Positions 1-64,000 of a stretch of 64,000 nucleotides of DNA are shown here, piece by piece. The number at the start of each line of letters is the position of its first letter. Position 1 is the first letter of the stretch. Source of the DNA: Nocardioides sp. URHA0020 (GTDB taxonomy: Bacteria > Actinomycetota > Actinomycetes > Propionibacteriales > Nocardioidaceae); NCBI RefSeq assembly GCF_000620705.1, contig NZ_KK211171.1:265143-329142 (forward strand). The letters run 5' to 3'. The position numbers were made by a program, and so were the translations under genes. The notes under the pieces were generated by a model, which searched no databases, was not told the origin of the DNA, and saw only the letters and a list, made by a program, of their open reading frames with translations.

Positions 1-566
1 TGGAGCTCGACATCACCGATGCCGGTCAGGTCGCGGCGGCGGCCGCCGCGGCCGGGGACGTCCACGTGCTCATCAACAACGCCGGCATCTCGACCGGCAC
101 CTCGCTGGTGAGCGGTGACGAAGCGACGATCCGGCGCGAGATGGACACCAACTTCTACGGCCCGCTGCTCATGACGCGGGCGTTCGCTCCCATCCTCGGC
201 TCCAACGGCGGCGGCGCGATCCTGAACGTCGTCTCGGCCCTGTCCTGGTTCACCGCCCCCGGCGTGGGCGCGTACGCCGCGTCGAAGGCCGCGGCCTGGA
301 TGCTGACCGACAGCACGCGACTCGAGCTCGCCGCCCAGGGCACCCACGTCGTCGGGGTGCACATGGGTCTGGTCGACACCGACATGGCCAGGGGCATGGA
401 GGCGCCGAAGATCGCGCCGGCGGACCTGGCCGGCGCCGGTCTCGACGCCATCGAGTCCGGCGTCGAGGAGGTGCTCGCCGACGACTGGGCGAGGTTCATC
501 AAGTCCGGCCTCGTCCTCAGCCCGCAGGAGCGCTACGAGCAGATCTTCTCCGCCCTGGGCACCTGA
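1..566 (+). CDS. SDR-family oxidoreductase, 3' part only
   Basis: The gene enters from the left edge; reading frame 3 is open from base 3 and the true start lies upstream. The visible part begins in the second half of the Rossmann fold and shows the NNAG motif, a YAASK catalytic Tyr/Lys pair and the usual C-terminal helices, all typical of classical short-chain dehydrogenases/reductases using NAD(P)H. The glycine-rich TGxxxGIG cofactor loop is outside the window, so cofactor preference and substrate cannot be judged. It ends 127 bases before the sulfotransferase gene, same strand, with no obvious functional link. Confidence 0.9.
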   Translation, partial: ELDITDAGQVAAAAAAAGDVHVLINNAGISTGTSLVSGDEATIRREMDTNFYGPLLMTRAFAPILGSNGGGAILNVVSALSWFTAPGVGAYAASKAAAWMLTDSTRLELAAQGTHVVGVHMGLVDTDMARGMEAPKIAPADLAGAGLDAIESGVEEVLADDWARFIKSGLVLSPQERYEQIFSALGT

Positions 567-693
567 TCGGTCCCCCTGGGTCGCGGGCGCGGCCGCCGGT
601 GTTTCCACCGCGGTGACGCGGCTACCGGCGGAGGGCAGGGAGGTGCGGGGAGGTCCGGTCCGCCACCGGCCCGCCCGAGTCAGAGGAGCGCAG

Positions 694-1491
694 ATGAAGC
701 ACCGAGCCGACGCCTCCGGCCCGAGTCTGCTCGTGGTGGGCGCCATGAAATGCGGGACGAGCGCCCTGCACGCGCTGCTGGATCGGCACCCCGAGGTGGC
801 GATGGCCTCCGGCAAGGAGCTCAACTTCTTCTTCGGGCCCGATCGGCCGCCTCACGACGATCCCTCCGAGTGGTGGCGCGACGGCCAGTGGCACCGCGGA
901 TGGGGGTGGTACGTCGCGCAGCTCGACCCACGCGCACGGGTCCGCGGCGAGTCGTCGCCCGGGTACACGGATCCCTCCCACCCCGAGGTGCCCGCGCGGA
1001 TCCACGCGCTGCTGCCGGAGGTCCGCCTGGTCTACCTCGTCCGCGACCCGCTCCAGCGGGCGGTGTCGCAGTGGCAGCACCACGTGCGCGACGGGACCGA
1101 GACCCGTCCGGTCGCGGACGCCCTGCTCGACCCGGGGAGCCAGTACGTCGCGCGCAGCCGCTACTGGGACCGGATCTCGCCGTACGCCGACCTCTTCGCG
1201 CCGGAGCAGCTGCTCGTGGTGATCCAGGAGCGCCTCCGCGCGCACACCGACCGAGAGGTCCGCCGGGTGCTCGCCCACGCCGGCGCCGACCCGGACCGGT
1301 GGGAGCCCGTGCGGCCGTCGCGGGCTCCGGGGAGGAGCGCCGTGCCACTGCCGGACGGGTGCGCCGAGCGGTTCGCCGAGCTGGTCGGCGACGACCTCGC
1401 GGAGCTCCGTCGATGTCTCGGCGACGAGCTGACCGAGTGGCCCACGTGCTCGCTGCTGGCCGCGACGCACCGCGAACGCGCATCACGGTGA
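694..1491 (+). CDS. Sulfotransferase family protein
   Basis: A 265-residue protein with both PAPS-binding signatures: the 5'-phosphosulfate loop GAMKCGTS at residues 16-23 and the 3'-phosphate-binding stretch YLVRDP...S around residues 114-125 (Arg117, Ser125). Such enzymes transfer a sulfuryl group from PAPS to a hydroxyl or amine; the acceptor cannot be read from sequence. The ATG at 694 follows a GAGGAG ribosome site and places the P-loop near the N-terminus as in the family; the frame stays open to 613 upstream, but those residues look non-coding. No sulfation pathway partner is visible nearby. Confidence 0.87.
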   Translation: MKHRADASGPSLLVVGAMKCGTSALHALLDRHPEVAMASGKELNFFFGPDRPPHDDPSEWWRDGQWHRGWGWYVAQLDPRARVRGESSPGYTDPSHPEVPARIHALLPEVRLVYLVRDPLQRAVSQWQHHVRDGTETRPVADALLDPGSQYVARSRYWDRISPYADLFAPEQLLVVIQERLRAHTDREVRRVLAHAGADPDRWEPVRPSRAPGRSAVPLPDGCAERFAELVGDDLAELRRCLGDELTEWPTCSLLAATHRERASR

Positions 1492-1525
1492 GGTGCCCGC
1501 AGACAGCTGCTGGATCGCCGCCGAG

Positions 1526-3508
1526 CTAGCCGAGCTTGAGCACGATCGTGCGTCGAGCTGTCACGCCTCCGACGACCGTCGCCCGCGCCTGGGCGGAGAG
1601 GCGGGGCCCCTTGGTCTTCTTCACGAGCGCGCTGCCGGCCCTGGTGAGCCTGGTCCTGACGACCACGGAGGTCCCGCGGCTGGCCCGGTAGGCCCCGGTG
1701 GCGACCACCGTCCTGCCGCGGACGATCGTGATGGTTCCGCGGCACACGGTCGCCCCGGCGCAGCCGACGACGATCTTCGCCCGCCCGCCGGCGACTCTCG
1801 CCCGGGTGCTCCTGATCGTGACCCGTGCGGGGGTGATCGTGTAGGAGATCGACCTCGTGCGACTCAGACCGCTGGAGGACCGAGCCGTCACGGCGTACGT
1901 GTGGGCGCCGGCCGTGGTGGTGTCCAGGGTGCCGGTGCCACCGGCGAGCGTCGCGGCGCCGTGCGAGTCCTGGCACGACACCAGCCCCGGGCCGCCGCTG
2001 CTCTCCGCACACGAGAACGCGGTGCGCACCGGCATCCCCAACGGGTAGGTGTGGCCGGTGGACGGTGACGAGATGTGCGCCGACGGCGGCGAGTAGACGA
2101 CCGTGTACGAGATCGAGTCGGTGCCGGTGTCCCCGCCCGACGACGCGGCGGTGACCGTGTAGGTGTGAGGTCCGACGGAGGACGTGTCGAGGGTCCCGGC
2201 ACCACCGTCGACCGTGGCCGCGCCGTGGGAGTCGTCGCACGACGTCAGACCGGGGGCGCCGGTCCCCTCGGCGCAGGTGAACGCCGTCGCCACCGACTGC
2301 CCCAGCACGTAGGTGCCGCCGGTCGTCGGCAGGGAGATCTGCGCTGACGGCGGCGGGTAGACGACCGTGTAGGAGATCGAGTCGGTGCCGGTGTCCCCGC
2401 CCGACGACGTGGCGGTGACCGTGTAGGTGTGGGTGCCGGCCCACGACGTGTCCAGGGTTCCGGCGCCACCGTCGACGCTGGCAGTGCCGTGGGAGTCGTC
2501 GCACGAGGCCAGTCCGGGGCCATCGGTCGCCTCGGTGCAGGAGAACGCGGTGATCACCGACTCGTCCAGCAGGTAGGTGCCGCCGGTCGTCGGGGACGAG
2601 ATCACCGCCCGGGGCAGGGGATACACGGGCGGGTAGGTGATCGTCACGGACGCGACGCTCGAGGTGGGCGCAGCCTCGCTGAGAATGTCGCCGGTGGGCG
2701 TCACATAGCTGGAGCCGCCGCCGCCGCCACCGGAGTAGTTCGTCGTACCCCCGCCGCCACCGCCGCCGAAGTAGCCACCACCGCCACCACCCCCGCCGCT
2801 GCCGTTGTTGGTGTCGCCGTGGCCGCCGGCGCCACCGAAGAAGGCCGACCCGTCGACCCCGCCCGTCGAGTTGCCGCCGAAGGGACTGCCACCGGCACCA
2901 CCCGCGACCTGGGTCCCCGCGCCACCACCGCCGGCGTCTCCGTCCGCGCCCGGGGAGCCGGCATCTCCGCCGGCGATCCCATAGGCAGCGCCCCCACCGG
3001 CACCGGCGACGACCAGCGCGCTGGCCGACGTGGGAGCGCCGGTCCCGAGGCTGATCAGCGAGGCCCCACCGCCACCTGCACCACCGGTGGCACCGTGGTA
3101 GGGATCGCCGGGGCCGCCGGCGCCGCCGCCGCCGGGCGTCCCACCCGGTGTGCCGGCGCCCATGCAGGTCGCCTCGGCCGGACCGGCCTGGCCGACCCCG
3201 ACGCGGAGCTGGGATCCGGCCGTCACCGAGACGACCGCTGTCACCGAGGCCCCGTGCCCGCCGTTCCCGCTGTAGCAGGTGCCGCCGGCAGCACCGACCG
3301 CTTCGACCTCGACCTCCGTCACGCCCGCGGGGACCGTGAACACGCTGACGCCCGGAGTGGTGAACACCTGGGTCGTCGGCGCAGCTGCGCCCAGCGCCGG
3401 TGGCGCGACGCCCAGGTCGACCCCCGTCAACCAGACGGTGAGCAGGAGCGCGGCGATCAGGGCGACGCTCCGTCGTGCGCGCGACGTACCCGGGTTGGCG
3501 AAGATCAT
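1526..3508 (-). CDS. Secreted glycine-rich protein with three Ig/PKD-like repeats
   Basis: A 660-residue exported protein of unknown function. Residues 1-40 form a signal peptide (Arg-rich n-region, Leu/Ala core, AxA-like end). Residues about 45-275 are extremely Gly-rich with runs of Gly-Gly-Gly-Ala and short beta-type segments, resembling glycine-rich sheets of bacterial surface proteins. Three tandem repeats of about 86 residues follow, each with a CxE...SCxDSHG pattern (two Cys per repeat) and ending SISYTV, like PKD/Ig-type beta sandwiches. The last 95 residues are a basic beta-rich module with two cysteines. It is divergent from the gene at 3703. Adhesion or matrix function is only inference. 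Confidence 0.8.
   Translation of the reverse strand: MIFANPGTSRARRSVALIAALLLTVWLTGVDLGVAPPALGAAAPTTQVFTTPGVSVFTVPAGVTEVEVEAVGAAGGTCYSGNGGHGASVTAVVSVTAGSQLRVGVGQAGPAEATCMGAGTPGGTPGGGGAGGPGDPYHGATGGAGGGGASLISLGTGAPTSASALVVAGAGGGAAYGIAGGDAGSPGADGDAGGGGAGTQVAGGAGGSPFGGNSTGGVDGSAFFGGAGGHGDTNNGSGGGGGGGGYFGGGGGGGTTNYSGGGGGGSSYVTPTGDILSEAAPTSSVASVTITYPPVYPLPRAVISSPTTGGTYLLDESVITAFSCTEATDGPGLASCDDSHGTASVDGGAGTLDTSWAGTHTYTVTATSSGGDTGTDSISYTVVYPPPSAQISLPTTGGTYVLGQSVATAFTCAEGTGAPGLTSCDDSHGAATVDGGAGTLDTSSVGPHTYTVTAASSGGDTGTDSISYTVVYSPPSAHISSPSTGHTYPLGMPVRTAFSCAESSGGPGLVSCQDSHGAATLAGGTGTLDTTTAGAHTYAVTARSSSGLSRTRSISYTITPARVTIRSTRARVAGGRAKIVVGCAGATVCRGTITIVRGRTVVATGAYRASRGTSVVVRTRLTRAGSALVKKTKGPRLSAQARATVVGGVTARRTIVLKLG
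1840..2620 (-). repeat. Three tandem ~261-bp coding repeats
   Basis: The three Ig/PKD-like modules of the secreted protein are also recognisable at DNA level. The block around 2103-2168 matches that around 2364-2429 with only a couple of substitutions, a period of 261 bases (87 codons). The third, C-terminal copy (about 1840-2095) is more diverged. Near-identity of two copies suggests recent duplication or gene conversion. Confidence 0.75.
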
Positions 3509-3702
3509 CGGAGCTCGCTGCCTTTCACGACGGCACTGCTGCCGATGGCTGATGTGAGCTCCCGAAAACCCAGGTGATCATCTCGGGCCGCGCGGGCGAT
3601 GGGAATAGCCCATCTGGAATCCCGGGACGTCGTGGCCGCACACCCGTCGACGGTGTTGCTTCCGGCGCCGCGGGTACTGGGAGCGCCTACCCAGGAGGCC
3701 GG

Positions 3703-4434
3703 ATGGACCCGAGCACGCCCGCCCACTCGCTGACGGCGCCCGCGTCGACGGCCGCTCGGCTCGCCGCGTCGGCCGGCGGTGCACTCCTCGCCGCGGGCAC
3801 CCAGGCCCTGGCCGCGTTGCGTACGGCGCGCAAGCCCCTCCACCCGGACGGGGATGTGCTCGCCGGCCGCGTCTACCGCACGGGGTCGGACGAGAAGACC
3901 GGCATCGCCTGGCTCGACGAACCGGGCGAGGACGACGTCATCGTGCGCCTCTCGCGGGCGATCGGTCTGCCCGACGGCCTGCCCGACGTCCACGGGCTCG
4001 CCCTCCGCGTCCCCGCCGGCCCCGACGGCGGCGACATCCTCTTCTCGACGACCGGCCGGGGACGGGTCACGCGCTTCGTGCTGACGGTGTGCCGCGACCC
4101 ACGCGGGCGACCGCTGACGACCCTGCTGCCGTACGAGTCCGACACCGGTCCCCTCCTGCTCGCCGCAGACGGCGGTGGGCCGGGCGAGAGCTACGAGCTG
4201 TCCTGGGCGCGGCCCTCCGGTGACTGGCACCCGTTCGCGGTGCTGCGCCTGTCGACCCGGCTCAGCGACGATGCGAGCCTCTCCTTCGACCCGGTACGCC
4301 GCCAGGTCCCGGGCCTGCGCCAGTACGCCGCCGTCACCCGGCTGCGAGAGCCGGCGTACCGGCGCGCGCGCCGCTCACGCTCGGGCACCGCCGTGTCCCG
4401 TGGCTCGACGACGGAGCCGACATCCGGACGTTGA
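3703..4434 (+). CDS. Catalase-fold-like protein of unknown function
   Basis: A 243-residue protein. After a short Ala-rich helix (residues 1-40) comes a compact domain with GIAWLDE, VRLSRAIGLP, DVHGLALRVP, TTGRGRVTRFVL and a C-terminal REPAYRRAR segment. The HGLALR element resembles the H-x-x-G/A-x-A stretch of catalase-fold heme proteins, and close relatives in actinobacteria are, as far as I recall, labelled hypothetical or 'phosphodiesterase' without experiment. No catalase active-site Asn or heme-ligand Tyr motif is clear. Start chosen at ATG 3703 after AGGAGG (3693-3698); the longer upstream frame looks non-coding. Confidence 0.7.
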   Translation: MDPSTPAHSLTAPASTAARLAASAGGALLAAGTQALAALRTARKPLHPDGDVLAGRVYRTGSDEKTGIAWLDEPGEDDVIVRLSRAIGLPDGLPDVHGLALRVPAGPDGGDILFSTTGRGRVTRFVLTVCRDPRGRPLTTLLPYESDTGPLLLAADGGGPGESYELSWARPSGDWHPFAVLRLSTRLSDDASLSFDPVRRQVPGLRQYAAVTRLREPAYRRARRSRSGTAVSRGSTTEPTSGR

Positions 4435-4546
4435 CGTGGGCAACGCCGCCGCCGCCGGGGCATGACGGCGCCTCGGAGGGGTACCCAGGGACCGCTGTCA
4501 AGCAAGGGCAGCGCCGGGCATCTTGCCCTCAGTGTCGGAGTCGTAC

Positions 4547-5980
4547 GTGTCTGCTCCCCCAGGGCCCCCGCACGCCGTGCCCCTGCGGCGGGCGACCCTG
4601 CCGTCGTTGGCCGGATCGGTCAGCGTGCCGTCGTACGACGCGCGTGACCTGCGTCCCGGCGTGATCCACCTCGGACTCGGCTCCTTCGCCCGAGCGCACG
4701 TGGCGGTCTACCTGGACCGGCTCGCCGAGAGCGGGGTGTCCCACGACTGGGGCCTCGTCGGGTCCGGCCTGCGCACCGCCGCCGCCGGGGCCGTCCTCCG
4801 CCGGCAGGACAACCTCTGGACGGTGGTCGATCCCGGGTCCGGACGAGCCAGGGTCGTGGGCGCGCTGCAGGACTACGTCGACGCCGCCACCGCCGCCACC
4901 CCGCTGCTCGACAGGCTCACCGACCCGCGCACGCAGCTCGTCACCCTCACGCTCACCGCCCCGGCGTACGAGGCCCACGGCGACACCGAGCACCGTGGCG
5001 CTCCGCCGGGATGGCGCGCCTTCCGCCTGGTCGCCGAGGCGCTCAGGCTCCGACGCGCCGCAGGGACGGCACCGTTCACCGTGCTCTCGTGCGACAACCT
5101 GGCCGACAACGGCCTGGCGACGCGTCGAGCCGTCGTCGCGGCCGCCGAGGCGATGTCACCGGGTCTCGCGAGCTGGGTGGACAGCAGCGTCGCGTTCCCC
5201 AGCTCCATGGTCGACCGGATCACCCCGGCCACCTCCGAGCTCCAGCGACGGATGCTCCGTCACAGCCATGGCGTCACCGACGACCTGGCGATCTTCCCCG
5301 AGCCGTTCAGCCAGTGGGTCGTGGCGGACGAGTTCTCGGGCGATCGCCCACCGTGGGAGGAGGTCGGTGTCCAGCTCGTCACCGACGTGCGGCCGTTCGT
5401 CCAGGCCAAGACCCGGATGCTCAACGGCGCCCACGTGATGCTGGGCTACCTCGGCGCACGGGCCGGCCACCACACGACCGCCGAGGCCATGGCGGACCCG
5501 CGAGTCGGCCGGCTCGTCGACCGGTTGATGCGCGACGAGGTCACGCCCACCCTCCGCGAGGCTCCCCTGGACGTCGGGAGCTACCGGCAGGCCGTTCGCG
5601 CCCGGCTCGCCGACGACCGCGTCGCCGACTCCCTGGAGAGGCTTCGCCGCCGAGGCTCGACCAGGATCGCCAACTACGTGGTCCCGACCCTGCGCGAGGC
5701 GCTCACGAGCGGCACGGAGTGCACCGTGCTGACCATGACGATCGCGGCCTGGATCGACCACCTCTGCGCCGTGGGCACGTCGCGCCCCGGGCTGGCCGCC
5801 CTCGTGGACCCCCTGGCCGAGGAGCTGGTGCCGTTGGCCCGGATCGCCGTGCTCGACCCACGCCCCCTGCTGGGCCGGTCCGAGATCTTCGGCGACCTGG
5901 GTCTTCACCCACGGTTCCCCAGCGCGCTCCGCGGCGCCGTGGCCGAGCTACGCGAAGGAGACCGCACCGTTGCGTCCTGA
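4547..5980 (+). CDS. Mannitol dehydrogenase family (polyol/hexuronate oxidoreductase)
   Basis: A 477-residue long-chain NAD(P)-dependent polyol dehydrogenase (mannitol 2-dehydrogenase, fructuronate or tagaturonate reductase family). The N-terminal Rossmann domain has GVIHLGLGSFARAH; the C-terminal helical domain carries the catalytic signature K-x4-N-x2-H in KTRMLNGAH (Lys288, Asn293, His296). Sugar specificity cannot be assigned. GTG 4547 is preferred because GGAG lies six bases upstream; TTG 4523 and GTG 4532 are in-frame alternatives. The stop overlaps the next gene by 11 bases, so the two are probably co-translated and the HAD enzyme may act on a related sugar phosphate. Confidence 0.88.
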   Translation: MSAPPGPPHAVPLRRATLPSLAGSVSVPSYDARDLRPGVIHLGLGSFARAHVAVYLDRLAESGVSHDWGLVGSGLRTAAAGAVLRRQDNLWTVVDPGSGRARVVGALQDYVDAATAATPLLDRLTDPRTQLVTLTLTAPAYEAHGDTEHRGAPPGWRAFRLVAEALRLRRAAGTAPFTVLSCDNLADNGLATRRAVVAAAEAMSPGLASWVDSSVAFPSSMVDRITPATSELQRRMLRHSHGVTDDLAIFPEPFSQWVVADEFSGDRPPWEEVGVQLVTDVRPFVQAKTRMLNGAHVMLGYLGARAGHHTTAEAMADPRVGRLVDRLMRDEVTPTLREAPLDVGSYRQAVRARLADDRVADSLERLRRRGSTRIANYVVPTLREALTSGTECTVLTMTIAAWIDHLCAVGTSRPGLAALVDPLAEELVPLARIAVLDPRPLLGRSEIFGDLGLHPRFPSALRGAVAELREGDRTVAS

Positions 5981-6740
5981 CCATCACGACCCCTCTGCCC
6001 CGAACCTCGACGAGGTCACCACGCTCCTGTGCGACGCCGACGGCAACCTCTTCCCGTCGGAGGAGCCCGCGTTCGACGCCTCGGTGGGGGTGACCAACCG
6101 CTTCCTGTCGGCGCTGGGATCGAGTCGGGCCTACACGGCGGACGAGCTGCGGCGAGCATCGCTGGGGCGCAACTTCCGCAGGCTCGCGACGGACCTGTCC
6201 CACGAGCTGGGCACCAGGGTGTCGAGCGCCGAGCTGCAGGCCTGGGTCGACGAGGAGGCGGCGGTCGTGACCCGGCACCTCGCCACCGTCCTGGCACCCG
6301 ACGAGGCAGTGACCTCGACGCTGTCCGCGCTCGCCTCGCGCTACCGGCTCGCGGTCGTCAGCTCGAGCGCGACGCCCCGGCTCGCCGCGTGCTTCACCGC
6401 CACCGGGCTCGACGACCTCTTCCCCGTGGCCGACCGGTTCAGCGCTCAGGACTCGCTGGCGACCCCCACCAGCAAGCCCGACCCCGCCGTCTACACGCAC
6501 GCCCTGCGCTCCCTCGCTCTCGACGCCCGAGAGGCGGTCGCAGTGGAGGACGCGGTCGCGGGGGTCAGTGCCGCGGTCGGCGCCGGCATCGCGACCATCG
6601 GCAACCTGGCCTTCGTACCGGCCCTCGAGCGGCCCCGCCGGGAGCAGCAGCTGCTGGCCGCCGGTGCCTGGCAGGTCGTCACCGACTGGCAGGAGCTGCG
6701 GGACCTGATGACGTCCACGGCGGGCGCCGCGAGGTCCTGA
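5970..6740 (+). CDS. HAD-family hydrolase (sugar-phosphatase type)
   Basis: A 256-residue HAD subfamily IA phosphatase. Motif I is LLCDADGNL with nucleophile Asp22 and Asp24; motif II is VVSSSA; motif III KPDPAVYTHAL; motif IV AVEDAVAGVSAA. The helical cap between motifs I and II fits sugar or polyol phosphates. Starts at TTG 5970, nine bases after AAGGAG, inside the end of the polyol dehydrogenase gene; this overlap indicates a two-gene operon for polyol use. Substrate is inferred from context only. Confidence 0.85.
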   Translation: MRPDHHDPSAPNLDEVTTLLCDADGNLFPSEEPAFDASVGVTNRFLSALGSSRAYTADELRRASLGRNFRRLATDLSHELGTRVSSAELQAWVDEEAAVVTRHLATVLAPDEAVTSTLSALASRYRLAVVSSSATPRLAACFTATGLDDLFPVADRFSAQDSLATPTSKPDPAVYTHALRSLALDAREAVAVEDAVAGVSAAVGAGIATIGNLAFVPALERPRREQQLLAAGAWQVVTDWQELRDLMTSTAGAARS

Positions 6741-6782
6741 CCGCGCGGGCGGGGCGCTGACGCTGGATCGGTCGCGCAGCTC

Positions 6783-7631
6783 TCACGACGGCGTACCGGC
6801 GACCGGGTACTCCGGCCACTCGAACAGCTCCTGCTGGAACTCCACCAGCCAAGTGAGGACCCGCGGGTCGCGGTCCACGAGGTGCTGCCAGCCGCGAGCG
6901 AGGTCCGCGAAGAACCTCTCCGGCTCCGACTTGACCGCCGCCCCCTCGTCGTTGAACGCGCCGAACGACGTGTGCACCTGGCGACAGTCGAAGCGGTCCA
7001 TGATGTGGTCCGACTCGTCCAGGACGCGCTTGGCGAGGTCGAGGTCCCTCATCCTGCCGACCGGACGGGTGTGCAGCACCGGCAGTGCGTCGATGACCCC
7101 GACGTTGCGGTATTCCAGGAGCTTGGGCCACAGGGAGTCCAGACCCCATCCCCAACCGGTCTCGCTGAGGTCCAGCGTGTGGACGAGCTGGTCGAGTGCC
7201 TGGCGGCTGAAGGCGGGGACCATGATCTCGACGAAGCCCGTCCAGCGCCCGAAGAAGCTGGTGTTGCGCATCGTGGAGAAGTGGGCGAAGTACGACGCCT
7301 CGTGCAACGCAGGCGCGAAGAGGTCGAGCCCGACGGTGCGCGCGACCTCGAACATCGCGGAGATGGTCCCCTGGGTGACGAAGATGTCGTCGTCCGGGAT
7401 CCACACGTAGTCGTACTCGCGCCATCCGTCCCACGACCGCAGGTACTCGCGCACCCCCGCCCACTTCGGGCCGGGGATCACGTCGGCCACCACGACTCCC
7501 GGTCCCGAGGCGAAGGGCACCGGCTGGAACGGCACCAGGTGCAGGTCCCAGTCCCGAGGCACGCCGGCGGACAGCCAGGAGCCGTGCAACGAGGAGGCTC
7601 CGACACGGGCCAGCACCAGATTCCTGCTCAT
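6783..7631 (-). CDS. DUF707-family protein, glycosyltransferase-like
   Basis: A 282-residue cytosolic protein. It has a MSRNLVLARVG N-terminus, VWIPDDDIF (a DxDD-type acidic motif like nucleotide-sugar/metal sites of GT-A glycosyltransferases), and conserved Trp/Gly-rich ETGWGWGLDSLW and HTRPVG elements typical of DUF707. The family is uncharacterised in bacteria; a glycosyltransferase role is inference from the acidic motif. The ATG at 7631 is preceded by GGAGGGA; the longer frame reaching 7790 crosses the divergent promoter region and is rejected. Convergent with the HAD gene and divergent from the dehydrogenase at 7781. Confidence 0.75.
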   Translation of the reverse strand: MSRNLVLARVGASSLHGSWLSAGVPRDWDLHLVPFQPVPFASGPGVVVADVIPGPKWAGVREYLRSWDGWREYDYVWIPDDDIFVTQGTISAMFEVARTVGLDLFAPALHEASYFAHFSTMRNTSFFGRWTGFVEIMVPAFSRQALDQLVHTLDLSETGWGWGLDSLWPKLLEYRNVGVIDALPVLHTRPVGRMRDLDLAKRVLDESDHIMDRFDCRQVHTSFGAFNDEGAAVKSEPERFFADLARGWQHLVDRDPRVLTWLVEFQQELFEWPEYPVAGTPS

Positions 7632-7718
7632 GCGGGTCTCCCTCCGATCGCAGCGCGACGAACGCCGTCGACTCCTGATGACGGGTGGCGGTACCCACGT
7701 GACCCCGCCATACGCCCC

Positions 7719-7735
7719 GTCGTCGGGCCGACGAC
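7719..7735. promoter_or_regulatory. Inverted repeat between divergent genes
   Basis: GTCGTCGG-G-CCGACGAC is a perfect 8+1+8 inverted repeat in the 149-base gap between the divergent DUF707 and glucose-dehydrogenase-like genes. Its position suits an operator, but no cognate regulator is visible and GC-rich palindromes arise by chance. Confidence 0.3.
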
Positions 7736-7780
7736 CGAGCGCCGGTTGTTGGCTCGCCGGTGAGTGGGTACCACCCGGAC

Positions 7781-8848
7781 GTGCGTGCACTCACCGTGGA
7801 ACCGCAGGCCGCCGGCTCGGTCCGGGTCGAGGACGTGCCCGATCCGCGGCCGGGTGAGGGAGAGCTGCTGGTCCGCGGCGTCGCGGTCGGCCTGTGCGGG
7901 ACCGACAAGGAGATCGTGCGCGGTGACTACGGCTGGTCGCCCCCGGACAGTGACCGGCTGGTGCTGGGTCATGAGTCCCTGGGACGTGTCGAGCAGTCGC
8001 CGGAGGGCAGCGGCTTCGAGCGCGGTGACCTCGTCGCCGGCGTCGTGCGACGCCCGGATCCGCAGCCGTGCGGAGCGTGCGCCCACGGCGAGTGGGACAT
8101 GTGCCGCAACGGGCAGTACACCGAGCGGGGCATCAAGGAGCTGCACGGCTATGCCAGCGAGCTGTGGACGGTGCCGGCCGACTTCGCCGTCAAGATCGAG
8201 CCGCACCTGGGGATGAGCGGCGTGCTGATGGAGCCGACCAGCGTGGTGGCCAAGGCGTGGGAGCAGGTCGAGCGGGTGGGCGAGCGGGCGTGGTTCGAGC
8301 CGGCGACCGTGCTGGTGACCGGCGCCGGTCCGATCGGCCTGCTGGCCGCGATGCTCGGCGTCCAGCGCGGACTCGACGTGCACGTGCTGGACCGGGTCAC
8401 CGAGGGCCCCAAGCCCGGACTGGTCGAGGCGCTCGGGGCGACGTACCACTCCACGAGCGTCGCGGAGGTGGCCCGGGAGCACCGTCCCGACGTGGTCATC
8501 GAGGCGACCGGCGTCGGGCAGCTGGTCTTCGACGCCATCGCCGCGACCGCGACGTACGGCATCGTCTGCCTGACCGGCGTCTCGTCGCGCGGGCACACGC
8601 TCGGCGTGGACGCGGGCGGGCTCAACCGGGAGATCGTGCTGGAGAACGACGCTCTCGTCGGCTCGGTCAACGCCAACCTGCGCCACTACCGGCAGGCCGC
8701 CGACGCGCTGGCGCGCGCCGACGCCGACTGGCTGGGGCGGCTCATCACGACCAGGGTGCCGCTCGAGGATGCGCCCGCCGCCTTCGACCAGCCGTCCGAC
8801 GACGACGTCAAGGTCGTCATCACCCTTGACCGGGAGGACTCCCGGTGA
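7781..8848 (+). CDS. Glucose-1-dehydrogenase-like zinc MDR oxidoreductase
   Basis: A 355-residue medium-chain dehydrogenase resembling archaeal-type glucose dehydrogenases. Catalytic zinc ligands are Cys39 (GLCGTDKE) and His64-Glu65 (LGHES). The structural lobe has Cys97, Cys100 and Cys108 but lacks the third of the usual four cysteines, so the structural zinc site is incomplete. The Rossmann loop is VTGAGPIGLLAA. The C-terminal GGLNREIVLENDALVGSVNAN is typical of the glucose dehydrogenase branch, which oxidises aldoses with NAD(P). Start ambiguous: GTG 7781 gives the family's MRALTV start, GTG 7760 is possible; neither has a good ribosome site. Confidence 0.82.
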   Translation: MRALTVEPQAAGSVRVEDVPDPRPGEGELLVRGVAVGLCGTDKEIVRGDYGWSPPDSDRLVLGHESLGRVEQSPEGSGFERGDLVAGVVRRPDPQPCGACAHGEWDMCRNGQYTERGIKELHGYASELWTVPADFAVKIEPHLGMSGVLMEPTSVVAKAWEQVERVGERAWFEPATVLVTGAGPIGLLAAMLGVQRGLDVHVLDRVTEGPKPGLVEALGATYHSTSVAEVAREHRPDVVIEATGVGQLVFDAIAATATYGIVCLTGVSSRGHTLGVDAGGLNREIVLENDALVGSVNANLRHYRQAADALARADADWLGRLITTRVPLEDAPAAFDQPSDDDVKVVITLDREDSR

Positions 8849-8885
8849 CCGGCAGCTCCTGCCACGGGTGCGGGTAGGCGACACG

Positions 8886-9638
8886 ATGCCTGTCTGGCTC
8901 CAAGCCGGCCTGTGGGGCCTGCTCGCGGGTGGCGCCCTGGTGATCGGCGCGGCCGTCTCCTGGCTGGTCTCGGTCCCGCGCCACGTCATCGCCTCGGTGA
9001 TGGCCTTCGGCGCGGGCGTCCTGATCTCTGCCCTCGCCTTCGACCTGGTCGACGAGGCCGAGACCACCGGCGGCCTGCTGCCCACGTGCATCGGCTTCCT
9101 GGTCGGCGCCGGGGCGTACGTCGCCGCCAACGTGCTGCTGGCCCGGCGCGGCGCCCGGCACCGCAAGCGCTCCGGCGACGAGCAGGTCTCCGACTCGCAG
9201 AAGTCCGGCAGCGGCTCCGCCATCGCCATCGGCGCCCTCCTCGACGGCATCCCGGAGTCGGTCGTGCTCGGGCTGTCCCTGTTGGGCGGCGGCGGGGTGG
9301 GAGTCCCGGTGCTCGCCGCGATCTTCATCTCCAACCTCCCCGAGGGCCTCTCCAGCGCGGCCGGCATGAAGCGGAGCGGGCGCAGCGCGAGCTACGTCTT
9401 CGGCGTGTGGGGTGGCATCGCCGTGGCCAGCGGTCTGGCCGGTGCGATCGGCTGCCTGCTGCTCCAAGGCGCCTCCGCCGGCGCGATCGCCCTGATCACG
9501 GCGGTCGCGGCCGGAGCGATCCTGGCCATGATCACCGACACGATGATCCCCGAGGCGTTCGAGAAGACCCACCTCTACGCAGGCCTGTTGGCCACCGTGG
9601 GCTTCCTGTGTGCCTTCGCGATCTCGCGTGCCGGCTGA
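8886..9638 (+). CDS. ZIP-family metal transporter
   Basis: A 250-residue inner-membrane protein with about eight hydrophobic segments and a hydrophilic loop (ARRGARHRKRSGDEQ) after the third. The transport signatures appear in two helices as GALLDGIPES and ISNLPEGLSSA, matching the HxxPE/NxPEG pattern of ZIP (Zn/Fe permease) proteins, although the first motif has Asp in place of His. Predicted divalent metal uptake or release. ATG 8886 begins just before the first membrane helix; the upstream open frame overlaps the dehydrogenase gene and is unlikely. Ends five bases from the convergent LuxR gene. Confidence 0.87.
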   Translation: MPVWLQAGLWGLLAGGALVIGAAVSWLVSVPRHVIASVMAFGAGVLISALAFDLVDEAETTGGLLPTCIGFLVGAGAYVAANVLLARRGARHRKRSGDEQVSDSQKSGSGSAIAIGALLDGIPESVVLGLSLLGGGGVGVPVLAAIFISNLPEGLSSAAGMKRSGRSASYVFGVWGGIAVASGLAGAIGCLLLQGASAGAIALITAVAAGAILAMITDTMIPEAFEKTHLYAGLLATVGFLCAFAISRAG

Positions 9639-9643
9639 CCGTG

Positions 9644-10336
9644 CTACCCGGCGATCGGCAGCGGCCGTACGCCCCACCCTCCGAGGTGAGCGGCGGCCAC
9701 GGCGGCGAGCTGGGACTGCAGGTTGAGCTTGGCGAGGATCGCCTTGACCTGGGTCCGCACCGTCGCCTCGGAGACGACCCGCACGACCGCGATCTCTCGG
9801 ACGGTGCGCCCCGACATCAGGTGCCGAAGGATCTCCGCCTCCTGCGGCGACAACTTCTGCAGGCGCTCCTGTGCGTCTCGTCGCGTCATGTCCTGCTGGC
9901 GCGAGATCCCGATGAGTCGATCCCGTTCGGAGCGTTCGAGCACGGGCTGGTCCTGGCTGACGCGCCGCACGACGGAGAGGACGGACGCCATGGACTCGTT
10001 CTTCGACAGCACCAGCCGGGCCCCGCGTTCCAGGCACCAGCCCCACTGCGCCTCACTCGCGCTCTCGGTGATCACGACGACCGCGACGCCGGCACGCGTC
10101 ATCGGTGCGATCAGCGCTCCTCCGTCGCAGACCTGCCCGAGCTCGGCGTTCAGCAGGAGCACATCGGGACGCACCGCCAGCAACCGGGCGAGGAGCCGGT
10201 TCGTCTGGCCGCAGCCCTCGGGCACCGGCACCACGCAGTGCGAGTAGTTCCGCCGATCCAGCACCAGCCCCAGACAGTCCGTGAACAGACGCTGCTCGTC
10301 GACTATCGCGACCTTGATCCGCCCGCTGCGATCCAT
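9644..10336 (-). CDS. LuxR-type regulator with degenerate receiver domain
   Basis: A 230-residue protein laid out like a NarL response regulator. Residues 6-125 form a receiver-like fold with the acidic pair Asp13-Glu14, but the phosphoacceptor position at the end of beta-3 (DVLLLNAEL) is Asn63 instead of Asp. A C-terminal LuxR helix-turn-helix (LSPQEAEILRHLMSG...EATVRTQVKAILAKL) occupies about residues 160-220. Control by phosphorylation is therefore unlikely; a protein partner or ligand may be used. No histidine kinase is adjacent. ATG 10336 follows GGGGGA; the frame open to 10510 is not supported. Confidence 0.85.
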   Translation of the reverse strand: MDRSGRIKVAIVDEQRLFTDCLGLVLDRRNYSHCVVPVPEGCGQTNRLLARLLAVRPDVLLLNAELGQVCDGGALIAPMTRAGVAVVVITESASEAQWGWCLERGARLVLSKNESMASVLSVVRRVSQDQPVLERSERDRLIGISRQQDMTRRDAQERLQKLSPQEAEILRHLMSGRTVREIAVVRVVSEATVRTQVKAILAKLNLQSQLAAVAAAHLGGWGVRPLPIAG

Positions 10337-10556
10337 CGTTCCCCCGAACGAGTTGAGCGCGCCACCCCGAGGTCGGGCCTCCCCCGAGGCCCGTGCCACT
10401 GCGAACGCCGGCCTGTCGAACAAGCCAGCACAGACCCGGAACGGGCCCCTAGTGCAAGTTGGGTCATCCGTGGGGGCAAATCGACCATCTGGTCCAGGTA
10501 TCCCCAACATTGGGGACGCCGTTCCCCCCGAATGTCCCGCCTACGCGGTGCGAGCC

Positions 10557-10757
10557 TCAGCCGGTCGGGCGGAGCTCGCGCTTCATCAGCTCGGCCGCGT
10601 TCCGGAGCGAGATGATGTCTGCGACCAGCCGGTGCAGCTCACCTCTGCACTCGCGGATCGTGTCGCCGTCGTGTGCGGTCTGCAGATGTCCCTGCAGCTG
10701 TGAGGCGTGCTCGAGCGCTGTCGCCGCCGACGCGTCGACCAGTTCGATGATTCCCAC
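10557..10757 (-). CDS. Small helical protein, unknown
   Basis: A 66-residue predicted protein, almost wholly alpha-helical, with alternating hydrophobic and charged residues (LEHASQLQGHL, LHRLVADIISLRNAAELMK), suggesting a small coiled coil or helical hairpin. GTG 10757 is preceded by GGGGGA five bases upstream, the same leader style as the LuxR gene 220 bases further along the strand. No family recognised. It could be co-regulated with the pseudo-receiver regulator. Confidence 0.5.
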   Translation of the reverse strand: MGIIELVDASAATALEHASQLQGHLQTAHDGDTIRECRGELHRLVADIISLRNAAELMKRELRPTG

Positions 10758-11083
10758 GATCGTCCCCCGTTCGATTCCTCAGCGTCCGACCGGTCCCCCC
10801 GGACCCAGACGCTGCGTTTCATCCACGTTACGCACGTCAGCGGCAGCCCGATACGGCTGGCGCGCTTCTTGTGGAACCCTTGCGCAAGGGGCCGACGGGC
10901 TCGACTTGTCGGATGTCGCCGGCCGGGCGGGCGCCTGCGAGACCCACCGGGTGCCTACCGCCGGCAGGAGTCCTGCACAATCATGGGACTCATCGACTCG
11001 ACTCGACAGATTCAGAGCGAGACCGACGCCTGCGCTCGGCGCTGCCCGGTTCGAGCTCCCGAGCTACCCAGAACGGACTCCCC
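10758..11083. other. Intergenic region upstream of RNase J gene
   Basis: A 326-base divergent gap between the small helical protein and the RNase J gene. It must hold both promoters, but I cannot place convincing -35/-10 pairs. A perfect 14-base palindrome CCCTTGCGCAAGGG lies at 10877-10890. No supported gene. Confidence 0.5.
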
Positions 11084-12775
11084 GTGAGCCATCCCCATCC
11101 TGAACTCCAGGTCCCGCCGAAGCTGCCGCCGCGCGGTCTCCGGATCGTCCCGCTCGGCGGCCTCGGGGAGATCGGCCGCAACATGACCGTCTTCGAGTTC
11201 AACAAGAAGCTGCTCGTGGTCGACTGCGGCGTGCTCTTCCCCGAGGAGCACCAGCCCGGCGTCGACGTCATCCTCCCCGACTTCGGCTACATCCGAGATC
11301 GCATCGACTCCGTGGTCGGGATCGTGCTCACCCACGGGCACGAGGACCACATCGGCGGCGTGCCGTACCTGCTCCGCGAGCGCGCGGACATCCCGCTGAT
11401 CGCCTCCAAGCTGACCCTCGCCCTGATCGTCGAGAAGCTCAAGGAGCACCGGATCCGTCCGGTGACCCGTGAGGTGAAGGAGGGCGACCGCGACAAGACG
11501 TCGTACGGCCCCTTCGACCTGGAGTTCCTGGCGGTCAACCACTCGATCCCCGACGGGCTCGCCGTCGCGATCCGCACCGGAGCCGGCACCGTCCTGCACA
11601 CCGGCGACTTCAAGATGGACCAGTTCCCGCTCGACAAGCGGATCACGGACCTGCGCGGCTTCGCGCGGCTCGGCGAGGAGGGCGTCGACCTCTTCCTCAC
11701 CGACTCCACGAACGCCGAGGTGCCCGGCTTCACGACGTCCGAGCGTGAGCTCGCCCCCGCCATCGAGCAGGTCTTCCGCACCGCGCCGCGACGGGTGATC
11801 GTGTCCAGCTTCGCCAGCCACGTGCACCGGATCCAGCAGGTGCTCGACACGGCGCACGCCCACGGCCGCAAGGTCTCCTTCGTCGGGCGCTCGATGGTGC
11901 GCAACATGGGTGTCGCCCAGGACCTGGGCTACCTCAACGTGCCGCCGAACCTGATCGTCCCCCTGGACCAGCTCGAGAAGATGGCGCCCAACAAGGTCAC
12001 CCTGATCTGCACCGGCTCCCAGGGCGAGCCGCTGGCCGCGCTCTCGCGCATGGCCAGCCGCGACCACAAGATCCGGATCGGTGAGGGCGACACCATCCTG
12101 ATGGCGAGCTCGGTGATTCCGGGCAACGAGAACGCCATCTCCAACGTCATCAACGGGCTCACGCGATGGGGCGCGAACGTCGTCCACAAGGGCAACGCCA
12201 AGGTGCACGTCTCGGGGCACGCCAGCGCCGGCGAGCTCGTCTACTGCTACAACATCGTGCAGCCCAAGAACGTCATGCCCGTCCACGGCGAGTACCGCCA
12301 CCTCCGGGCGAACGCCGACCTGGCGATCAGCACGGGCCTGGCCAAGGATCGGGTGGTCCTCGCCGAGGACGGCGTCGTCGTCGACCTCATCGACGGCAAG
12401 GCCAAGATCGCCGGCAAGGTGCGGGCGGGCAACATCTACGTCGACGCCCAGACCGTCGGTGGCGTCACGGAGGCCAGCCTGAAGGACCGCCGCACCCTGG
12501 CCGAGGAGGGCGTCGTCACCGTGCTCGCCATCGTCGATGCGGACACCGGCAAGCTCGCCGACCCGCCGGACTTCCTGGTCCGTGGGTTCGTCCACGAGGA
12601 CGGTGCCTTCGACCCAGCCGTCGCCGTCATCGAGAAGTGCCTGGCCCGCGCCGCCGCCGAAGGCATCGGCGACGCTCACCAGCTCGAGCAGCTCCTGGCT
12701 CGCGATGTCGCGCGGTGGGCGCACCGGACCTTCCGGCGCAACCCGCTGATCATCCCGCTCGTGATCGACGCCTGA
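11084..12775 (+). CDS. rnj: Ribonuclease J
   Basis: A 563-residue metallo-beta-lactamase/beta-CASP ribonuclease with endonuclease and 5'-exonuclease activity in RNA processing and decay. The metal site LTHGHEDHIGG lies at residues 82-92; downstream are NHSIPD, HTGDFKMD, the beta-CASP insert (FASHVHRIQQV, CTGSQGEP) and HVSGHAS, HGEYRHL of the C-terminal metal ligands. Length matches bacterial RNase J. GTG 11084 is chosen because the conserved N-terminus PPRGLRIVPLGG follows directly; the long upstream frame is spurious. The common upstream dapA neighbour is absent here. Confidence 0.96.
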   Translation: MSHPHPELQVPPKLPPRGLRIVPLGGLGEIGRNMTVFEFNKKLLVVDCGVLFPEEHQPGVDVILPDFGYIRDRIDSVVGIVLTHGHEDHIGGVPYLLRERADIPLIASKLTLALIVEKLKEHRIRPVTREVKEGDRDKTSYGPFDLEFLAVNHSIPDGLAVAIRTGAGTVLHTGDFKMDQFPLDKRITDLRGFARLGEEGVDLFLTDSTNAEVPGFTTSERELAPAIEQVFRTAPRRVIVSSFASHVHRIQQVLDTAHAHGRKVSFVGRSMVRNMGVAQDLGYLNVPPNLIVPLDQLEKMAPNKVTLICTGSQGEPLAALSRMASRDHKIRIGEGDTILMASSVIPGNENAISNVINGLTRWGANVVHKGNAKVHVSGHASAGELVYCYNIVQPKNVMPVHGEYRHLRANADLAISTGLAKDRVVLAEDGVVVDLIDGKAKIAGKVRAGNIYVDAQTVGGVTEASLKDRRTLAEEGVVTVLAIVDADTGKLADPPDFLVRGFVHEDGAFDPAVAVIEKCLARAAAEGIGDAHQLEQLLARDVARWAHRTFRRNPLIIPLVIDA

Positions 12776-12853
12776 CGCGACGTCGCCTCAGCGGCCGTCG
12801 GCGTCGCCTCGGGTGTTGCTCGTCGGATCTTGCCGGCCGGCATCGGCCGCCGC

Positions 12854-13066
12854 TCAGGTGTCGTCCACTGACCGTCCCAGCCGGACCTGTCGACTCGCCG
12901 CGAGCGTCTTCTCACACTCGTCGCGGCGCAGGGTGGCGAGCATGCGGAGCTGAGCGCTGCATCGCCACAGCTCCTCGACGGCGGCAGCGTCCAACACGGC
13001 GCCCGAGAGTCGAGCGAGCCCCGGCGGCCGGCTGGGCCCCGCGACGGCGACCGGACCGTCACTCAC
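12854..13066 (-). CDS. Small Arg/Ala-rich protein, unknown
   Basis: A 70-residue predicted protein with a probable helical core (VLDAAAVEELWRCSAQLRMLATLRRDECEKTLAASRQ). Its GTG start at 13066 overlaps the end of the 33-codon ORF upstream by eight bases, as in translationally coupled genes. It is the last of three overlapping tiny ORFs on this strand. No family recognised. Confidence is limited because any short open frame in such GC-rich DNA can be accidental. Confidence 0.45.
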   Translation of the reverse strand: MSDGPVAVAGPSRPPGLARLSGAVLDAAAVEELWRCSAQLRMLATLRRDECEKTLAASRQVRLGRSVDDT

Positions 13067-13160
13067 CGTCCAGCTCGCTGTCCGCGGTCACCCGCGCGGC
13101 TCGAGCTGTCGACGAGAACAGCAGCAGCCGCACCACATAGGTTCGGAGAGTGCGGGTCAT
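13059..13160 (-). CDS. 33-residue ORF in overlapping small-gene chain
   Basis: A short ORF starting MTRTLRTYVVRLLLFSS with a weakly hydrophobic, basic N-half. Its ATG overlaps the stop of the 31-residue membrane peptide gene in an ATGA arrangement and its stop overlaps the next gene's GTG. The two junctions are the main evidence for it. Function unknown. Confidence 0.35.
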   Translation of the reverse strand: MTRTLRTYVVRLLLFSSTARAARVTADSELDGE

Positions 13161-13252
13161 CTCGACAGGGCCAGGATGAGGATCACGGTGACGGCCGCTG
13201 ACAACAGCAGCGAGCCGAGGCAGCCGAGTCGGTTGCTGAAGAAGAAGAACAT
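13157..13252 (-). CDS. 31-residue single-pass membrane peptide
   Basis: A tiny gene. The peptide begins MFFFFSNRLGCLGS and continues with one strongly hydrophobic helix (LLLSAAVTVILILALS) ending in Arg. The pattern Phe-run, NRLGCLGS, then a transmembrane helix is, from memory, a recurrent small actinobacterial membrane protein of unknown role. GGGGGA lies about nine bases before the ATG at 13252. Its TGA overlaps the next ATG (ATGA), marking the start of a compact chain of small ORFs running to 12854. Confidence 0.6.
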   Translation of the reverse strand: MFFFFSNRLGCLGSLLLSAAVTVILILALSR

Positions 13253-13553
13253 GCCTGCAGGTCCCCCGTCGCCCGGCAGAGCACGCGTCCGACGGCCGTG
13301 GTGCTCGCCACGTCGTCACCGGCCGGGTCCGTAGCCCGACGGCCCGCGCAGCCGGCCGCCGTATGTCACGTCCTCGTCCGGTCGTTACACGCCCGTGTTG
13401 CGCTCTTCGCCACACGCGGGAGTCGGCATGCCGTCGCCGTGGCCCGGCTACCCATCGTGCCGCGCCAGCAGTGCGCCCAGCGCTGCCGTTCAGCCCTCAC
13501 TGGAGGGCGACCAACGGGGTCGACGAACGGCCGCCACTACGAAAGGGAACCTC
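13253..13553. other. Divergent intergenic region
   Basis: A 301-base gap between the small-gene chain and the gene at 13554. Contains the promoters of both; no confident promoter elements or ORFs seen. Confidence 0.5.
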
Positions 13554-13838
13554 ATGTCGAGCACCAGCACCCACGACAACGCCACCCACACCGCCACGCG
13601 CCGCATCAGCACCGAGACGAAGGCGTCGTTCAAGACCACCGAGCTCATCGCCTACGTCGTCGTCGCCATCGCGGTCCTGGTGGCTTCGGCCGTCGTCGAC
13701 GGCGAGGACTTCGGCGCCCAGAACGCATGGTTCCTCGTCACGCTGCTGACCATCGGCTACATGATCAGCCGCGGGCTGGCGAAGTCCGGCAGCCGCGACT
13801 ACTACGACGACAACGTCACCAAGCACGACCACCGCTGA
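13554..13838 (+). CDS. Small two-helix membrane protein
   Basis: A 94-residue inner-membrane protein. A Thr/His-rich cytosolic N-terminus (residues 1-30) precedes two membrane helices (LIAYVVVAIAVLVASAVV and AWFLVTLLTIGYMISRGLA) and a charged tail ending KHDHR. ATG 13554 follows GAAAGGGA. Similar small proteins sit in actinobacterial stress clusters, which fits the DUF2382 gene 1 kb away; function unknown. A strong terminator follows 15 bases after the stop. Confidence 0.75.
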   Translation: MSSTSTHDNATHTATRRISTETKASFKTTELIAYVVVAIAVLVASAVVDGEDFGAQNAWFLVTLLTIGYMISRGLAKSGSRDYYDDNVTKHDHR

Positions 13839-13852
13839 CACCGCGTCTCGGA

Positions 13853-13883
13853 GCGCCCCGCCACCCCGTAGGTGGCGGGGCGC
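13853..13883 (+). terminator. Hairpin terminator
   Basis: Perfect 13-bp stem GCGCCCCGCCACC/GGTGGCGGGGCGC with a CCGTA loop, just downstream of the gene ending at 13838. No U-run follows, as is usual in GC-rich actinobacteria. Confidence 0.8.
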
Positions 13884-13954
13884 CCGCGTCCGCCAGGCAT
13901 CCGGGCGCCGTGGCGTCGTGGTGTCCGTAGACTGCGGGCGACCGGGGAGGCGAC

Positions 13955-14701
13955 GTGGCAGGCAAGGACGAGGCGGTGGACGCCGATGCAGCTGTCGTCG
14001 AAGGTCAGGCGCCTCCGTCAGCGCGGGTGCCGCTGTCGCGAGAGCGCATCGTCGACGCCGCGGTCGCGTTCATCGACGAGCACGGACTCCCGAGCCTGAC
14101 GATGCGTCGCCTCGGCGAGGAGCTCGGCGTGGAAGCCATGGCGCTCTACCGCTACGTCCCTGGTCGCGAGGACCTGCTCGACGCGGTGGTGGGTCAGATC
14201 ATCGAGCAGATGCAGCGGGACGACGACGTCGTCGACGCTCCTCAGCACGGCTGGCAGGACTTCCTCCAGCGCATGGCCCACGGCGTGCGCCGCATCGCCC
14301 TGGACCATCCCCGGGTCTTCCCGCTGGTGGCCTCGCGACCGCCCGAGGCGCCGTGGCTGCGGCCGCCGCTGCGCAGCCTGGTGTGGGTCGAGACCTTCCT
14401 CCAGGGTCTGCGGCAGGAGGGGTTCTCGAACGACGCGGCGGTCGCGGCGTACCGCGCGTTCACCAGCTTCCTGCTGGGGCATCTGTTGCTCGAGGTCGCG
14501 GTCCACGGTGCCGACGTCGGTCCGCTCGACGTCCTCGAGGACGCCGAGGTCCCGGCAGGCTCGGAGCTGGCGCTCTACCCGGCCGTCGAGGAGCTGCGCA
14601 GCGCGCTGTCCGAGGACCGCTCGGCGGTCGAGTTCGAGGACTCCCTCGAAGAGCTCCTGAACCGGATCGCGCTCATCGCCTCCGAGAACCCGTCTGACTG
14701 A
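13955..14701 (+). CDS. TetR/AcrR-family transcriptional regulator
   Basis: A 248-residue repressor-type protein. After a 24-residue acidic extension, the helix-turn-helix domain covers about residues 25-75 (LSRERIVDAAVAFIDEHG...LTMRRLGEELGVEAMALYRYV), then a C-terminal ligand/dimer domain of the TetR_C_1 type (RRIALDHPRVFPLVASRP). Effector unknown. GTG 13955 has GGGGAGG six bases upstream. The gene lies between two terminators, so it is probably monocistronic. Confidence 0.88.
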   Translation: MAGKDEAVDADAAVVEGQAPPSARVPLSRERIVDAAVAFIDEHGLPSLTMRRLGEELGVEAMALYRYVPGREDLLDAVVGQIIEQMQRDDDVVDAPQHGWQDFLQRMAHGVRRIALDHPRVFPLVASRPPEAPWLRPPLRSLVWVETFLQGLRQEGFSNDAAVAAYRAFTSFLLGHLLLEVAVHGADVGPLDVLEDAEVPAGSELALYPAVEELRSALSEDRSAVEFEDSLEELLNRIALIASENPSD

Positions 14702-14734
14702 CGAGGGCGGCCGCCGGCGCGGCGACCGCCCTCG
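14702..14734. terminator. Bidirectional hairpin terminator
   Basis: Fourteen-base arms CGAGGGCGGCCGCC and GGCGACCGCCCTCG, one mismatch, GGCGC loop, directly between the convergent tetR and DUF2382 genes; it can serve both. Confidence 0.75.
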
Positions 14735-14755
14735 ATCCTGCGTGACGAGGAGGTG

Positions 14756-15562
14756 TCAGCGGCGGTTCTGCACGTCGCCCTCAGCCTCCACGTGCTCCTT
14801 GCGGACCTCCTCGGAGACCTGCTGCTCCTCGGTCGCGGCCTCGGTGGAGAGCCGGACGCGCTCGACGGGCTCGACGGTCGTGTCGACGACGGGGCGCTCC
14901 TCGTGGAGGACCACCTCGTGCTCCTCCTCGGAGATGGCCGGGCCGTCGGTCGCCCGGTCCACGTTCGCGTCGGTGACGGGCTCGCGCTCGAGCACGGCCC
15001 TCTCCTTGCGCACCGGCACCGTCTGGGTCTCCATCTCGGTGGTCACGTACTTGCGCAACCGGGCCCGACCGGCCTCCTGCGTGGTGGTGGAGACGTCGAG
15101 TCGCTCCTCCGAGCGCGTCATCGCGTCATCGGTCTCGGGACCCGAGGTGTCGTGTCCCACCGATGCGTCGGCGAAGGACTCGCGGCCGGCGGCAGAGGAG
15201 TCCTCGCCGTCGTCCCGACCGTGGCGGTCGTCGCCGGCACCGGCGTCGTAGCTGCGGCCGTAGTACCCGTAGAGCCGCCGCTCCTCGGCCTCATCGAGAT
15301 GGTCCCCGTCGAGGTCGACGCTCGGGGCATCCTTGATCTTGTCCTTGCTATACGGCAGGACCACGCGATCGCCGTCCATCGAGGCGTTCTCCACCGGCAC
15401 GAACGTCTCGCTCTTGCCGAACAGGCCGGTGTTGACGGTGATGAACTCCGGCTGTCCGGTCTGGTCATCGAGGTAGAGCTGACCGACCTTACCGATCTTG
15501 CTGCCGTCGCTGCCGTACGCCGTGTTCCCGATCATTCGACCGGCTTCTGCTTCGCTCAACAT
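14756..15562 (-). CDS. PRC-barrel and DUF2382 stress protein
   Basis: A 268-residue soluble protein. Residues 1-80 form a PRC-barrel (MIGNTAYGSDGSKIGKVGQLYLDD, FITVNTGLFG, VVLPYSKDKIKDAP). A Tyr/Asp-rich linker follows, and residues about 150-255 form DUF2382, recognisable by repeated charged strands such as RKYVTTEMETQTVPVRKE and EHEVVLHEERPVVD. Such proteins are associated with general stress regulons in actinobacteria and deinococci; mechanism unknown. ATG 15562 follows GGAGGGA. It is divergent from the membrane protein at 15761 and shares the SigB-like promoter region with it. Confidence 0.88.
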   Translation of the reverse strand: MLSEAEAGRMIGNTAYGSDGSKIGKVGQLYLDDQTGQPEFITVNTGLFGKSETFVPVENASMDGDRVVLPYSKDKIKDAPSVDLDGDHLDEAEERRLYGYYGRSYDAGAGDDRHGRDDGEDSSAAGRESFADASVGHDTSGPETDDAMTRSEERLDVSTTTQEAGRARLRKYVTTEMETQTVPVRKERAVLEREPVTDANVDRATDGPAISEEEHEVVLHEERPVVDTTVEPVERVRLSTEAATEEQQVSEEVRKEHVEAEGDVQNRR

Positions 15563-15647
15563 GCGCTTCCCTCCCGAGTACGTGTGGGTGCTTTGCGGTC
15601 TGGCGGTCCCCGTCGGAAGTGCGCCCATGCGTGCGAGCGGAGCATTT

Positions 15648-15705
15648 GTTTACACCGTAAGCCGGGCGGATCCCGTCTCGCCGCCGACCCGTTTACCTCG
15701 TAAAC
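15648..15705. promoter_or_regulatory. Pair of GTTTAC-N3-GTAAAC inverted repeats
   Basis: GTTTACACCGTAAGC at 15648-15662 (one mismatch) and the perfect GTTTACCTCGTAAAC at 15691-15705 lie in the divergent gap of the stress genes. The second overlaps the GTTT -35 box. They may be operators, or the sequence may simply be a duplicated -35 element. Confidence 0.45.
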
Positions 15706-15715
15706 CATCGGGTAC
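15691..15715 (+). promoter_or_regulatory. SigB/SigF-type promoter
   Basis: GTTT (15691-15694), 15-base spacer, GGGTAC (15710-15715) matches the GTTT-N14-16-GGGTA[CT] consensus of actinobacterial SigB-family stress sigma factors and points toward the gene at 15761. The -10 sits in the palindrome CGGGTACCCG, so GGGTAC also reads on the other strand toward the DUF2382 gene, with a weaker GTTC about 17 bases away. Confidence 0.6.
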
Positions 15716-15760
15716 CCGAGTGCCGATGCACGGCGAACCAGCGACATCGAGGAGCAAGCC

Positions 15761-16417
15761 ATGGCAACGCGGAGCAAACGGACCGGCGCCCACCCGGCTC
15801 ACCCGACGTCCGGCGACGAACGGCCAGACACCCTGGGAAACGACACGGCCCGCGAGGACCACCTCGTCCGCCGGGACCGCGTCGACGACAGCGCGGCCCG
15901 CGACAAGTTCGGCGGTCTCAACATCGGGGCCGCGTTCTTCGGGTGGCTGGTCGCGATCGCGATCGCGATCCTGCTGACCAGCATCCTCGGCGCCATCCTG
16001 GCAGCGGTCGGCTCGAGCGCGAACATCACCCAGTCCGACGCGCAGCGCTCCGCCGGCACGATCGGGGTCGCCGCCGGCGTCGTCCTTGTCGTCGTGCTGA
16101 CCCTGGCGTACTTCACCGGCGGGTACGTCGCCGGCAGGATGTCGCGCTACGACGGGGCCCGCCAGGGCGTCGGAGTCTGGGTCATCGGCCTGCTCGTGAC
16201 GCTGGTCGCCTTGGCCCTCGGCGCGACCTTCGGCTCGCAGTACAACATCCTCGACCGCGTCGACCTCCCCCGCATCCCGGTCTCCACCGACGAGCTGGGC
16301 TGGGGCGGCATCATCACCGGGGTGCTGGTCCTCGCCCTCACCCTGCTGGGCGCCGTTCTCGGCGGTGTCGTCGGGCACCGCTACCACAACCGGGTCGACC
16401 GCGCCGCCTACCGCTGA
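15761..16417 (+). CDS. Four-helix membrane protein, stress-associated
   Basis: A 218-residue membrane protein. A hydrophilic N-terminus of about 50 residues is followed by four transmembrane segments (AAFFGWLVAIAIAILLT; IGVAAGVVLVVVLTLAYF; VWVIGLLVTLVALALG; GGIITGVLVLALTLLG). The stretch GGYVAGRMSRYDGARQG between helices 2 and 3 is characteristic of a widespread actinobacterial family of unknown function. ATG 15761 has GAGGAG upstream. Expected to be induced by stress through the SigB-like promoter 46 bases upstream. Confidence 0.78.
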   Translation: MATRSKRTGAHPAHPTSGDERPDTLGNDTAREDHLVRRDRVDDSAARDKFGGLNIGAAFFGWLVAIAIAILLTSILGAILAAVGSSANITQSDAQRSAGTIGVAAGVVLVVVLTLAYFTGGYVAGRMSRYDGARQGVGVWVIGLLVTLVALALGATFGSQYNILDRVDLPRIPVSTDELGWGGIITGVLVLALTLLGAVLGGVVGHRYHNRVDRAAYR

Positions 16418-16443
16418 TTGCTCCTGGGAACCGGACCGCTGTC

Positions 16444-17256
16444 TCAGGTGTCGCCGCGCAGCCCCTGCTTCTCGAGCCATTCGAGGCAAGCGGTCGCGAC
16501 GTCGCGCCATCCGCTGTCGACGACCAGCGAGTGACCTCGGTCCTCGAACTCGAGCAGGTCGGTGACCGCCAGGGAGTCGCGGTACTGCTTGAGCGTCGAC
16601 TTCGTGATCACCTCGGGCACGGTGTGGTCCTTGCCGCCCATGATCAGGAGAAGCGGCCCACGGTCGTCGTTGTGCGTGTTGACGGCGGCGGGCGAGTGGA
16701 GCGAGAAGTTCGCGGCTGCCGCCTCGAAGAGCGGCTTGCCCGGCGCGGGGATCGTCCACGCGTCGTACAGCCGATCGGACTCCTCCGCGCTCACGGCGTT
16801 GCCGAAGCTGTAGCGGAACTGCTCCTGGGTCAGCGAGACGGCCTTGTGCTTGTTGGCCGGGTTCTTGAAGACCGGCAGGGTGGCCCGCAGCGACGACAGG
16901 GGCAGGGGCAGCACACCCTTGATCTGGGCGGCGTCGATGGCGATGGCGGCGTCCGCCACGTCCATACCGAGCAGCTTCTCCGCGATCATGCCGCCGAAGG
17001 AGTGTCCGACCAGGATCGGCTTGCGGTCCAGTCCCTCGAAGACTCGTAGGTAGCTGTCAACGACGTCGTCGATGCCCTTGTCGGCGATGGCATCGGGGGC
17101 GGCGCGCGATGACTCGACGGTCGTCCCGTCGCCGGGCCAACCGGGCGCGATGGCGGCGTAGCCGGCCTGGTCGAAGAGCTCGACCCACTGCTGCCACGAG
17201 CTCGCGTGCAGCCAGAGACCGTGGATGAAGACCACAGGGCGGGGTGTGTCGGACAC
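16444..17256 (-). CDS. Alpha/beta hydrolase
   Basis: A 270-residue alpha/beta-hydrolase-fold enzyme. The oxyanion motif is VVFIHGLWLHASSW; the nucleophile elbow GHSFGG gives Ser; the acid is probably Asp in LIMGGKDHTVP and the base His in DRGHSLVVDSG. The family hydrolyses esters, epoxides or haloalkanes; the substrate is unknown. GTG 17256 has AAGGA upstream. It is divergent from an SDR across a region with two inverted repeats, suggesting co-regulation. Confidence 0.88.
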   Translation of the reverse strand: MSDTPRPVVFIHGLWLHASSWQQWVELFDQAGYAAIAPGWPGDGTTVESSRAAPDAIADKGIDDVVDSYLRVFEGLDRKPILVGHSFGGMIAEKLLGMDVADAAIAIDAAQIKGVLPLPLSSLRATLPVFKNPANKHKAVSLTQEQFRYSFGNAVSAEESDRLYDAWTIPAPGKPLFEAAAANFSLHSPAAVNTHNDDRGPLLLIMGGKDHTVPEVITKSTLKQYRDSLAVTDLLEFEDRGHSLVVDSGWRDVATACLEWLEKQGLRGDT

Positions 17257-17316
17257 GAGTGCTCCTTCGTTGGGGGTGATGCCGCGATCATGGCCGTCCT
17301 GTCGCGCAGTGCGCTT

Positions 17317-17379
17317 CAGTCAGTTGACTGTCGATCACCGCGGTCGCGCGCCGATGACGACGATTCAGTCATCTGACCC
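17317..17379. promoter_or_regulatory. Two CAGTCA-N2-TGAC(TG) operator-like repeats
   Basis: CAGTCAGTTGACTG (17317-17330, perfect six-base arms) and CAGTCATCTGACCC (17366-17379, second arm imperfect) lie 49 bases apart in the 160-base divergent gap between the hydrolase and SDR genes. Shared half-sites and near five-turn spacing suggest cooperative binding by one dimeric regulator. The nearby LAL regulator is a candidate only by proximity. Confidence 0.5.
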
Positions 17380-17416
17380 AAGACGGGAGTGCGTCGCGGC
17401 TCCTAGCGTTCCCGTC

Positions 17417-18193
17417 ATGGAGCTGCAGCTGGAAGGACTGACGGTCGTGGTCACGGGCGCGGGCCGGGGCATCGGACTGGCGACGGTCCGGGCCTTCGCC
17501 AGGGAGGGCGCTCGCGTCGTGGCCGGGTCCCTGTCGACCACGGACGAGCTGGCCGCCCTCGCGGGCGACGGCGTGGAGGTCGTCGAGGTGGACCTCGCGA
17601 CGCCGGACGGGCCCTCGAGGCTGGTGGCGGCCGCGGGACCGGACCTGGCGGTCCTCGTGAACAATGTCGGCTTCGTCCATCCACGCCCCGGCGGCTTCGA
17701 GAGCGTCACGGACGCGATGTGGCAGCAGACGATCGAGCTCGACCTGCTCGCGCACGTGCGCGCCCTCCGCGCCGCCCTGCCCGTGCTCGTCGCACGCGGA
17801 GGCGGCAGCATCGTCACGATCGGCTCGGTCAACGCCGCACTGCCCGATCCGCTCGTCATCGACTACTCGGCCGCCAAGGCGGCCCTGGTGAACCTCACCA
17901 AGTCCGTCTCCAAGGAGTACGGCGCGCGAGGTGTCCGTGCCAACACCATCAACCCCGGACCGGTGGCGACCGACCTCTGGCTCGGCTCGGGCGGGGTAGC
18001 GGAGGTCGTCGGGACCGCCACCGGCCAGGACCCGGCGGCGGTACGGCAGGAGGCGGCCGCGGCCATGGTGACGAACCGGTTCACCCGGCCCGAGGAGGTC
18101 GCCGACCTCGCCGTGGTCCTGGCGAGCGGCCGGTGGCCCAACCTGACCGGCGCCGACATCACCCTCGACGGCGGGCTCGTCCCGACGCTCTGA
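17417..18193 (+). CDS. SDR-family oxidoreductase
   Basis: A 258-residue complete classical short-chain dehydrogenase. The cofactor loop is TGAGRGIG (residues about 14-21), then NNVG, the catalytic Ser in TIGSVNAA, YSAAK with Tyr and Lys, and NPGPVATD. The C-terminus ends ADITLDGG, typical of NAD(P)-dependent 3-oxoacyl/alcohol SDRs. ATG 17417 places the cofactor loop correctly; the upstream frame crosses the operator region. Probably co-regulated with the divergent alpha/beta hydrolase; substrate unknown. Confidence 0.9.
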   Translation: MELQLEGLTVVVTGAGRGIGLATVRAFAREGARVVAGSLSTTDELAALAGDGVEVVEVDLATPDGPSRLVAAAGPDLAVLVNNVGFVHPRPGGFESVTDAMWQQTIELDLLAHVRALRAALPVLVARGGGSIVTIGSVNAALPDPLVIDYSAAKAALVNLTKSVSKEYGARGVRANTINPGPVATDLWLGSGGVAEVVGTATGQDPAAVRQEAAAAMVTNRFTRPEEVADLAVVLASGRWPNLTGADITLDGGLVPTL

Positions 18194-18271
18194 CCACCCA
18201 CCCGACGAGGACGACGCGATCCGGCCCACGGGCCAGCAGCGGATGATCCCCTCCCTTGCCGGGGACGGCCC

Positions 18272-21019
18272 TCAGCCGCGACGGGCGAGCGCGCCGGCGA
18301 GCTGGTTGCGGCTGGTGATCCCGAGCTTCGGGAAGATGCGGTACAGGTGGGACCCGACCGTTCGGTGCGACACGAACAGTCGCTGCCCGATCTCGCGGTT
18401 GGAGAGCCCCTGCGCGGCGAGCTCCGCGATCTGCGCCTCCTGTGCGGACAGGTCCTCCCGCGGGCTCGTCACCGGCTGCCACCCCAGCTCGCCCGCCGCT
18501 CGCAGCTCATGATCCGCTCGCGCCGCCCAGGTCGCGGCGCCCAGCGCAGCGAACGTCCCTCGGGCAGCCCGGAGCGGGTCTCGCGACTCAACGACCCTGC
18601 GCTGGCGACGCAGCCACGAACCGTGGGCGAGCTGCAGACGGGCCCGGTGCCAGGGATACGAGCGAGCGGCGCCCGCCAGGGCATCCGCGAACGCAGCCTC
18701 AGCCGACGCGTCGTCGGCGAGCACCGCGTCGGCGTACTCGAGCGCGATGGCGTACCCGGACGCAGGCGTGGCGCCGGCGAGCCGGACCGGCACCTCGAGC
18801 AGCTCTCGCGCCTCGTCGCGACGACCGGTCCGGACGGCGGCGTCCGCGAGGTAGCCGACGGCCCAGAGCTGCTGGACGCGTTGGAACGCCGGGTCGTCGG
18901 GCACGAAGATGCGCTGCAGCTCACCGAACGCCTGCTCCGGCCTGTCGGCCCCGAGCTCGGCCATGCCACGTGCTTGCTGGACACCAGCCAGGAGTGACGA
19001 GCTCGCGTTGGGCGTGCGCACGGCGGTGTGCTCGGCCTCGGCAAGCAGGACGTGCCGCGGGACCCACCGGCCGGACACGCCGTCGGCGACCGCGACGGCG
19101 ATGCGTGCGGTCGCAGCCCACACGGCCTGTCCGGTCTCGTCTCCCAGCCGCACCGCCTCCTCGGCTGAACGGGCCGGCTCGAAGATCCCGAGGTTCACCT
19201 CGGTCCACGAGCGGATCGCGAGAGCCTCCGCCAGCAGGCTCAGGCGCCCCTGGGCGCGCAGCTCCTGGATGGCGAGGGTCAGGAACGTGTCCGCGCGTTC
19301 GAACTCCCCGACGCAGAACGCCGCGATGCCGAGCAGTCCGGCGAGGTCCGGGCTTCCACCCGCGTCCGGCGGCCACTGCCGGAGCTGGTCGATGACGATC
19401 GGGCTGAGATCGAAGGACTCGGCCAGTGCCATCGCCGCGAGGATCCTCGGATCCTGGGCCGGCACCGGCACGTTGCGCACCGCATCGACGATCTCCGCCC
19501 GCACCCCGTCGCCGGGATCGCGCCACCACACCCGGCGTGCGGCGCCGAACAGCAGCTGGAGGGCGAGGTCGACGTCGCCGTCCGTGGTGGCCCTGCGCGC
19601 CAGGCCGACCAGGCGACTCACCTCGGACGGCTCGCTCGACGAGCCGTCGTGGAAGGCCCCTTCGAGCCACGCGAGCCGGGACCGGTCGCGCACGTCGAGC
19701 TCGGCGCCCGCCACCCGCGCCTTGATCTGCTCCACCTGCTCGAAGCGGCCCAGCTCGAAGGCGAGCTCGGCGGAGCCCAGCAGTCGTGACGTGCGCGCTG
19801 CCGGATCGAGGCTCAGTGCGGCCGCGCGCTCCAGCCACCCCGCCGCGGTCGCCACCGCGCCACGTCGACGTGCGTCGGCGGCAGCGCGCTCGAGGTCCGC
19901 GGCGACCTGCTCGTCGCGGCCGTCCACCGCGGCGGCGCGGTGCCACATCGCTCGGTCCCGATCGGCGACCAGGACCTCGGCGAGCGCCGCGTGCGCCTGT
20001 CTCCGCCTCGCCGCCGACATCGTCTGGCGGAGCGCAGAGCCGACCAGTGGGCTGGCGATCCGGCAGTGGTCACCCGACACCACGAGCAGCCCCAGCACCT
20101 GCGCCGGTGCGGCCGCCTCGGCATCGACGGCGGCGCCGTGCAGGATCGTGGCAGCGGCGAGGACGTCGCGGAGGATGCTGCCGTCGTCGACCGCGGCCAC
20201 GTCGACGACCGCCCGTCCGGCATGGTCGAGCTCGCCGGCGCGTACGGCGAAGGCCGCCTCGAGGCGGGCGGTCATCGGGAGATCGTCGTCGAGGTCGGTC
20301 CACGCCTGCCGGCCCGCCTCGAGCGCCGTCGCAAACTCGAGCAGCGCCAGGGGGTTGCCGCCGGACTCCCGAACGACGCGCTGCTCGAGCGCCGGCGAGA
20401 GCCTCGTCGAGCGGGAGTGGAGGAGCTCGGTCGAGGCGTCCGCGTCCAGGCCCTGAAGCACGGTCCACTCGTCGGTCGACCGGTCGCCGAGCTCCGTCCC
20501 CGGTGATCGCGACGTGCACACGACGACCACGCGCTCGCCGCGGAGCCGGCGCGCGACGAAGCCGAGTGCATCGACCGAGGGTCGGTCCATCCGGTCGAGA
20601 TCGTCCAGGCAGACCAGGACCGGAGCACTCACGGCGTGCTCGACGAGCAGCTCGAGCGTCGCCAGCGAGACGAAGAGCGGATTGACGTCGTCCGCCTCGC
20701 CCATCCCGAAGCACGCCAGCAGCGCGCCACGCTGCCGGCTGGATAGCTGGTCGACCTTGGGCAACAACGGTCGGAGGAGCTGATGGAGCGCCGCGAACGG
20801 GAGGCTCGCCTCCGCCGCGCTGCCCCGGGCGGTGAGGACCGCGAACCCACGCGAGCGCGCCACGTCCGCAGCCGCAGCCACCAGTGCCGTCTTGCCCGCG
20901 CCGGGCTCACCGACCAATCCCGTCACGACGGGGCCGTCGCCGACCGCATCGAGGCGCCGACGCAGCAGGCGGGCCTCGGCCTCCCGCCCCACGAGGAAGC
21001 GACTCGCCGCCGTGGTCAC
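18272..21019 (-). CDS. Large ATP-binding LuxR regulator (LAL family)
   Basis: A 915-residue LAL/MalT-type transcriptional regulator. The N-terminal AAA-like NTPase has Walker A GLVGEPGAGKT at residues 34-44 and Walker B VLVCLDDLDRMD. A long helical, TPR-like central region follows, and the C-terminal LuxR helix-turn-helix (LSAQEAQIAELAAQGLSNREIGQRL onward) occupies about residues 855-910. Such proteins activate catabolic or secondary-metabolite genes on binding an inducer. It lies tail-to-tail with the SDR, so the SDR/hydrolase pair is a plausible target. Start GTG 21019 puts the P-loop at the normal distance. Confidence 0.9.
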   Translation of the reverse strand: MTTAASRFLVGREAEARLLRRRLDAVGDGPVVTGLVGEPGAGKTALVAAAADVARSRGFAVLTARGSAAEASLPFAALHQLLRPLLPKVDQLSSRQRGALLACFGMGEADDVNPLFVSLATLELLVEHAVSAPVLVCLDDLDRMDRPSVDALGFVARRLRGERVVVVCTSRSPGTELGDRSTDEWTVLQGLDADASTELLHSRSTRLSPALEQRVVRESGGNPLALLEFATALEAGRQAWTDLDDDLPMTARLEAAFAVRAGELDHAGRAVVDVAAVDDGSILRDVLAAATILHGAAVDAEAAAPAQVLGLLVVSGDHCRIASPLVGSALRQTMSAARRRQAHAALAEVLVADRDRAMWHRAAAVDGRDEQVAADLERAAADARRRGAVATAAGWLERAAALSLDPAARTSRLLGSAELAFELGRFEQVEQIKARVAGAELDVRDRSRLAWLEGAFHDGSSSEPSEVSRLVGLARRATTDGDVDLALQLLFGAARRVWWRDPGDGVRAEIVDAVRNVPVPAQDPRILAAMALAESFDLSPIVIDQLRQWPPDAGGSPDLAGLLGIAAFCVGEFERADTFLTLAIQELRAQGRLSLLAEALAIRSWTEVNLGIFEPARSAEEAVRLGDETGQAVWAATARIAVAVADGVSGRWVPRHVLLAEAEHTAVRTPNASSSLLAGVQQARGMAELGADRPEQAFGELQRIFVPDDPAFQRVQQLWAVGYLADAAVRTGRRDEARELLEVPVRLAGATPASGYAIALEYADAVLADDASAEAAFADALAGAARSYPWHRARLQLAHGSWLRRQRRVVESRDPLRAARGTFAALGAATWAARADHELRAAGELGWQPVTSPREDLSAQEAQIAELAAQGLSNREIGQRLFVSHRTVGSHLYRIFPKLGITSRNQLAGALARRG

Positions 21020-21184
21020 GCCGCAAGCATCGCGGTCCGAGCGCCGCGCCGTCCACCACTGCTGCGTACCGTCTCATCGGTCCGGTACGTCCCTCGTCGT
21101 ACCCAACCCTGGTGAGTAGGAAGAGGCGAGCGGGACACCGCCCGGTGATCAGGGGATGCTCCTGATCTGAACTGGGGGGTTCCA

Positions 21185-22591
21185 ATGTTCACCAGAGCTT
21201 TCGCTCTGCTGCTGATGTTCGTCAGATCCGCCGTGACGCGCGCGCACGGTCTCGGGGGGCGCACCACCTTGTGGCGCTGGGCCGCGTCGACCTGGCGCCG
21301 GACGAGGCGGGTCATGGTTGCTGCAACCGTGTCAGCCGGCGTCGCGGTCTGCCTCCCGGCTGCGGCATCCACTCCGGACACCGTCGGTCAGGTGCCATCC
21401 AGCTCGACGCCGTACCTGCTCCGCCATCCCGTGAACCAGAGGATCGAGGAGCTCGCGCCCTGTGGGGGCGTGATGTACGCCGTCGGCAGCATGACCGCCG
21501 TCCGCCGTGGGTCGGTGACCTATGCCCGCTCCAACGCGTTCAGCTTCTCCGCCACGACAGGTGCGATGACCAGGTGGGCACCGAGGATCAACGGCCCGGT
21601 TCGCTCGATCGCGCTCTCGCGGGATTGTTCGACTGCCTACCTCGGGGGGAGGTTCACCCGCGTGAACGGCGTCGCCGCTGGCCACCTGGTCGCGGTCGAC
21701 GCGGTCACCGGGAAGGTCAGGAAGCACTTCAGGGGCCGGGCCAACGGACCGGTGCAGACGGTGCGCTTCGCCCATCGGCGGGTGCTGATCGGTGGCTCCT
21801 TCACCGCGGTCAACGGGGTGGGACGCAGCCTGATGGCGAGCCTGAAACCTACGACGGGCGCGGTCACTCGCTACCTCGATGTCCGCATCAGCGGCACCTA
21901 TCCAGGGACGGCCGGCCAGGTGTACAACTCCCAGCTCAGCAACGCCGGTGACCGGCTGCTCATCGAGGGTGTCTTCACCTCGATCGAGGGACGCCCCCGG
22001 CAACAGGCGGCGGTCCTCGACCTCGACAGGAGGAAGGTGCGTGTCAACCCGTGGCGCTCGGCCGAGCTCCTCCAGACCTGCAAGCTGCACTGGTACGTAC
22101 GCGCCGGGAACTGGTCGCCTGACGACCGCACGATCTACCTGGCGTCGACGGGTCTCATGCCTGAATCCGGCCGCGGCTCGACTCGGAAGGGGCCACGTGC
22201 CGGGCTGTGCGACGCTGTCGCGTCATTCCCAGCGTCGTCCGGAGCGGTGAGCCACCGCTGGATCAACTACGCCGGCTGCGACAGCTACTACTCAGTCGTC
22301 GCCGACCGTCACAACGTCTACGTGAGCGGGCACGCTCGCTGGGCCAACAACCGGCACGGGTGCGACTCTGCCGGCCGAGGAGCAGTCAGGCGCCCCGGCA
22401 TCGCGTCGATCAACCCTCGGACCGGACGGGTCACCGGGTGGAACCCGACTCGCTCGCGCGGTATGGGCTCCCACCAGCTGTTGTTGACCGCGGCCGGACT
22501 CTGGGTCGCCAGCGACACGTGGAAGAACGGCTCCGCACAGTCGTGCGGTGGCATCTCGCGCCACGGAGGCCTCTGCTTCCTCCCCTACTGA
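21185..22591 (+). CDS. Secreted beta-propeller-like protein
   Basis: A 468-residue exported protein. An unusually long basic N-terminus leads to a hydrophobic core at about residues 43-62 (VMVAATVSAGVAVCLPAAAS). The mature part contains propeller-like repeats with the motif GGxFTxVNGV (YLGGRFTRVNGV, LIGGSFTAVNGV, then a variant IEGVFTSIEGR), as in DUF5122/delta-60 repeats, and many paired cysteines in the C-terminal half. ATG 21185 is preceded by GGGGGG. Ligand or function unknown. Codon use is less GC-extreme than in neighbouring genes by eye. Confidence 0.75.
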   Translation: MFTRAFALLLMFVRSAVTRAHGLGGRTTLWRWAASTWRRTRRVMVAATVSAGVAVCLPAAASTPDTVGQVPSSSTPYLLRHPVNQRIEELAPCGGVMYAVGSMTAVRRGSVTYARSNAFSFSATTGAMTRWAPRINGPVRSIALSRDCSTAYLGGRFTRVNGVAAGHLVAVDAVTGKVRKHFRGRANGPVQTVRFAHRRVLIGGSFTAVNGVGRSLMASLKPTTGAVTRYLDVRISGTYPGTAGQVYNSQLSNAGDRLLIEGVFTSIEGRPRQQAAVLDLDRRKVRVNPWRSAELLQTCKLHWYVRAGNWSPDDRTIYLASTGLMPESGRGSTRKGPRAGLCDAVASFPASSGAVSHRWINYAGCDSYYSVVADRHNVYVSGHARWANNRHGCDSAGRGAVRRPGIASINPRTGRVTGWNPTRSRGMGSHQLLLTAAGLWVASDTWKNGSAQSCGGISRHGGLCFLPY

Positions 22592-22897
22592 GTCACCGAG
22601 GGGTCCTCATCGGGAGCCACGTTCCTCGCGATAGCCCAGGACCGTCCAGGGCCGGATGCGCCACCTCCAGGAGCTGGCCGGTGTGCAGAGCCGCATCCAG
22701 CTCGGGTTGCATTGCGCCCGCCACGGCTGGGCCTGAGCTTCCGCCGCTGGATGCGCCGAGGCCCTGCGGAGTCTTGCCGACCGACGACGCGGCATGACTG
22801 GCACTGACTCGACGACTCGTGCCGATTGCGGGGTGAGACCCCAACGTCGCCGAGCACGGATCGCGGGAGATCCGGTCATGGGCGCTGGCGACGCCAC
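22592..22897. other. Convergent intergenic region
   Basis: A 306-base stretch between the ends of the propeller protein and the PAP2 gene. Several short open frames cross it on both strands but none has a ribosome site or recognisable protein pattern. No clear terminator hairpin. Confidence 0.5.
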
Positions 22898-23788
22898 CTA
22901 TCCCCGGAGGGCTGTCAGGTTGCGGGTGAGGAGGAAGTAGTCCCCGATGACGTCCCCGAGCAGTGCACCAGCGGCGATGTCGCCGGGGAAGTGGCCGGCC
23001 ATGTAGATGCGGGAGTAGTCGATCTGGGCTTCCATTGCGCGATACTCGGCCTCCCGCGCGGGCATCAGAGTGCCGAGCAAGGTCTCGGATGCAGCGGCAG
23101 CGGTGGCGTGTCGAGACGGGTAGGAGCACGGGCACTTCTGGCCTGCCGCGACCTTGTGGTCGGTGCGCAGTGAGGGCATGCGAACGTAGGGTGCGGCGGA
23201 GCCGTAGCGGGTGCCGAGGTCGTCAGCGATCTTCTTTGCCATCTTGAGCACGGCCTTCTCCTGGGCCTTGCGGTCTCTACCTGGGCTTCCACCCAGCAGT
23301 TCCGCCTGATCGTGGGCGTACAGCTTCCAGATGTCCTTCTTGCCGTAGGACTCGAGCCAGGTGGCCGCGGCTATGCCGGACGTCGTGCGTTGCTTGCTGA
23401 GCTTGACCACGACGGGCATCTGTCCGGCGAGATCGGCCGGAGGCGGGGGGAAGGTCTGCTCGACCCAGGCGATGAATGCCTGGTCGTCGGCCTTGGCGCC
23501 GTGGGTGGTGGCCCAGGTCCGGACCATGGCGTCGGCCTGTCTCCTCTGGGCTGCGACGCTGCTGTCGGTGGCGGCGACGGCGCTGTCTGCGAAGAGGGTC
23601 GGGGGTGGGTTGGCGGCGATCCTGTCCTTGGCCGAGAGGTTGTTGCTGCTCGTGGACTTCTTCGTGCTGCTGGTCCATGCCGTTGGTCCGACGAGTCCGA
23701 TGAGGATGGCCAGCGCGGCGAGTGCGGCGACGACGACGAAGCGTCGGCTCGGGCGACGTCTGACGGGTGGCTTGGTCGGGTTGCTCAT
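22898..23788 (-). CDS. Exported PAP2-family phosphatase
   Basis: A 296-residue protein with an N-terminal signal anchor (residues 17-38) and an extracytoplasmic PAP2/acid-phosphatase domain. The second and third PAP2 motifs are clear: SYPSRHATAAAASE (PSRH) and SRIYMAGHFPGDIAAG (SRxxxxxHxxxD). The first motif (KxxxxxxRP) is degenerate, near KKIADDLGTRYGS. Predicted hydrolysis of a phosphomonoester or pyrophosphate outside the membrane. Its ATG overlaps the VTC gene stop by four bases; last gene of a DUF4956-VTC-PAP2 operon, suggesting a phosphate or polyphosphate role. Confidence 0.85.
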   Translation of the reverse strand: MSNPTKPPVRRRPSRRFVVVAALAALAILIGLVGPTAWTSSTKKSTSSNNLSAKDRIAANPPPTLFADSAVAATDSSVAAQRRQADAMVRTWATTHGAKADDQAFIAWVEQTFPPPPADLAGQMPVVVKLSKQRTTSGIAAATWLESYGKKDIWKLYAHDQAELLGGSPGRDRKAQEKAVLKMAKKIADDLGTRYGSAAPYVRMPSLRTDHKVAAGQKCPCSYPSRHATAAAASETLLGTLMPAREAEYRAMEAQIDYSRIYMAGHFPGDIAAGALLGDVIGDYFLLTRNLTALRG

Positions 23789-24585
23789 GCGGACCTCCGA
23801 AGGTCGTGATGGGGCGTGGTGTCCAGGTGCAGGGTGTGCCCGACGAGGTGGCGTACGTCGTTGTCGGGGATGCGGGAGTCGAGCAGCGACACCGTCGCGG
23901 CGTACTTGCTGAACGACACCGGTCGGGCACCGAGGCCCATGAGGAGCCGGTCGGCGGCGCCGGGGGTCTGACCGCCCTTGGTCTCGACGATCGCGCAGCC
24001 GGCGTCGAGGCTCATGGTGCGTCGATGGCGTGTGCCGGTGAGCCCGAGGTCGACGGTGACCCGGGCACCAGTGTCGACGTCGGCCAGGGTGGTGCGGCGG
24101 TACCCGATGTCGGCCGATGCTTCGAGCGCCGGAGCCGGTGGCAGGCCGAGGTCGAGAAGGAGACCCTGGAAGAACGCGGCCGAGGTTTGATCCAGGTGGC
24201 CCTGCGCGCGTGTTGAGGTCGGATGGAAGTACTTTCGAGTCAGTCCACTGCCGTCACGGACCTTCAGCTCGAGTCGACACAGCCCGTCCTCGACGTACAG
24301 GCGACTGCGGGCCTTCCACCGACGACGGCGCTGCTGGATATGGGCTCGGCACGTCATCAGATCCGGGGTGTCGAAGTAGGTGCTGCGATAGGCGGTCGAC
24401 AGGCGCCCACCGATGGCCAGGACCCGCAATGACGGGGGAAGTGAGGTGACGAGCTCCTCCGCGATCGCACGGGGCACCACGTACTTCCGGTCGACCCGGG
24501 TGGTGGCCGGCGCGCACGCAAGAACCTCCTCCAGGGAGATGGTGCGGCGACCAGCGACAGAGGTCAGCTCGGCTGCATCAGGCAC
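23785..24585 (-). CDS. VTC-domain protein (polyphosphate polymerase-like)
   Basis: A 266-residue VTC/CYTH-tunnel domain protein. Diagnostic strands include TRVDRKYVVP, YRSTYFDTPD, KARSRLYVED, CRLELKVRDGSGLTRK and the late GYRRTTLA and CAIVETKGG strands, which supply the basic and acidic lining of the triphosphate tunnel. In yeast the VTC4 catalytic domain makes polyphosphate from ATP; bacterial homologues are mostly untested. GTG 24585 overlaps the upstream DUF4956 gene by eight bases and its stop overlaps the PAP2 start, so the three are translationally coupled. Confidence 0.85.
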   Translation of the reverse strand: MPDAAELTSVAGRRTISLEEVLACAPATTRVDRKYVVPRAIAEELVTSLPPSLRVLAIGGRLSTAYRSTYFDTPDLMTCRAHIQQRRRRWKARSRLYVEDGLCRLELKVRDGSGLTRKYFHPTSTRAQGHLDQTSAAFFQGLLLDLGLPPAPALEASADIGYRRTTLADVDTGARVTVDLGLTGTRHRRTMSLDAGCAIVETKGGQTPGAADRLLMGLGARPVSFSKYAATVSLLDSRIPDNDVRHLVGHTLHLDTTPHHDLRRSA

Positions 24586-25183
24586 GGGAATCGATCTCCT
24601 CGGGACCGGTGGAGGGCATCAGGGTCGCCCACCCCTCTTCGACCTCATGGCGAACGGCGACCACGGTCGTGTCGCGAACGAAGTCGACCTGCTCGACGAC
24701 CACCGCGATGGGTGCACGCCCAAGCCGGGCGGTGACCTCGCTGCGAACAGCGTCGGCATCGACCAGCGCACGGTCCAGCGTCATCCGCAGCACCCGGGTC
24801 GGACGCCTGGTCTTCGAGTCGTCGACCAACCACACCGCGGCAAGGACCAGCACGTTGAGCACAACGACGAGTCCCAGGTGGCGGTCGGGAAGGCCGTTGA
24901 CCAACGCAAGCACCAGAGCACAGAACGTGTACGAGACATCCTTGACGCTGAAAGCAGCGCTGCGAAGCCGGACGAGGCTCAGCAGACCGAACAGACCGAA
25001 CCCCACCCCAGCAGGGAAGTGACCTGCGGTGATGGCGGTGAGCGCCGCGAGCAGGCCGATGTTCAACGTCACGAACACCATCGTCATCTCAGGTGCAGCG
25101 GCACGCCGCCGGTAGAGCCAGCCGACGAGCACGAACAGTGCGAGGACGTCGATACCCAGTCCAATGAGCGCTGTGGATGTCAC
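24578..25183 (-). CDS. DUF4956 membrane protein
   Basis: A 201-residue protein with four predicted membrane helices in the first 115 residues (LIGLGIDVLALFVLVGWLY; VFVTLNIGLLAALTAI; a GFGLFGLLSLVRLRS segment; LGLVVVLNVLVLAAVWLV) and a soluble C-terminal alpha/beta tail with a PIAVVVEQVDFVRDTTVVAV strand. The FGLFGLLSLVRLRSAAFSVKDVSY region is typical of DUF4956. The family is regularly found beside VTC-domain genes, as here; probably a membrane partner. First gene of the operon, GTG 25183. Confidence 0.82.
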   Translation of the reverse strand: MTSTALIGLGIDVLALFVLVGWLYRRRAAAPEMTMVFVTLNIGLLAALTAITAGHFPAGVGFGLFGLLSLVRLRSAAFSVKDVSYTFCALVLALVNGLPDRHLGLVVVLNVLVLAAVWLVDDSKTRRPTRVLRMTLDRALVDADAVRSEVTARLGRAPIAVVVEQVDFVRDTTVVAVRHEVEEGWATLMPSTGPEEIDSRA

Positions 25184-25349
25184 GTGCGTTGCTCCTGCCG
25201 AATTGAGGCGGCCTGTGGGCCGGTCCTCACGACGCTAGGCATCGAGCATGAAGAAGAGATGAATCCTTGCGTCCAGCCGGTCGAGGTCCGTGGGCCGCAT
25301 GTCGCCAGGCGGAGTTGGTTCGTTTGCACCCGTGCAGCAGGCTTCAGCC

Positions 25350-25928
25350 ATGTCGGAGAAGCAGACGCGTCGGCGTGGGCCGGTGCTCGAGCAGGCCATC
25401 CTCGACGCGGCTTGGAGCGAAGTGGCAGAACGGGGTTGGTCCGACTTCACCATTGCCGGCATCGCGGAACGCAGCGGGACTGCGAAGGCGGTCATCTACC
25501 GTCGCTGGCGCAACCGGGTCGACGTGGCGGAGGAGATGCTTCGGCGAGCCAGGAGTGCGGCTGCTCCGGAGTTCGTCTCGTCCGGCGCTCTGCGCGCCGA
25601 CCTGGTGGACTTCTTGGAGGGCATGGCGGCCTTTCTCGCTGGTCCGTTCGGCGAGGTGGCGCGTGGAGTGATCTGCGAGACCGACGGCCCGAGCCAGACC
25701 AGCCTGTTCGCTGTGGACCCCGTCATCGCCCAGGTCGCCGAGGTCGTGTCCCGGGCTGTCGGGCGCGGCGAACTGTGCCGTCCGCCTTCGGCCCTGGCCA
25801 TGAATGTCGGTCACGCCGTGCTGATGGCGGAGTTCCTTCAGTCGGGGAACCTTCCGGGCTCCGAGGACATCGCCGCGCTGGTCGACGACGTGTGGCTCCC
25901 GGCGCTGGGTGCCACGCGCGCCGACTGA
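25350..25928 (+). CDS. TetR-family transcriptional regulator
   Basis: A 192-residue regulator. The N-terminal helix-turn-helix reads EQAILDAAWSEVAERGWSDF...GIAERSGTAKAVIYRRWRNR (residues about 14-58). The C-terminal domain resembles the TetR_C family with FLEGMAAFLAGPFGE and ends at an acidic tail. It is divergent from the DUF4956-VTC-PAP2 operon with 166 bases between, so it may control that operon, itself, or both. ATG 25350 fits the usual short N-terminus; an upstream in-frame start at 25290 is less likely. Confidence 0.85.
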   Translation: MSEKQTRRRGPVLEQAILDAAWSEVAERGWSDFTIAGIAERSGTAKAVIYRRWRNRVDVAEEMLRRARSAAAPEFVSSGALRADLVDFLEGMAAFLAGPFGEVARGVICETDGPSQTSLFAVDPVIAQVAEVVSRAVGRGELCRPPSALAMNVGHAVLMAEFLQSGNLPGSEDIAALVDDVWLPALGATRAD

Positions 25929-25949
25929 GCGCGGTGTCTCGCACCAGAG

Positions 25950-25982
25950 AGGGGCGCTGGGCTGCACGGTCTCAGCGCCCCT
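25950..25982. terminator. Hairpin terminator between convergent genes
   Basis: Ten-base arms AGGGGCGCTG and CAGCGCCCCT around a 13-base loop, placed between the convergent tetR and GH106-like genes. Confidence 0.65.
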
Positions 25983-26006
25983 ACCTGGTGCTTCGGTGTG
26001 TCCCGG

Positions 26007-29000
26007 TCAGCGTCGCTTGCGGACGACCTTGATGGTGACCACCTCCGACTTGGACGCCTTCAGCAGGGTCGAGCCGTTGAACGTGGCTCCGATGCGGTGC
26101 TTGCCGACCTTCAGCTTCGGCAGCTTCACGACCGCTCGACCGTTGGTCACCTTGACCGTCCGGAAGGGCTTCCGGTCGACGGTGACGCGGACCGTGCCGA
26201 CGACCTTGGCTCTGGAGGACACAGTCACGACCGCGGTGGCTCGCTTTCCTGCCTTCATCGTGGTCGGCGAGACCTTGAGCTTCGTCGTGGTCGCCACCTT
26301 CACCGGGACCGGGGTCGGGTCGGCTGCGGTCTTCAGCACCGTGTCGCGGTACGGCGTGAGCACGATCGGACCCATGAGCCCGGTGTTCTGCCAGGCCGGC
26401 ATCTGGTAGTTCCCGTCACCGGACTTGCGGACCGCGTTGAACATCGTGGTCGCGACGCGCACCTCGATGGTGTTCTCGCCGGGCTCGAGGTTCGTGCCGA
26501 GGTCGATGCGGCCACGGTCGGCCTGGTTGACCGCCACTTCGGTGCCGTTGACGGTCACCGTGGCGGAGTCGAGGACGTCCCCGAGCGCCAGGTACGCACC
26601 GTCAGTGCTGGTCCAGGTCGACGGGAGGGTCACCGTGGTGGTGTACGTCCCGACGCCGGAGGCCTGCGAGAGGTCCACCGGTGCGGTGATGTCGCGCCAC
26701 GACGGCAGCTTGCCGTTCTCCCCTGCGGTGATGTCGATCGCAGGCTGGTCGGTCTTGGTCGTCGTGTACTGGTTCGCGCCCGGTGTCCAGGTCTGGGCGT
26801 TCAGCGTCCACGAGCTCAGGTTCTGACTTGCGGCCAGACCGCTGACTGCGGTGTTGCGCTGAACTCCGTTGCTGAACGTCGTGGCGTACGAGCCGTCGGC
26901 GGTGGCACGCAGCGCGAGCCCCTGCCCGCCGGTTGCCACGATCTCGCCGGTGCTTGCCACGGCGTGCACCGCGAGCGCAGGTGCAGGAGCGGTCGTGCTG
27001 CTCGCCAGGGCGAGGACGACGGCGTCGTGCGCCCCGACCTTCACATGCACCGTGACGCCGGAGTTGTCGCTGGTGTACTCGGCGATCGGCTCGATCTTGC
27101 CCGTCCAGGTGTCCAGTTGGAACGGGACACCGGTACCGGCGAGCGTGAGGTCCTGTTCGACGGGCGTGTTGGACCGGTTGTAGACGAAGTCGTAGCTGAC
27201 CCCGTCGGCTTCACGGCGTACCAGGCCCAGTGCCGAGGTCGGCTCGGCCGGCTCTACGGCCGGTCGGACGTTGGCGGCCTCGAGGGCTGCGGGCAGGTCG
27301 GCCTCGGCGGCCACCTGCGTCACGCTCGGCTGGTCCAGGAGGTCCTCGACGACACCGGCCAGGTCACCGGAGCCGGGCTTGGCGCCGGGGCTGGTGGACG
27401 GTGCGTCGCCGATGACGAAGAGCTTCAGGCCGTCTTCGGCGAGCTCGAGGAGCCGCTGGGCGTCGGGTACCGACATGGTCGTCTGGTTGTTCAGCACCAG
27501 CGCCTGCTGGTCGGAGGTGTCACCGAACAGGCCGCCGTCTGCCTCGACCGACACGTCGGAGAGGAAGTCGGGTGCGACGTAGTCGTAGGTGTACCCGGCC
27601 TGAGAGGTGGCGGAGTCGTTGCCGAGCATGTGTTGCACCGGACCCTGGCTGCCGACACCGTTGCCGAGCAGGCCGTACTCGGCGTAGTACACGCCGAGGT
27701 CGACGGTCGCACGGCCCTGTCGAAGTACCAGTTGGGTGCGGGCGAGTGCGTCGTTGACGTTCTTGTAGTCGGGCCAGCTTGCCTGCCTTGGACCGAACTC
27801 GTCGTTGACGCTGATGACGCCGAAGATGTCCCACGGGTGGTAACCGGGCCATGAGCCACCGTCACGGCCTGCGGAGCCGACCCCGGCGGGCGCGTCACGG
27901 TACGCGTAGCCGTGCCAGACGAGCTGGTTCACGCCCCCGGCGTAGGACTTGTAGATGCTGTCCAGCAGGCCCTGGGAGTACTTGCCGCCGACGGCGGTGC
28001 CGTCGCCGCCCTGCCCGAACTGGCCGGGGACGCTCGGGCCGGCGAGGCTGGAGCGGTAGCCGCCCTGGAAGATCGCGCAGCACTCCACGGACACGACGTT
28101 GCGGCCGGCGACGTGGGCTCCTCCGGCGACGACGCGGTAGTCCTGCTCGGCGCCGAGGGTGTTGTTGCCGGCACCGAAGTTGAGCGACTCGCCCTCGGGG
28201 ATGCCGGTCCTGGTCGCTGCGACTCCGGACTGGATGGGGGTTCCGTACGCCTGGGCCCGGAAGTTGAGGTTGTGGCTGGCTGCCCACCGCTGCATCGTGG
28301 TGACGTACCGGCCCGCGTAGAGGTCGCTGAGGGTCTCGCGGTAGTCCTCGCGGAACTTCGCTCCGACACCGGCCAGTTCGAACGCCGGGGTCCCGGTGCC
28401 CTGGAGACCGGAGCCGGCGAGGGCCGGTAGCAAGGTCGTCGGGTCGTAGCCGCGCAGGTTCGCGAAGTCCTGCAGGAGGTTCCACGTCCACTTCTGCGTG
28501 GATCCGAGTTCGAGGGAGTCCTCGAACACCGAACCCCCGCCGACCTTGTCGAGGTTCTTCTGCACTGCGTCAGTGAGGATGTTCTCGTCCCAGAAGCTGC
28601 CCTGGATGCGCGCACCACCGCGGCTCCAGTGGTCGACCACGTAGTTGGGCTGCGTGGCTGTGTAGCCGCCGCTCTGCGCGACGAGGCCGGAGGCGGTCTG
28701 GAGGAAGTCGATGACGACCCACGGGTTGCCGTTGCCGACCGGGAACGTGAAGTCGAGCTTCCCGCCGGTGACGTGACCGGTGACATCGGCGACCGAGTCC
28801 GGAACCAGACCGACCGAGCCGGTCGTGCTGGTGCCGCAAGCGGCGGCGCACTGTGCCACGAGCGTCTTGATGCGGGTGGTCTTCGCTACGTTGAGGACGG
28901 CGTCGTTGACGTCGTGGGGATTCTTGACCGCCGAGACGGACAGTTCGCCACACGCAGCGGTGCGGTCCCCGAGGCCGGTCACGACGACCTTCTCCGCGAC

Positions 29001-29705
29001 CCCGCCCGTGCCGACCGTGACGGTGTCGCCAGCGGCTAGGCCTCCGAGCTTCTCGACATTGAGGACGTCGTCACCTGGGGCGGCAGCGGCGCACAGTTTC
29101 GTCGTGACCGACGGCACCGCCGTGGTCGGCGACGGCAGCACGCCCGTGCGCGACGTTCCGGCGTCGTTGAACTCCCGGCCGTAGACGAGCTGCTGCTCGG
29201 CCTCCGGCTGGTTGAAGCTGTTCAGGCTCGGCACCGTGGCCGGGTACTGCGGACCGAGGTTCTGATCGACCACCAACCCGAGCTTGGCCGCCTCAGCAGT
29301 GATGACCTCGATCTTGTGCGCCCACAGCGGCGTACCCCACCCGTACTGGGCAGTGAACGCGTTGGACTGGTTGCCCGATCCCGGGACGATGAACGGGGAG
29401 ACCTCTACCCCGCCAGCACCCGAGGCCGCGATGTCGTGGAGCTCGTCACGCAGGACGTCGTCATCGGTGTACGCCAACGGCATCCACCACCGGTACATCG
29501 GACGGACACTCTTCGGCGGGCTTGCGAACGCTTCAGCAGTCAGGCTCGTCGGTGCGTGTGCCGGGGCGGCCGACGCAGGGCTGCTGCCCGCGACGGTGGT
29601 CAGCGCAAGCGCCGGCACTACGGAGGCGGCGACAGCGAGGGCAGCCGCGGCCGCGACTGCTGCGCGTCGTCGACCTCGCAGACGAACAGGTAGAGCTCGG
29701 GTCAT
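26007..29705 (-). CDS. Secreted GH106-type alpha-L-rhamnosidase-like hydrolase
   Basis: A 1232-residue exported enzyme. Residues 1-47 are a signal peptide (RRRAAVAAAAALAVAASVV...ASA). The start of the mature protein (PPKSVRPMYRWWMPLA, GAGGVEVSPFIVPG) and the EDSLELGSTQKWTWNLLQDF...RGYDP region are characteristic of GH106-type hydrolases that remove alpha-L-rhamnose from pectin and glycans. C-terminal beta-sandwich domains follow (LDLSQAS..VGTYTTTVTLP), and the final 85 residues are a basic Ig-like cell-surface module. A LacI-type operator lies 19 bases before its ATG. Part of a plant-polymer locus with the ROK regulator and GH3 enzyme. Confidence 0.83.
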   Translation of the reverse strand: MTRALPVRLRGRRRAAVAAAAALAVAASVVPALALTTVAGSSPASAAPAHAPTSLTAEAFASPPKSVRPMYRWWMPLAYTDDDVLRDELHDIAASGAGGVEVSPFIVPGSGNQSNAFTAQYGWGTPLWAHKIEVITAEAAKLGLVVDQNLGPQYPATVPSLNSFNQPEAEQQLVYGREFNDAGTSRTGVLPSPTTAVPSVTTKLCAAAAPGDDVLNVEKLGGLAAGDTVTVGTGGVAEKVVVTGLGDRTAACGELSVSAVKNPHDVNDAVLNVAKTTRIKTLVAQCAAACGTSTTGSVGLVPDSVADVTGHVTGGKLDFTFPVGNGNPWVVIDFLQTASGLVAQSGGYTATQPNYVVDHWSRGGARIQGSFWDENILTDAVQKNLDKVGGGSVFEDSLELGSTQKWTWNLLQDFANLRGYDPTTLLPALAGSGLQGTGTPAFELAGVGAKFREDYRETLSDLYAGRYVTTMQRWAASHNLNFRAQAYGTPIQSGVAATRTGIPEGESLNFGAGNNTLGAEQDYRVVAGGAHVAGRNVVSVECCAIFQGGYRSSLAGPSVPGQFGQGGDGTAVGGKYSQGLLDSIYKSYAGGVNQLVWHGYAYRDAPAGVGSAGRDGGSWPGYHPWDIFGVISVNDEFGPRQASWPDYKNVNDALARTQLVLRQGRATVDLGVYYAEYGLLGNGVGSQGPVQHMLGNDSATSQAGYTYDYVAPDFLSDVSVEADGGLFGDTSDQQALVLNNQTTMSVPDAQRLLELAEDGLKLFVIGDAPSTSPGAKPGSGDLAGVVEDLLDQPSVTQVAAEADLPAALEAANVRPAVEPAEPTSALGLVRREADGVSYDFVYNRSNTPVEQDLTLAGTGVPFQLDTWTGKIEPIAEYTSDNSGVTVHVKVGAHDAVVLALASSTTAPAPALAVHAVASTGEIVATGGQGLALRATADGSYATTFSNGVQRNTAVSGLAASQNLSSWTLNAQTWTPGANQYTTTKTDQPAIDITAGENGKLPSWRDITAPVDLSQASGVGTYTTTVTLPSTWTSTDGAYLALGDVLDSATVTVNGTEVAVNQADRGRIDLGTNLEPGENTIEVRVATTMFNAVRKSGDGNYQMPAWQNTGLMGPIVLTPYRDTVLKTAADPTPVPVKVATTTKLKVSPTTMKAGKRATAVVTVSSRAKVVGTVRVTVDRKPFRTVKVTNGRAVVKLPKLKVGKHRIGATFNGSTLLKASKSEVVTIKVVRKRR

Positions 29706-29723
29706 GGGACTACCTCAGCATGA

Positions 29724-29737
29724 TTGAAAGGTTTCAA
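29724..29737. promoter_or_regulatory. LacI-type operator
   Basis: TTGAAAGGTTTCAA is a perfect inverted repeat (TTGAAA-GG-TTTCAA) 19 bases upstream of the rhamnosidase-like ATG. It resembles LacI-family sugar operators, a distinct regulator class from the adjacent ROK protein; no LacI gene is in the window. Confidence 0.55.
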
Positions 29738-29891
29738 GTGACGCCGGTCACGCTAAGCCGTCGAATGTCGCCCGTCAACAAGAAACTAGGAGTGTCTTAT
29801 TTCGTCACACCTGGAATGGCCCGAGGCGCCGGCGTGCGGCGAAGCGCGAAGCCGTACCGATGGGCACGGATCGCGTCGTCGCGGCGGTGAA

Positions 29892-31076
29892 TCAGCCGAC
29901 CTGCGCGCCGTCGGCGAGACGCATGCCGGACTTCGAGGCTGCCAGCAGGGCGGCTCCGAGAGCCTCGGCTCGCGCGCCGAGCTCGGCGCGGACGATCCGG
30001 ATGTCGTGGTTGGCGACGGGCGGCAGGGCGAGCGCGAGGGCCTGGCGCGCGGCCTCGAGCAGCGTCTCGCTCGAGTGCGGGCGCGCGGTCAGGTCCCCGC
30101 CGATCACGACCAAGCTCGGGTCGGCGATCGTGCAAACGCCGGCCAACGCGTTGCCGAGGACCTGGCCGGCGTCGGCGAGCAGACGCAGGGCCCCGCGGTC
30201 ACCGGCGTCCGCGAGGTCGAGCAGGTCGCCGACCCTGGCCTCGGGTCCGACCGTGTGCGCCAGAGCACTGAGCAGGGCACGTTTGCTGACGACCGTCTCG
30301 AGGCATCCTCGAGCCCCGCACCGACAGATCTTGCCGTCGGCGACCACGGGAAGGTGGCCGAGCTCCCCGGCGGTGCCTGACGCCCCCACGTGCACCCGGC
30401 CTCCGAGCACGAGGCCGCAACCAACGCCCTCACCCAGCATCACGTAGACGAGGTCGTCGACTGCCGTGCCGGCGCCGAGGCGCCACTCAGCGAGCGCTCC
30501 CAGGGTCGCGTCGTTGCCCAGGTAGACCGGCAGTCCGGTCCGCTCGCCCAGGATGCCGGCGATGTCGACACCGCCCCAGTCCAGCAGCATCGGCGGAGAC
30601 GCGAGCGCGCGTGAGCCGACCACCGGCGCCGAGACGGCGACGCCGACAGCGAGCACCCCGTCTCGGGGGACCTCGCTCGCCTCCAGCAGGTCAGCGGTGC
30701 TGCGAGCGAGGTGATCGAGCGAGGCCGCCGGCTCGTGGTCGACGTCGAGGAAGTGGCGCTGCTGCATGAGGACCGTGCCGTCCAGCGACGTGAGCACCAC
30801 CCTGAGGTCGGCGTGGCCCAGGTGGATCCCGATCAGGGACCCGGCTCGGGGCGCAAGCCCGAGGGCCATGGCCGGCCGCCCGCCCGCCGCTGCCGGCTTG
30901 ATGCCGAGCTCGACCAGCACCCCCGCGTCGATCAGGCTGGCGACCAGGATGGAGACGGCGGAGGTGGACAGGCCGGTCAACCGGGCCACGTCGGCTCTGC
31001 TGCAACGCGGGCGCGCCTGGACAGCAGCGACCACTGCGCGGCCATTGCGGCTGCGCAGCGACTCCAGACCGACCAT
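29892..31076 (-). CDS. ROK-family transcriptional regulator
   Basis: A 394-residue ROK repressor. Residues 1-60 hold a winged helix (SRADVARLTGLSTSAVSILVASLIDAG); the rest is a sugar-kinase-like ROK domain with [52 protein letters not shown] and the zinc motif CRCGARGCLE. Such regulators sense sugars or sugar phosphates and repress nearby catabolic genes. It is divergent from the GH3 gene; an inverted repeat in the gap is a likely operator. ATG 31076 chosen; GTG 31082 two codons earlier is equally possible. Confidence 0.88.
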   Translation of the reverse strand: MVGLESLRSRNGRAVVAAVQARPRCSRADVARLTGLSTSAVSILVASLIDAGVLVELGIKPAAAGGRPAMALGLAPRAGSLIGIHLGHADLRVVLTSLDGTVLMQQRHFLDVDHEPAASLDHLARSTADLLEASEVPRDGVLAVGVAVSAPVVGSRALASPPMLLDWGGVDIAGILGERTGLPVYLGNDATLGALAEWRLGAGTAVDDLVYVMLGEGVGCGLVLGGRVHVGASGTAGELGHLPVVADGKICRCGARGCLETVVSKRALLSALAHTVGPEARVGDLLDLADAGDRGALRLLADAGQVLGNALAGVCTIADPSLVVIGGDLTARPHSSETLLEAARQALALALPPVANHDIRIVRAELGARAEALGAALLAASKSGMRLADGAQVG

Positions 31077-31117
31077 GCTCACGGCAGCAGCCTAGGCGAC
31101 TTAGTTCATCCATATGT

Positions 31118-31152
31118 GGACAAACAACAAAAAACCTTCCTTCGGTTTGTCC
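31118..31152. promoter_or_regulatory. Candidate ROK operator
   Basis: GGACAAAC (31118-31125) and its exact complement GTTTGTCC (31145-31152) flank a 19-base AT-rich spacer in the ROK/GH3 divergent gap. A related smaller palindrome TGGA-CAATA-TCCA follows about 5 bases on. AT-richness here contrasts with the surrounding DNA. Confidence 0.55.
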
Positions 31153-31267
31153 TTGACCTGGACAATATCCACGCCTACCGTCTGAGAGCCACGTCACGTC
31201 CCTCTCGGGCCTGAACTGGCTCTCTACTCGGCGCGCACTCGGGTGCGCACTATCTCGGAGCACACAC

Positions 31268-34200
31268 ATGGTCAGCAGCAATCGCCGACGCCTCGGCACC
31301 CTCCTCGGCCTCTCCCTCTCAGCGAACGCTCTCGGCGCCGCCGGCGTCGCGGCTGGTACGGCGTCCGCCTCACCACCCACGGCCCCATTGGCGTCCGCGG
31401 CGGCCGCCGCGGGTCGTCCGGTCTACCTCGACCGCTCGTACACCCCGGCGGAGCGCGCCGCCGACCTGGTGTCGCGGATGTCGCTGGCGGAGAAGGCCCA
31501 GCAGATGAACAGCAGCCAAGCCCCGGCCCTGCCGCGTCTCGGGATCGCCGCTTGGGGCTGGTGGAACGAGTCCAACCACGGGGTCAACGCGTCGACCATC
31601 ACGCCGACCGGCAACGCCACGACGCTGACCAACACCACGTCGTACCCGTCGGACCTGTCGATGGGCAGCACCTGGGACCCGGAGCTCGTCTACCGCGAGG
31701 CCTCCCTGATCGGTGACGAGGCCCGCGACACGGCGCCCGACAACCGGCTCAACCTCGACTTCTACGCCCCGACGGTCAACCTCGCCCGCGACCCGCGGTG
31801 GGGGCGCAACGACGAGGCCTGGAGCGAGGACCCGACGCTGACCGCGCAGCTGGCGGGGCAGTACGTCAACGGCCTCCAGGGTCAGACCACCGACGGCACC
31901 CTGCCGGCCTCCGCCCACGGCTACTACAAGGCGATCGCCACGCTGAAGCACTACGCGGCGAACAACAGCGAGGTCAACCGGCGCAACGGCTCGTCCGACA
32001 TGGATCAGCGCACGCTGCGCGAGTATTACACCAAGCAGTTCGCCGACATCGTGAAGTCGGCCCACCCCGGCTCGATCATGAGCTCCTACAACGAGGTCAA
32101 CGGGGTGCCGGCTGCAGCGAGCGTGCAGCTGATGAGCGACCTGGCGCGCGACACCTACGGGTTCGACGGCTACTTCACCTCGGACTGCGACGCGGTCTAC
32201 GAGATCCAGGCCGGGCACCACTGGCAGCCGCCGGGTGCCAGCGCGCCCCTCGACCAGTACTCCCGCTCGGCGTGGGCCATCGCCGCAGGCGAAGACCTCG
32301 ACTGCAACTGGGGCTACCACGACCAGTACAGCTACGGGAACACCGTTCCCACGGCGATCGCGCAGCAGATCAAGACCGAGACCGACACCTTCAACGTCGG
32401 CGACGTCGACACCTCGCTGACCCGCCTGTTCACCGCTCGGATCGAGACCGGCGAGTTCGACAAGGAGAACACGGTCCCGTGGGTCCGCGCGGCCCGCAAG
32501 CGCCTCGGTGGCGCCACCTGGACCACCTCGCCGGACAACAACGCGGTCACCGAGACGCCCGAGCGGCTCTCGCAGGCGCGGCAGAGCGCCGAGCAGGCCC
32601 TCGTGCTGCTGAAGAACGACAAGGTCGGCGGGACCTCTCTGCTGCCGTTGAGCGTCCCGAAGAACAAGGCCTTCAAGGTTGCCGTGGTCGGCTACTTCGC
32701 GCACCCGGCGCAGCTCTTCACCGGCGGCTACTCCAGCCGCCAGGTCAACGCCGGTGCCGCCAACAACATCGACGCCTACACCGGCATCAAGGACGCCGTC
32801 GAGGCTCGGAACCCGAACGCCCAGGTCGACTTCCTGCCCGGCGTCACCGGCGGGACCAGCGCATCGCAGCTCACCACCGTCGACCCCGACACCCTTGCCA
32901 AGGTCGGCGGGTACGACGCGGTCGTGGTCGTCGCCGGCACCGACGGGAGCACCGCCTCGGAGGACCACGACCGTACGACGACCGCTCTGCCCGGCGCCCA
33001 GGCCTCGATGATCAGCCAGGTCGAGGCCGCCAACCCGCGCACGGTCGTCTATCTCCAGACCGTCGGCTCGGTCGACGTGCGCAGCTTCGAGCAGACCAGC
33101 CCCGCCCTCCTGTGGAGCTCCTACCTCGGGCAGCGCCAGGGCCCGGCGATCGCCGACGTCCTGCTCGGCAAGGTCAACCCCAGCGGGCACCTGCCCTTCA
33201 CCTGGTACACCGACGACAGCCAGCTGCCGGCGATCACCGACTACGCGATCCGGCCCAGCCAGTCGGCTCCCGGTCGCACGTACATGTACTACACGGGCTC
33301 CCCGAGCTTCGCCTTCGGTCACGGCCTCAGCTACAGCAGCTTCCGGTTCTCGGACCTGAAGGTGACCGGCCGGTCCGTCGACGCCTCGGGCACCGTGACC
33401 GCCACCGCCAAGGTCACCAACACCGGCGACGTCGCCGGCGCGGCGACCCCGCAGCTGTACGTGACGACCCCCTTCGCCTCAGCCGCGGCTGAACGACCGG
33501 CCAAGCGGCTGCTCGCCTTCGACCGCGTCGTGGTGAAGCCCGGCAAGACCGTGAAGGTCAGCTTCTCCGCGCCTGCCTCCCAGCTGGCTTTCCTCGACGA
33601 AGACAGCGAGACCATGCACGTCGACCGGGGGACCTACGGCCTTCAGCTGGCAGCCTCGGTCTCCGATGTGCGCCAGCGCGCGTCGGTGCAGGTGACGGGT
33701 CGACTGGGTCGCACGCCCACGACCGTGTCGGTGCGGCCCGTGCAGTCCGGTGACGCTGCCGCGGACGTTGCCCAGCGGGTCGCGTTCGACGCCGGCGCCC
33801 GGATCGACCCACAGGTCACCGTCGCGACCGACGACGAGGCGCTGCACGGCTACATCAGCAAGGGTCGCAGCACGCCGCTCCCGGCGGGCACCAAGATCCG
33901 CTACCACTCCAACCGGCGCGACGTGGTCGCCGTCGAGCAGGGCGGCACGGTGCTTCGCGCCGTCGGACCGGGCGTGGCGACGGTGACGGTCGACGCGAAG
34001 CTGCACGGCACCACGGTGAGCACGACCTTCGTGGTGAACGTGGCTCCGCTGCAGATCACCTCCGAGCCGACGGCGGCGTTCACGGCCGGCACGGCAGGGA
34101 GCTTCACCGTGTCCACGGCCACCACGCAGTCGCCGACGGCCCAGGAGGTGCCGAGCCTCTCGGTGAAGGGCAAGCTGCCGGCGGGGCTGGCGTTCGTCGA

Positions 34201-34327
34201 CAACGGCGACGGCACCGGGACCATCTCCGGGACCCCGACCACCGCGGGGACCGTCGTGGTGCGGGTACGCGCAGCCAACGAGGTCAGTCCCCCGGTCGCC
34301 CAGGACCTCACGGTCACGGTGGGCTGA
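31268..34327 (+). CDS. Secreted GH3 glycosidase with Big/He_PIG tail
   Basis: A 1019-residue exported GH3 enzyme of the beta-xylosidase/arabinosidase-like branch. Signal peptide about residues 1-35. The (beta/alpha)8 domain includes WWNESNHGV, PTVNLARDPRWGRN, KHYAANN and the nucleophile motif GYFTSDCDAV (Asp about residue 306). The alpha/beta sandwich domain (VAVVGYFAHPAQLFTGGYS; GHLPFTWY) and the Fn3-like domain (FRFSDLKVTG... MHVDRGTYGLQL) follow. The last 250 residues add an Ig-like Big module and an He_PIG-type repeat (LPAGLAFVDNGDGTGTISG). Acts on oligosaccharides, probably with the rhamnosidase-like enzyme. Confidence 0.9.
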   Translation: MVSSNRRRLGTLLGLSLSANALGAAGVAAGTASASPPTAPLASAAAAAGRPVYLDRSYTPAERAADLVSRMSLAEKAQQMNSSQAPALPRLGIAAWGWWNESNHGVNASTITPTGNATTLTNTTSYPSDLSMGSTWDPELVYREASLIGDEARDTAPDNRLNLDFYAPTVNLARDPRWGRNDEAWSEDPTLTAQLAGQYVNGLQGQTTDGTLPASAHGYYKAIATLKHYAANNSEVNRRNGSSDMDQRTLREYYTKQFADIVKSAHPGSIMSSYNEVNGVPAAASVQLMSDLARDTYGFDGYFTSDCDAVYEIQAGHHWQPPGASAPLDQYSRSAWAIAAGEDLDCNWGYHDQYSYGNTVPTAIAQQIKTETDTFNVGDVDTSLTRLFTARIETGEFDKENTVPWVRAARKRLGGATWTTSPDNNAVTETPERLSQARQSAEQALVLLKNDKVGGTSLLPLSVPKNKAFKVAVVGYFAHPAQLFTGGYSSRQVNAGAANNIDAYTGIKDAVEARNPNAQVDFLPGVTGGTSASQLTTVDPDTLAKVGGYDAVVVVAGTDGSTASEDHDRTTTALPGAQASMISQVEAANPRTVVYLQTVGSVDVRSFEQTSPALLWSSYLGQRQGPAIADVLLGKVNPSGHLPFTWYTDDSQLPAITDYAIRPSQSAPGRTYMYYTGSPSFAFGHGLSYSSFRFSDLKVTGRSVDASGTVTATAKVTNTGDVAGAATPQLYVTTPFASAAAERPAKRLLAFDRVVVKPGKTVKVSFSAPASQLAFLDEDSETMHVDRGTYGLQLAASVSDVRQRASVQVTGRLGRTPTTVSVRPVQSGDAAADVAQRVAFDAGARIDPQVTVATDDEALHGYISKGRSTPLPAGTKIRYHSNRRDVVAVEQGGTVLRAVGPGVATVTVDAKLHGTTVSTTFVVNVAPLQITSEPTAAFTAGTAGSFTVSTATTQSPTAQEVPSLSVKGKLPAGLAFVDNGDGTGTISGTPTTAGTVVVRVRAANEVSPPVAQDLTVTVG

Positions 34328-34338
34328 GACGGCGAGCC

Positions 34339-34372
34339 GGCGCGGTCGTGGGCTTCGGCCCACGGCCGCGCC
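34339..34372 (+). terminator. Hairpin terminator after GH3 gene
   Basis: Fourteen-base arms GGCGCGGTCGTGGG and CCCACGGCCGCGCC (one G-T pair in RNA) with a CTTCGG loop, 11 bases after the GH3 stop codon. Confidence 0.75.
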
Positions 34373-34567
34373 GCTCTGCGCTGCCGAGGTGGGGCTCCAG
34401 GTCGGCACTGTCTCCTCAGGTTCCGGGATCGGAGGCCGAAGTAGTGCTTGTGTGACATGAGGGTCGACGAAATCCTGCGAGGAACGATCGCAGGGAGTCC
34501 TCCCCCGACCCTCGGCGCACCAACAACGGTACGTGGAGCCTGTGAGCTCGCTAGGAGGCCCAGGCTC

Positions 34568-37375
34568 GTGTCGCTCGCTCAGCAGATCACCCGAGTGACC
34601 CGCACCGGGTTGGTGGCCGTCGGCCTGGTCGCGGCAGTGAATCTCGGACTGCTCACCTACATCGCATTCGTGCTCGATGTCCAGGCCGGGCACGCCAACA
34701 GCGCAGCACGGTCGGTACGTCTTGCTCACCTCGCGATGGTCGACCAGGAGACTGGCCTGCGTGCTTACCTGCTGACCGGAGACGACGACTTCCTCGAGCC
34801 CTACGAGGCCGGAGTCCTGAAGCTGGGCGCAAGTCTGAAGGCCACCGCGAACGAAGTGGGTGCCAACGAGCGGATCGAGGTCCTGCTCGAAGCCCAACAG
34901 GCCGCCGTCAAGACCTGGACGGACCAGTGGGCCCTCCCCGCCCGTCGCACCGGCCAGCACTTCGTTGTCAGTCGCAACGCGGCGGAGCGGGACGAGTTCC
35001 TGCAGCAGGGCAAGACGCTGTTCGACGCCTACCGGGCAGCACACGAGGATCTTGAGCAGGCGGTGGACGAGCTGCGCGCGGATCGCGACCGCCGGCAGTG
35101 GAACGTGCTCGTCAGCGCCTTGGGGGTCGAGCTCGCACTCCTTGCGACGGGAATGCTGGTGATGCGCCGCCAGAGGCGCCGTCTGCGGGACGCGGTGGTA
35201 GACCCGGTCAAGGAGCTCCTGGGAACGATCCGACGCATCCGCGACGGCGACCTCGCTGCGCGATCGACGGTGACCGAGCCGTTGGAGCTCTCCGAGGTCG
35301 GCGCCGGCTTGGACGAGATGGCTGGTGCGCTGGAGACCGAGGAACGCCACACGAAGGAGCGCGAGACAGCGTTGCTCAACGCCCGCCGGGACGCGGAAGC
35401 CGCGAACAAGGCGAAGTCGGCGTTCCTGGCCACGATGTCCCACGAGATCCGCACGCCCATGAACGCCGTCATCGGGATGACCGGCTTGCTGCTGGACACC
35501 TCCATGGACCAGGAGCAACGGGAGTACGCCGAGACCGTTCGCGCGTCCGGGGAGGCACTGCTCAGTCTCATCAACGACGTGCTCGACTACTCCAAGATCG
35601 AGGCGGGAGAGCTCGCCCTCGAGCGCCACCCGTTCAGCCTGCGCGACTGTGTCGAGGGCGCCGTGGATCTTCTGGCCGCCCAAGCCGCGACGAAGGGGCT
35701 CGATCTGATTGCGCAGATCGACCCGGACGTGCCTGCGGTGGTCGAAGGCGACGTGACCCGTGTGCGTCAGATCCTCGTCAACCTGCTCAGCAACGCGGTC
35801 AAGTTCACCAGCCACGGCGAGGTCCATGTGCACCTCCGGGTCCTGTCCGAGGAAAGTGAGCCGACCGGACGACCACTGACCACGCTGGCGTTCTCCGTCC
35901 GCGACACCGGGATCGGGATCCCCTCCGAGCGACGCGATCGGCTCTTCCGGTCCTTCAGCCAGGTCGATGACAGCACCACCCGGATCTACGGGGGCACGGG
36001 GCTCGGGCTGGCCATCTGCAAGCACCTCAGCACTGCCATGGGCGGGCGCGTGGAGGTCGAGAGCGAACCCGGCCGCGGCTCCACCTTCACCGTCGTCGTC
36101 CCGCTGGCGCCCTGTCAGGCACCGGACGAGGCGCAGGTGGTCCCCGCCGAGCTCTCCGGCCGTTCCGCCCTGGTCGTGGACGACAACGACACCAACCGAC
36201 GGATCCTGCGGGGCCAGCTCGAGGCCTGGGGGATGCACGTCGTTGACTACGCCGACCCGATCGAGGCGCTGGCCGCCGTACGGGCGGGCGAGCACGAGTT
36301 CGATGTCGTCGTCCTCGACATGCACATGCCGGGCCTCGACGGCCTCGGGCTGACCCGGGGTCTACGCGCCGTCCATGGGCTCGCCGAGACCCCGATGGTG
36401 CTCCTGACCTCGCTGGGTGAGCGCCCCGAACAGGCCCAGGCGCTCGGACTGGTCCACCTCACGAAACCGGTGAAGGCCGCTGCGCTCCAGCAGACCGTCG
36501 CCCGGGCGCTGGGCGCGAGGACGGGAGGCGACCAACCTGTCAGCTCCCGGACGCCGATCGGTCCGCTGCGCATCCTCCTGGCCGAGGACAACGTGGTGAA
36601 CCAGCAGGTGGCCACGCTGATGCTGCGCAAGCTGGGGCAGCGTGCTGACGTCGTGGCGAACGGTCAGGAGGCGCTCAACACCATCCGCGTCACGCCGTAC
36701 GACGTGCTGCTCATGGACGTGCAGATGCCGGTCATGGACGGGCACGAGGCGACGCGACGCATCCGTGCCGAGCTGCCACCCGAGCGTCAACCACGCATCA
36801 TCGCCATGACCGCGAGCGCGCTCGTGGAGGATGTCGAGGCGAGTCTGGCCGCGGGCATGGACGGCCACCTGGCCAAGCCCGTGCGCCACGAAGACCTCGA
36901 GTCGGTGCTCCGGCGCGTCCGACCGATGCGTCCCCTGCACCCGTCCGAACCACAGGTCCGGGTCGATCGCAGCGAGCGAGTCTTGACCGAGGTCACTCCG
37001 CCGGTCTTCGACGCGAACGTGCTCGACACCTTGGTCGGATACCTCGGCCCCGACGGCGAGACCCTTCGCACGAAGCTGCTGTCGGCCTGGCGTCTTGAGA
37101 GTGCCTTTTTGGTCGACGGGCTGTCTGAGACCGTCGGCGCCGACGACATCGCCCAGGCTCAGGAGATCGCGCACTCCTTGAAGTCCGCCAGCGCAGCCGT
37201 AGGGGCCATGGCGCTCTCGCAGGCGTGCGCCGAGCTCGAGCTCGCTCCCGTCGACGAGGTCTCCGACGAGCAGCTGGCCCAGCACGTCAGCGCCATCAGC
37301 ACAGCCCTGTCGAGCCTGAACCAGGCACTCGCTGCATCAACGGTGGGCGAGCAGTCGTTGTCACTCGCGCGGTAG
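34568..37375 (+). CDS. Hybrid sensor histidine kinase/response regulator
   Basis: A 935-residue membrane phosphorelay protein. Two membrane helices (about residues 15-37 and 183-203) flank a CHASE3-like sensor with the [18 protein letters not shown] signature. HAMP-like linker, then HisKA with His292 ([12 protein letters not shown]), HATPase_c ([26 protein letters not shown]), two receivers with phosphoacceptors Asp584 ([10 protein letters not shown]) and Asp717 (VLLMDVQMP), and a C-terminal HPt domain with His869 (EIAHSLKSA). GTG 34568 is chosen because AGGAGG lies nine bases upstream. No separate output regulator is adjacent. Signal unknown. Confidence 0.92.
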
Positions 37376-37541
37376 TCGACGGCGCTTGGGACGCGAGACG
37401 GTGACGACCGGCGGTCGCTCTTGGGACTGCCGCACGGATAGGTGTCAACCCGTCACCTGATCGTGCAGCAGACCCTGGTCGGTGTCGGTGAGACTGACAC
37501 CCGACGGGCTGTACCCCTGCGCTCAGGCACCGACGCTGTAG

Positions 37542-37762
37542 GTGCTCGGTGTCGTCGCGCGTCACAGCGCCGTTCTCGACGCCGCCGTCCGAGACGGCGT
37601 GGAGCACGTCGTCTACACGAGCCTGACCGGTGCCGGGGACCACCTGGGCTTCGCGCTCGACCACCGCGTCACCGAACGGCTGGTCGAGGGCAGCGGCCCG
37701 GGTCGGACCGTCCTGCGCAACGGTCTGTACGCCGAGCTCGTCGGCGTCCTGCTCTTGTGGGC
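37542..37762 (+). pseudogene. Fragment of NmrA-like NAD(P)-binding oxidoreductase
   Basis: About 70 codons resemble the middle of QOR2/NmrA-type atypical SDRs: AVLDAAVRDGVEHVVYTSLTGAG, then HRVTERLVEGSGPGRTVLRNG and YAELVGVLL. The N-terminal cofactor loop and the whole C-terminal half are missing, and the frame then runs into unrelated low-complexity residues. Both ends are therefore lost, marking a decayed gene at the left border of the accessory segment. Confidence 0.65.
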
Positions 37763-37791
37763 GCCCGACTCGGTGGAGTCCGCCAGTGGGG

Positions 37792-37992
37792 TCATGGCTT
37801 CGGGCTCAGCCGAACTCGGCTCACCCAGGCGCGCCAGCAGCAGAACGCTAGACACGGCAGCAACACCAGGGCAACGCTCAGCACGGCCTGCACTCCCGCG
37901 TAGGTGGCCACGAACCAGCACGTTGCGACAGCGAGAACCAGAAGCACGATCGTGAGGGTCAACGCGAGGCGGTATCGGGAGCGATCAGTCAT
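37792..37992 (-). CDS. Small two-helix membrane protein
   Basis: A 66-residue protein with a basic N-terminus (MTDRSRYRLAL) and two adjoining membrane helices (LTIVLLVLAVATCWFVATY; AVLSVALVLLPCLAFCCW), then a basic tail. ATG 37992 has AAGGA seven bases upstream. No family recognised; the frame beyond 37992 is open but lacks a better start. Confidence 0.65.
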   Translation of the reverse strand: MTDRSRYRLALTLTIVLLVLAVATCWFVATYAGVQAVLSVALVLLPCLAFCCWRAWVSRVRLSPKP

Positions 37993-38122
37993 GGGTTCCT
38001 TCGGGGCTTCGGAGCGACCCACGTCGACAGCGGGGAGGCCGTTGCGCAGAGGATGGCCCACGCGAGTCGAACTGTCACGGCAAGACATTCATGCAGGCGA
38101 CACACACGGCCTGACGAATGTC

Positions 38123-38347
38123 GTGGACGTCTCGGACCAACTGCGACTGTCAGACCTGCTCGTCGTGGTCATCGAGCCGTTCGTACCTCAGGTCCAGGGC
38201 TTGACCTGGACCTGCCGAGCCAAGGTGCGTGACGAATGGGTCGACGTGGCCGCGACCGGCTCAGTCGACGGGCCGCGACGGCCGGCTCAATCACTAGAAC
38301 CAACCCCACCTACGGACGACTCGCGGCGCTATGACGCGACCCCATGA
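38123..38347 (+). CDS. Possible small hypothetical protein
   Basis: A 74-codon frame from GTG 38123 whose first 50 residues (DVSDQLRLSDLLVVVIEPFV..., TWTCRAKVRDEWVDVAATG) look like alternating beta strands, while the tail is Pro/Arg rich. No ribosome site is evident and the open frame extends further upstream without a good start. May be a real gene or a remnant. Confidence 0.25.
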   Translation: MDVSDQLRLSDLLVVVIEPFVPQVQGLTWTCRAKVRDEWVDVAATGSVDGPRRPAQSLEPTPPTDDSRRYDATP

Positions 38348-38352
38348 GGCAC

Positions 38353-38628
38353 TCAGTTGCGCATCAGGCGCGCTCGCAGAATTGCCAGGGAGAGTGGCTC
38401 ACCGTTCAGCAGCTTGCCGTGTACCTCCAGATCCTGATCGGGTTTGAGCAGCTTGGCGACCGAAGGGTACGAACGCGGAAAGCAGACGCACGGGAGGGAT
38501 CCGGCGCTCCCTTCTAGTACAAACTCGACCCAGGGCAGACCAGCCGAGTTGATGCTCTTCGAGAGATTGGCAATCCGGCCGCGGGCGCATGTGTCGGGTT
38601 CGATCGGCGCACTGTTCGCATCGGGCAC
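38353..38628 (-). CDS. Stand-alone OB-fold-like protein
   Basis: A 91-residue protein. Residues about 14-88 read as an OB fold of the tRNA_anti type: ARGRIANLSKSINSAG (strand 1-turn-strand 2), WVEFVLEG, LPCVCFPRSY, LLKPDQDLEVHGKLLNGEPLSLAILRA. The pattern matches the OB domain near the C-terminus of DNA polymerase III alpha (GxV...G...FxLED..G...VVFPR.Y), but here it stands alone. Predicted single-strand nucleic-acid binding. GTG 38628 is the probable start. Lies among genes of less GC-rich composition. Confidence 0.55.
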   Translation of the reverse strand: MPDANSAPIEPDTCARGRIANLSKSINSAGLPWVEFVLEGSAGSLPCVCFPRSYPSVAKLLKPDQDLEVHGKLLNGEPLSLAILRARLMRN

Positions 38629-38795
38629 CCTTCAGTTCTAGCCAACTCCACCGACAAGAACCGAGAAAGGCAGTCCCTGTCCGCCGACTGGGGCCTCCGT
38701 CAGCCTGTTCCCGGGGCAGATCAAGACGGCTGCAGCGCTGCAGTTTTTTGGTCCCCACTCACTCGAGCCAGGTGCTGATCCTCGGTGGGTCGGGC

Positions 38796-39434
38796 ATGGT
38801 GTCCGCTATGTCCTTCAAGCTACCGCCGTCATTAGCAACGGACAGTGACGCTAGCGCGATTCGAGCGCTCCAGAAGTACTACTTCACGCCCAAGGAGGGG
38901 CCAGGCTTCTTCACGGGTTCCTTGTTCGATTCCTGGGACCCATCAGGCTGGCGAGCGCGAGACCGCAACCGCTTCACCGCAGACGACGTCGTAGCTGTCA
39001 CTCTGCTATCGGTCTCGCTGCCAGGCGAAGCGGCGCACGACCTCCTCGTCGCGCGCACGGACGAGTTCCAGGAGTTGCTCATTGACCTAGGCGACGATCG
39101 AGACTTGGTTGACATCGACGACCTGCCCGAGGGATGGACGGGCTGGGATCTCATGCTGGCGTTACGTTCGCTGCCTGGCGTTGGTCCGACGACCGCCAGC
39201 AAGCTCCTCGCGCGGAAGCGGCCGCGCTTGAGGCCGATTTGGGACTCGGTTGTTGCGCAAGCCACCGGAACAACAGAGCAACTTTGGATCCCACTCTGGG
39301 AAGCATTGCGACGGGAAGACCGCGAACTGCACGCGAGGCTCCTGCGACTCCGCGACGAAGCCGGCCTCTCGGACAACGTGAGCGCCCTGCGAGTCTTCGA
39401 CGTCATCGCGTGGATGGACGGCAAGGGGTACTAG
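38796..39434 (+). CDS. DUF6308-like helix-hairpin-helix protein
   Basis: A 212-residue soluble protein of the DUF6308 type. The N-half has YYFTPKEGPGFFTGSLFDSW and RFTADDVVAVTLLSVSLPG; a helix-hairpin-helix-like LRSLPGVGPTTASKLLARKRPRL (about residues 127-150) is followed by PIWDSVVAQATG, typical of the family. The hairpin suggests DNA contact, but no activity is known. ATG 38796 or ATG 38808 may be the start; no strong ribosome site. Base composition is more A/T-rich than the core genes, suggesting transfer. Confidence 0.65.
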   Translation: MVSAMSFKLPPSLATDSDASAIRALQKYYFTPKEGPGFFTGSLFDSWDPSGWRARDRNRFTADDVVAVTLLSVSLPGEAAHDLLVARTDEFQELLIDLGDDRDLVDIDDLPEGWTGWDLMLALRSLPGVGPTTASKLLARKRPRLRPIWDSVVAQATGTTEQLWIPLWEALRREDRELHARLLRLRDEAGLSDNVSALRVFDVIAWMDGKGY

Positions 39435-39508
39435 GCACCTACGCGCTCCGTCAGACGCGGCGGAAAGCCGCACCTTCGAACCGAGCGGTACGCGGCATGA
39501 GCGGATGT

Positions 39509-40072
39509 TCAGGCAGCGGGCGGCCGTGCCACGTCGTACGGGTCCCAGTCCAACTTCCAGAACGCCTCGAGGCCGTGCTTGGAAATGAATTGGCGCTCGC
39601 TGGCATAGGTCGGGTACATCCCGACGATGTGAATCGGAAGTTCGTCGCCGACATCGACATGGGCGTCCGTCGCGTCGAGTGCGATGGGCGCGAACACGAC
39701 AAAGCCGTCCATCTGCGATCCAGCCGCGATCGGCTCACCGAAGTTGATCGTGTTCCCGTAGCTGAATGGGCAGTCGTGGCGTAGTCGTTCGGCTAGGTGC
39801 GCGAGCGCTAAGACCCAGGCGGCGTCGCCCGACTTCACGCAGATGGAGAGTTCTGGCCTCCCGTGCCGCCACACGTCCTGATGCGCCAGCGACAGGCCAT
39901 AGGTCAAGCCAAAAAGCAGCCCGTCCTCGGGCATGTCCTGGTAGCCGATTGCCGTCACGCCGTGATGCCCGGCCCAAGTCGACTCCACCGGCCAGAACTG
40001 CGCCTCTTTACCCCCGCTGAGAACGTCCAGATGGCTCAGGTACCTCTCGACCCGAGAAGGGTTGTCGCTCAT
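39509..40072 (-). CDS. Suppressor-of-fused (SUFU) domain protein
   Basis: A 187-residue cytosolic protein with a SUFU-like domain: N-terminal VERYLSHLDVLSGG, central LSICVKSGDAAWVLALAHLAERL and NTINFGEPIAAGSQMDGFVVFAP, and C-terminal LPIHIVGMYPTYASERQFISKHGLEAFWKL. In bacteria, SUFU-domain proteins often occur as immunity proteins of polymorphic toxin systems or as orphans; no toxin gene is visible here. ATG 40072; weak ribosome site. Composition resembles its accessory neighbours. Confidence 0.65.
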   Translation of the reverse strand: MSDNPSRVERYLSHLDVLSGGKEAQFWPVESTWAGHHGVTAIGYQDMPEDGLLFGLTYGLSLAHQDVWRHGRPELSICVKSGDAAWVLALAHLAERLRHDCPFSYGNTINFGEPIAAGSQMDGFVVFAPIALDATDAHVDVGDELPIHIVGMYPTYASERQFISKHGLEAFWKLDWDPYDVARPPAA

Positions 40073-40189
40073 GCCAACATTCTGCCTGGAACCGGTGACC
40101 GCTCATCGGCAATTCCGAGCTCGGACAGCGGCATGAGAGTGCGATCAGAAGAGCCTGCACGGGACTCGCGGGCCTGGCACCATTCGGGC

Positions 40190-40510
40190 ATGGCAGACGT
40201 AGTGGTCGATGCTGAGGTCGGCACGGACGGCGGCACCGTAGCGTGCGCCAAGATCGCCAACGGCGAGTGGGAAGTCAACGTCAGGGCAACGCCGTTTGAG
40301 TTCGCGGCGTTGAGGACAATCCGCGATGCCACCTGGACTTCTCGTCACTCAATCGCGGTGGGCACGTCCGCGGGAGCCGCCGTGTTCTGGTCGTGCGACG
40401 GACCCACTGCTTCGATTCTGATCGGCTCCGATGACGAGACCTGGGATGTCGCCGTAACGATCCCTGTCGAGGACGTCGATCGGGTCATCGAACTCGTCGC
40501 AGACCTCTGA
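40190..40510 (+). CDS. Hypothetical protein, beta-rich
   Basis: A 106-residue acidic protein starting MADVVVDAEVGTDGG with alternating strands (GEWEVNVRATPFEF, HSIAVGTSAGAAVFWSC, TWDVAVTIPVEDVDRVIELV). No family recognised. ATG 40190 begins the protein-like part of a longer open frame. It is flanked by copies of a short repeat containing GGCATGAGAGTGCG (40130-40143 and 40528-40541), suggesting the gene came in or moved as a unit. Confidence 0.55.
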   Translation: MADVVVDAEVGTDGGTVACAKIANGEWEVNVRATPFEFAALRTIRDATWTSRHSIAVGTSAGAAVFWSCDGPTASILIGSDDETWDVAVTIPVEDVDRVIELVADL

Positions 40511-40653
40511 CGCGAAGTCCGCTCATCGGCATGAGAGTGCGTTCCGATGTCACCGATAGGCGGCGGGTAGACGCACCTCGCCACTGGGTCAGCTCTGGTG
40601 AGCTCGCCGCAGAGTCAGCGTCGACGAAGGGGGTTGAGCACGCCGCCCGGTGG

Positions 40654-40818
40654 TCAGGCGCCGTTGCTGGCTTCGTGCCAGTCCCAATGGATGCCAGCGT
40701 AGGGACCCTCGGGCAGGACGAGCGCCCCACAGACCCGACACGCGAGCTGTCCGTCGGACATCGTGTCGAAGATCTGCGGCACCGCTTGCTGCGGGTCCGG
40801 AGGCTCAGGCGAGTTCAT
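40654..40818 (-). CDS. 54-residue zinc-finger-like protein
   Basis: A short gene. The peptide is an acidic/Pro-rich helix followed by CRVCGALVLPEG...HWDWH: Cys27, Cys30, His44, His48 in a C-x2-C-x13-H-x3-H arrangement, a plausible C2H2 zinc site. ATG 40818 overlaps the stop of a 34-codon ORF in an ATGA junction, so the pair looks translationally coupled. Similar tiny single-finger proteins are common in actinobacteria; function unknown. Confidence 0.6.
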   Translation of the reverse strand: MNSPEPPDPQQAVPQIFDTMSDGQLACRVCGALVLPEGPYAGIHWDWHEASNGA

Positions 40819-40919
40819 GCGCTCTGCCCCAGCGGCTCGATCTGACCGGAACAGCGGCCGCGAGCGGCGATCGAGCCATGCTGGTGCAGTTCAGGGTCGA
40901 ACGGGTACGACGGGCTCAT
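40815..40919 (-). CDS. 34-residue ORF coupled to the zinc-finger gene
   Basis: Reads MSPSYPFDPELHQHGS and ends GQSA; its TGA overlaps the next ATG (ATGA). The overlap is the main support; there is no clear ribosome site and no recognised family. Confidence 0.35.
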   Translation of the reverse strand: MSPSYPFDPELHQHGSIAARGRCSGQIEPLGQSA

Positions 40920-41049
40920 GTTAAGCAGGTACCCAGTCGAGGGCGTTTCACCTGAACCTCGGTGACCGAGGCGTGATGACGCGGCCTGGAGACTCAGGAC
41001 CGTGTCGACTGGGCACCGTTCCACAGCAGCTGATGGGCCGGGTGTCCGG

Positions 41050-41460
41050 CACCATCGGGGCCCTGAGGCTCTGCGTGCTGCCTGCCCGCTCGTGACGTCA
41101 GCGGGTGTGCACCCTCTCTCGTCTGCCTCGACTCCCTACTGCCTGGTGGTGAACCGGCCCCGGCGTGGAAGGAGTTCCGGTGCTCACAGGAGCAGCAGGA
41201 CGGGCTGCATGCCCCTTGGTCATCCTGGTGGCCCCGCGACAAGAGTTGCGCGGTCGTTGGAGAGCACTGGGCTCTGTTCTCCGACGACGAGCCTCGGGCG
41301 CCGTTGAGGCTGCTGCTCGAGGAGCCCACCCGCTCCGCCGGACTGGCTTGCCCGTCGCTCAGGCTACGTCGCCTTCGGCCGCGAATATGCCGAGCAAGCG
41401 TCGATGGTGGATGCCCATGGCTTGGGAGGTACGCATCCGAGGCGCAACTGGCTTGCTTCC
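41050..41460 (+). pseudogene. Frameshifted remnant of an unknown gene
   Basis: From about 41085 to 41350 one frame (that of base 41166) reads protein-like, e.g. PAWKEFRCSQEQQDG, HAPWSSWWPRD, VGEHWALFSDDEP, LRLLLEEPTR, but has no start codon. From 41359 the sense continues in another frame (SGYVAFGREYAEQASMVDAHG) to a stop near 41460. Tryptophan-rich, non-repetitive residues argue for former coding. Family not recognised. The flanks of 40920-41589 hold nothing else I can support. Confidence 0.4.
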
Positions 41461-41589
41461 TAGAAGACGGGACCCTGGCAAAGCAACGTGCAGAGACCTG
41501 GGCCGTTGTCCGGCAACAATTCGCGACGAAGGCACGCTCGGTCGCTGGACACGTGTCGTCCTTGTCTCAGCGTGGTGCGGCGCAGCGCC

Positions 41590-41994
41590 CTAGGCTCGCG
41601 ATGGCGCCGCTGTCCGCAACGCGAAGCCGATCAAGGCCATGACGATCCCGACGGCAGTAGCCATCAGGGCGACCCCGAAGGCGACCACCGATGTGAACAA
41701 CGACGCCTGCAGGAACGATGAGGTCATGGCGGTCTCACGGTTCGGGTCATCCTGCTCAAGTTCGGCGTAGGTCTTTCCGCCGGTGATCTTGAGAGTGTGA
41801 TGGTCGATGATGTCCGCTTGGCAGTACGCCGAGATCGGACCGTTGACGTTGTCGCCGGCGGCACAGTTGGCATCGTCGGACACAGTGATCTTCTGGTCTG
41901 CCAGCGTGCTGGAGATGACCACCCAGGTGACGACTCCGGCGATCGCCATGATGCTCCCGACAACGATGGCCGTCAGCGATGCAATTCTGCGCAT
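41590..41994 (-). CDS. Two-helix membrane protein
   Basis: A 134-residue protein with membrane helices at both ends (LTAIVVGSIMAIAGVVTWVV and LFTSVVAFGVALMATAVG) enclosing an extracytoplasmic loop with KITVSDDANCAAGDNVNGP, ADIIDHHTLK and TYAELEQDDPNRET. This loop pattern recurs in many actinobacterial paralogues, some mislabelled in databases as 'aromatic ring-opening dioxygenase LigA'; I see no dioxygenase features. ATG 41994 has GGAG seven bases upstream. Function unknown. Confidence 0.75.
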   Translation of the reverse strand: MRRIASLTAIVVGSIMAIAGVVTWVVISSTLADQKITVSDDANCAAGDNVNGPISAYCQADIIDHHTLKITGGKTYAELEQDDPNRETAMTSSFLQASLFTSVVAFGVALMATAVGIVMALIGFALRTAAPSRA

Positions 41995-42776
41995 GTTTCT
42001 GCTCCGTCCTGCCGACCTCACGGTCGGCGTTCGTCTACATGTTGCTGTCACGCGCACAGCGATCCTGAGTTCGGACTGGGCGGTCCTTCTCCCCATGCGG
42101 GCTCAATGCGTCCACTAGCGTCCTCCGGATCACTGGCCAGCGCCAGCATCTGCCTTCGGCTACGGCACGCCGCTGCAACCCCAGCGGACGCGCCGAAGGA
42201 CCGAACCCACAGTCGCTCGACCGTTGCGCTCAACGTCGGCCATGCGGGTGCGTCCGGGTTCGTGCGATTGGAAGATGGGTCTTCGTCGGCACAAACGGCT
42301 GCTCGGGACCAGGTTCCTCGCCGCACCGGACCGGTTGCTGTGGGCCGGCCCGTGGGTTGGATCTCTTGGCGTCGCAGGCCGAGCTCTTTGCTGGAGGTCA
42401 TCTCGAGGGCTTGGGTGAGTCCGATGTAGCGCTCGAGAGGGGTCGCGAGGCGTTCGTGACGGATCCGGGTGGCGATCCGGTCGAGGGGAACGCCGGGGCG
42501 AGGGCTGATGTCGCTCAGGTGCAGCGCGGCGGGTGGGGAGCGGCGCATCTCGACGGTCGAAGATGGTCGGGCTCGGCGTCGGGGCGTGGTGACGAACAGG
42601 CGCCGCAGCCCGCGGGGGACCGCTCGGGTTGCACCGGCCGCTCCCCCACCCGCCCGCAGAGTCCTTCCCCACGCGTCGTGGTCCGAGGACCAGGCACCAA
42701 CAGGCGCGGCCACTGGCCTGGATGCTGGTGGGCGCTGGCCACGCAGTCGGTGGCCGGGGATCAGGGCTCACATGAC
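41995..42776. other. No supported gene; possibly decayed DNA
   Basis: About 780 bases. A minus-strand frame around 42390-42560 has some protein-like residues (VPLDRIATRIRHERLATPLE, LTQALEMTSSKELGL) but the frame is otherwise Arg/Pro/Ser low-complexity with no start or ribosome site. Looks like decayed coding DNA. Confidence 0.4.
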
Positions 42777-42811
42777 TTCAGGCCCGGAGGACAACGTCCT
42801 CCGGGCCTGAA
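42777..42811. terminator. Perfect 16-bp hairpin
   Basis: Arms TTCAGGCCCGGAGGAC and GTCCTCCGGGCCTGAA with a three-base loop, the same geometry as the terminator behind the initiator tRNA at 44.7 kb. A tRNA-3'-end-like sequence directly follows. Confidence 0.7.
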
Positions 42812-42814
42812 TCT

Positions 42815-42845
42815 TGTAGCGGGGGGAGTTCGCAGATCTGCGCTC
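42815..42845 (-). other. tRNA-3'-end-like remnant
   Basis: TGTAGCGGGGG (42815-42825) is identical to the 3' end of the tRNA-fMet gene (44731-44741), and the next 20 bases are weakly similar to its T-arm region. No full tRNA folds here. It could be an old attachment-site or duplication remnant, or chance. The 42846-42972 stretch that follows holds nothing recognisable. Confidence 0.35.
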
Positions 42846-42972
42846 CACCTGTTGAAGCTCGCCACTCCCCCGCCCCGCAAGGTGACTGCCAGGGCAAATG
42901 CCACCCGTTGCTCATGGCCGGATCGAAACACACAACGCCGACAGAGCGACTGGGTCTGCGAACGAGCGTGTG

Positions 42973-43635
42973 TCACTTCGCCGCGTCCGGGCCGGGCCAG
43001 CTGCTCTCTGAGTACCAGGTCTCCTGGATGCTCCGGCGCATGGCGGACCGCTGCCGGAGCTGGATGACGATGCCGATGATCGCGAGCACCAGCAGGAGCA
43101 GGCTCCAACCGAAGCTGTCCGAGACGTGGTTAGTGAAGTCGCCCTCAGTGAAGTCGGAGGAGTTCAGCGAGCCGACCAGCAGCATGAGACCGCCGGTCAC
43201 GCCGACAGCACCCGCGATCGAGCCGATGAGGACGAGCACGATCATCGGAACGTTCGCGAAAGCCGACACGAGACCGAAGACGATGCCGAGAGCCAGGCCC
43301 ACCAAGGCGGCCACCCAGTCCCAGTCGAACCCGAAGGCAAGGATGATGCCCGAGCCGATCGCGAAGCCGGCCGCGCCCATGGCAATGACGATGCCAAACC
43401 AATAGAAGAGGTAGGCCAGGACCGCGAATATCACGGCGAAGAGCAGGCCCAACGCCCAGCCGAGAACGGTGCCCAGAAAATGCTCGTCGGCGAACTCGGC
43501 GACGATTCCGGCACCGAAGGCAAAACCCGCGAAAAAGCCCCAGATGGGGATCACGAGGCGCAGCACAAACTGCCCGGTGAGAAGCATGGCGCCGCCAGCA
43601 ATGATCGCGAGGACGCCCAGAATGATGTCGGCCAT
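42973..43635 (-). CDS. Polytopic membrane protein (DUF4203-like)
   Basis: A 220-residue protein with about seven closely packed hydrophobic helices beginning ILGVLAIIAGGAMLLTG and containing IPIWGFFAGFAFGAG, LGWALGLLFAVIFAVLAYLFY and GAVGVTGGLMLLVGS, a Gly-rich arrangement like the DUF4203/TMEM198 family. The cytosolic C-terminus is basic (LRQRSAMRRSIQETW). Function unknown. ATG 43635 begins directly before the first helix; ATG 43698 is an in-frame alternative with 21 extra residues. Confidence 0.75.
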   Translation of the reverse strand: MADIILGVLAIIAGGAMLLTGQFVLRLVIPIWGFFAGFAFGAGIVAEFADEHFLGTVLGWALGLLFAVIFAVLAYLFYWFGIVIAMGAAGFAIGSGIILAFGFDWDWVAALVGLALGIVFGLVSAFANVPMIVLVLIGSIAGAVGVTGGLMLLVGSLNSSDFTEGDFTNHVSDSFGWSLLLLVLAIIGIVIQLRQRSAMRRSIQETWYSESSWPGPDAAK

Positions 43636-43758
43636 GCCTGCAATGTAGGGCTCTTGGGCCCGTTCGTTCCCGGGCGACACGTCCAAGGGCTGCGTCATTC
43701 CACCGCCATAGGGCGCGGTTCAGGACTGGATCCGTTACTGATCGGGTCGCGCTGCTTG

Positions 43759-44448
43759 TCACATGTCGCGATAGCGGGTTGCCTGTTCCAAGCTTTCCTG
43801 AAGCATCGCGGCGGTGACGGGGCGTGCCGTCCAGGTGGGGTAGTCGGTTCCCGGCGTGGCGTAGGGCTGCACGTAGGCGGCGGTGTCGCGCTGGTAGCGC
43901 CAACCCTCGGCGAGCGCTCCGACGTCGAGAGCGTCATAGCCGATCGAGTCGAGGAAGTCGGTGACCGTGACCTTGGCCGTCTCGTCGTTCCCCGCGATCG
44001 CGAGGACCGAGCGCTCCGGGTCGCCTGTGGGGCGATGCAGGACGGCGAGGTGATCGAAGTAGATGTTGTTGAAGGCTTTGACGACCGAGGAGTCGGGCAA
44101 GTGGACCTGCAACAACTCACTGGTCGTTGTCGACTCGTCATCGAGCTCGGCGATGTGGCCATCGCGGTCGGGGTAGTAGTTGTTGGTATCGATCACGACC
44201 TTGCCCCGCAGCGGCTCGACCGGGACATCGCGGTACGCCTTCAGCGGCACCGTGACCACGACGAGGTCGCCTGCCGCTGCGGCCTCGGCCGAGGTGGCCG
44301 CCCTCGCCCGGGGGCCAAGCTCGGCGACCAGGTCGGCGAGGGTGTCGGGACCCCGACGATTGCTCAGCACTACGTCGTGGTCTGCGGCCACTGCTAGCCG
44401 AGCAATCGTGCTGCCGATGTTTCCACTGCCGATGAGTCCAAGGATCAT
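43759..44448 (-). CDS. NADPH-dependent F420 reductase-like protein
   Basis: A 229-residue protein with an N-terminal Rossmann motif LGLIGSGNIGSTIARLAVAADHDVVLSNRRGP, where Ser-Asn-Arg-Arg suits NADP(H) binding, then VVVTVPLKAY, GKVVIDTNNYYPDRDG, VVKAFNNIYF and the WRYQRDTAAYVQPY segment. This matches the F420_oxidored (NADP oxidoreductase, coenzyme F420-dependent) family. Whether it uses F420 or another substrate is not determined. ATG 44448 gives the family's MILGLIGSGN start; the upstream extension is unlikely. Confidence 0.82.
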   Translation of the reverse strand: MILGLIGSGNIGSTIARLAVAADHDVVLSNRRGPDTLADLVAELGPRARAATSAEAAAAGDLVVVTVPLKAYRDVPVEPLRGKVVIDTNNYYPDRDGHIAELDDESTTTSELLQVHLPDSSVVKAFNNIYFDHLAVLHRPTGDPERSVLAIAGNDETAKVTVTDFLDSIGYDALDVGALAEGWRYQRDTAAYVQPYATPGTDYPTWTARPVTAAMLQESLEQATRYRDM

Positions 44449-44689
44449 GACACGGCAACCAGCACCAGTCGGGCAGCATTCCCCCGCCTCTTGCCCGAGG
44501 AGCGGTACGGCAGACGAGCCTTCCCGCCGCGTGCCGGGCACCGCTTTGTACGCTCAACCTCGCCAATTCGAGTAGCCGTGGCTGGACAAGCGCTCAACTG
44601 TCACGCCGACGGCCCAACCACCGCCATGAGAACCAGCGCCCGATCTGCCGCGATCAGTGCATTGTCCCTGAGGATGGTTGCGCAAATGC

Positions 44690-44724
44690 GAAGGGCCCTC
44701 ACAGTCAGACTGTGAGGGCCCTTC
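44690..44724 (-). terminator. tRNA-fMet terminator
   Basis: Perfect 16-bp stem GAAGGGCCCTCACAGT/ACTGTGAGGGCCCTTC with a CAG loop, 8 bases past the 3' end of the tRNA gene on the minus strand. Confidence 0.85.
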
Positions 44725-44732
44725 GGCTTCTG

Positions 44733-44806
44733 TAGCGGGGGCAGGATTTGAACCTGCGACCTCTGGGTTATGAGCCCAGCGAGCTACCGAGCTGCTCCAC
44801 CCCGCG
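44733..44806 (-). tRNA. Initiator tRNA-Met (CAT)
   Basis: Seventy-four bases fold as a cloverleaf: acceptor CGCGGGG/CCCCGCT with an unpaired first base (C1 against T72), D-arm with GAGCAGCTCGGTAGCTC, anticodon stem TGGG-CTCATAA-CCCA with the three G-C pairs diagnostic of initiator tRNAs and anticodon CAT, and T-arm GCAGG-TTCAAAT-CCTGC. The mismatch at the acceptor end and the GGG/CCC stem identify it as fMet and not an elongator. CCA is not encoded. Confidence 0.97.
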
Positions 44807-44877
44807 CCGGTGAAACCAACCTTACAGACCGGCCGCGGGCCGGCCAAATCGGGGTCGCCGATGCGGGGTGGAGAGGC

Positions 44878-47800
44878 TCAGGAGGACGGGCTCGCTGACG
44901 CCGACGGGCTGGCCGAGGGCGAGCTCTTGGACCCGGAGCCGGCCTTGCTGCTCGAGCTCAACCTGACGGCGTCCGTGACCAGCTGCTGTGCCAGGCCGAC
45001 CTGCTTCTGGTACTCGCCCAGATCACCGGAGTCGAGGGCCTTCTGAGCGTCGCTGAAGGCCTTCTCGGCGCCCGCGAGCTTGGCCTCGATCTGGGAGCTG
45101 ATGCTGCCCGTCCCGCCGGTGCCCGGGTCGGTCGGCGTACCGTCGTCGCCCGGGTCGGTGACGACCCCACCGGACGCGCCGAGGAGATCGCGCAGGGCGC
45201 TCACGAGCGTGTTGCCGTAGCCGATGTTGTTGCCGTACTTCACGAGCACGTAGCGCAGGATCGGGTAGCTCGACTCGGACGCCGCCCGGCTCGCGTAGAC
45301 GGGCTGGACGTACATCAGCCCCTCCCCGATGGGCAGGGTGAGCAGGTTGCCGTAGCGAGGCTCGGCACCGCTGCGGTTGAACTGCGCGATCAGGTCGGCG
45401 ATGCCGGGATCGGAAGCGAAGGTGTTGGCCACCTGTCCCGGTCCGTCGACCGGGTTGCCCGTCGTCGGCAGCTGGAGCACCCGGATCTTGCCGTAGTCGG
45501 CGCTCGTGGCGTCGGAGTCCACGGAGACGAAGGACGCCAGGTTGTTCTTCTTGTACGGCACGTAGACCGAGGTCACCGAGAAGCGCGCGTCGTCGGAGCC
45601 CCCCGCGTTGTCGACGAACAGCCGGTACGGCGGCTGGAACTTGCCCGCCTTGTACGGGTCCTCGGGGACCTCCCAGCGGTTGTTGCCCTGGTAGAAGTCG
45701 CCCGGGTCCGTCACGTGGTAGCGCGCGTACTGGTAGCGCTGCACCTGGAAGAGGTCCTTGGGGTAGCGCACGTGCTGGAGCAGGTCGTCCGAGATCTCCG
45801 ACTTCGGCAGCACCGTGCCGGGGAACGCCGACTCCCACGTCTTCAGGATCGGGTCGGTCTCGTCCCAGGCGTAGAGCGTGACCTCGCCGGTGTAGGCGTC
45901 GACGGTCGCCTTGACCGCGTTGCGCATGTAGTTGATCTCGTCGGTCGGCAGCGTCTGCAGGCCGGTCGTGGTCTGCAGCGAGTCGTCCGTCATCTCGTCG
46001 AAGGAGTCCTTCTTCGAGTTCGGGTAGCGGTCGGTGGTGGTGTAGCCGTCGAGGATCCACTGGATCTTGCCGTCCACGATCGCCGGGTAGGGGTCGCTGT
46101 CGACGGTGAGCCAGGGTGCGACCTTCTCGACCCGCTCGCGCGGGGTGCGGTTGAAGAGGACCCGGCTGTTGCTGTAGACCCGCCCGGAGAGCAGGAAATT
46201 CGGCTCGCCGTACTTGACCGCGAACATCAGCTGGTTGAACGTGCTGCCCACGCTGGCGTCGCCCTTGCCGTCGAAGGTCGTGCTGTTCTGGTCGTCCTCC
46301 TCACCGGTCGGGAGGTTGAGCTCGACGTCCTTCGCGCCAGCACTCGGCTTGCCCACGATGGAGTACTGCGGGCTCTGCTCGCCGTAGTAGATGCGGTCCT
46401 CGAACTTGCCCGGCAGCGAGCGCGCCAGACCGTCCTGGTCCGACGCCAGCCCCTGGGCCCACACGATGCCGGCGTCCGGGTCGGACGTGTCGGCGTTGGT
46501 GTCGATCTGCGCGCTGTTGTCCTCGGGCCGCTGGTTGGCGTACGCCGCGATGACCCCGTTGCCGTGGGTGTAGACGGTGTGCAGGTTGGACCAGTTGCGG
46601 TCCGACTCCGGGATGCCGGTCTGGTCGAGCTCGCGAGCGCCGATCACCAGGGCACGGTCGTTGCCGGCGATCGGGTAGCGGTCGACGTCGAGCACGCCGT
46701 TCACGGAGTAGTAGGCGCGCCCCTGCTGGATCTGCTCGAACGCCGGAGGGACCAGCTGCGGGTCCACCAGCGGGATCGACGAGGTCGTCTTGTCCAGGGC
46801 GGCGAGGGTCCCGGAGAGGCCGGCCGTCGGGTTGAAGTCCGTCAGCTCGACGTCACCGATGTCGTACGCCGCCCGCGTGGCGTCGATGTTGGCCTTGATG
46901 TACGGCGCCTCCCTGTCGGCCTCGGACGGCTTGACCTGGAACTGCTGCACGATGCCGGGCCAGATCAGGCCGAGCAGGATCGCCGACACGGCGAGCAGCG
47001 CCAGCCCGACCGACGGCAGCAGCCAGGTGCGACGCCAGACGTTGACGAAGAAGAGCACCGCGCAGATCACCGCGATGCCGACCAGGATGTTCTTGGCCGG
47101 CAGGATCGCGTTGTGCCCCGTGTAGTTCATGCCGGTGCCCAGCCCGCCCGAGCGGCTGACCAGGTCGAAGCGGTCCAGCCAGTAGTCCGCGGCCTTGGCC
47201 AACACGAAGAGCCCGAGGAGCACGGACAGCTGCACCTGCGCCGCTCCGGAGAGACGGTCACGGGTGGCCTGCAGCCGGATCCCGCCGTACAGGTAGTGGA
47301 CGACCGCGGCGGCGATCAGCGCGACGACGAGCACCGCCATCGCGAAGTCGACGAGGTAGTGCAGCCAGGGCAGGTCGAAGACGTAGAAGCCGATGTCCTT
47401 GTGGAACCACTTGTCCTTCTGGTCGAAGGGCACGCCGTGGCGCCACAGCAGGAAGTCGCGCCACTCCCCGATCGCCGAGCTGCCGGCGAAGGCACCGAGC
47501 ACGACCGAGACACCGACGACCAGCCAGGTGCGGATCGGCGTCACCGCCTCGCGGTAGCGGTCGAGCCCGCTCTGCTCGGGTGAGCTCGGCCGGAAGAACG
47601 GCCGGAACCGGAAGGCGAGGTACATGTTCAGGCCGACGACCAGGCCCATCACCGCACCGAAGACGAGGAAGAGGCCGGCCTTGGTCCAGAAGAGCGTGGT
47701 GAAGACCTCGCCGTACCCGCCGTTCTTGTACCAGAGCCGGTCGGTGTAGAGCGACGCGAAGGTGGACAGGCCGAGGAACGCGAGCACCAGCACCACCGCG

Positions 47801-47883
47801 GTGATGACCAGGGCGCGCGAGCGCCGCGAACCGCGCTGCGGCGGCGGAGCCCCCTGGGACTCCTCGTCGAACAGCTCACTCAT
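44878..47883 (-). CDS. UPF0182 family membrane protein
   Basis: A 1001-residue protein with seven membrane helices in the first 310 residues (from ALVITAVVLVLAFLGLSTFASLY) and a very large extracytoplasmic domain (about residues 315-930) containing DYYTDRL-like, TRAAYDIGD, VYTHGNGV and YVQPVYASRA segments typical of UPF0182. The C-terminus is an Asp/Gly linker, a short coiled coil and a Ser/Pro tail. Function unknown but near-universal in actinobacteria (Rv3193c in M. tuberculosis). Its ATG overlaps the PPA1309 gene stop by eight bases. Confidence 0.93.
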   Translation of the reverse strand: MSELFDEESQGAPPPQRGSRRSRALVITAVVLVLAFLGLSTFASLYTDRLWYKNGGYGEVFTTLFWTKAGLFLVFGAVMGLVVGLNMYLAFRFRPFFRPSSPEQSGLDRYREAVTPIRTWLVVGVSVVLGAFAGSSAIGEWRDFLLWRHGVPFDQKDKWFHKDIGFYVFDLPWLHYLVDFAMAVLVVALIAAAVVHYLYGGIRLQATRDRLSGAAQVQLSVLLGLFVLAKAADYWLDRFDLVSRSGGLGTGMNYTGHNAILPAKNILVGIAVICAVLFFVNVWRRTWLLPSVGLALLAVSAILLGLIWPGIVQQFQVKPSEADREAPYIKANIDATRAAYDIGDVELTDFNPTAGLSGTLAALDKTTSSIPLVDPQLVPPAFEQIQQGRAYYSVNGVLDVDRYPIAGNDRALVIGARELDQTGIPESDRNWSNLHTVYTHGNGVIAAYANQRPEDNSAQIDTNADTSDPDAGIVWAQGLASDQDGLARSLPGKFEDRIYYGEQSPQYSIVGKPSAGAKDVELNLPTGEEDDQNSTTFDGKGDASVGSTFNQLMFAVKYGEPNFLLSGRVYSNSRVLFNRTPRERVEKVAPWLTVDSDPYPAIVDGKIQWILDGYTTTDRYPNSKKDSFDEMTDDSLQTTTGLQTLPTDEINYMRNAVKATVDAYTGEVTLYAWDETDPILKTWESAFPGTVLPKSEISDDLLQHVRYPKDLFQVQRYQYARYHVTDPGDFYQGNNRWEVPEDPYKAGKFQPPYRLFVDNAGGSDDARFSVTSVYVPYKKNNLASFVSVDSDATSADYGKIRVLQLPTTGNPVDGPGQVANTFASDPGIADLIAQFNRSGAEPRYGNLLTLPIGEGLMYVQPVYASRAASESSYPILRYVLVKYGNNIGYGNTLVSALRDLLGASGGVVTDPGDDGTPTDPGTGGTGSISSQIEAKLAGAEKAFSDAQKALDSGDLGEYQKQVGLAQQLVTDAVRLSSSSKAGSGSKSSPSASPSASASPSS

Positions 47884-48463
47884 GCGTTGCCTCTCCCTGC
47901 TCCGGCTCGTCCTCGAGCGTCGCGCTCAACAGCTCCAGCAGCCCGGGCACCAGGTCGGCGCCGCCGACCACGGACTGGTCATCGTCGTGGGCCCGCAACC
48001 GCAGGGCGCAGTACGTCGCGCCGTCGCGGGTGACCCCGGCGACGATGCGCACCTCCTGACGGTCCGGGTGGTCGCGGGCGAACTCCTCGGCCGACGTCGG
48101 GTCCTCGGGGATCTGGTCGTCGACGCCCGGCGGCAGCACCAGCCGCTCGACCACCGCGGCACAGCCGGCCACGCCGGGCGGCCACACGATCGATCCGAGC
48201 GACTCCTCGAGCGTCTGCCCGGGGGCGACCAGCTCCTGCTCGACCGGCGTCATCGAGCCGGCGGCGGACGCCTCGTCCAGGCCCATCATGGCCGCGAGCG
48301 CGGGCTCCTTGGCGACCAGCGCCGCGGTGTCGACCAGCGCATAGAGCCGCGAGGGCTGGTCCCAGCCGTCGGCGGCGATGTGGCTCTCGATCTCCAGGAC
48401 GGCCGCGGCCAGGGCCGGATCCACGTCGTTGAAGCCGGGCAGCTCGGAGTCGTACTCGCTCAT
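47876..48463 (-). CDS. PPA1309 family protein
   Basis: A 195-residue acidic soluble protein. Recognised by the pattern ALAAAVLEIESHIAADGWDQPSRLYALVDT at the N-terminus, SIVWPPGVAGCAAVVERLVLPP in the middle and ATYCALRLRAHDDDQSVVGGADLVPGL near the end. The family is restricted to actinobacteria and uncharacterised. It sits between the Lon-like PDZ protease gene (10 bases upstream) and UPF0182 (overlap), so the three form an operon. Confidence 0.85.
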   Translation of the reverse strand: MSEYDSELPGFNDVDPALAAAVLEIESHIAADGWDQPSRLYALVDTAALVAKEPALAAMMGLDEASAAGSMTPVEQELVAPGQTLEESLGSIVWPPGVAGCAAVVERLVLPPGVDDQIPEDPTSAEEFARDHPDRQEVRIVAGVTRDGATYCALRLRAHDDDQSVVGGADLVPGLLELLSATLEDEPEQGEATHE

Positions 48464-48473
48464 CTGGACTCAC

Positions 48474-49529
48474 TCATGAGGCATCGTCCCCACAGGTGGG
48501 GAGCTTGGCGTCGGGGTCCTTGACCCACTTCTTGATCGACTCGAGGGCGCTGTGGGTGGTCGGAGCCTCCACGAGACGCATGTCGCCGTTGGGTGCACCG
48601 ACCGCCTCGTCGCAGTTGTCCGGCGGCACCATGAAGAGCTGCGCGCCGTCGTTGCGGGCACCCGCGATCTTCTGCTGGATGCCGCCGATCGGGCCGACGT
48701 GGCCGGCCGCGTCGATGGTCCCGGTGCCCGCGATCGTGCGGCCGTCGGTCAACGAGCCCTTGGTCAGGGTGTCGTAGATGCCGAGGCTGAACATCAGGCC
48801 GGCGCTCGGACCGCCGATGTTGGGGTCGATGGCGATCGTCACGTCGACGGGGAACTTGGTGGTCGTGGTCCCGACCTGGATGCCGACCTGCGGGTGTCCG
48901 TCGACCTGGCGTGGCGTGACGCTCACCGTGACCGGCTTGCCCTTGCGGCGGACGCCGAGCTCGACCGGCTGGCCGGGGGTGGCCGCGGTCACGGCGGCGA
49001 CGAGCTCGTCGGAGTTGGCGACCTTCGTGCCGTCGACGCTGAGGATGACGTCGTCGGCCTGCAGCTTGCCGTCGGCCGGCGAGCCCTTCTCGACACCGGA
49101 GACGAGCGCCTCGGTGACGTCGTACCCCAGCTCGGTCAGGGCGGCCGCGGTCGCCGCGTCCTGGGACGAGGTCATCTCGGCCTGCCCCTCCTTGCGGTCC
49201 TGCTCGACGGTGCCGCCCTCGGGATAGATGGCGTCCTTCGGGTAGACCGCGTCGGAGCGGCTGATCCAGGCCTGCATCAGCTCGAAGACGTTGTTGTGGG
49301 CGTCGCGCTGCGAGACGAAGACGGTGGTCATCCGCAGCTCGCCGTCGTCGGCGTACGTCGGCTTGCCCTTGATCTGGATGATCGACGCGCCCTCACCGTT
49401 GTCACCGAGGACGTTGACGGTCAGTCCGGGCTTGTACGTGACGTAGGGAAGGCCCTCGAAAGCGGCGCCCACCCACAGCGCGATCAGCAGCGGCACGGCC
49501 AGGAGGCCGGCAATGGTCCGCTGCGTCAT
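48474..49529 (-). CDS. PDZ and Lon-like S16 protease, membrane anchored
   Basis: A 351-residue YlbL/Rv3194c-type protein. An N-terminal signal anchor (LLAVPLLIALWVGAAF) is followed by a PDZ domain (about residues 140-205, GVEKGSPADGKLQADDVILSVDG) and a Lon-type S16 domain with the catalytic Ser242 in GGPSAG and Lys287 in GGIQQKI. The proteolytic domain is extracytoplasmic. ATG 49529 starts just before the anchor; upstream codons to 49556 are doubtful. First gene of the protease-PPA1309-UPF0182 operon. Confidence 0.92.
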   Translation of the reverse strand: MTQRTIAGLLAVPLLIALWVGAAFEGLPYVTYKPGLTVNVLGDNGEGASIIQIKGKPTYADDGELRMTTVFVSQRDAHNNVFELMQAWISRSDAVYPKDAIYPEGGTVEQDRKEGQAEMTSSQDAATAAALTELGYDVTEALVSGVEKGSPADGKLQADDVILSVDGTKVANSDELVAAVTAATPGQPVELGVRRKGKPVTVSVTPRQVDGHPQVGIQVGTTTTKFPVDVTIAIDPNIGGPSAGLMFSLGIYDTLTKGSLTDGRTIAGTGTIDAAGHVGPIGGIQQKIAGARNDGAQLFMVPPDNCDEAVGAPNGDMRLVEAPTTHSALESIKKWVKDPDAKLPTCGDDAS

Positions 49530-49580
49530 GGCGCCAACCCTCTCAGACCCGTCCAACGCCCGGACCGCCCGCCTGGGTCG

Positions 49581-49826
49581 TCAGGACGCTCGACGCGACG
49601 GGCGTACGGCGATGCCGCTGCTGCGGTCGCGCTCCGGCTGCGGTGCGGCGTACCCCGGCGCGGGCCGTCGGCGACGTCGCGCGTCGTGCTCGAGCGCCCC
49701 AGCGAGCCGGCGTACGGCGACGTCGCGGTCGACCTCGCCGCGCCCCTCGCGGCCGAGCCAGGCGACCCAGAGCATGGCCAGGATCCCGACGACGAGCGAC
49801 GGCACGAGCCAGAGCAGGATCTCCAC
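49581..49826 (-). CDS. Small membrane-anchored protein
   Basis: An 81-residue protein with one N-terminal membrane helix (ILLWLVPSLVVGILAMLWVAWLG) and a long Arg/Ala-rich cytosolic tail (VDRDVAVRRLAGALEHDARRRRR). Consistent codon use and its position between the S16 protease and moaE support it as a gene; no family recognised. GTG 49826 is the probable start. Confidence 0.55.
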   Translation of the reverse strand: MEILLWLVPSLVVGILAMLWVAWLGREGRGEVDRDVAVRRLAGALEHDARRRRRPAPGYAAPQPERDRSSGIAVRPSRRAS

Positions 49827-49875
49827 GGGTCGAGGCTAGGCACTCCGGCCGTGCCGGTCGGGGAGGCTCGCCCCG

Positions 49876-50301
49876 TCAGGGAGTGCCGACCCATTCCTCG
49901 GTGCCATCGCCGAAGCGCTGGTGCTTCCAGATCGGCACCTCGGCCTTGAGGGTGTCGATCAGCGCCCGCGAGGCCGCGAACGCGTCACCGCGGTGGGACG
50001 ACGTCGTCGCGACGACGACGGCGATGTCGCCGATGTCGAGGCTGCCGACGCGGTGGACGGCGGCGACCCCCTGCACGGCGTGCTCGGTCGCGACCCGCTC
50101 GCATACCTCGCGGAGCCGGTCCAGGGCGCTGGGGTGGGCGGTGTAGTCGAGCCCGAGCACGCCCTTGCCGTGGTCGTGGTCGCGCACCCGTCCGACGAAG
50201 AGGGTCAGCCCGCCCGAGGCGTCGTCGTCGAGGGCGGCGACGACCTCGGCGACGTCGAGCGGGTCCTCGCGCAGGTCGACGAGGCGTACGGCGGAAGTCA
50301 C
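49876..50301 (-). CDS. moaE: Molybdopterin synthase catalytic subunit MoaE
   Basis: A 141-residue MoaE: GGLTLFVGRVRDHDHGKGVLGLDYTAHPSA at the front, VHRVGSLDIGDIAVVVATTSSHRGDAF centrally, and the catalytic VPIWKHQRFGDGTEEWVG near the end with the essential Lys. It transfers sulfur from MoaD thiocarboxylate to precursor Z in molybdenum-cofactor synthesis. No moaD or other moa gene is nearby. GTG 50301 gives the usual N-terminus; divergent from the DUF2342 gene with 47 bases between. Confidence 0.92.
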   Translation of the reverse strand: MTSAVRLVDLREDPLDVAEVVAALDDDASGGLTLFVGRVRDHDHGKGVLGLDYTAHPSALDRLREVCERVATEHAVQGVAAVHRVGSLDIGDIAVVVATTSSHRGDAFAASRALIDTLKAEVPIWKHQRFGDGTEEWVGTP

Positions 50302-50348
50302 GCGTCCGACCCTAGGGCAGGCGACCACGACACGAGTAGCGTGGAGCC

Positions 50349-51677
50349 ATGAGCGACAAGCCCGGTGACACCCCCGACGACGGCCAGAACCCCTTCAAGG
50401 GCACGCCGTTCGAGCAGCTCTTCGGCGCGGCCGCCGGCGGTGGCGGCGGCGCGATGCCGGACCTCAACCAGCTCTTCGGCCAGCTCCAGTCGATGATGCA
50501 GCCGCACGACGGCCCGGTGAACTGGGACTTCGCGCTCGACCTGGCCCGCAAGACCGTGGCCCAGTCGCCCGACCCGACGCCCAGCCAGCGTCAGCAGGAC
50601 GCCGTCGCCGACGCGATGCGCCTCGCCGACCACTGGCTCGACGCGACCACGGCGTTCCCGTCCGGGGTCACCGCACCGGCCGCGTGGAGCCGCGCCGAGT
50701 GGGTCGTGGGCACCACGGACGTGTGGAAGGTCCTGGTCGAGCCCATCGCCGAGTCGTCGGTCAACGCCCTCAGCGGCGCGCTGCCCGAGGAGGCGCAGGC
50801 CATGTCGGGCCCGCTGCTCGGCATCATCGGCAAGGCCGTCGGCGGCATGCTCGCCGGCCAGATCGGGTCGGGTCTCGGCGCCCTGGCCTCCGAGGTCCTC
50901 AGCGTCTCCGACATCGGCCTGCCCCTCTCGGCTCCCGGTCGGGGCGCGATCCTCACCACCAACCTCGATGCGTTCGCCGCCGACCTGGACGTGAGCGCCG
51001 ACGACGTGCTCCTCTACGTCGCCCTGCGCGAGGCCGCCCACCAGCGGCTCTTCGCGCACGTGCCGTGGCTGCGCGACCACCTCATCGGCGCGGTCACCGA
51101 CTACGCCCGCGGCATCGAGATCAACGCCGAGGGCATCCAGGCACGCATCGACGAGCAGATGCGCGGCGTCGACCCCACCAACCTCGAGGCGATGCAGGAG
51201 CTGATGGAGGGCGGGATGTTCGAGCTCGAGCGCTCCCCCGCCCAGGAGGCCGCGCTGCAGCGGCTCGAGGTCGCGCTCGCGCTGGTCGAGGGATGGGTCG
51301 ACGACGTCGTCGGCCAGGCGACCGCCGAGCGGATGCCGACCGCCGCCAAGCTCCAGGAGATCTTCCGTCGTCGACGGGCCGCCGGGGGTCCTGCTGAGCA
51401 GACCTTCGCGACCCTGGTCGGTCTCGAGCTCCGGCCGCGCCGGCTGCGTGACGCCTCGACCCTGTGGGGCTCGCTGCGCACCCGGCAGGGCGCCGAGGCC
51501 CGCGACGGCGTGTGGATGCACCCCGACCTGCTGCCCACCCCGGCCGACCTCGACGACCCGCTGGGCTTCCGTGAGGACGCCTCGGCCCCGGAGGCCCTGA
51601 CCGACGCGGACTTCGACGCCGAGCTGCAGAAGCTGCTCGACGGCCCGGACGACGCCCCCGCCCCCTCCCAGGAGTGA
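50349..51677 (+). CDS. Zinc-dependent metalloprotease-like protein (DUF2342)
   Basis: A 442-residue soluble protein of the actinobacterial DUF2342/zincin-like family (Rv3195 type). A disordered N-terminus with FEQLFGAAAGG...LNQLFGQLQ precedes a helical domain with NWDFALDLARKTVA, ADHWLDATT, AWSRAEWV and GAILTTNLDAF. The zinc site appears as the degenerate REAAHQRLF (ExxH in place of HExxH), with later GGMFE and EGWVDDVV helices. Proteolysis is a family prediction. ATG 50349. It overlaps the NUDIX gene by four bases. Confidence 0.88.
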   Translation: MSDKPGDTPDDGQNPFKGTPFEQLFGAAAGGGGGAMPDLNQLFGQLQSMMQPHDGPVNWDFALDLARKTVAQSPDPTPSQRQQDAVADAMRLADHWLDATTAFPSGVTAPAAWSRAEWVVGTTDVWKVLVEPIAESSVNALSGALPEEAQAMSGPLLGIIGKAVGGMLAGQIGSGLGALASEVLSVSDIGLPLSAPGRGAILTTNLDAFAADLDVSADDVLLYVALREAAHQRLFAHVPWLRDHLIGAVTDYARGIEINAEGIQARIDEQMRGVDPTNLEAMQELMEGGMFELERSPAQEAALQRLEVALALVEGWVDDVVGQATAERMPTAAKLQEIFRRRRAAGGPAEQTFATLVGLELRPRRLRDASTLWGSLRTRQGAEARDGVWMHPDLLPTPADLDDPLGFREDASAPEALTDADFDAELQKLLDGPDDAPAPSQE

Positions 51678-52216
51678 GCCTCCACGACGACGCGCTCGCG
51701 ACGCTCACGGACTGGTCGGCCCCGACCGACGCCCAGCGGCGGCTCCAGGAGAGGTACGTCGAGCACCTGCGCGCCCACCCCGACGGGCTGACCCGCGCCT
51801 GCGTGCCCGACCACCTCACAGCGAGCACGCTGGTGCTCAGCCCCGACCACGACCGGGTGCTGCTGACCTTGCACGCCAAGGCTGAGCGGTGGTTCCAGCT
51901 CGGCGGCCACTGCGAGCCGGGCGACGAGACGCTCTCCGGTGCCGCCCGGCGCGAGGCGGTCGAGGAGTCCGGACTGTCCGGGCTGCGGCTCGACCCGGTG
52001 CCGGTGCAGCTCAGCGAGCACGCCGTACCCTTCTGCGGGTCGTCCGGGGACGTGCACCACCTCGACGTGCGCTTCGTCGCCGTCGCTCCCGCCGGGGTCG
52101 CGCCCGCGGTCAGCGACGAGTCGCTCGACGTGCGGTGGTGGGCGTACGACGCGCTGCCGGACCCGCAGCCCGACCTGGTCGAGCTGGTCGGGCTCGCCCG
52201 CCGGCGGCTGGCCTGA
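51674..52216 (+). CDS. NUDIX hydrolase
   Basis: A 180-residue protein with a complete Nudix box GGHCEPGDETLSGAARREAV...EESGL (Gx5Ex7REUxEExGU) at about residues 76-98. An N-terminal helical extension (TDAQRRLQERYVEHLRAHPDG) precedes it. Family members hydrolyse nucleoside diphosphates linked to another moiety; the substrate is unknown. GTG 51674 overlaps the preceding TGA (GTGA), indicating coupling to the DUF2342 gene. Confidence 0.88.
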   Translation: MSLHDDALATLTDWSAPTDAQRRLQERYVEHLRAHPDGLTRACVPDHLTASTLVLSPDHDRVLLTLHAKAERWFQLGGHCEPGDETLSGAARREAVEESGLSGLRLDPVPVQLSEHAVPFCGSSGDVHHLDVRFVAVAPAGVAPAVSDESLDVRWWAYDALPDPQPDLVELVGLARRRLA

Positions 52217-52266
52217 GGCTCGCACCGGTCGCTCGAGATCCGGCAGGAGTGGTCCAAGATGGTCCG

Positions 52267-53607
52267 GTGCGCCGCGTCGTAGGTCCTCTGCTCGCCGTGA
52301 CCGTGGCGCTCGTGCTCGCGGACTCCGCGGTCGTGACGCTCGCGCTGCCCGACATCCTCCGACACCTCGATGCGTCCGTCGGGCAGGTCGCGTGGGTCCT
52401 GATCGCCTTCAACCTGGTGCTCGGCGTCGCCGCCGTCCCCACCGCCGTGGTCTTCGCCCGCTCGCAGCCGCGGATCGTCGGTGCCGTCGGGATCGCGGTG
52501 TTCGCCGGATCCTCGGCATGGTGCGCGGCCGCGCAGTCGATCGACGTGCTGATCCTCGCGCGGTGCGTGCAGGCGCTCGGCGGCGCGCTGGCGCTGGTCG
52601 GGTGCCTCGAGCTCCTGGTCGCGGCGTACGGCGAGCGTCGCGGCGTCGCCGCCTGGGTGACCGCGGGTGTCGTCGGCACGGCGATCGGCCCGTTCGCCGG
52701 CGGCCTGCTCACGCAGGCGTTCTCGTGGCAGGCCATCTTCGTGGTGCAGGTGCCCGTCGCCGTCCTTGCCGTGCCGGCCGCGCTCGCGGTCGCCGCCGCG
52801 CCGGAGCCACAGCCGGACCGGCATCGCCCGGCCATCCGCCCCAACCTGACCCTGGCCCTGCTGTCGGCGGCGCTCACGGCAGCGTTGTTCCTGCTCGTCC
52901 TGCTCCTGGTGGAGGGCTGGCGCCAGTCCCCCGGGATCGCGGCCCTGACCGTGTCCGTCGTCCCGCTCGCGGCCCTCGCCGCCCGCCCGCTCGCCCGCCT
53001 GCTGCAGCCTCCGCCGGAGGTGGAGGTGGCCGTCGGCTGCTTCCTCATCGCCGGCGGACTGACCGCGCTCGCGTTCCTGCCGTCAGCGGACCTGGTGTGG
53101 ACGATCGCTCCGCAGGCACTGGTCGGGCTCGGTCTCGGGCTCACCGTGGACCGGCTGACCTCCCAGGCGATGGAGATGCGGCTGCCGCGGGCCAGACATG
53201 CGGCCTGGACGATCAGCGCCCGTCACCTCGGTGTCGTCGTGGGCCTCGCGATCCTGACGCCGGTGTTCACCGCCGACCTGCAGGCGGCCCAGGTGCCCGC
53301 CCAGGAGGCGATCGCGTCGTTGGTGCTCGACGCGCAGCTGCTGCCCGACGACAAGATCTCGATCGCGCAGGCGCTCGGCGACGAGCTCACGCAGCAGGAG
53401 GGACGGGTGCCCGACCTGTCGCACGCCTTCGCGACGGCGGACCTCGCGGCCGGGGACCGACCGGCCGCCGCCCGCCTCGAGCGCGAGCTCGACTCCCAGC
53501 TGGAGCGGGCGGCCACCCACGCCTTCCGGGACTCCTTCCTCATCGGCGCCGGTCTCGCGCTCCTCGCCCTACTGACCGTGGTGGCGCCCCGCAGGCGGGT
53601 CCGATGA
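52267..53607 (+). CDS. MFS transporter
   Basis: A 446-residue transporter with about 12 hydrophobic helices, starting VVGPLLAVTVALVLADSAVVTLALP and showing motif A-like and motif C-like Gly-rich segments (WVTAGVVGTAIGPFAGG in helix 5), as in drug-proton antiporters. A long charged insertion (about residues 350-420) precedes the last helix. Substrate unknown. GTG 52267 or GTG 52249 is the start; neither has an ideal ribosome site. ATGA overlap with the following gene suggests the two products work together. Confidence 0.87.
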   Translation: MRRVVGPLLAVTVALVLADSAVVTLALPDILRHLDASVGQVAWVLIAFNLVLGVAAVPTAVVFARSQPRIVGAVGIAVFAGSSAWCAAAQSIDVLILARCVQALGGALALVGCLELLVAAYGERRGVAAWVTAGVVGTAIGPFAGGLLTQAFSWQAIFVVQVPVAVLAVPAALAVAAAPEPQPDRHRPAIRPNLTLALLSAALTAALFLLVLLLVEGWRQSPGIAALTVSVVPLAALAARPLARLLQPPPEVEVAVGCFLIAGGLTALAFLPSADLVWTIAPQALVGLGLGLTVDRLTSQAMEMRLPRARHAAWTISARHLGVVVGLAILTPVFTADLQAAQVPAQEAIASLVLDAQLLPDDKISIAQALGDELTQQEGRVPDLSHAFATADLAAGDRPAAARLERELDSQLERAATHAFRDSFLIGAGLALLALLTVVAPRRRVR

Positions 53608-54224
53608 CCGGCGTGGCCCGGGTGCTCGCCCTGCCTGCGGCGGCCGTCGTCCTGGTGGCCGTGGTCCTCGGCGTCCAGGTCGCCCACGGCGGCGGGAGCT
53701 TCGAGCCGCTGCGGCCGGCCGACCCGTGCGTGGCCCGCGAGGTCACGTCGCGTGCCGCCGGGATCGACGGGCTGACCGAGCGGCTGGTGCTGCTCGGGGT
53801 CGACGGAGCGGCCTGTCGCCTGGGCGTCAGCCGTGAGGCGCTGACGCTGGAGCTCGCCCAGCCCGGCACCCGCACGGACGCCGAGATCCAGGCCCTGCAC
53901 GACGGCCTGCTCGACGCCGTACGCCGGATGCACGACGACGGCTCGCTCCCGCCGGCGTCGGACCTGGTCGACGAGGCCCTCGACAACGCCGACCTCAACA
54001 GCTTCCTCGAGCGCGCGATCCGCGCGATCCCGGACCCGGTCGTCGACGCGGCCCTGAAGACCGACGACGTCCTGACCCGCGCGATCGAGGACCTCGACCT
54101 GCGCAGCGTGCTGGAGAGCCTCGACGACCAGGACGACCTCGACCAGCAGATCGAGGCCGCCATCACCCAGGCGGTCAAGGACTCCCTGGTCGACCGGGTG
54201 CGCGGGCTGCTGCCCGGCGGCTAG
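53604..54224 (+). CDS. Membrane-anchored helical protein coupled to MFS gene
   Basis: A 206-residue protein. One N-terminal hydrophobic anchor (VLALPAAAVVLVAVVLGVQVA) is followed by an extracytoplasmic domain with ADPCVAREV...GAACRLG (two Cys, possibly a disulfide) and a long acidic helical C-terminus (DLNSFLERAIRAIPDPVVDAAL, IEDLDLRSVLESLDDQDDLD). Its ATG overlaps the MFS stop (ATGA). No family recognised; a partner or regulator of the transporter is inferred only from coupling. Confidence 0.75.
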   Translation: MTGVARVLALPAAAVVLVAVVLGVQVAHGGGSFEPLRPADPCVAREVTSRAAGIDGLTERLVLLGVDGAACRLGVSREALTLELAQPGTRTDAEIQALHDGLLDAVRRMHDDGSLPPASDLVDEALDNADLNSFLERAIRAIPDPVVDAALKTDDVLTRAIEDLDLRSVLESLDDQDDLDQQIEAAITQAVKDSLVDRVRGLLPGG

Positions 54225-54748
54225 TCGACCTGGTCGTCCGGCGGCGGCTCGAGGCGGGCCGCCGCCGACCAGCCGGCCAGGTAGCCCTGCGCGCGCTCGG
54301 CCTGCGGGAAGCGGTCCACCCAGCCCCAGAACTGCTCGTTGTGGCTGGGCTCGAAGAGGTGCGCGAGCTCGTGCATCAGCACGTAGTCGATGACCCACTG
54401 CGGCATGCCCTGCAGCCGGGCCGAGAGCCGGATCGAGCGGTCGCCCGGTGTGCAGGAGCCCCACCGGGACTCCTGGTTGTCGACCCACCGCACCGAGTCC
54501 GGCAGCGCGAGCCCGCCCAGGTAGCGGTCGCTGAGCGAGGTGGCCCGCTTCATCAGGTCGTCATCGCTCGGCTTGCGCCGCCGCTCGGACTTCTCGAGGC
54601 GGGCGATCATCGTCTCGACCCACTCCGCCTCCTCCTTGCGGGAGAGGGAGGCCGGGATCAGGACGACGACGCGGTCACCGTCGCGATAGGCCGACACCGT
54701 ACGGCGGCGTCGCTTGGAGCGCCGTACCTCCACCTCGGGCCTGGCCAT
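54221..54748 (-). CDS. YgjP-like metallopeptidase (M48/SprT-type)
   Basis: A 175-residue protein with the zincin motif HELAH in VLMHELAHLFEPSHNEQFW and the preceding SRWGSCTPGDRSIRLSARLQGMP characteristic of the YgjP-like (DUF45) family. A basic N-terminus (VEVRRSKRRRRTVSAYRDGD) leads into the domain. Proteolytic substrate unknown. Convergent with the preceding gene, the stop codons overlapping by four bases. Confidence 0.9.
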   Translation of the reverse strand: MARPEVEVRRSKRRRRTVSAYRDGDRVVVLIPASLSRKEEAEWVETMIARLEKSERRRKPSDDDLMKRATSLSDRYLGGLALPDSVRWVDNQESRWGSCTPGDRSIRLSARLQGMPQWVIDYVLMHELAHLFEPSHNEQFWGWVDRFPQAERAQGYLAGWSAAARLEPPPDDQVD

Positions 54749-54757
54749 GGGCCGACG

Positions 54758-55798
54758 CTATCTGTTCGCCCACGCCAACAGCCGCTCCCGCGACCACGTG
54801 TTGACGATCCGGTCGGCGTCGATCCCGGCCTCCTCCGCGCGCTCGCAGCCGTAGACCTGGAAGTCGAGCTGACCCGGCGCGTGGGCGTCGCTGTCGATCG
54901 AGAAGAGGCAGCCCAGGTCGCGGGCCAGCTCGATCAGCCTCGTCGGCGGGTCCCGGCGCTCGGGGCGGGCGTTGATCTCGACGGCCACGTCGTGCTCGAC
55001 GCACGCCTCGAAGACGGCCCTGGCGTCGAACTGCGAGCTCGGCCGGGTCCCGCGGTTGCCCATCACCATCCGGCCCGTGCAGTGGCCCAGGACGTTGGTC
55101 CGTGGGTTGCGGATCGCGCCGATCATCCGCTTCGTCATCGCCGGTGCGTCCATCTTGAGCTTGGAGTGCACGCTGGCCACCCGTACGTCGAGCCGGGCCA
55201 GCAGGTCGTCGTCCTGGTCGAGCGCGCCGTCGTCGAGGATGTCGACCTCGATGCCCGTGAGCAGCGTGAACCCCTCGCCCAGGTGGTCGTTGACCGCCTC
55301 CACCACGCCGAGCTGACGGGTGAGCCGCTCGGCGCTCAGGCCGTGGGCGATGGTCAGCCGGGGCGAATGGTCGGTGAGCACCAGGTAGTCGTGGCCGAGC
55401 TCCATGGCCGTGAACGCCATCTCCTCGATCGGCGAGCCGCCGTCCGACCAGTCCGAGTGGGAGTGCAGGTCGCCGCGCAGCGCGGCCCGCAGCTCGGCTC
55501 CCCCGGACGTCAGCGGTCCACCCTGCTCACGCTCCAGGGTGGCGAGCCGGTCGGGGAGCTCCCCGCGCACCGCCTGGGCGATCACCTTCGCCGAGCTGGC
55601 TCCGACGCCGGGCAGGTCGGTGAGGGTCCCGTCCACCACCGCCCGCGCCACGTCGTCGGTCGGCAGCGGCAGGATCGCGGCGGCCGCCCCGCGGAAGGCC
55701 TTGACCTTGTAGGTGTCCTCACGCGCTCGCTCGAGCAGGAACGCGATCCGGCGCAGGGCCGCGACCGGGCCCCCGTCGTACCCCTCGCCGTCCGACAC
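54758..55798 (-). CDS. PHP-domain protein with helix-hairpin-helix front (PolX-like)
   Basis: A 346-residue protein resembling the non-polymerase part of bacterial PolX. The N-terminus (ALRRIAFLLERAREDTYKVKAFRGAAAAI) and DLPGVGASSAKVIAQAVRGELP form an HhH DNA-binding segment. The C-terminal PHP domain has metal motifs GDLHSHSDWSDG, VLTDHSP, GIEVDIL, VASVHSKL, GHCTGR, VEINARPERRDPP and IDSDAHAPGQL. Predicted metal-dependent phosphoesterase or exonuclease. GTG 55798 has GGAGG upstream. A cluster of DnaA-box-like sequences lies in the region before it. Confidence 0.88.
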   Translation of the reverse strand: MSDGEGYDGGPVAALRRIAFLLERAREDTYKVKAFRGAAAAILPLPTDDVARAVVDGTLTDLPGVGASSAKVIAQAVRGELPDRLATLEREQGGPLTSGGAELRAALRGDLHSHSDWSDGGSPIEEMAFTAMELGHDYLVLTDHSPRLTIAHGLSAERLTRQLGVVEAVNDHLGEGFTLLTGIEVDILDDGALDQDDDLLARLDVRVASVHSKLKMDAPAMTKRMIGAIRNPRTNVLGHCTGRMVMGNRGTRPSSQFDARAVFEACVEHDVAVEINARPERRDPPTRLIELARDLGCLFSIDSDAHAPGQLDFQVYGCERAEEAGIDADRIVNTWSRERLLAWANR

Positions 55799-56171
55799 GC
55801 CGCGTCCTCCCGAAATTCTGTCTCGATGTGGCCGGGTTTCTTTCCTCCACACCCCGTGGAGAGCCATTGTGGCTGGTCAGCGCCCCGACGGGGCGAGGGA
55901 GCCGCGGTTCGTCCACAGGCATCTCCCACCCCGAGCGCGTGTCGTCCACCGGTGCGGGGGTTCCTCCACAGGTTTATCCACAGCGTTGTCCACAGGCGGG
56001 AGCGGGTCCGCGTTGACCGTGACCGCACCCGGCTCCTAGCGTCGAGCCCAGACGAGGCCTCCGGGCCGTCGACGGACACTCGCAAGGGGAAGGCAAGTGT
56101 CCGCCCGGCGGCTCGGGGGCCTCCTCTACCTGCGGCTCCCTGGGGTCGCGGTGGGTCGCCCCGCGCGCGGC
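55799..56171. other. Intergenic region with DnaA-box-like cluster
   Basis: A 373-base gap between the PHP and crotonase genes (both minus strand). Its middle part, 55837-55994, is rich in TCCACA words; the rest contains nothing I can support, and open frames through it are shadows. Confidence 0.6.
55908..55994 (+). promoter_or_regulatory. Cluster of DnaA-box-like 9-mers
   Basis: Five same-strand words within 87 bases: TTCGTCCACA (55908), GTCGTCCACC (55941), TTCCTCCACA (55961), the perfect box TTATCCACA (55974-55982) and TTGTCCACA (55986-55994), the preferred box form in high-GC actinobacteria. A further TTCCTCCACA lies near 55838. This could bind DnaA and affect the PHP gene or titrate DnaA; no dnaA/dnaN genes flank it, so it is not oriC. 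Confidence 0.55.
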
Positions 56172-56966
56172 TCAGCTGCCGGTGAAGACGGGGGCGCGCT
56201 TCTCCTGCGCCGCGCGGATGCCCTCCTGCAGGTCCGCGGTCGCCAGCGTGATCGGCTGGGCCATCGCCTCCCACTGCAGGCAGGCCTCCACGTCGGCGTG
56301 GCCGCCGTCGCGCAGGGCGAGCTTGGTCAGCCGGCTCGCGATCGGGGCCGTGGCCGCGATCCCGGCCGCGGTCGCGAGCACCTCGTCGAGGAACGACGCC
56401 GGGTCGACCACTCCCGAGACCAGCCCCAGCCGCAGCGCCTCGTCGGCGTCGACCACCCGGCCGGTGAGCAGCAGCTCGCGGGCGTGCGCGGCGCCGACCA
56501 CGTTGGGCAGCAGGTACGTCGCCGCCATGCCCGGGTGCATGCCGAGCTTGACGAACGGCACGCCGAGCTTGGCGCCGGCCGCGGCGTACCGGATGTCGCA
56601 CGCGAGCGCGAGGCAGAGGCCGGCGCCGATCGCGGGTCCGTTGACGGCGGCGATCGTGGGGACCTCGAGCCGCCGGATCGCCAGCCACGCACGGTAGAAC
56701 GCGATCATCCGGGTGCGCAGGTGGTCGACCGACGCGTCCGGCTCGCTGGCGATCCACGAGGTGTTGCCACCGGAGCAGAAGGCGGAGCCCTCGCCGGTCA
56801 CCACCACCGCTCGGACCGAGCGGTCCGCGGACAGCTCGTCGATCGCCGCGACCCACGACGAGGTCATCTCGTCGGACATCGCGTTGCGCTGATCGGGGTT
56901 GTCGAGGGTGAGGAGCACGACGCCGTCGCCGGGCCGCTCGAGGCGCAGGTGGGTGAGTTCGGGCAT
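56172..56966 (-). CDS. Enoyl-CoA hydratase/isomerase (crotonase) family protein
   Basis: A 264-residue crotonase-fold protein. Typical elements are VVLLTLDNPDQRNAMSDEM, VVVTGEGSAFCSGGN (oxyanion strand), IAAVNGPAIGAGLCLALACDIRYAA and LGVPFVKLGMHPGMAATYLLP. The usual first catalytic Glu (in a PE motif) is Phe here and the second is not at the standard place, so classical hydration is uncertain; isomerase or thioesterase-like activity is possible. ATG 56966 fits the family N-terminus. No fatty-acid gene cluster nearby. Confidence 0.87.
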   Translation of the reverse strand: MPELTHLRLERPGDGVVLLTLDNPDQRNAMSDEMTSSWVAAIDELSADRSVRAVVVTGEGSAFCSGGNTSWIASEPDASVDHLRTRMIAFYRAWLAIRRLEVPTIAAVNGPAIGAGLCLALACDIRYAAAGAKLGVPFVKLGMHPGMAATYLLPNVVGAAHARELLLTGRVVDADEALRLGLVSGVVDPASFLDEVLATAAGIAATAPIASRLTKLALRDGGHADVEACLQWEAMAQPITLATADLQEGIRAAQEKRAPVFTGS

Positions 56967-57166
56967 GGCCTCAACGTACTCATCCGGTCCCGGACGCGCC
57001 GTGATGCGGTTCACCGGCGCCGAACGGCGCGCCGAGGGCTTCCGGCACGCTCAGCCCCGGTTGTCGTAGGGTCTGAGACGGTCCGGCGGCAACCCGCAGG
57101 ACTCCGGCGGGTCTTCCCCATCTCCCCGCCGCGACGACCGAGACATTGAAAAGCAAGGAGGCCGTC

Positions 57167-57325
57167 ATGGCGGAGACCTGGAGCGGCGAGTTCTACTGCG
57201 TGAAGTGCAAGGAGAAGCGCGAGGCTGAGGGCGAGATTCGCGTCAACGACAAGGGCACCAAGATGGCCAAGGGCGTCTGCCCCGTCTGCGGCACGAACCT
57301 CAACCGGATCCTCGGCAAGGCCTGA
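57167..57325 (+). CDS. DUF5679 zinc-ribbon protein
   Basis: A 52-residue protein. Two CxxC pairs, FYCVKCKEKR near residue 10 and CPVCGTNLNRILGKA at the C-terminus, form a zinc ribbon around a basic hairpin (EIRVNDKGTKMAKG). This matches the DUF5679 family of very abundant small actinobacterial proteins. AAGGAGG sits just upstream of ATG 57167, and a 12-bp terminator follows. Nucleic-acid or ribosome binding is a guess. Confidence 0.85.
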   Translation: MAETWSGEFYCVKCKEKREAEGEIRVNDKGTKMAKGVCPVCGTNLNRILGKA

Positions 57326-57356
57326 CGCTCCACGCGTCACGCCACACGAGCTCCCC

Positions 57357-57395
57357 AGCGGCGTCGCCCCGGACCTGTCCGGCGGCGACGCCGCT
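57357..57395 (+). terminator. Hairpin terminator after DUF5679 gene
   Basis: Perfect 12-bp stem AGCGGCGTCGCC/GGCGACGCCGCT with an inner CCGGA/TCCGG pairing, then TCATTTCCCC; 31 bases after the stop. Confidence 0.8.
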
Positions 57396-57451
57396 GTCAT
57401 TTCCCCTGTGGAGGACCGTCCGGGGCCGCTCCCACCGGGTAGGTGGGCGTG

Positions 57452-58213
57452 ATGAGCCTCCTGCGCACCGGCCTCCACGTCGTACGCCGCGACGACCAGC
57501 ACCTGCAGATCGGCGTCGACCCGCCCTGGCGCCTGGTGGTGCCCGACGAGCCGGACGTGCAGCGCGTGCTCGACGACCTGCTGGCGGGCCGGCCGCCATC
57601 GCCGGAGACCGCGGCCGGACACCAGACGCTGCGCGACCTGCACCGAGCCGACATGCTGCGCCCGCCCGGGGAGCCCCGCCGGTCGTGCTCCGTCGCGGTC
57701 GCGGGCGCCGCCCGCGCGACGGCCGAGGCCGAGCGCCTGCTGCGCGCGGCCGGGATCGGGCCCGTCCTCGCCGAGCGCGCCGACCGCGCCGACCTGACGA
57801 TGGTCGTCGCTGCCGGCGAGCCGCCACGCGACCTGGTCGACGACCACGTCCGGACCGGGCGGCCCCACCTGGTCGTCGGTGCCGGGCCGCGCGGCTTCCG
57901 TGTCGGCCCGTTCGTCGTCCCGGGGAGCACCGCCTGCCTGCGGTGCGTCGACGCGCATCTCGCGGAGCACGACCCGCGCCGCGGCGTCGTCGTCGAGCAG
58001 CTGGCCGGGCGTACGGCGGCACCCGACGACCCGGCCCTCGAGGCGCTGGCGATCACCTGGGCGGTCCGCGACGCGCTGCGCTACGTCGCCGGGTCGACGC
58101 CGTCGACCTGGTCGGCGACCGTCGACCTCGACGTGGAGCTCGAGCCGCGACGGCAGGCATGGACCCGCCATCCGCACTGCGGGTGCGCCTGGGACGCGCT
58201 GGCGCTCGGCTGA
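57452..58213 (+). CDS. Cyclodehydratase-like (TOMM/ThiF-type) protein
   Basis: A 253-residue protein resembling the leader-binding, E1-like part of azole-forming cyclodehydratases and Rv3196-type proteins. N-terminal winged helix-like part (LLRTGLHVVRRDDQHLQIG, VQRVLDDLLAG), a Rossmann-like middle (SCSVAVAGAARATAEAERLLRAAG), then VGPFVVPGSTACLRCVDAHL and HPHCGCAWD, with Cys pairs CLRC and CGC that may bind zinc. No YcaO partner or precursor peptide gene is visible. ATG 57452. Conserved position near whiB7 suggests a core actinobacterial role instead of a natural-product one. Confidence 0.68.
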   Translation: MSLLRTGLHVVRRDDQHLQIGVDPPWRLVVPDEPDVQRVLDDLLAGRPPSPETAAGHQTLRDLHRADMLRPPGEPRRSCSVAVAGAARATAEAERLLRAAGIGPVLAERADRADLTMVVAAGEPPRDLVDDHVRTGRPHLVVGAGPRGFRVGPFVVPGSTACLRCVDAHLAEHDPRRGVVVEQLAGRTAAPDDPALEALAITWAVRDALRYVAGSTPSTWSATVDLDVELEPRRQAWTRHPHCGCAWDALALG

Positions 58214-58214
58214 G

Positions 58215-58376
58215 TCACCACCACTCGCTGTCGAGCTTGCCCTCCATCGCCCGCAGGTGGGTACGGGAGCACTCGACGCAGTAGACCCGGGTGCGACCGC
58301 GCTCGACGGAGGTCGTCCAGGCGAGCGTCGCCGACTCGTCGCTCTCCTGGCGTCCGCAGAAGTCACAGGTGGTCAC
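58215..58376 (-). CDS. 53-residue zinc-ribbon protein
   Basis: A short gene. Reads MTTCDFCGRQESDES..., then VYCVECSRTHLRAMEGKLDSEWW: two CxxC knuckles (Cys4/Cys7, Cys33/Cys36) of a zinc ribbon. GTG 58376, stop one base past the convergent cyclodehydratase-like gene. Comparable small zinc proteins lie between the Rv3196-like gene and whiB7 in other actinobacteria. Function unknown. Confidence 0.72.
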   Translation of the reverse strand: MTTCDFCGRQESDESATLAWTTSVERGRTRVYCVECSRTHLRAMEGKLDSEWW

Positions 58377-58401
58377 GCCGCCACGGTAGTCCCCGGACGC
58401 G

Positions 58402-58442
58402 CCGGGAGCCGGGTCCGACGAGGTGTCGGACCCGGCTCCCGG
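58402..58442 (-). terminator. Terminator of the whiB7 transcript
   Basis: Perfect 18-bp stem CCGGGAGCCGGGTCCGAC/GTCGGACCCGGCTCCCGG with a GAGGT loop, seven bases beyond the end of the 71-codon gene; closes the whiB7-small-gene unit. Confidence 0.85.
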
Positions 58443-58448
58443 GGTGGA

Positions 58449-58664
58449 TCAGAGTGCTCGGGCGAGGGCCAGACGCGCCTGCTGTGCAGCCTGCTCGGCC
58501 TTGCGGCTGAGTCGACGGGCACGGGCCAGCCGGTAACCGAGCTGGAGCTGGTGCGCCTCTCCCAGGCGCGCGGACATTTGTGCGCGCGCGAGATCTTCGT
58601 GGAGGAGATTCATGGTGGTGAGTCCGTTCGGGTCGGTGTTCGTGGAGGTGTTCATCGCGGTCAT
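58449..58664 (-). CDS. 71-residue helical protein, paralogue B
   Basis: A Thr/Asn-rich N-terminus (MTAMNTSTNTDPNG) leads to TMNLLHEDLARAQMSARL, YRLARARRLSRKAEQ and AAQQARLALARAL: one or two amphipathic, Arg/Ala-rich helices. The last 54 residues align along their whole length with the 54-residue product of the gene 27 bases upstream, so the two are tandem duplicates. No family name known to me. Lies in the presumed whiB7 operon before a strong terminator. Confidence 0.68.
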   Translation of the reverse strand: MTAMNTSTNTDPNGLTTMNLLHEDLARAQMSARLGEAHQLQLGYRLARARRLSRKAEQAAQQARLALARAL

Positions 58665-58690
58665 GTCGACTTTCTGGATCTGGGCGGGGC

Positions 58691-58855
58691 TCAGAGCGTG
58701 CGAGCGATGGCGAGCCGGGCCTGCTGAGCGATCTGCTCCGCCTTGCGGCTGGTGCTGATCGCCCGGGCGAGGCGGCGACCCTGTCGGCCGTGCTGCGCCT
58801 CGATGAGGCGAGCGCTCACGTGAGCTCGAACCACGTCCTCGTGGCTGAGGTTCAT
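58691..58855 (-). CDS. 54-residue helical protein, paralogue A
   Basis: Reads MNLSHEDVVRAHVSARLIEA then RRLARAISTSRKAEQIAQ and QARLAIARTL. It shares the MNLxHEDxxRAxxSARL, RLARA, SRKAEQ and AQQARLAxAR blocks with the downstream paralogue. Starts at ATG 58855, 84 bases after whiB7 stops. Arg-rich amphipathic helices could bind RNA, ribosome or membrane; undetermined. Confidence 0.68.
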   Translation of the reverse strand: MNLSHEDVVRAHVSARLIEAQHGRQGRRLARAISTSRKAEQIAQQARLAIARTL

Positions 58856-58939
58856 GTCGGTGTCCTGACGTCGTTGTCTCGGAAGGTGGTCGGTGCGGTG
58901 CTGCGGTGCTGGGTGTCGGTGCTGCGGGCGGGGGCTGGA

Positions 58940-59278
58940 TCAGGCGGCGACGTCGTTCTTGCGAGGACGCCCCCGAGGACGCTTGCGCGGGATCACCACG
59001 CCCTGGAGGAAGAGCTGGCCTCCCCAGACGCCCCAGGGCTCGCGACGCTCGAGTGCGCCGTCGAGGCACATCGACCGGACGGGACAGTCCAGGCACAGTG
59101 CCTTCGCGAACTCCACGTCGTGCGGCGACTCCGCGAACCAGAGCTCGGGGTTGTTGGCCCGGCACGGCAGCAGGTCGTCGTCGACGCGGTCGGCCTCGTC
59201 GTGGAGCTGACCCAACGTGACCTCCTGGAAGGTCACCTCGGCAGTCCCATCGGTGCGGACGAGTTCACTGATGGTCAT
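58940..59278 (-). CDS. whiB7: WhiB7 redox-sensitive transcriptional activator
   Basis: A 112-residue Wbl protein. The [4Fe-4S] ligands are Cys39, Cys62, Cys65 and Cys71 (LPCRANNP, LCLDCPVRSMC); the EPWGVWGG turn at residues 80-87 binds the SigA region; and the C-terminal AT-hook RPRGRPRK (100-107) distinguishes WhiB7 from other Wbl proteins. WhiB7 activates intrinsic antibiotic-resistance genes and itself by binding AT-rich DNA upstream of SigA promoters. AGGAGG precedes ATG 59278. The 5' leader carries an upstream ORF and terminator. Position beside uvrD2 matches mycobacterial whiB7. Confidence 0.95.
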   Translation of the reverse strand: MTISELVRTDGTAEVTFQEVTLGQLHDEADRVDDDLLPCRANNPELWFAESPHDVEFAKALCLDCPVRSMCLDGALERREPWGVWGGQLFLQGVVIPRKRPRGRPRKNDVAA

Positions 59279-59382
59279 GTTTTTCACCTCCTTCTGCTGA
59301 CCTTGTCTCTGCTTTGCTGGCCCGATCGCTGGTGCGACCGGGTGCGGTCGTGGAACGCGGTCTTGGGAAACGCTGGGTTTCC

Positions 59383-59425
59383 GCAAACAAAAAGGCCGCG
59401 AATCCCGGTGAGGGATCCGCGGCCT
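59383..59425 (-). terminator. whiB7 leader attenuator (intrinsic terminator)
   Basis: RNA arms AGGCCGCGGAUCCC and GGGAUUCGCGGCCU form 14 pairs (one G-U) with a UCACC loop, followed by UUUUUGUUUG. It begins 22 bases after the upstream ORF stop and ends 104 bases before the whiB7 start. CUCCAGGC (59429-59422), overlapping the first arm, can instead pair with GCCUGGAG (59471-59464) inside the upstream ORF, giving a candidate antiterminator. Confidence 0.85.
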
Positions 59426-59447
59426 GGAGGCTGCCGAGCTGTTGGGG

Positions 59448-59687
59448 TCAACAGGTCGGTGGTCTCCAGGCAGAGTTCCCCGGGATGTAGGACTGGGCGA
59501 GGCCCAGACCCGCCTTGACGGCGCCCGTGGTGCCGGCGATATCCACCAGCCGCTCGCGCACGACCGAGGTCGTCGAGGTACGGCGGGCAGCGGTGGCCGG
59601 CGTGACCACACCAAAGGCGTGGCCGGACATGGGCATGCCGAAGTCGGACGGGTTCGTCGCCGTCATCCAGAGCTTGTTGCTGTTCAC
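59448..59687 (-). CDS. whiB7 leader ORF (uORF), 79 codons
   Basis: Starts at GTG 59687 with a perfect AAGGAGG eight bases upstream; begins MNSNKLWMTATNPSDFG, includes MPMSGHAFGVVTPATA and VRERLVDIAGTTGAVKAG, and ends NSAWRPPTC. An earlier in-frame GTG at 59696 overlaps the ribosome site. The stop codon falls in a small hairpin (CUGUUG/CAACAG). By analogy with mycobacterial whiB7, translation of this ORF probably controls read-through at the downstream terminator; whether the peptide has its own function is unknown. Confidence 0.72.
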   Translation of the reverse strand: MNSNKLWMTATNPSDFGMPMSGHAFGVVTPATAARRTSTTSVVRERLVDIAGTTGAVKAGLGLAQSYIPGNSAWRPPTC

Positions 59688-59760
59688 GTGGGCCACCTCC
59701 TTCGGTTCGTCGTGCGCCGGTCGTGCCAGGACCGTGATGCGCTACTGATCAAGTGAGAGA

Positions 59761-59790
59761 AAACTATCGGCTCATACAGGTAAGGGGCAA
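59761..59790 (-). promoter_or_regulatory. Candidate whiB7 promoter
   Basis: On the minus strand TTGCCC (59790-59785) and TAGTTT (59766-59761) are separated by 18 bases, with an AT-rich block (AAATCGT and AGTTTTTGAGAAAT) directly upstream of the -35, the kind of site WhiB7 binds at SigA promoters. It lies between the uvrD2 stop and the leader ORF. Confidence 0.5.
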
Positions 59791-59831
59791 ACGATTTACT
59801 GCCCATTTCTCAAAAACTTTCTGCCACGCTC

Positions 59832-61874
59832 TCAGTTCACGAGCGTCAGCACGTCCTCGCCGTACTTCTCCACCTTCGAGCGGCCGATCCCGTTGATCCT
59901 CAGCAGTGCCTCGGGCGTGCTCGGCTTGTGCTCGGCGATCAGCTGCAGGGTCGCGTCGGTGAAGACGACGAACGCGGGCTTGCCCTCCTCGCCCGCGCGC
60001 TCCCGGCGCCAGTCGCGCAGCCGGTCGAACAACGCCTCGTCGTACGACGCCGGGCAGTCCGCGCACCGGCCGACCTTCTTCTCCGCACCGGTCGACAGCG
60101 GGCGGCCGCACTCGCGGCAGCTGGCGATCTTGCGGTGGCGAGGCGTCTCGCTGGTGGCACGGACCGAGTCGGGCAGCAGCGGGTCGAGGAACCGCGACGG
60201 CTTGCGGGAGGCACGGCCTCCGGGGTTGCGCGCCAGCGACCAGGAGAGCGAGAGGTCGATCCGCGCCCGCGTCATGCCGACGTAGAGCAGCCGCCGCTCC
60301 TCCTCGATCGCCGCGGGGGTGTCGGCGTACGTGATCGGCAGGGTGCCGTCCTGGAGCCCGCACAGGAAGACCGAGTCCCACTCGAGGCCCTTGGCCGCGT
60401 GGAAGGTCGCGAGGGTGACGCCGTCGGCGACGGGCGCATGCTGCTCCGAGGCGCGGCGGTCGAGGTCGTCGACGAAGGCGTTGAGGTCGGGCAGGGCGCC
60501 GTCGAGCGGGGTGCGGGCGAACTCGGTCGCCTGGTTGACCAGCGCCTGCCAGGACTCCCAGCGGTCACGGGTCTGACCGCGACCGGTCGGCGCCTCGGCC
60601 TTCCAGCCCATGCCGCCCAGGATGCCGGTCACCGCGGTGACGATGCCGTCGTCGGCGCCCTCGCCGGAGCGGGCGGCGCCGCGCAGCCGCGTGACCGCCT
60701 CACGGACCTCGGGCCGGTCGAAGAAGCGGGCGGCGCCGCGGATGACGTACGGCACCCCGCGGGCCGAGAGCGCCTCCTCGAAGGACTCGGACTGGGCGTT
60801 GATCCGGAACAGCACCGCGACCTCGGCGAGCGAGCGGCCGCCGTCGCGGAGCCGGGCGATCTGAGCGGCGACCGCGTCGGCCTCCGCGACCTCGTCGGGA
60901 CGGGCGGTGTAGCTGACCGACGGGCCCGAGGACCGCTGCGCCCTCAGGTCGACGCCGCGGCTGTCCGAGCCCGCGAGCAGCGTGTTGGCGGCGTCGACGA
61001 CCTCGGGCGTCGAGCGGTAGTTGCGGACCAGCTCGATCGACGCGGCCTGGGGGTACTCGGTGCGGAAGTCGCGCAGGTAGCGGGCGTCGGCACCGGCGAA
61101 GGAGTAGATCGTCTGGGCGGGGTCGCCGACCACGCACAGCTCGTCCCGCCCGCCTAGCCAGAGCCGCAGCAGTGCCCACTGCAGCGGCGAGACGTCCTGG
61201 AACTCGTCGACGACGAACCACTTGTACTGCCGGCGCACCTGCGCCGCGACCCGCTCGTCCTCGTCGAGGAGCCCGGCCGTCAGCAGCAGGACGTCCTCCA
61301 TGTCCATCCGGCCCTGGCCGCGCTTGACGTCCTCGTACGCCGCGAAGACGCGTGCCACGGTGTCGGGATCCTGGCCCGACACCACCCGGCCCCGGGCCTG
61401 GGCGATGCGGACGTAGTCGTCGGGGTGGACGTTGCTGACCTTGGCCCACTCGATCTCCGAGGCCAGGTCGCGCAACGACGCCTGGTCGGGCTTGATCCGG
61501 TGACGGCTGGCGGCGGAGGCGAGCAGGCCGATCTTCGACTCGATCAGGCTGGGCAGCTCGGTGCCCTGGACGCGCGGCCAGAAGTAGCGCAGCTGCCGGA
61601 GCGCGGCGGAGTGGAAGGTCCTGGCCTGGACGCCGCCGGCGCCCAGCGCACGGAGCCGACCCCGCATCTCGCCCGCCGCCCGGGTCGTGAACGTGACCGC
61701 CAGGACCTCCGTCGGGGCGTAGACCCCGGTCGCCACCCCGTGGGCGATCCGGTGGGTGATCGCGCGGGTCTTGCCGGTGCCGGCACCCGCCAGCACCCGG
61801 ACCGGCCCGCGGAGCGCCTCGGCGACCTGGCGCTGCTCGGGATCGAGGGCGGACAGCAGGTCGGGGGCGGGCAT
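59832..61874 (-). CDS. uvrD2: ATP-dependent DNA helicase UvrD2
   Basis: A 680-residue superfamily 1A helicase. Walker A AGAGTGKT at residues 29-36; motif II VVDEFQDVSPLQW; motif III GDPAQTIYSFAGA; motif IV VRNYRSTP; motif V TFHAAKGLEWDSVF; motif VI YVGMTRAR. C-terminal CRECGRPL...CADCPASY forms the four-Cys motif and the final 85 residues an HRDC domain (AFVVFTDATLQLIAEHKP...INGIGRSKVEKYG), the architecture of mycobacterial UvrD2. 3'-5' unwinding in DNA repair. ATG 61874 has AGGAG upstream; TTG 61886 is an alternative. Confidence 0.95.
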   Translation of the reverse strand: MPAPDLLSALDPEQRQVAEALRGPVRVLAGAGTGKTRAITHRIAHGVATGVYAPTEVLAVTFTTRAAGEMRGRLRALGAGGVQARTFHSAALRQLRYFWPRVQGTELPSLIESKIGLLASAASRHRIKPDQASLRDLASEIEWAKVSNVHPDDYVRIAQARGRVVSGQDPDTVARVFAAYEDVKRGQGRMDMEDVLLLTAGLLDEDERVAAQVRRQYKWFVVDEFQDVSPLQWALLRLWLGGRDELCVVGDPAQTIYSFAGADARYLRDFRTEYPQAASIELVRNYRSTPEVVDAANTLLAGSDSRGVDLRAQRSSGPSVSYTARPDEVAEADAVAAQIARLRDGGRSLAEVAVLFRINAQSESFEEALSARGVPYVIRGAARFFDRPEVREAVTRLRGAARSGEGADDGIVTAVTGILGGMGWKAEAPTGRGQTRDRWESWQALVNQATEFARTPLDGALPDLNAFVDDLDRRASEQHAPVADGVTLATFHAAKGLEWDSVFLCGLQDGTLPITYADTPAAIEEERRLLYVGMTRARIDLSLSWSLARNPGGRASRKPSRFLDPLLPDSVRATSETPRHRKIASCRECGRPLSTGAEKKVGRCADCPASYDEALFDRLRDWRRERAGEEGKPAFVVFTDATLQLIAEHKPSTPEALLRINGIGRSKVEKYGEDVLTLVN

Positions 61875-61954
61875 CCGGGGGAACAACTCCTGCGCTGCGA
61901 TGGTTGGATCAGGCGGACGAACAACACCCTAGACGTCGGAGGCGACAGTCCCAG

Positions 61955-62209
61955 ATGAGCAGCCCCTTCACGATGTACACCACTCCCTGGTGCGGCTACT
62001 GCCACCGGCTGAAGAGCCAGCTGGACCGCGAAGGCATCGCGTTCGACATCGTCGACATCGAGCAGGACCCGAGCGCGACGCAGATCGTCGAGTCCGCCAA
62101 CAACGGCAACCAGACGGTCCCGACGCTGGTCTACACCGACGGCACCGCGCAGACGAACCCGTCGCTCGCGCAGGTCAAGGCGAAGATCGCGGAGCTCGCG
62201 AGCGCCTGA
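61955..62209 (+). CDS. mrx1: Mycoredoxin
   Basis: An 84-residue glutaredoxin-fold protein with active site WCGYC (Cys13, Cys16), the cis-Pro segment QTVPTLVYTDG and a C-terminal helix. Its TTPWCGYCHRLKSQLDREG start matches mycoredoxin-1, which reduces mycothiol mixed disulfides. GGAGGCG lies upstream of ATG 61955. Divergent from uvrD2, as Rv3198A is in M. tuberculosis, and convergent with nudC. Confidence 0.92.
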   Translation: MSSPFTMYTTPWCGYCHRLKSQLDREGIAFDIVDIEQDPSATQIVESANNGNQTVPTLVYTDGTAQTNPSLAQVKAKIAELASA

Positions 62210-62212
62210 GCG

Positions 62213-63121
62213 TCACCAGGCTCCGGGGAGCGGGCCGCCGTACCAGTGCTCGACCAGCGACCGGCTGATCGAGACGCCGCCGGGGAGCACGACCGAGCCG
62301 GCCTCGGCCAGGTCCTTCATCTCGGCGCGGGTGAACCAGCGCGCCTCCTCGATCTCGTGCTCGTCGACGGTGATGTCGGTCGACACGGCCCGGCCGATCA
62401 TGCCCAGCATCAGGCTGGCCGGCAGCGGCCACGGCTGGTTGCCGAAGTACTCGACCTCGCCGACCTGGACGCCGACCTCCTCGGCCACCTCCCGGCGCAC
62501 GGCGTCCTCGAGAGTCTCGCCCGGCTCGCAGAAGCCGGCGAGCGTCGAGAAGCGCCCCTCGGGCCAGACCGCCTGACGCCCGAGCAGGCAGCGCTCGTCC
62601 TCGGACCCGGGCTCGCCGTGGGTGACGACCATGATCACCGCCGGGTCCGTGCGCGGGAACTGGGTGTGGCCGTTGGCGCACCGCAGCTCGTGGCCGGACT
62701 TCACCGGTGCGAGCGGCTCGCCGCAGCGCGGGCAGTAGTGAGTCACGAAGAGCCACTCGGCCAGGCCGAGCGCGTGGAGGAGCAGCGGTGCGGCGTCCAC
62801 GGCCCCGTCGGCCAGCGAGGGCAGCAGGCCGCGCAGCGGCGTCCACTCCCCCTTCGCGGACCTCGAGATCTCCGCGTCCACGATGACGGCGAACCACGCC
62901 AGGCCGTCGTGCTCGCCGAGCAGCACCCGCAGGCCGTCGGGCGCATCGGCCGGCGAGACCCAGTCGATGCGGCCGTCGACCGGCTTGATCCGGGTCCCGG
63001 ACACCACCAGGACCCGGGTGCCCGGGTCGGCCCACTGCTCCTCGAGCCAGGCGTCGTCCGCACGACGTACGGCGACCCGGTCGTGGGCGTTGGCGGAGAG
63101 CTGCTCGTGCGCGTAGGTCAC
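62213..63121 (-). CDS. nudC: NAD(+) diphosphatase NudC
   Basis: A 302-residue NudC. A zinc-ribbon segment YCPRCGEPLAP...LRCANGH has three Cys and a His at the fourth position. The Nudix box is GFCEPGETLEDAVRREVAEE, followed by the NADH-specific NQPWPLPAS motif (usual form SQPWPFPxS). It hydrolyses NAD(H) to NMN and AMP and can decap NAD-RNA. GTG 63121 is favoured because the longer frame to 63160 overlaps the divergent deoD start; no strong ribosome site for either divergent gene. Confidence 0.93.
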   Translation of the reverse strand: MTYAHEQLSANAHDRVAVRRADDAWLEEQWADPGTRVLVVSGTRIKPVDGRIDWVSPADAPDGLRVLLGEHDGLAWFAVIVDAEISRSAKGEWTPLRGLLPSLADGAVDAAPLLLHALGLAEWLFVTHYCPRCGEPLAPVKSGHELRCANGHTQFPRTDPAVIMVVTHGEPGSEDERCLLGRQAVWPEGRFSTLAGFCEPGETLEDAVRREVAEEVGVQVGEVEYFGNQPWPLPASLMLGMIGRAVSTDITVDEHEIEEARWFTRAEMKDLAEAGSVVLPGGVSISRSLVEHWYGGPLPGAW

Positions 63122-63146
63122 GTGGACCGAGGCTAGTCTCCTGCCA

Positions 63147-63884
63147 GTGAGCACCCACATCGGAGCCCGGCCCGGAGAGATCGCCCCCCTCGTCCTGATG
63201 CCGGGCGACCCCCTGCGCGCCCGGTGGATCGCGGAGACCTTCCTCGAGGACGCCCGCTGCTACACCGAGGTGCGGGGGATGTACGGCTACACCGGCACCT
63301 GGCAGGGGCATCGCGTCTCCGTCCAGGGCTCCGGCATGGGGCAGCCGTCGCTGGCCATCTACGCCAACGAGCTCTTCACGGAGTACGACGTGCAGGCGGT
63401 CGTCCGGGTCGGCTCCTGCGGTGCGATGACCGAGCGGGTCGCCGTGCGCGACATCGTCATCGCGTCGGGTGCGTGCACCGACTCGTCGATGAACCGGATC
63501 CGCTTCGAGGGCCTCGACTACGCGCCGGTCGCCGACTTCGGTCTGCTGCGCGCCGCCCACGACGCCGCCGTCGCGCGGCGACTCGACGAGGCCGTGCACG
63601 TCGGGCTGATCTACAGCAGCGACTCGTTCTACCCGGCGCGACCGGAGCTGGCGGCGCGGATGGTGGAGTACGGCGTGCTCGCGGTCGAGATGGAGGCCAG
63701 CGCCCTCTACACGCTCGCCGCCAAGCACGGCCGTCGCGCCCTGGCGATCTGCACGGTCTCCGACCACATCGTGACCGGTGAGGAGACCACATCGCAGGAG
63801 CGCGAGCAGACCTTCGGGGCGATGGTGGAGATCGCGCTGACGGCGGGCGTGTCCGGCGCGGGCGGTTTCGAGGCTCAGGCCTAG
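63147..63884 (+). CDS. deoD: Purine nucleoside phosphorylase, DeoD type
   Basis: A 245-residue hexameric-type PNP. LMPGDPLRARWIAE at the N-terminus, GMGQPSLAIYANEL, VRVGSCGAM (phosphate/ribose site), GLIYSSDSFY, LAVEMEASALYTLAA and CTVSDHIVTGE with the catalytic Asp. It cleaves purine (deoxy)nucleosides with phosphate in salvage. GTG 63147 gives the family start (STHIGA). The last seven codons lie inside a repeated intergenic element, so the C-terminus (GGFEAQA) is repeat-derived. Confidence 0.94.
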   Translation: MSTHIGARPGEIAPLVLMPGDPLRARWIAETFLEDARCYTEVRGMYGYTGTWQGHRVSVQGSGMGQPSLAIYANELFTEYDVQAVVRVGSCGAMTERVAVRDIVIASGACTDSSMNRIRFEGLDYAPVADFGLLRAAHDAAVARRLDEAVHVGLIYSSDSFYPARPELAARMVEYGVLAVEMEASALYTLAAKHGRRALAICTVSDHIVTGEETTSQEREQTFGAMVEIALTAGVSGAGGFEAQA

Positions 63885-63955
63885 CGGCCTTCGCACCTCA
63901 ACCACCGTTCGGTGGTTGAGGTGCGAAGGCGCCCTGGCGCCTGAGCCTCGAAACC
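63864..63955. repeat. Nested inverted repeat (Nocardioides-type intergenic element) at deoD end
   Basis: Outer arms GGTTTCGAGGCTCAGGC (63864-63880) and its exact complement (63939-63955) enclose a second 20-bp perfect stem, GCCTTCGCACCTCAACCACC (63887-63906) and its complement (63911-63930), with a GTTC loop. Two inverted copies of one unit containing CGGTGGTTGAGGTGCGA and GCCTCGAAACC; similar units recur in Nocardioides genomes as I recall. The inner stem can terminate deoD transcription. Bases 63956-64000 hold nothing else identifiable. Confidence 0.75.
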
Positions 63956-64000
63956 ACCGGCCGCCCGGATTACCTCGGGGGTCGCCGACGTTCACCTGGC

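Follow-up and report, generated by a model that had tools for sequence, protein, structure and literature searches.

A conserved DUF4956-VTC-PAP2 operon of Nocardioidaceae and Streptomyces, possibly a surface polyphosphate module

We describe a bacterial operon in which the genes for a DUF4956 membrane protein and a VTC-type triphosphate-tunnel domain are followed by a gene for a PAP2 protein. Far from being a local oddity, this PAP2 coupling recurs as a conserved type of operon in Nocardioidaceae and Streptomyces. Our best reading, with activities judged from sequences and models, is that DUF4956 and VTC would form a polyphosphate synthesis-and-export pair that supplies an exported partner which can be exchanged, in this operon a PhoN-like PAP2 protein. 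The operon was found in the window, a 64,000-nucleotide stretch of Nocardioides sp. URHA0020 (contig NZ_KK211171.1).

The three genes lie on the minus strand in the order DUF4956 (24578..25183, 201 aa, GTG start), VTC (23785..24585, 266 aa, GTG start) and PAP2 (22898..23788, 296 aa). DUF4956 and VTC overlap by 8 bp (24578-24585), VTC and PAP2 by 4 bp (23785-23788). A divergent TetR-family regulator gene (25290..25928, plus strand) lies alongside, outside the conserved unit; judging from where its domain starts, the ATG at 25350 is a more probable start codon than the GTG at 25290. The earlier note had reported overlapping genes and a divergent TetR, and this arrangement is confirmed by the coordinates of all four genes and by Pfam matches. 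These are PF16316 for DUF4956 (E 3.5e-42, 144.5 bits, curated cut-off 30.6), PF09359 for VTC (E 5.3e-18, 65.9 bits, cut-off 23), PF01569 for PAP2 (E 4e-7, 30.3 bits, cut-off 27.2), and PF00440 and PF16859 for the regulator (TetR_N, E 1.1e-10; TetR_C_11, E 1.6e-12). In NCBIfam neither DUF4956 nor VTC had a match and PAP2 had none near the cut-off, and sigma-70 promoter and terminator scans of 22600-26000 found nothing. One 9-nt palindrome sits at 25361-25374, within the TetR gene.

How widely is this gene set conserved? A scan with PAP2 alone returned 40 loci, every one from Nocardioidaceae or Streptomyces, and 36 of these have the order DUF4956-VTC-PAP2 (among the remaining four are two fragments). 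A coupling that had been called less usual is therefore better described as a recurrent operon class in two bacterial groups from soil. The 4-bp overlap between VTC and PAP2 occurs in 32/37 loci, with starts picked automatically. Our family survey of 149 genomes, including that of the window, found a full-length PAP2 ortholog (at least 240 bits) in 10 and a VTC match in 32; nine genomes have both, and the two genes are adjacent in all nine. The association is not chance (Fisher p = 3e-6, which is only a guide as the genomes are related). A phylum-wide sample has a VTC match in 32 of 296 genomes, and PAP2 had zero matches at 1e-5 in 72,556 plasmid records. In a tree of the VTCs compared, the 39 that are PAP2-linked form a single clade with support 100/100; the partner labels of seven rows were assigned by eye and confirmed later.

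What the related loci have in common beside the operon is a two-component system, together with a promoter element in the form of a direct repeat. A response regulator adjoins 33 of the 40 PAP2 loci, divergently in 31, and the window carries TetR in its place. The divergent TetR is real, but a search of 49 related stretches, which represent 43 distinct loci, gave it no homolog at 1e-5. By eye, one open reading frame in a related stretch (L032:1624-2280) is also TetR-like; it lies away from the operon and does not match the window's TetR. With the response regulator of that same locus as query, the best match in the window's own genome is 47% identical, and the relatives' local regulators are 48-65% identical. 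The window's promoter element is the direct repeat TTCAT-N6-TTCAT (25248..25263, minus strand). It lies 80 bp upstream of DUF4956 and is a candidate site for a response regulator. The more general pattern TTCAY-N6-TTCAY is found in 31 of 41 upstream regions, the window's among them, where letter shuffles give an expectation of 0.01 of 41, and this copy is the sole match within the 64 kb window. A candidate -10 region, CCTAGCGT (25232..25239, minus strand), follows 8 bp after the repeat, and, of the 31 regions bearing the repeat, 26 have CCTA 8-9 bp past it. The PHO boxes of Streptomyces, which are PhoP sites, are likewise direct repeats with an 11-nt period and a TTCA core (PMC6283541, in the excerpt available), although the heptamer is not exact: GTTCACC in the PHO box unit, ATTCATC and CTTCATG in the window.

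We tentatively propose, at a little below even confidence, that the operon is a polyphosphate module dedicated to the cell surface. In it, the cytosolic VTC domain would convert nucleoside triphosphate to polyphosphate in a Vtc4-like tunnel, and the chain would cross the membrane via DUF4956, in the role that the Vtc1-type membrane part has in yeast. A single helix would anchor the PAP2 protein, whose domain is predicted to lie outside; there it would encounter the exported chain and either hydrolyse it or transfer its phosphate to an acceptor. Expression would be driven by a putative OmpR-type response regulator acting on the repeat of 11-bp period. Several points count against such a module: a genome with DUF4956 and PAP2 but no VTC match (G119), the loss of an arginine from the first PAP2 motif, 4 of 22 other DUF4956-VTC pairs with no clear partner, a channel role for DUF4956 that is conjectural, the model of that protein being weak (pLDDT 67.9) and lacking a PDB match at E <= 0.001, and a polyphosphate kinase in the window's genome.

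The PAP2 protein has a single N-terminal transmembrane helix, with the catalytic domain predicted outside in an AF2 model (pLDDT 89.8), and the N-terminal hydrophobic segment is above threshold in 40 of 41 homologs. Both agree with the original description of an exported PAP2. The modelled fold is that of a class A acid phosphatase: acid phosphatases match with VIA Z scores of 12.9-15.2 over 181-189 residues (rmsd 3.4-4.2), Foldseek matches 7f17 (E 9.0e-5) and a profile comparison matches PhoN (E 1.5e-6). Acid phosphatases, PhoN among them, can draw phosphate from pyrophosphate or polyphosphate as donors (PMC6146910, in the excerpt available). Among PAP2 enzymes in general the VIA Z reaches 16.4; lipid phosphatases head the structural matches (5jki, Z 16.4; LpxE, Z 15.8), with the acid phosphatases close behind.

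PAP2 enzymes have broad substrates. It is conceivable, if rather doubtful, that VTC and DUF4956 make or export polyphosphate while PAP2 acts elsewhere, e.g. on envelope phosphate esters, lipid-linked phosphates or phosphorylated glycans, or in scavenging organic phosphate, the genes being joined by a common phosphate or envelope signal. The lipid phosphatases among the structural matches favour this, as do the 11-nt period that the promoter repeat shares with PhoP boxes (PMC6283541, same excerpt) and the draft genome G119 (L033/L073), where PAP2 comes directly after DUF4956 and no VTC match was found. However, in our scan members of this PAP2 subfamily occur almost only in the VTC operon (36/40 loci) and mostly overlap VTC by 4 bp, which suggests a shared substrate or a complex.

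The earlier note proposed a check of tunnel-residue conservation against yeast VTC4, and this was run. Vtc4 K200, R264, R266, K281 and K294 correspond to K34, R93, R95, K108 and K118 of the window's VTC, and Vtc4 R361, R373, E426, K428 and K458 to R164, R175, E201, K203 and K227. All ten are identical, and invariant in 39 of 39 PAP2-linked VTCs (L100 and L104 were left out of the alignment), so the polyphosphate proposal does not fall on a loss of tunnel residues. K200, K281, K294, R361, R373, K428 and K458 are positions that we take to be tunnel residues. The catalytic residues of Vtc4 include R264, R266 and E426, the yeast VTC complex with R264A/R266A/E426N is catalytically impaired, and polyphosphate synthesis in this complex is coupled to membrane translocation (PMC9911596, in the excerpt available). 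A broad VTC profile matched a Vtc4 structure at E 1.3e-23; the window's VTC as a lone query matched no solved structure at E <= 1, and the alignment of PAP2-type VTCs matched only a cytochrome subunit (E 1.1). From its sequence, VTC is likely a polyphosphate-making enzyme. The window's genome also encodes a canonical polyphosphate kinase, and VTC would therefore be dispensable for bulk polyphosphate.

The operon resembles yeast VTC in the one-for-one tunnel residues and in joining a tunnel domain with a membrane protein. It differs in having separate genes, a DUF4956 membrane partner, an added exported PAP2 and no SPX domain found, VTC being the sole match in the 266-aa protein at E <= 1. It also resembles the DUF4956-polyphosphate polymerase-CotH sets of Gram-positives, which are known already and also keep the DUF4956 and VTC genes together (PMC7112168, in the excerpt available); PAP2 as the third gene is a variant. 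As in the CotH sets, the third gene of most actinobacterial family loci examined encodes a likely exported protein. Unlike them, the window's operon has PAP2 as third gene, its VTCs form a separate clade, and most PAP2 loci have their own two-component system and promoter repeat. After 22 other family DUF4956-VTC pairs the third gene is Cthe_2159 (10), CotH (7), LTD (1) or none that is clear (4: L050, L051, L054 and L068), and 16 of the 18 CotH, Cthe_2159 and LTD partners carry a lipobox-like motif. These 22 (21 with loci, plus the second copy in the window's genome) come from 26 listed non-PAP2 VTC copies; G102, two split copies of G144 and the second copy of G029 were left out. Among 28 loci of the phylum sample, a DUF4956-like gene (identified by eye) comes right after VTC, in the reverse order, in 16; among the rest, the partners typed by Pfam are LTD in L135 and Cthe_2159 in L140.

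Triphosphate-tunnel enzymes have diverse chemistry, and the partners seen in place of PAP2 include CotH and a family that binds carbohydrate. The bacterial VTC might then make or handle a different phosphate polymer or nucleotide product, with the gene set remodelling an anionic envelope polymer, a reading that we consider unlikely. In some Gram-positives the DUF4956, polyphosphate polymerase and CotH genes adjoin Pel polysaccharide clusters, which would fit it (PMC7112168, same excerpt), and our literature search found neither a characterised bacterial VTC of such kind nor an account of bacterial VTC function. Against it, the ten Vtc4 tunnel positions are kept, which argues for Vtc4-like chemistry.

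The PAP2 superfamily has three motifs, K-x6-RP, PSxH and SRx5Hx3D. Motifs 2 and 3 are intact in our alignment of 41 sequences (L104, L108 and L109 were left out): H227, R260, H266 and D270 are present in 41/41, and both catalytic histidines are retained. In motif 1, aligned to PhoN by profile, the Arg is replaced by Ala199 in 41/41 and the position of the Lys is uncertain, residue 194 being R or K in 35/41. The Gly of PSGH is replaced by Arg (R226, PSRH) in 37/41, and further basic residues are R208 (41/41) and K185 (40/41). Fold, motifs 2 and 3 and predicted position outside the membrane are thus as in PhoN, PhoC and the E. blattae acid phosphatase; the altered motif 1, PSRH, the membrane anchor and the VTC operon set the window's protein apart. 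A role as a trimming phosphatase is insecure because the first active-site motif is altered. That PAP2 has no catalytic activity, or serves as a binding subunit, its phosphate pocket lacking the first-motif Arg, is nevertheless improbable, given that the histidines and the motif-3 Arg and Asp are invariant and that R208, K185 and R226 could rebuild the pocket.

A bolder idea, to which we give only a slim chance, is that DUF4956-VTC serves bacteria in general as a unit for polyphosphate export. Enzymes beyond the membrane, where there is no ATP, would receive both phosphate and chemical energy from it. Its outside partners would be interchangeable, among them the CotH kinase and, in the window, a PAP2 phosphotransferase of PhoN type in which motif 2 has taken over the active-site Arg of motif 1. 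If true, exported polyphosphate would let bacteria carry out kinase-like reactions outside the cell. Genes of VTC type are no rarity in the phylum, yet their bacterial function is without account in the literature searched. A conserved operon in Streptomyces, which is easy to handle in the laboratory, with a regulator of its own and an enzyme predicted outside, offers a direct route to test polyphosphate synthesis and export by a tunnel enzyme in bacteria. Furthermore, why does the third gene vary between PAP2, CotH, Cthe_2159 and LTD? The same operon allows this to be asked.

The DUF4956 protein, the putative exporter, is modelled by AF2 as five helices of 15-24 residues followed by a strand-helix-strand-strand domain (mean pLDDT 67.9). 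A fold search with this model gave no PDB match at E <= 0.001. The rows of a second structure search (Z 4.0-6.5) were read as noise, including those in which small alpha-beta domains matched residues 127-184 with Z 5.0-5.3. A resemblance to MgtC, spotted by eye and kept as a lead, reached an hhalign probability of 1.3% (E 0.039) with two sequences on the MgtC side, and the window's own genome has no MgtC match. R72, R74 and F87 are present in 54/54 DUF4956 sequences, 32 of PAP2-type (of 41, nine from Streptomyces being left out) and 22 others, after 16 of 70 rows that had been picked by a motif containing R72/R74 were dropped from the count.

A compact operon on the minus strand carries the genes for DUF4956 (24578-25183), VTC (23785-24585) and PAP2 (22898-23788), with a divergent TetR gene at 25290-25928 on the plus strand, as described in the earlier note. 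The Pfam matches of the three proteins have E values of 3.5e-42, 5.3e-18 and 4e-7, respectively, and the TetR protein matches both TetR domains. The operon genes overlap by 8 bp and 4 bp, as expected under translational coupling. This genome hosts two DUF4956-VTC pairs as well as a canonical polyphosphate kinase.

The coupling of PAP2 to VTC is conserved. We used the PAP2 and VTC proteins as separate queries against 149 Nocardioidaceae genomes, including the present one. Ten of the 149 have a full-length PAP2 ortholog (240 bits or more; 49-100% identity), and these ten are clearly separated from the remaining PAP2 matches, which reach at most 46.6 bits. VTC matches occur in 32 genomes, nine of which also host the PAP2 ortholog (Fisher p = 3e-6, a guide only because the genomes share kinship). 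The two genes are neighbours in all nine, and the VTC proteins of these genomes are the nine best-scoring matches, with the window VTC ranked first. The tenth ortholog, in a draft genome (G119), directly follows DUF4956, and the family-wide VTC search gave no match there. At this locus (L033:3095-4514, the same as L073) a short overlap joins DUF4956 to PAP2, which suggests either that this link can exist without VTC or that the operon has decayed in the draft genome.

A wider scan, with the PAP2 alignment as query and one genome per species, recovered 40 loci in Nocardioidaceae (Nocardioides, Marmoricola, Aeromicrobium) and Streptomyces. The same-strand order DUF4956, VTC, PAP2 is found in 36 of these; the exceptions are L073, L100 (which has no DUF4956 match), and L108 and L109 (PAP2 fragments). 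The 4-bp VTC/PAP2 overlap recurs in 32/37 cases, with start codons chosen automatically. The PAP2 protein had no match in 72,556 plasmid records. Broken copies were also seen: L104:4395-6882 from Nocardioides, counted among the 36, carries a frameshift in VTC and its PAP2 is split, and the fragments of L108 and L109 are from Streptomyces. These breaks reflect either gene loss or sequence error.

The VTC domain had been described as a triphosphate-tunnel domain, and comparison with yeast Vtc4 shows that tunnel residues are conserved. An alignment of 32 diverse bacterial VTCs matches the solved Vtc4 structure with an E value of 1.3e-23. The window residues K34, R93, R95, K108, K118, R164, R175, E201, K203 and K227 correspond to K200, R264, R266, K281, K294, R361, R373, E426, K428 and K458 in native Vtc4 numbering; besides R264, R266 and E426, the other seven are likewise tunnel residues of Vtc4. 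All ten positions are invariant in the 39 PAP2-linked VTCs; across the 32 diverse sequences nine are invariant and K34 is conserved at 90% or more. In a tree of 71 VTCs a branch supported at 100/100 sets all 39 PAP2-linked proteins apart as one clade. In the yeast complex the changes R264A/R266A/E426N impair catalysis (PMC9911596).

The AlphaFold model of PAP2 (pLDDT 89.8) is predicted to have the PAP2 fold. The best VIA-align rows are PAP2 enzymes, namely the B. subtilis PGP phosphatase (Z 16.4), LpxE (15.8) and an E. blattae acid phosphatase mutant (15.2); the lowest PAP2-superfamily row has Z 8.3 and the following row 4.5. The protein starts with a basic stretch followed by a single hydrophobic segment, so the catalytic domain is predicted to lie outside the membrane, in agreement with the export claimed earlier. 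An N-terminal hydrophobicity threshold of 1.6 is passed by 40/41 homologs, and the remaining one scores 1.59. Is PAP2 a dead enzyme? The position aligned with the motif-1 Arg of PhoN is Ala in 41/41 sequences. On the other side of this rival explanation, H227, R260, H266 and D270 are kept in all 41, and the Gly position of PSGH is occupied by Arg in 37, Lys in one and Ser in three. Our reading of these alignments is that the phosphate-binding Arg has probably moved.

The DUF4956 model, of modest confidence, predicts five helices in the membrane plus a small alpha-beta domain, and gave no fold match at E <= 0.001. R72, R74 and F87 are present in 54/54 DUF4956 sequences, a set chosen independently of that motif. 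A relationship to MgtC was considered and is unsupported.

DUF4956-VTC pairs also have other third genes. Of the 26 VTC copies in the family scan that are not linked to PAP2, we surveyed 22, including the second copy of the window genome. A DUF4956 match adjoins VTC in all 22, and the next gene encodes Cthe_2159 (10), CotH (7) or LTD (1), with four lacking a clear assignment; PAP2 is thus a fourth class. A lipobox-like motif is found in 16 of the 18 assigned partners; in the other two, from L053 and L057, the N-terminus looks hydrophobic by eye. After the second pair of the window genome (L030:5470-8437) comes a gene of the Cthe_2159 type, whose product begins with a lipobox-like sequence. The reversed order, VTC then DUF4956, was seen by eye in 16/28 loci of an Actinomycetota sample. 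Pel genes adjoined by CotH, DUF4956 and a polyphosphate polymerase have already been published (PMC7112168).

Response-regulator matches accompany 33/40 loci, divergently in 31 of the 33, and the three typed by Pfam are all of OmpR type. Histidine-kinase matches accompany 34/40, a count that includes the fragment in L071. The window has no response-regulator match at 1e-5, its sole kinase match (35285-36046) lies within a different gene, and its TetR has no homolog at 1e-5 among 43 distinct loci compared. L071, the nearest relative found for the window PAP2, has just a kinase fragment, which suggests that the regulator-kinase pair was lost from this lineage.

A direct repeat, TTCAY-N6-TTCAY, lies 39-168 bp before DUF4956 in 31/41 upstream regions (letter-shuffled controls, 0.01/41): 10/16 from Nocardioidaceae and 21/25 from Streptomyces, the latter not independent because the sequences are closely related. 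CCTA follows 8-9 bp past the repeat in 26 of the 31, and when 40 loci were scanned on both strands 29/31 occurrences fell inside these regions. The window copy (25248-25263) is unique within 64 kb, and the putative promoter retains this shared element though the window has no regulator match. The PhoP box core is given as GTTCACC (PMC6283541); the 11-nt period and TTCA core are alike but the heptamer is inexact, therefore phosphate control of the operon is just a suggestion.

We propose that VTC would synthesize polyphosphate, DUF4956 would let it through the membrane and PAP2 would act upon the product. Yeast VTC moves its product across a membrane (PMC9911596). Acid phosphatases such as PhoN can phosphorylate alcohols with pyrophosphate or polyphosphate as donor, the tests presented using pyrophosphate (PMC6146910), so besides a trimming role a phosphotransferase role is conceivable for PAP2. 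From this follows a bold reading, in which exported polyphosphate would be a phosphate donor outside the cell for CotH and PAP2 partners alike. Open-access searches on DUF4956, VTC with CotH, bacterial VTC and VTC with PAP2 found neither a study of what the bacterial genes do nor anything on the PAP2 pairing. Besides the Pel paper, DUF4956 appears in the text retrieved as mere gene entries in expression tables or prose, and the relevant parts of PMC10657179 and PMC7332688 deal with eukaryotic VTC.

Other window genes deserve mention. A large alpha-L-rhamnosidase-like protein (GH106; 26007-29705) with an Ig-like C-terminal domain has a ROK regulator (29892-31082) and a GH3 enzyme (31268-34327) nearby; together they may form a cluster for sugar degradation adjoining the operon. 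A hybrid histidine kinase (34448-37375) has CHASE3, HAMP, two receiver stretches and an Hpt domain. Finally, a DUF6308 protein (38589-39434) lies in a lower-GC stretch (38-42 kb, GC 0.635-0.645) that may have been inserted recently.
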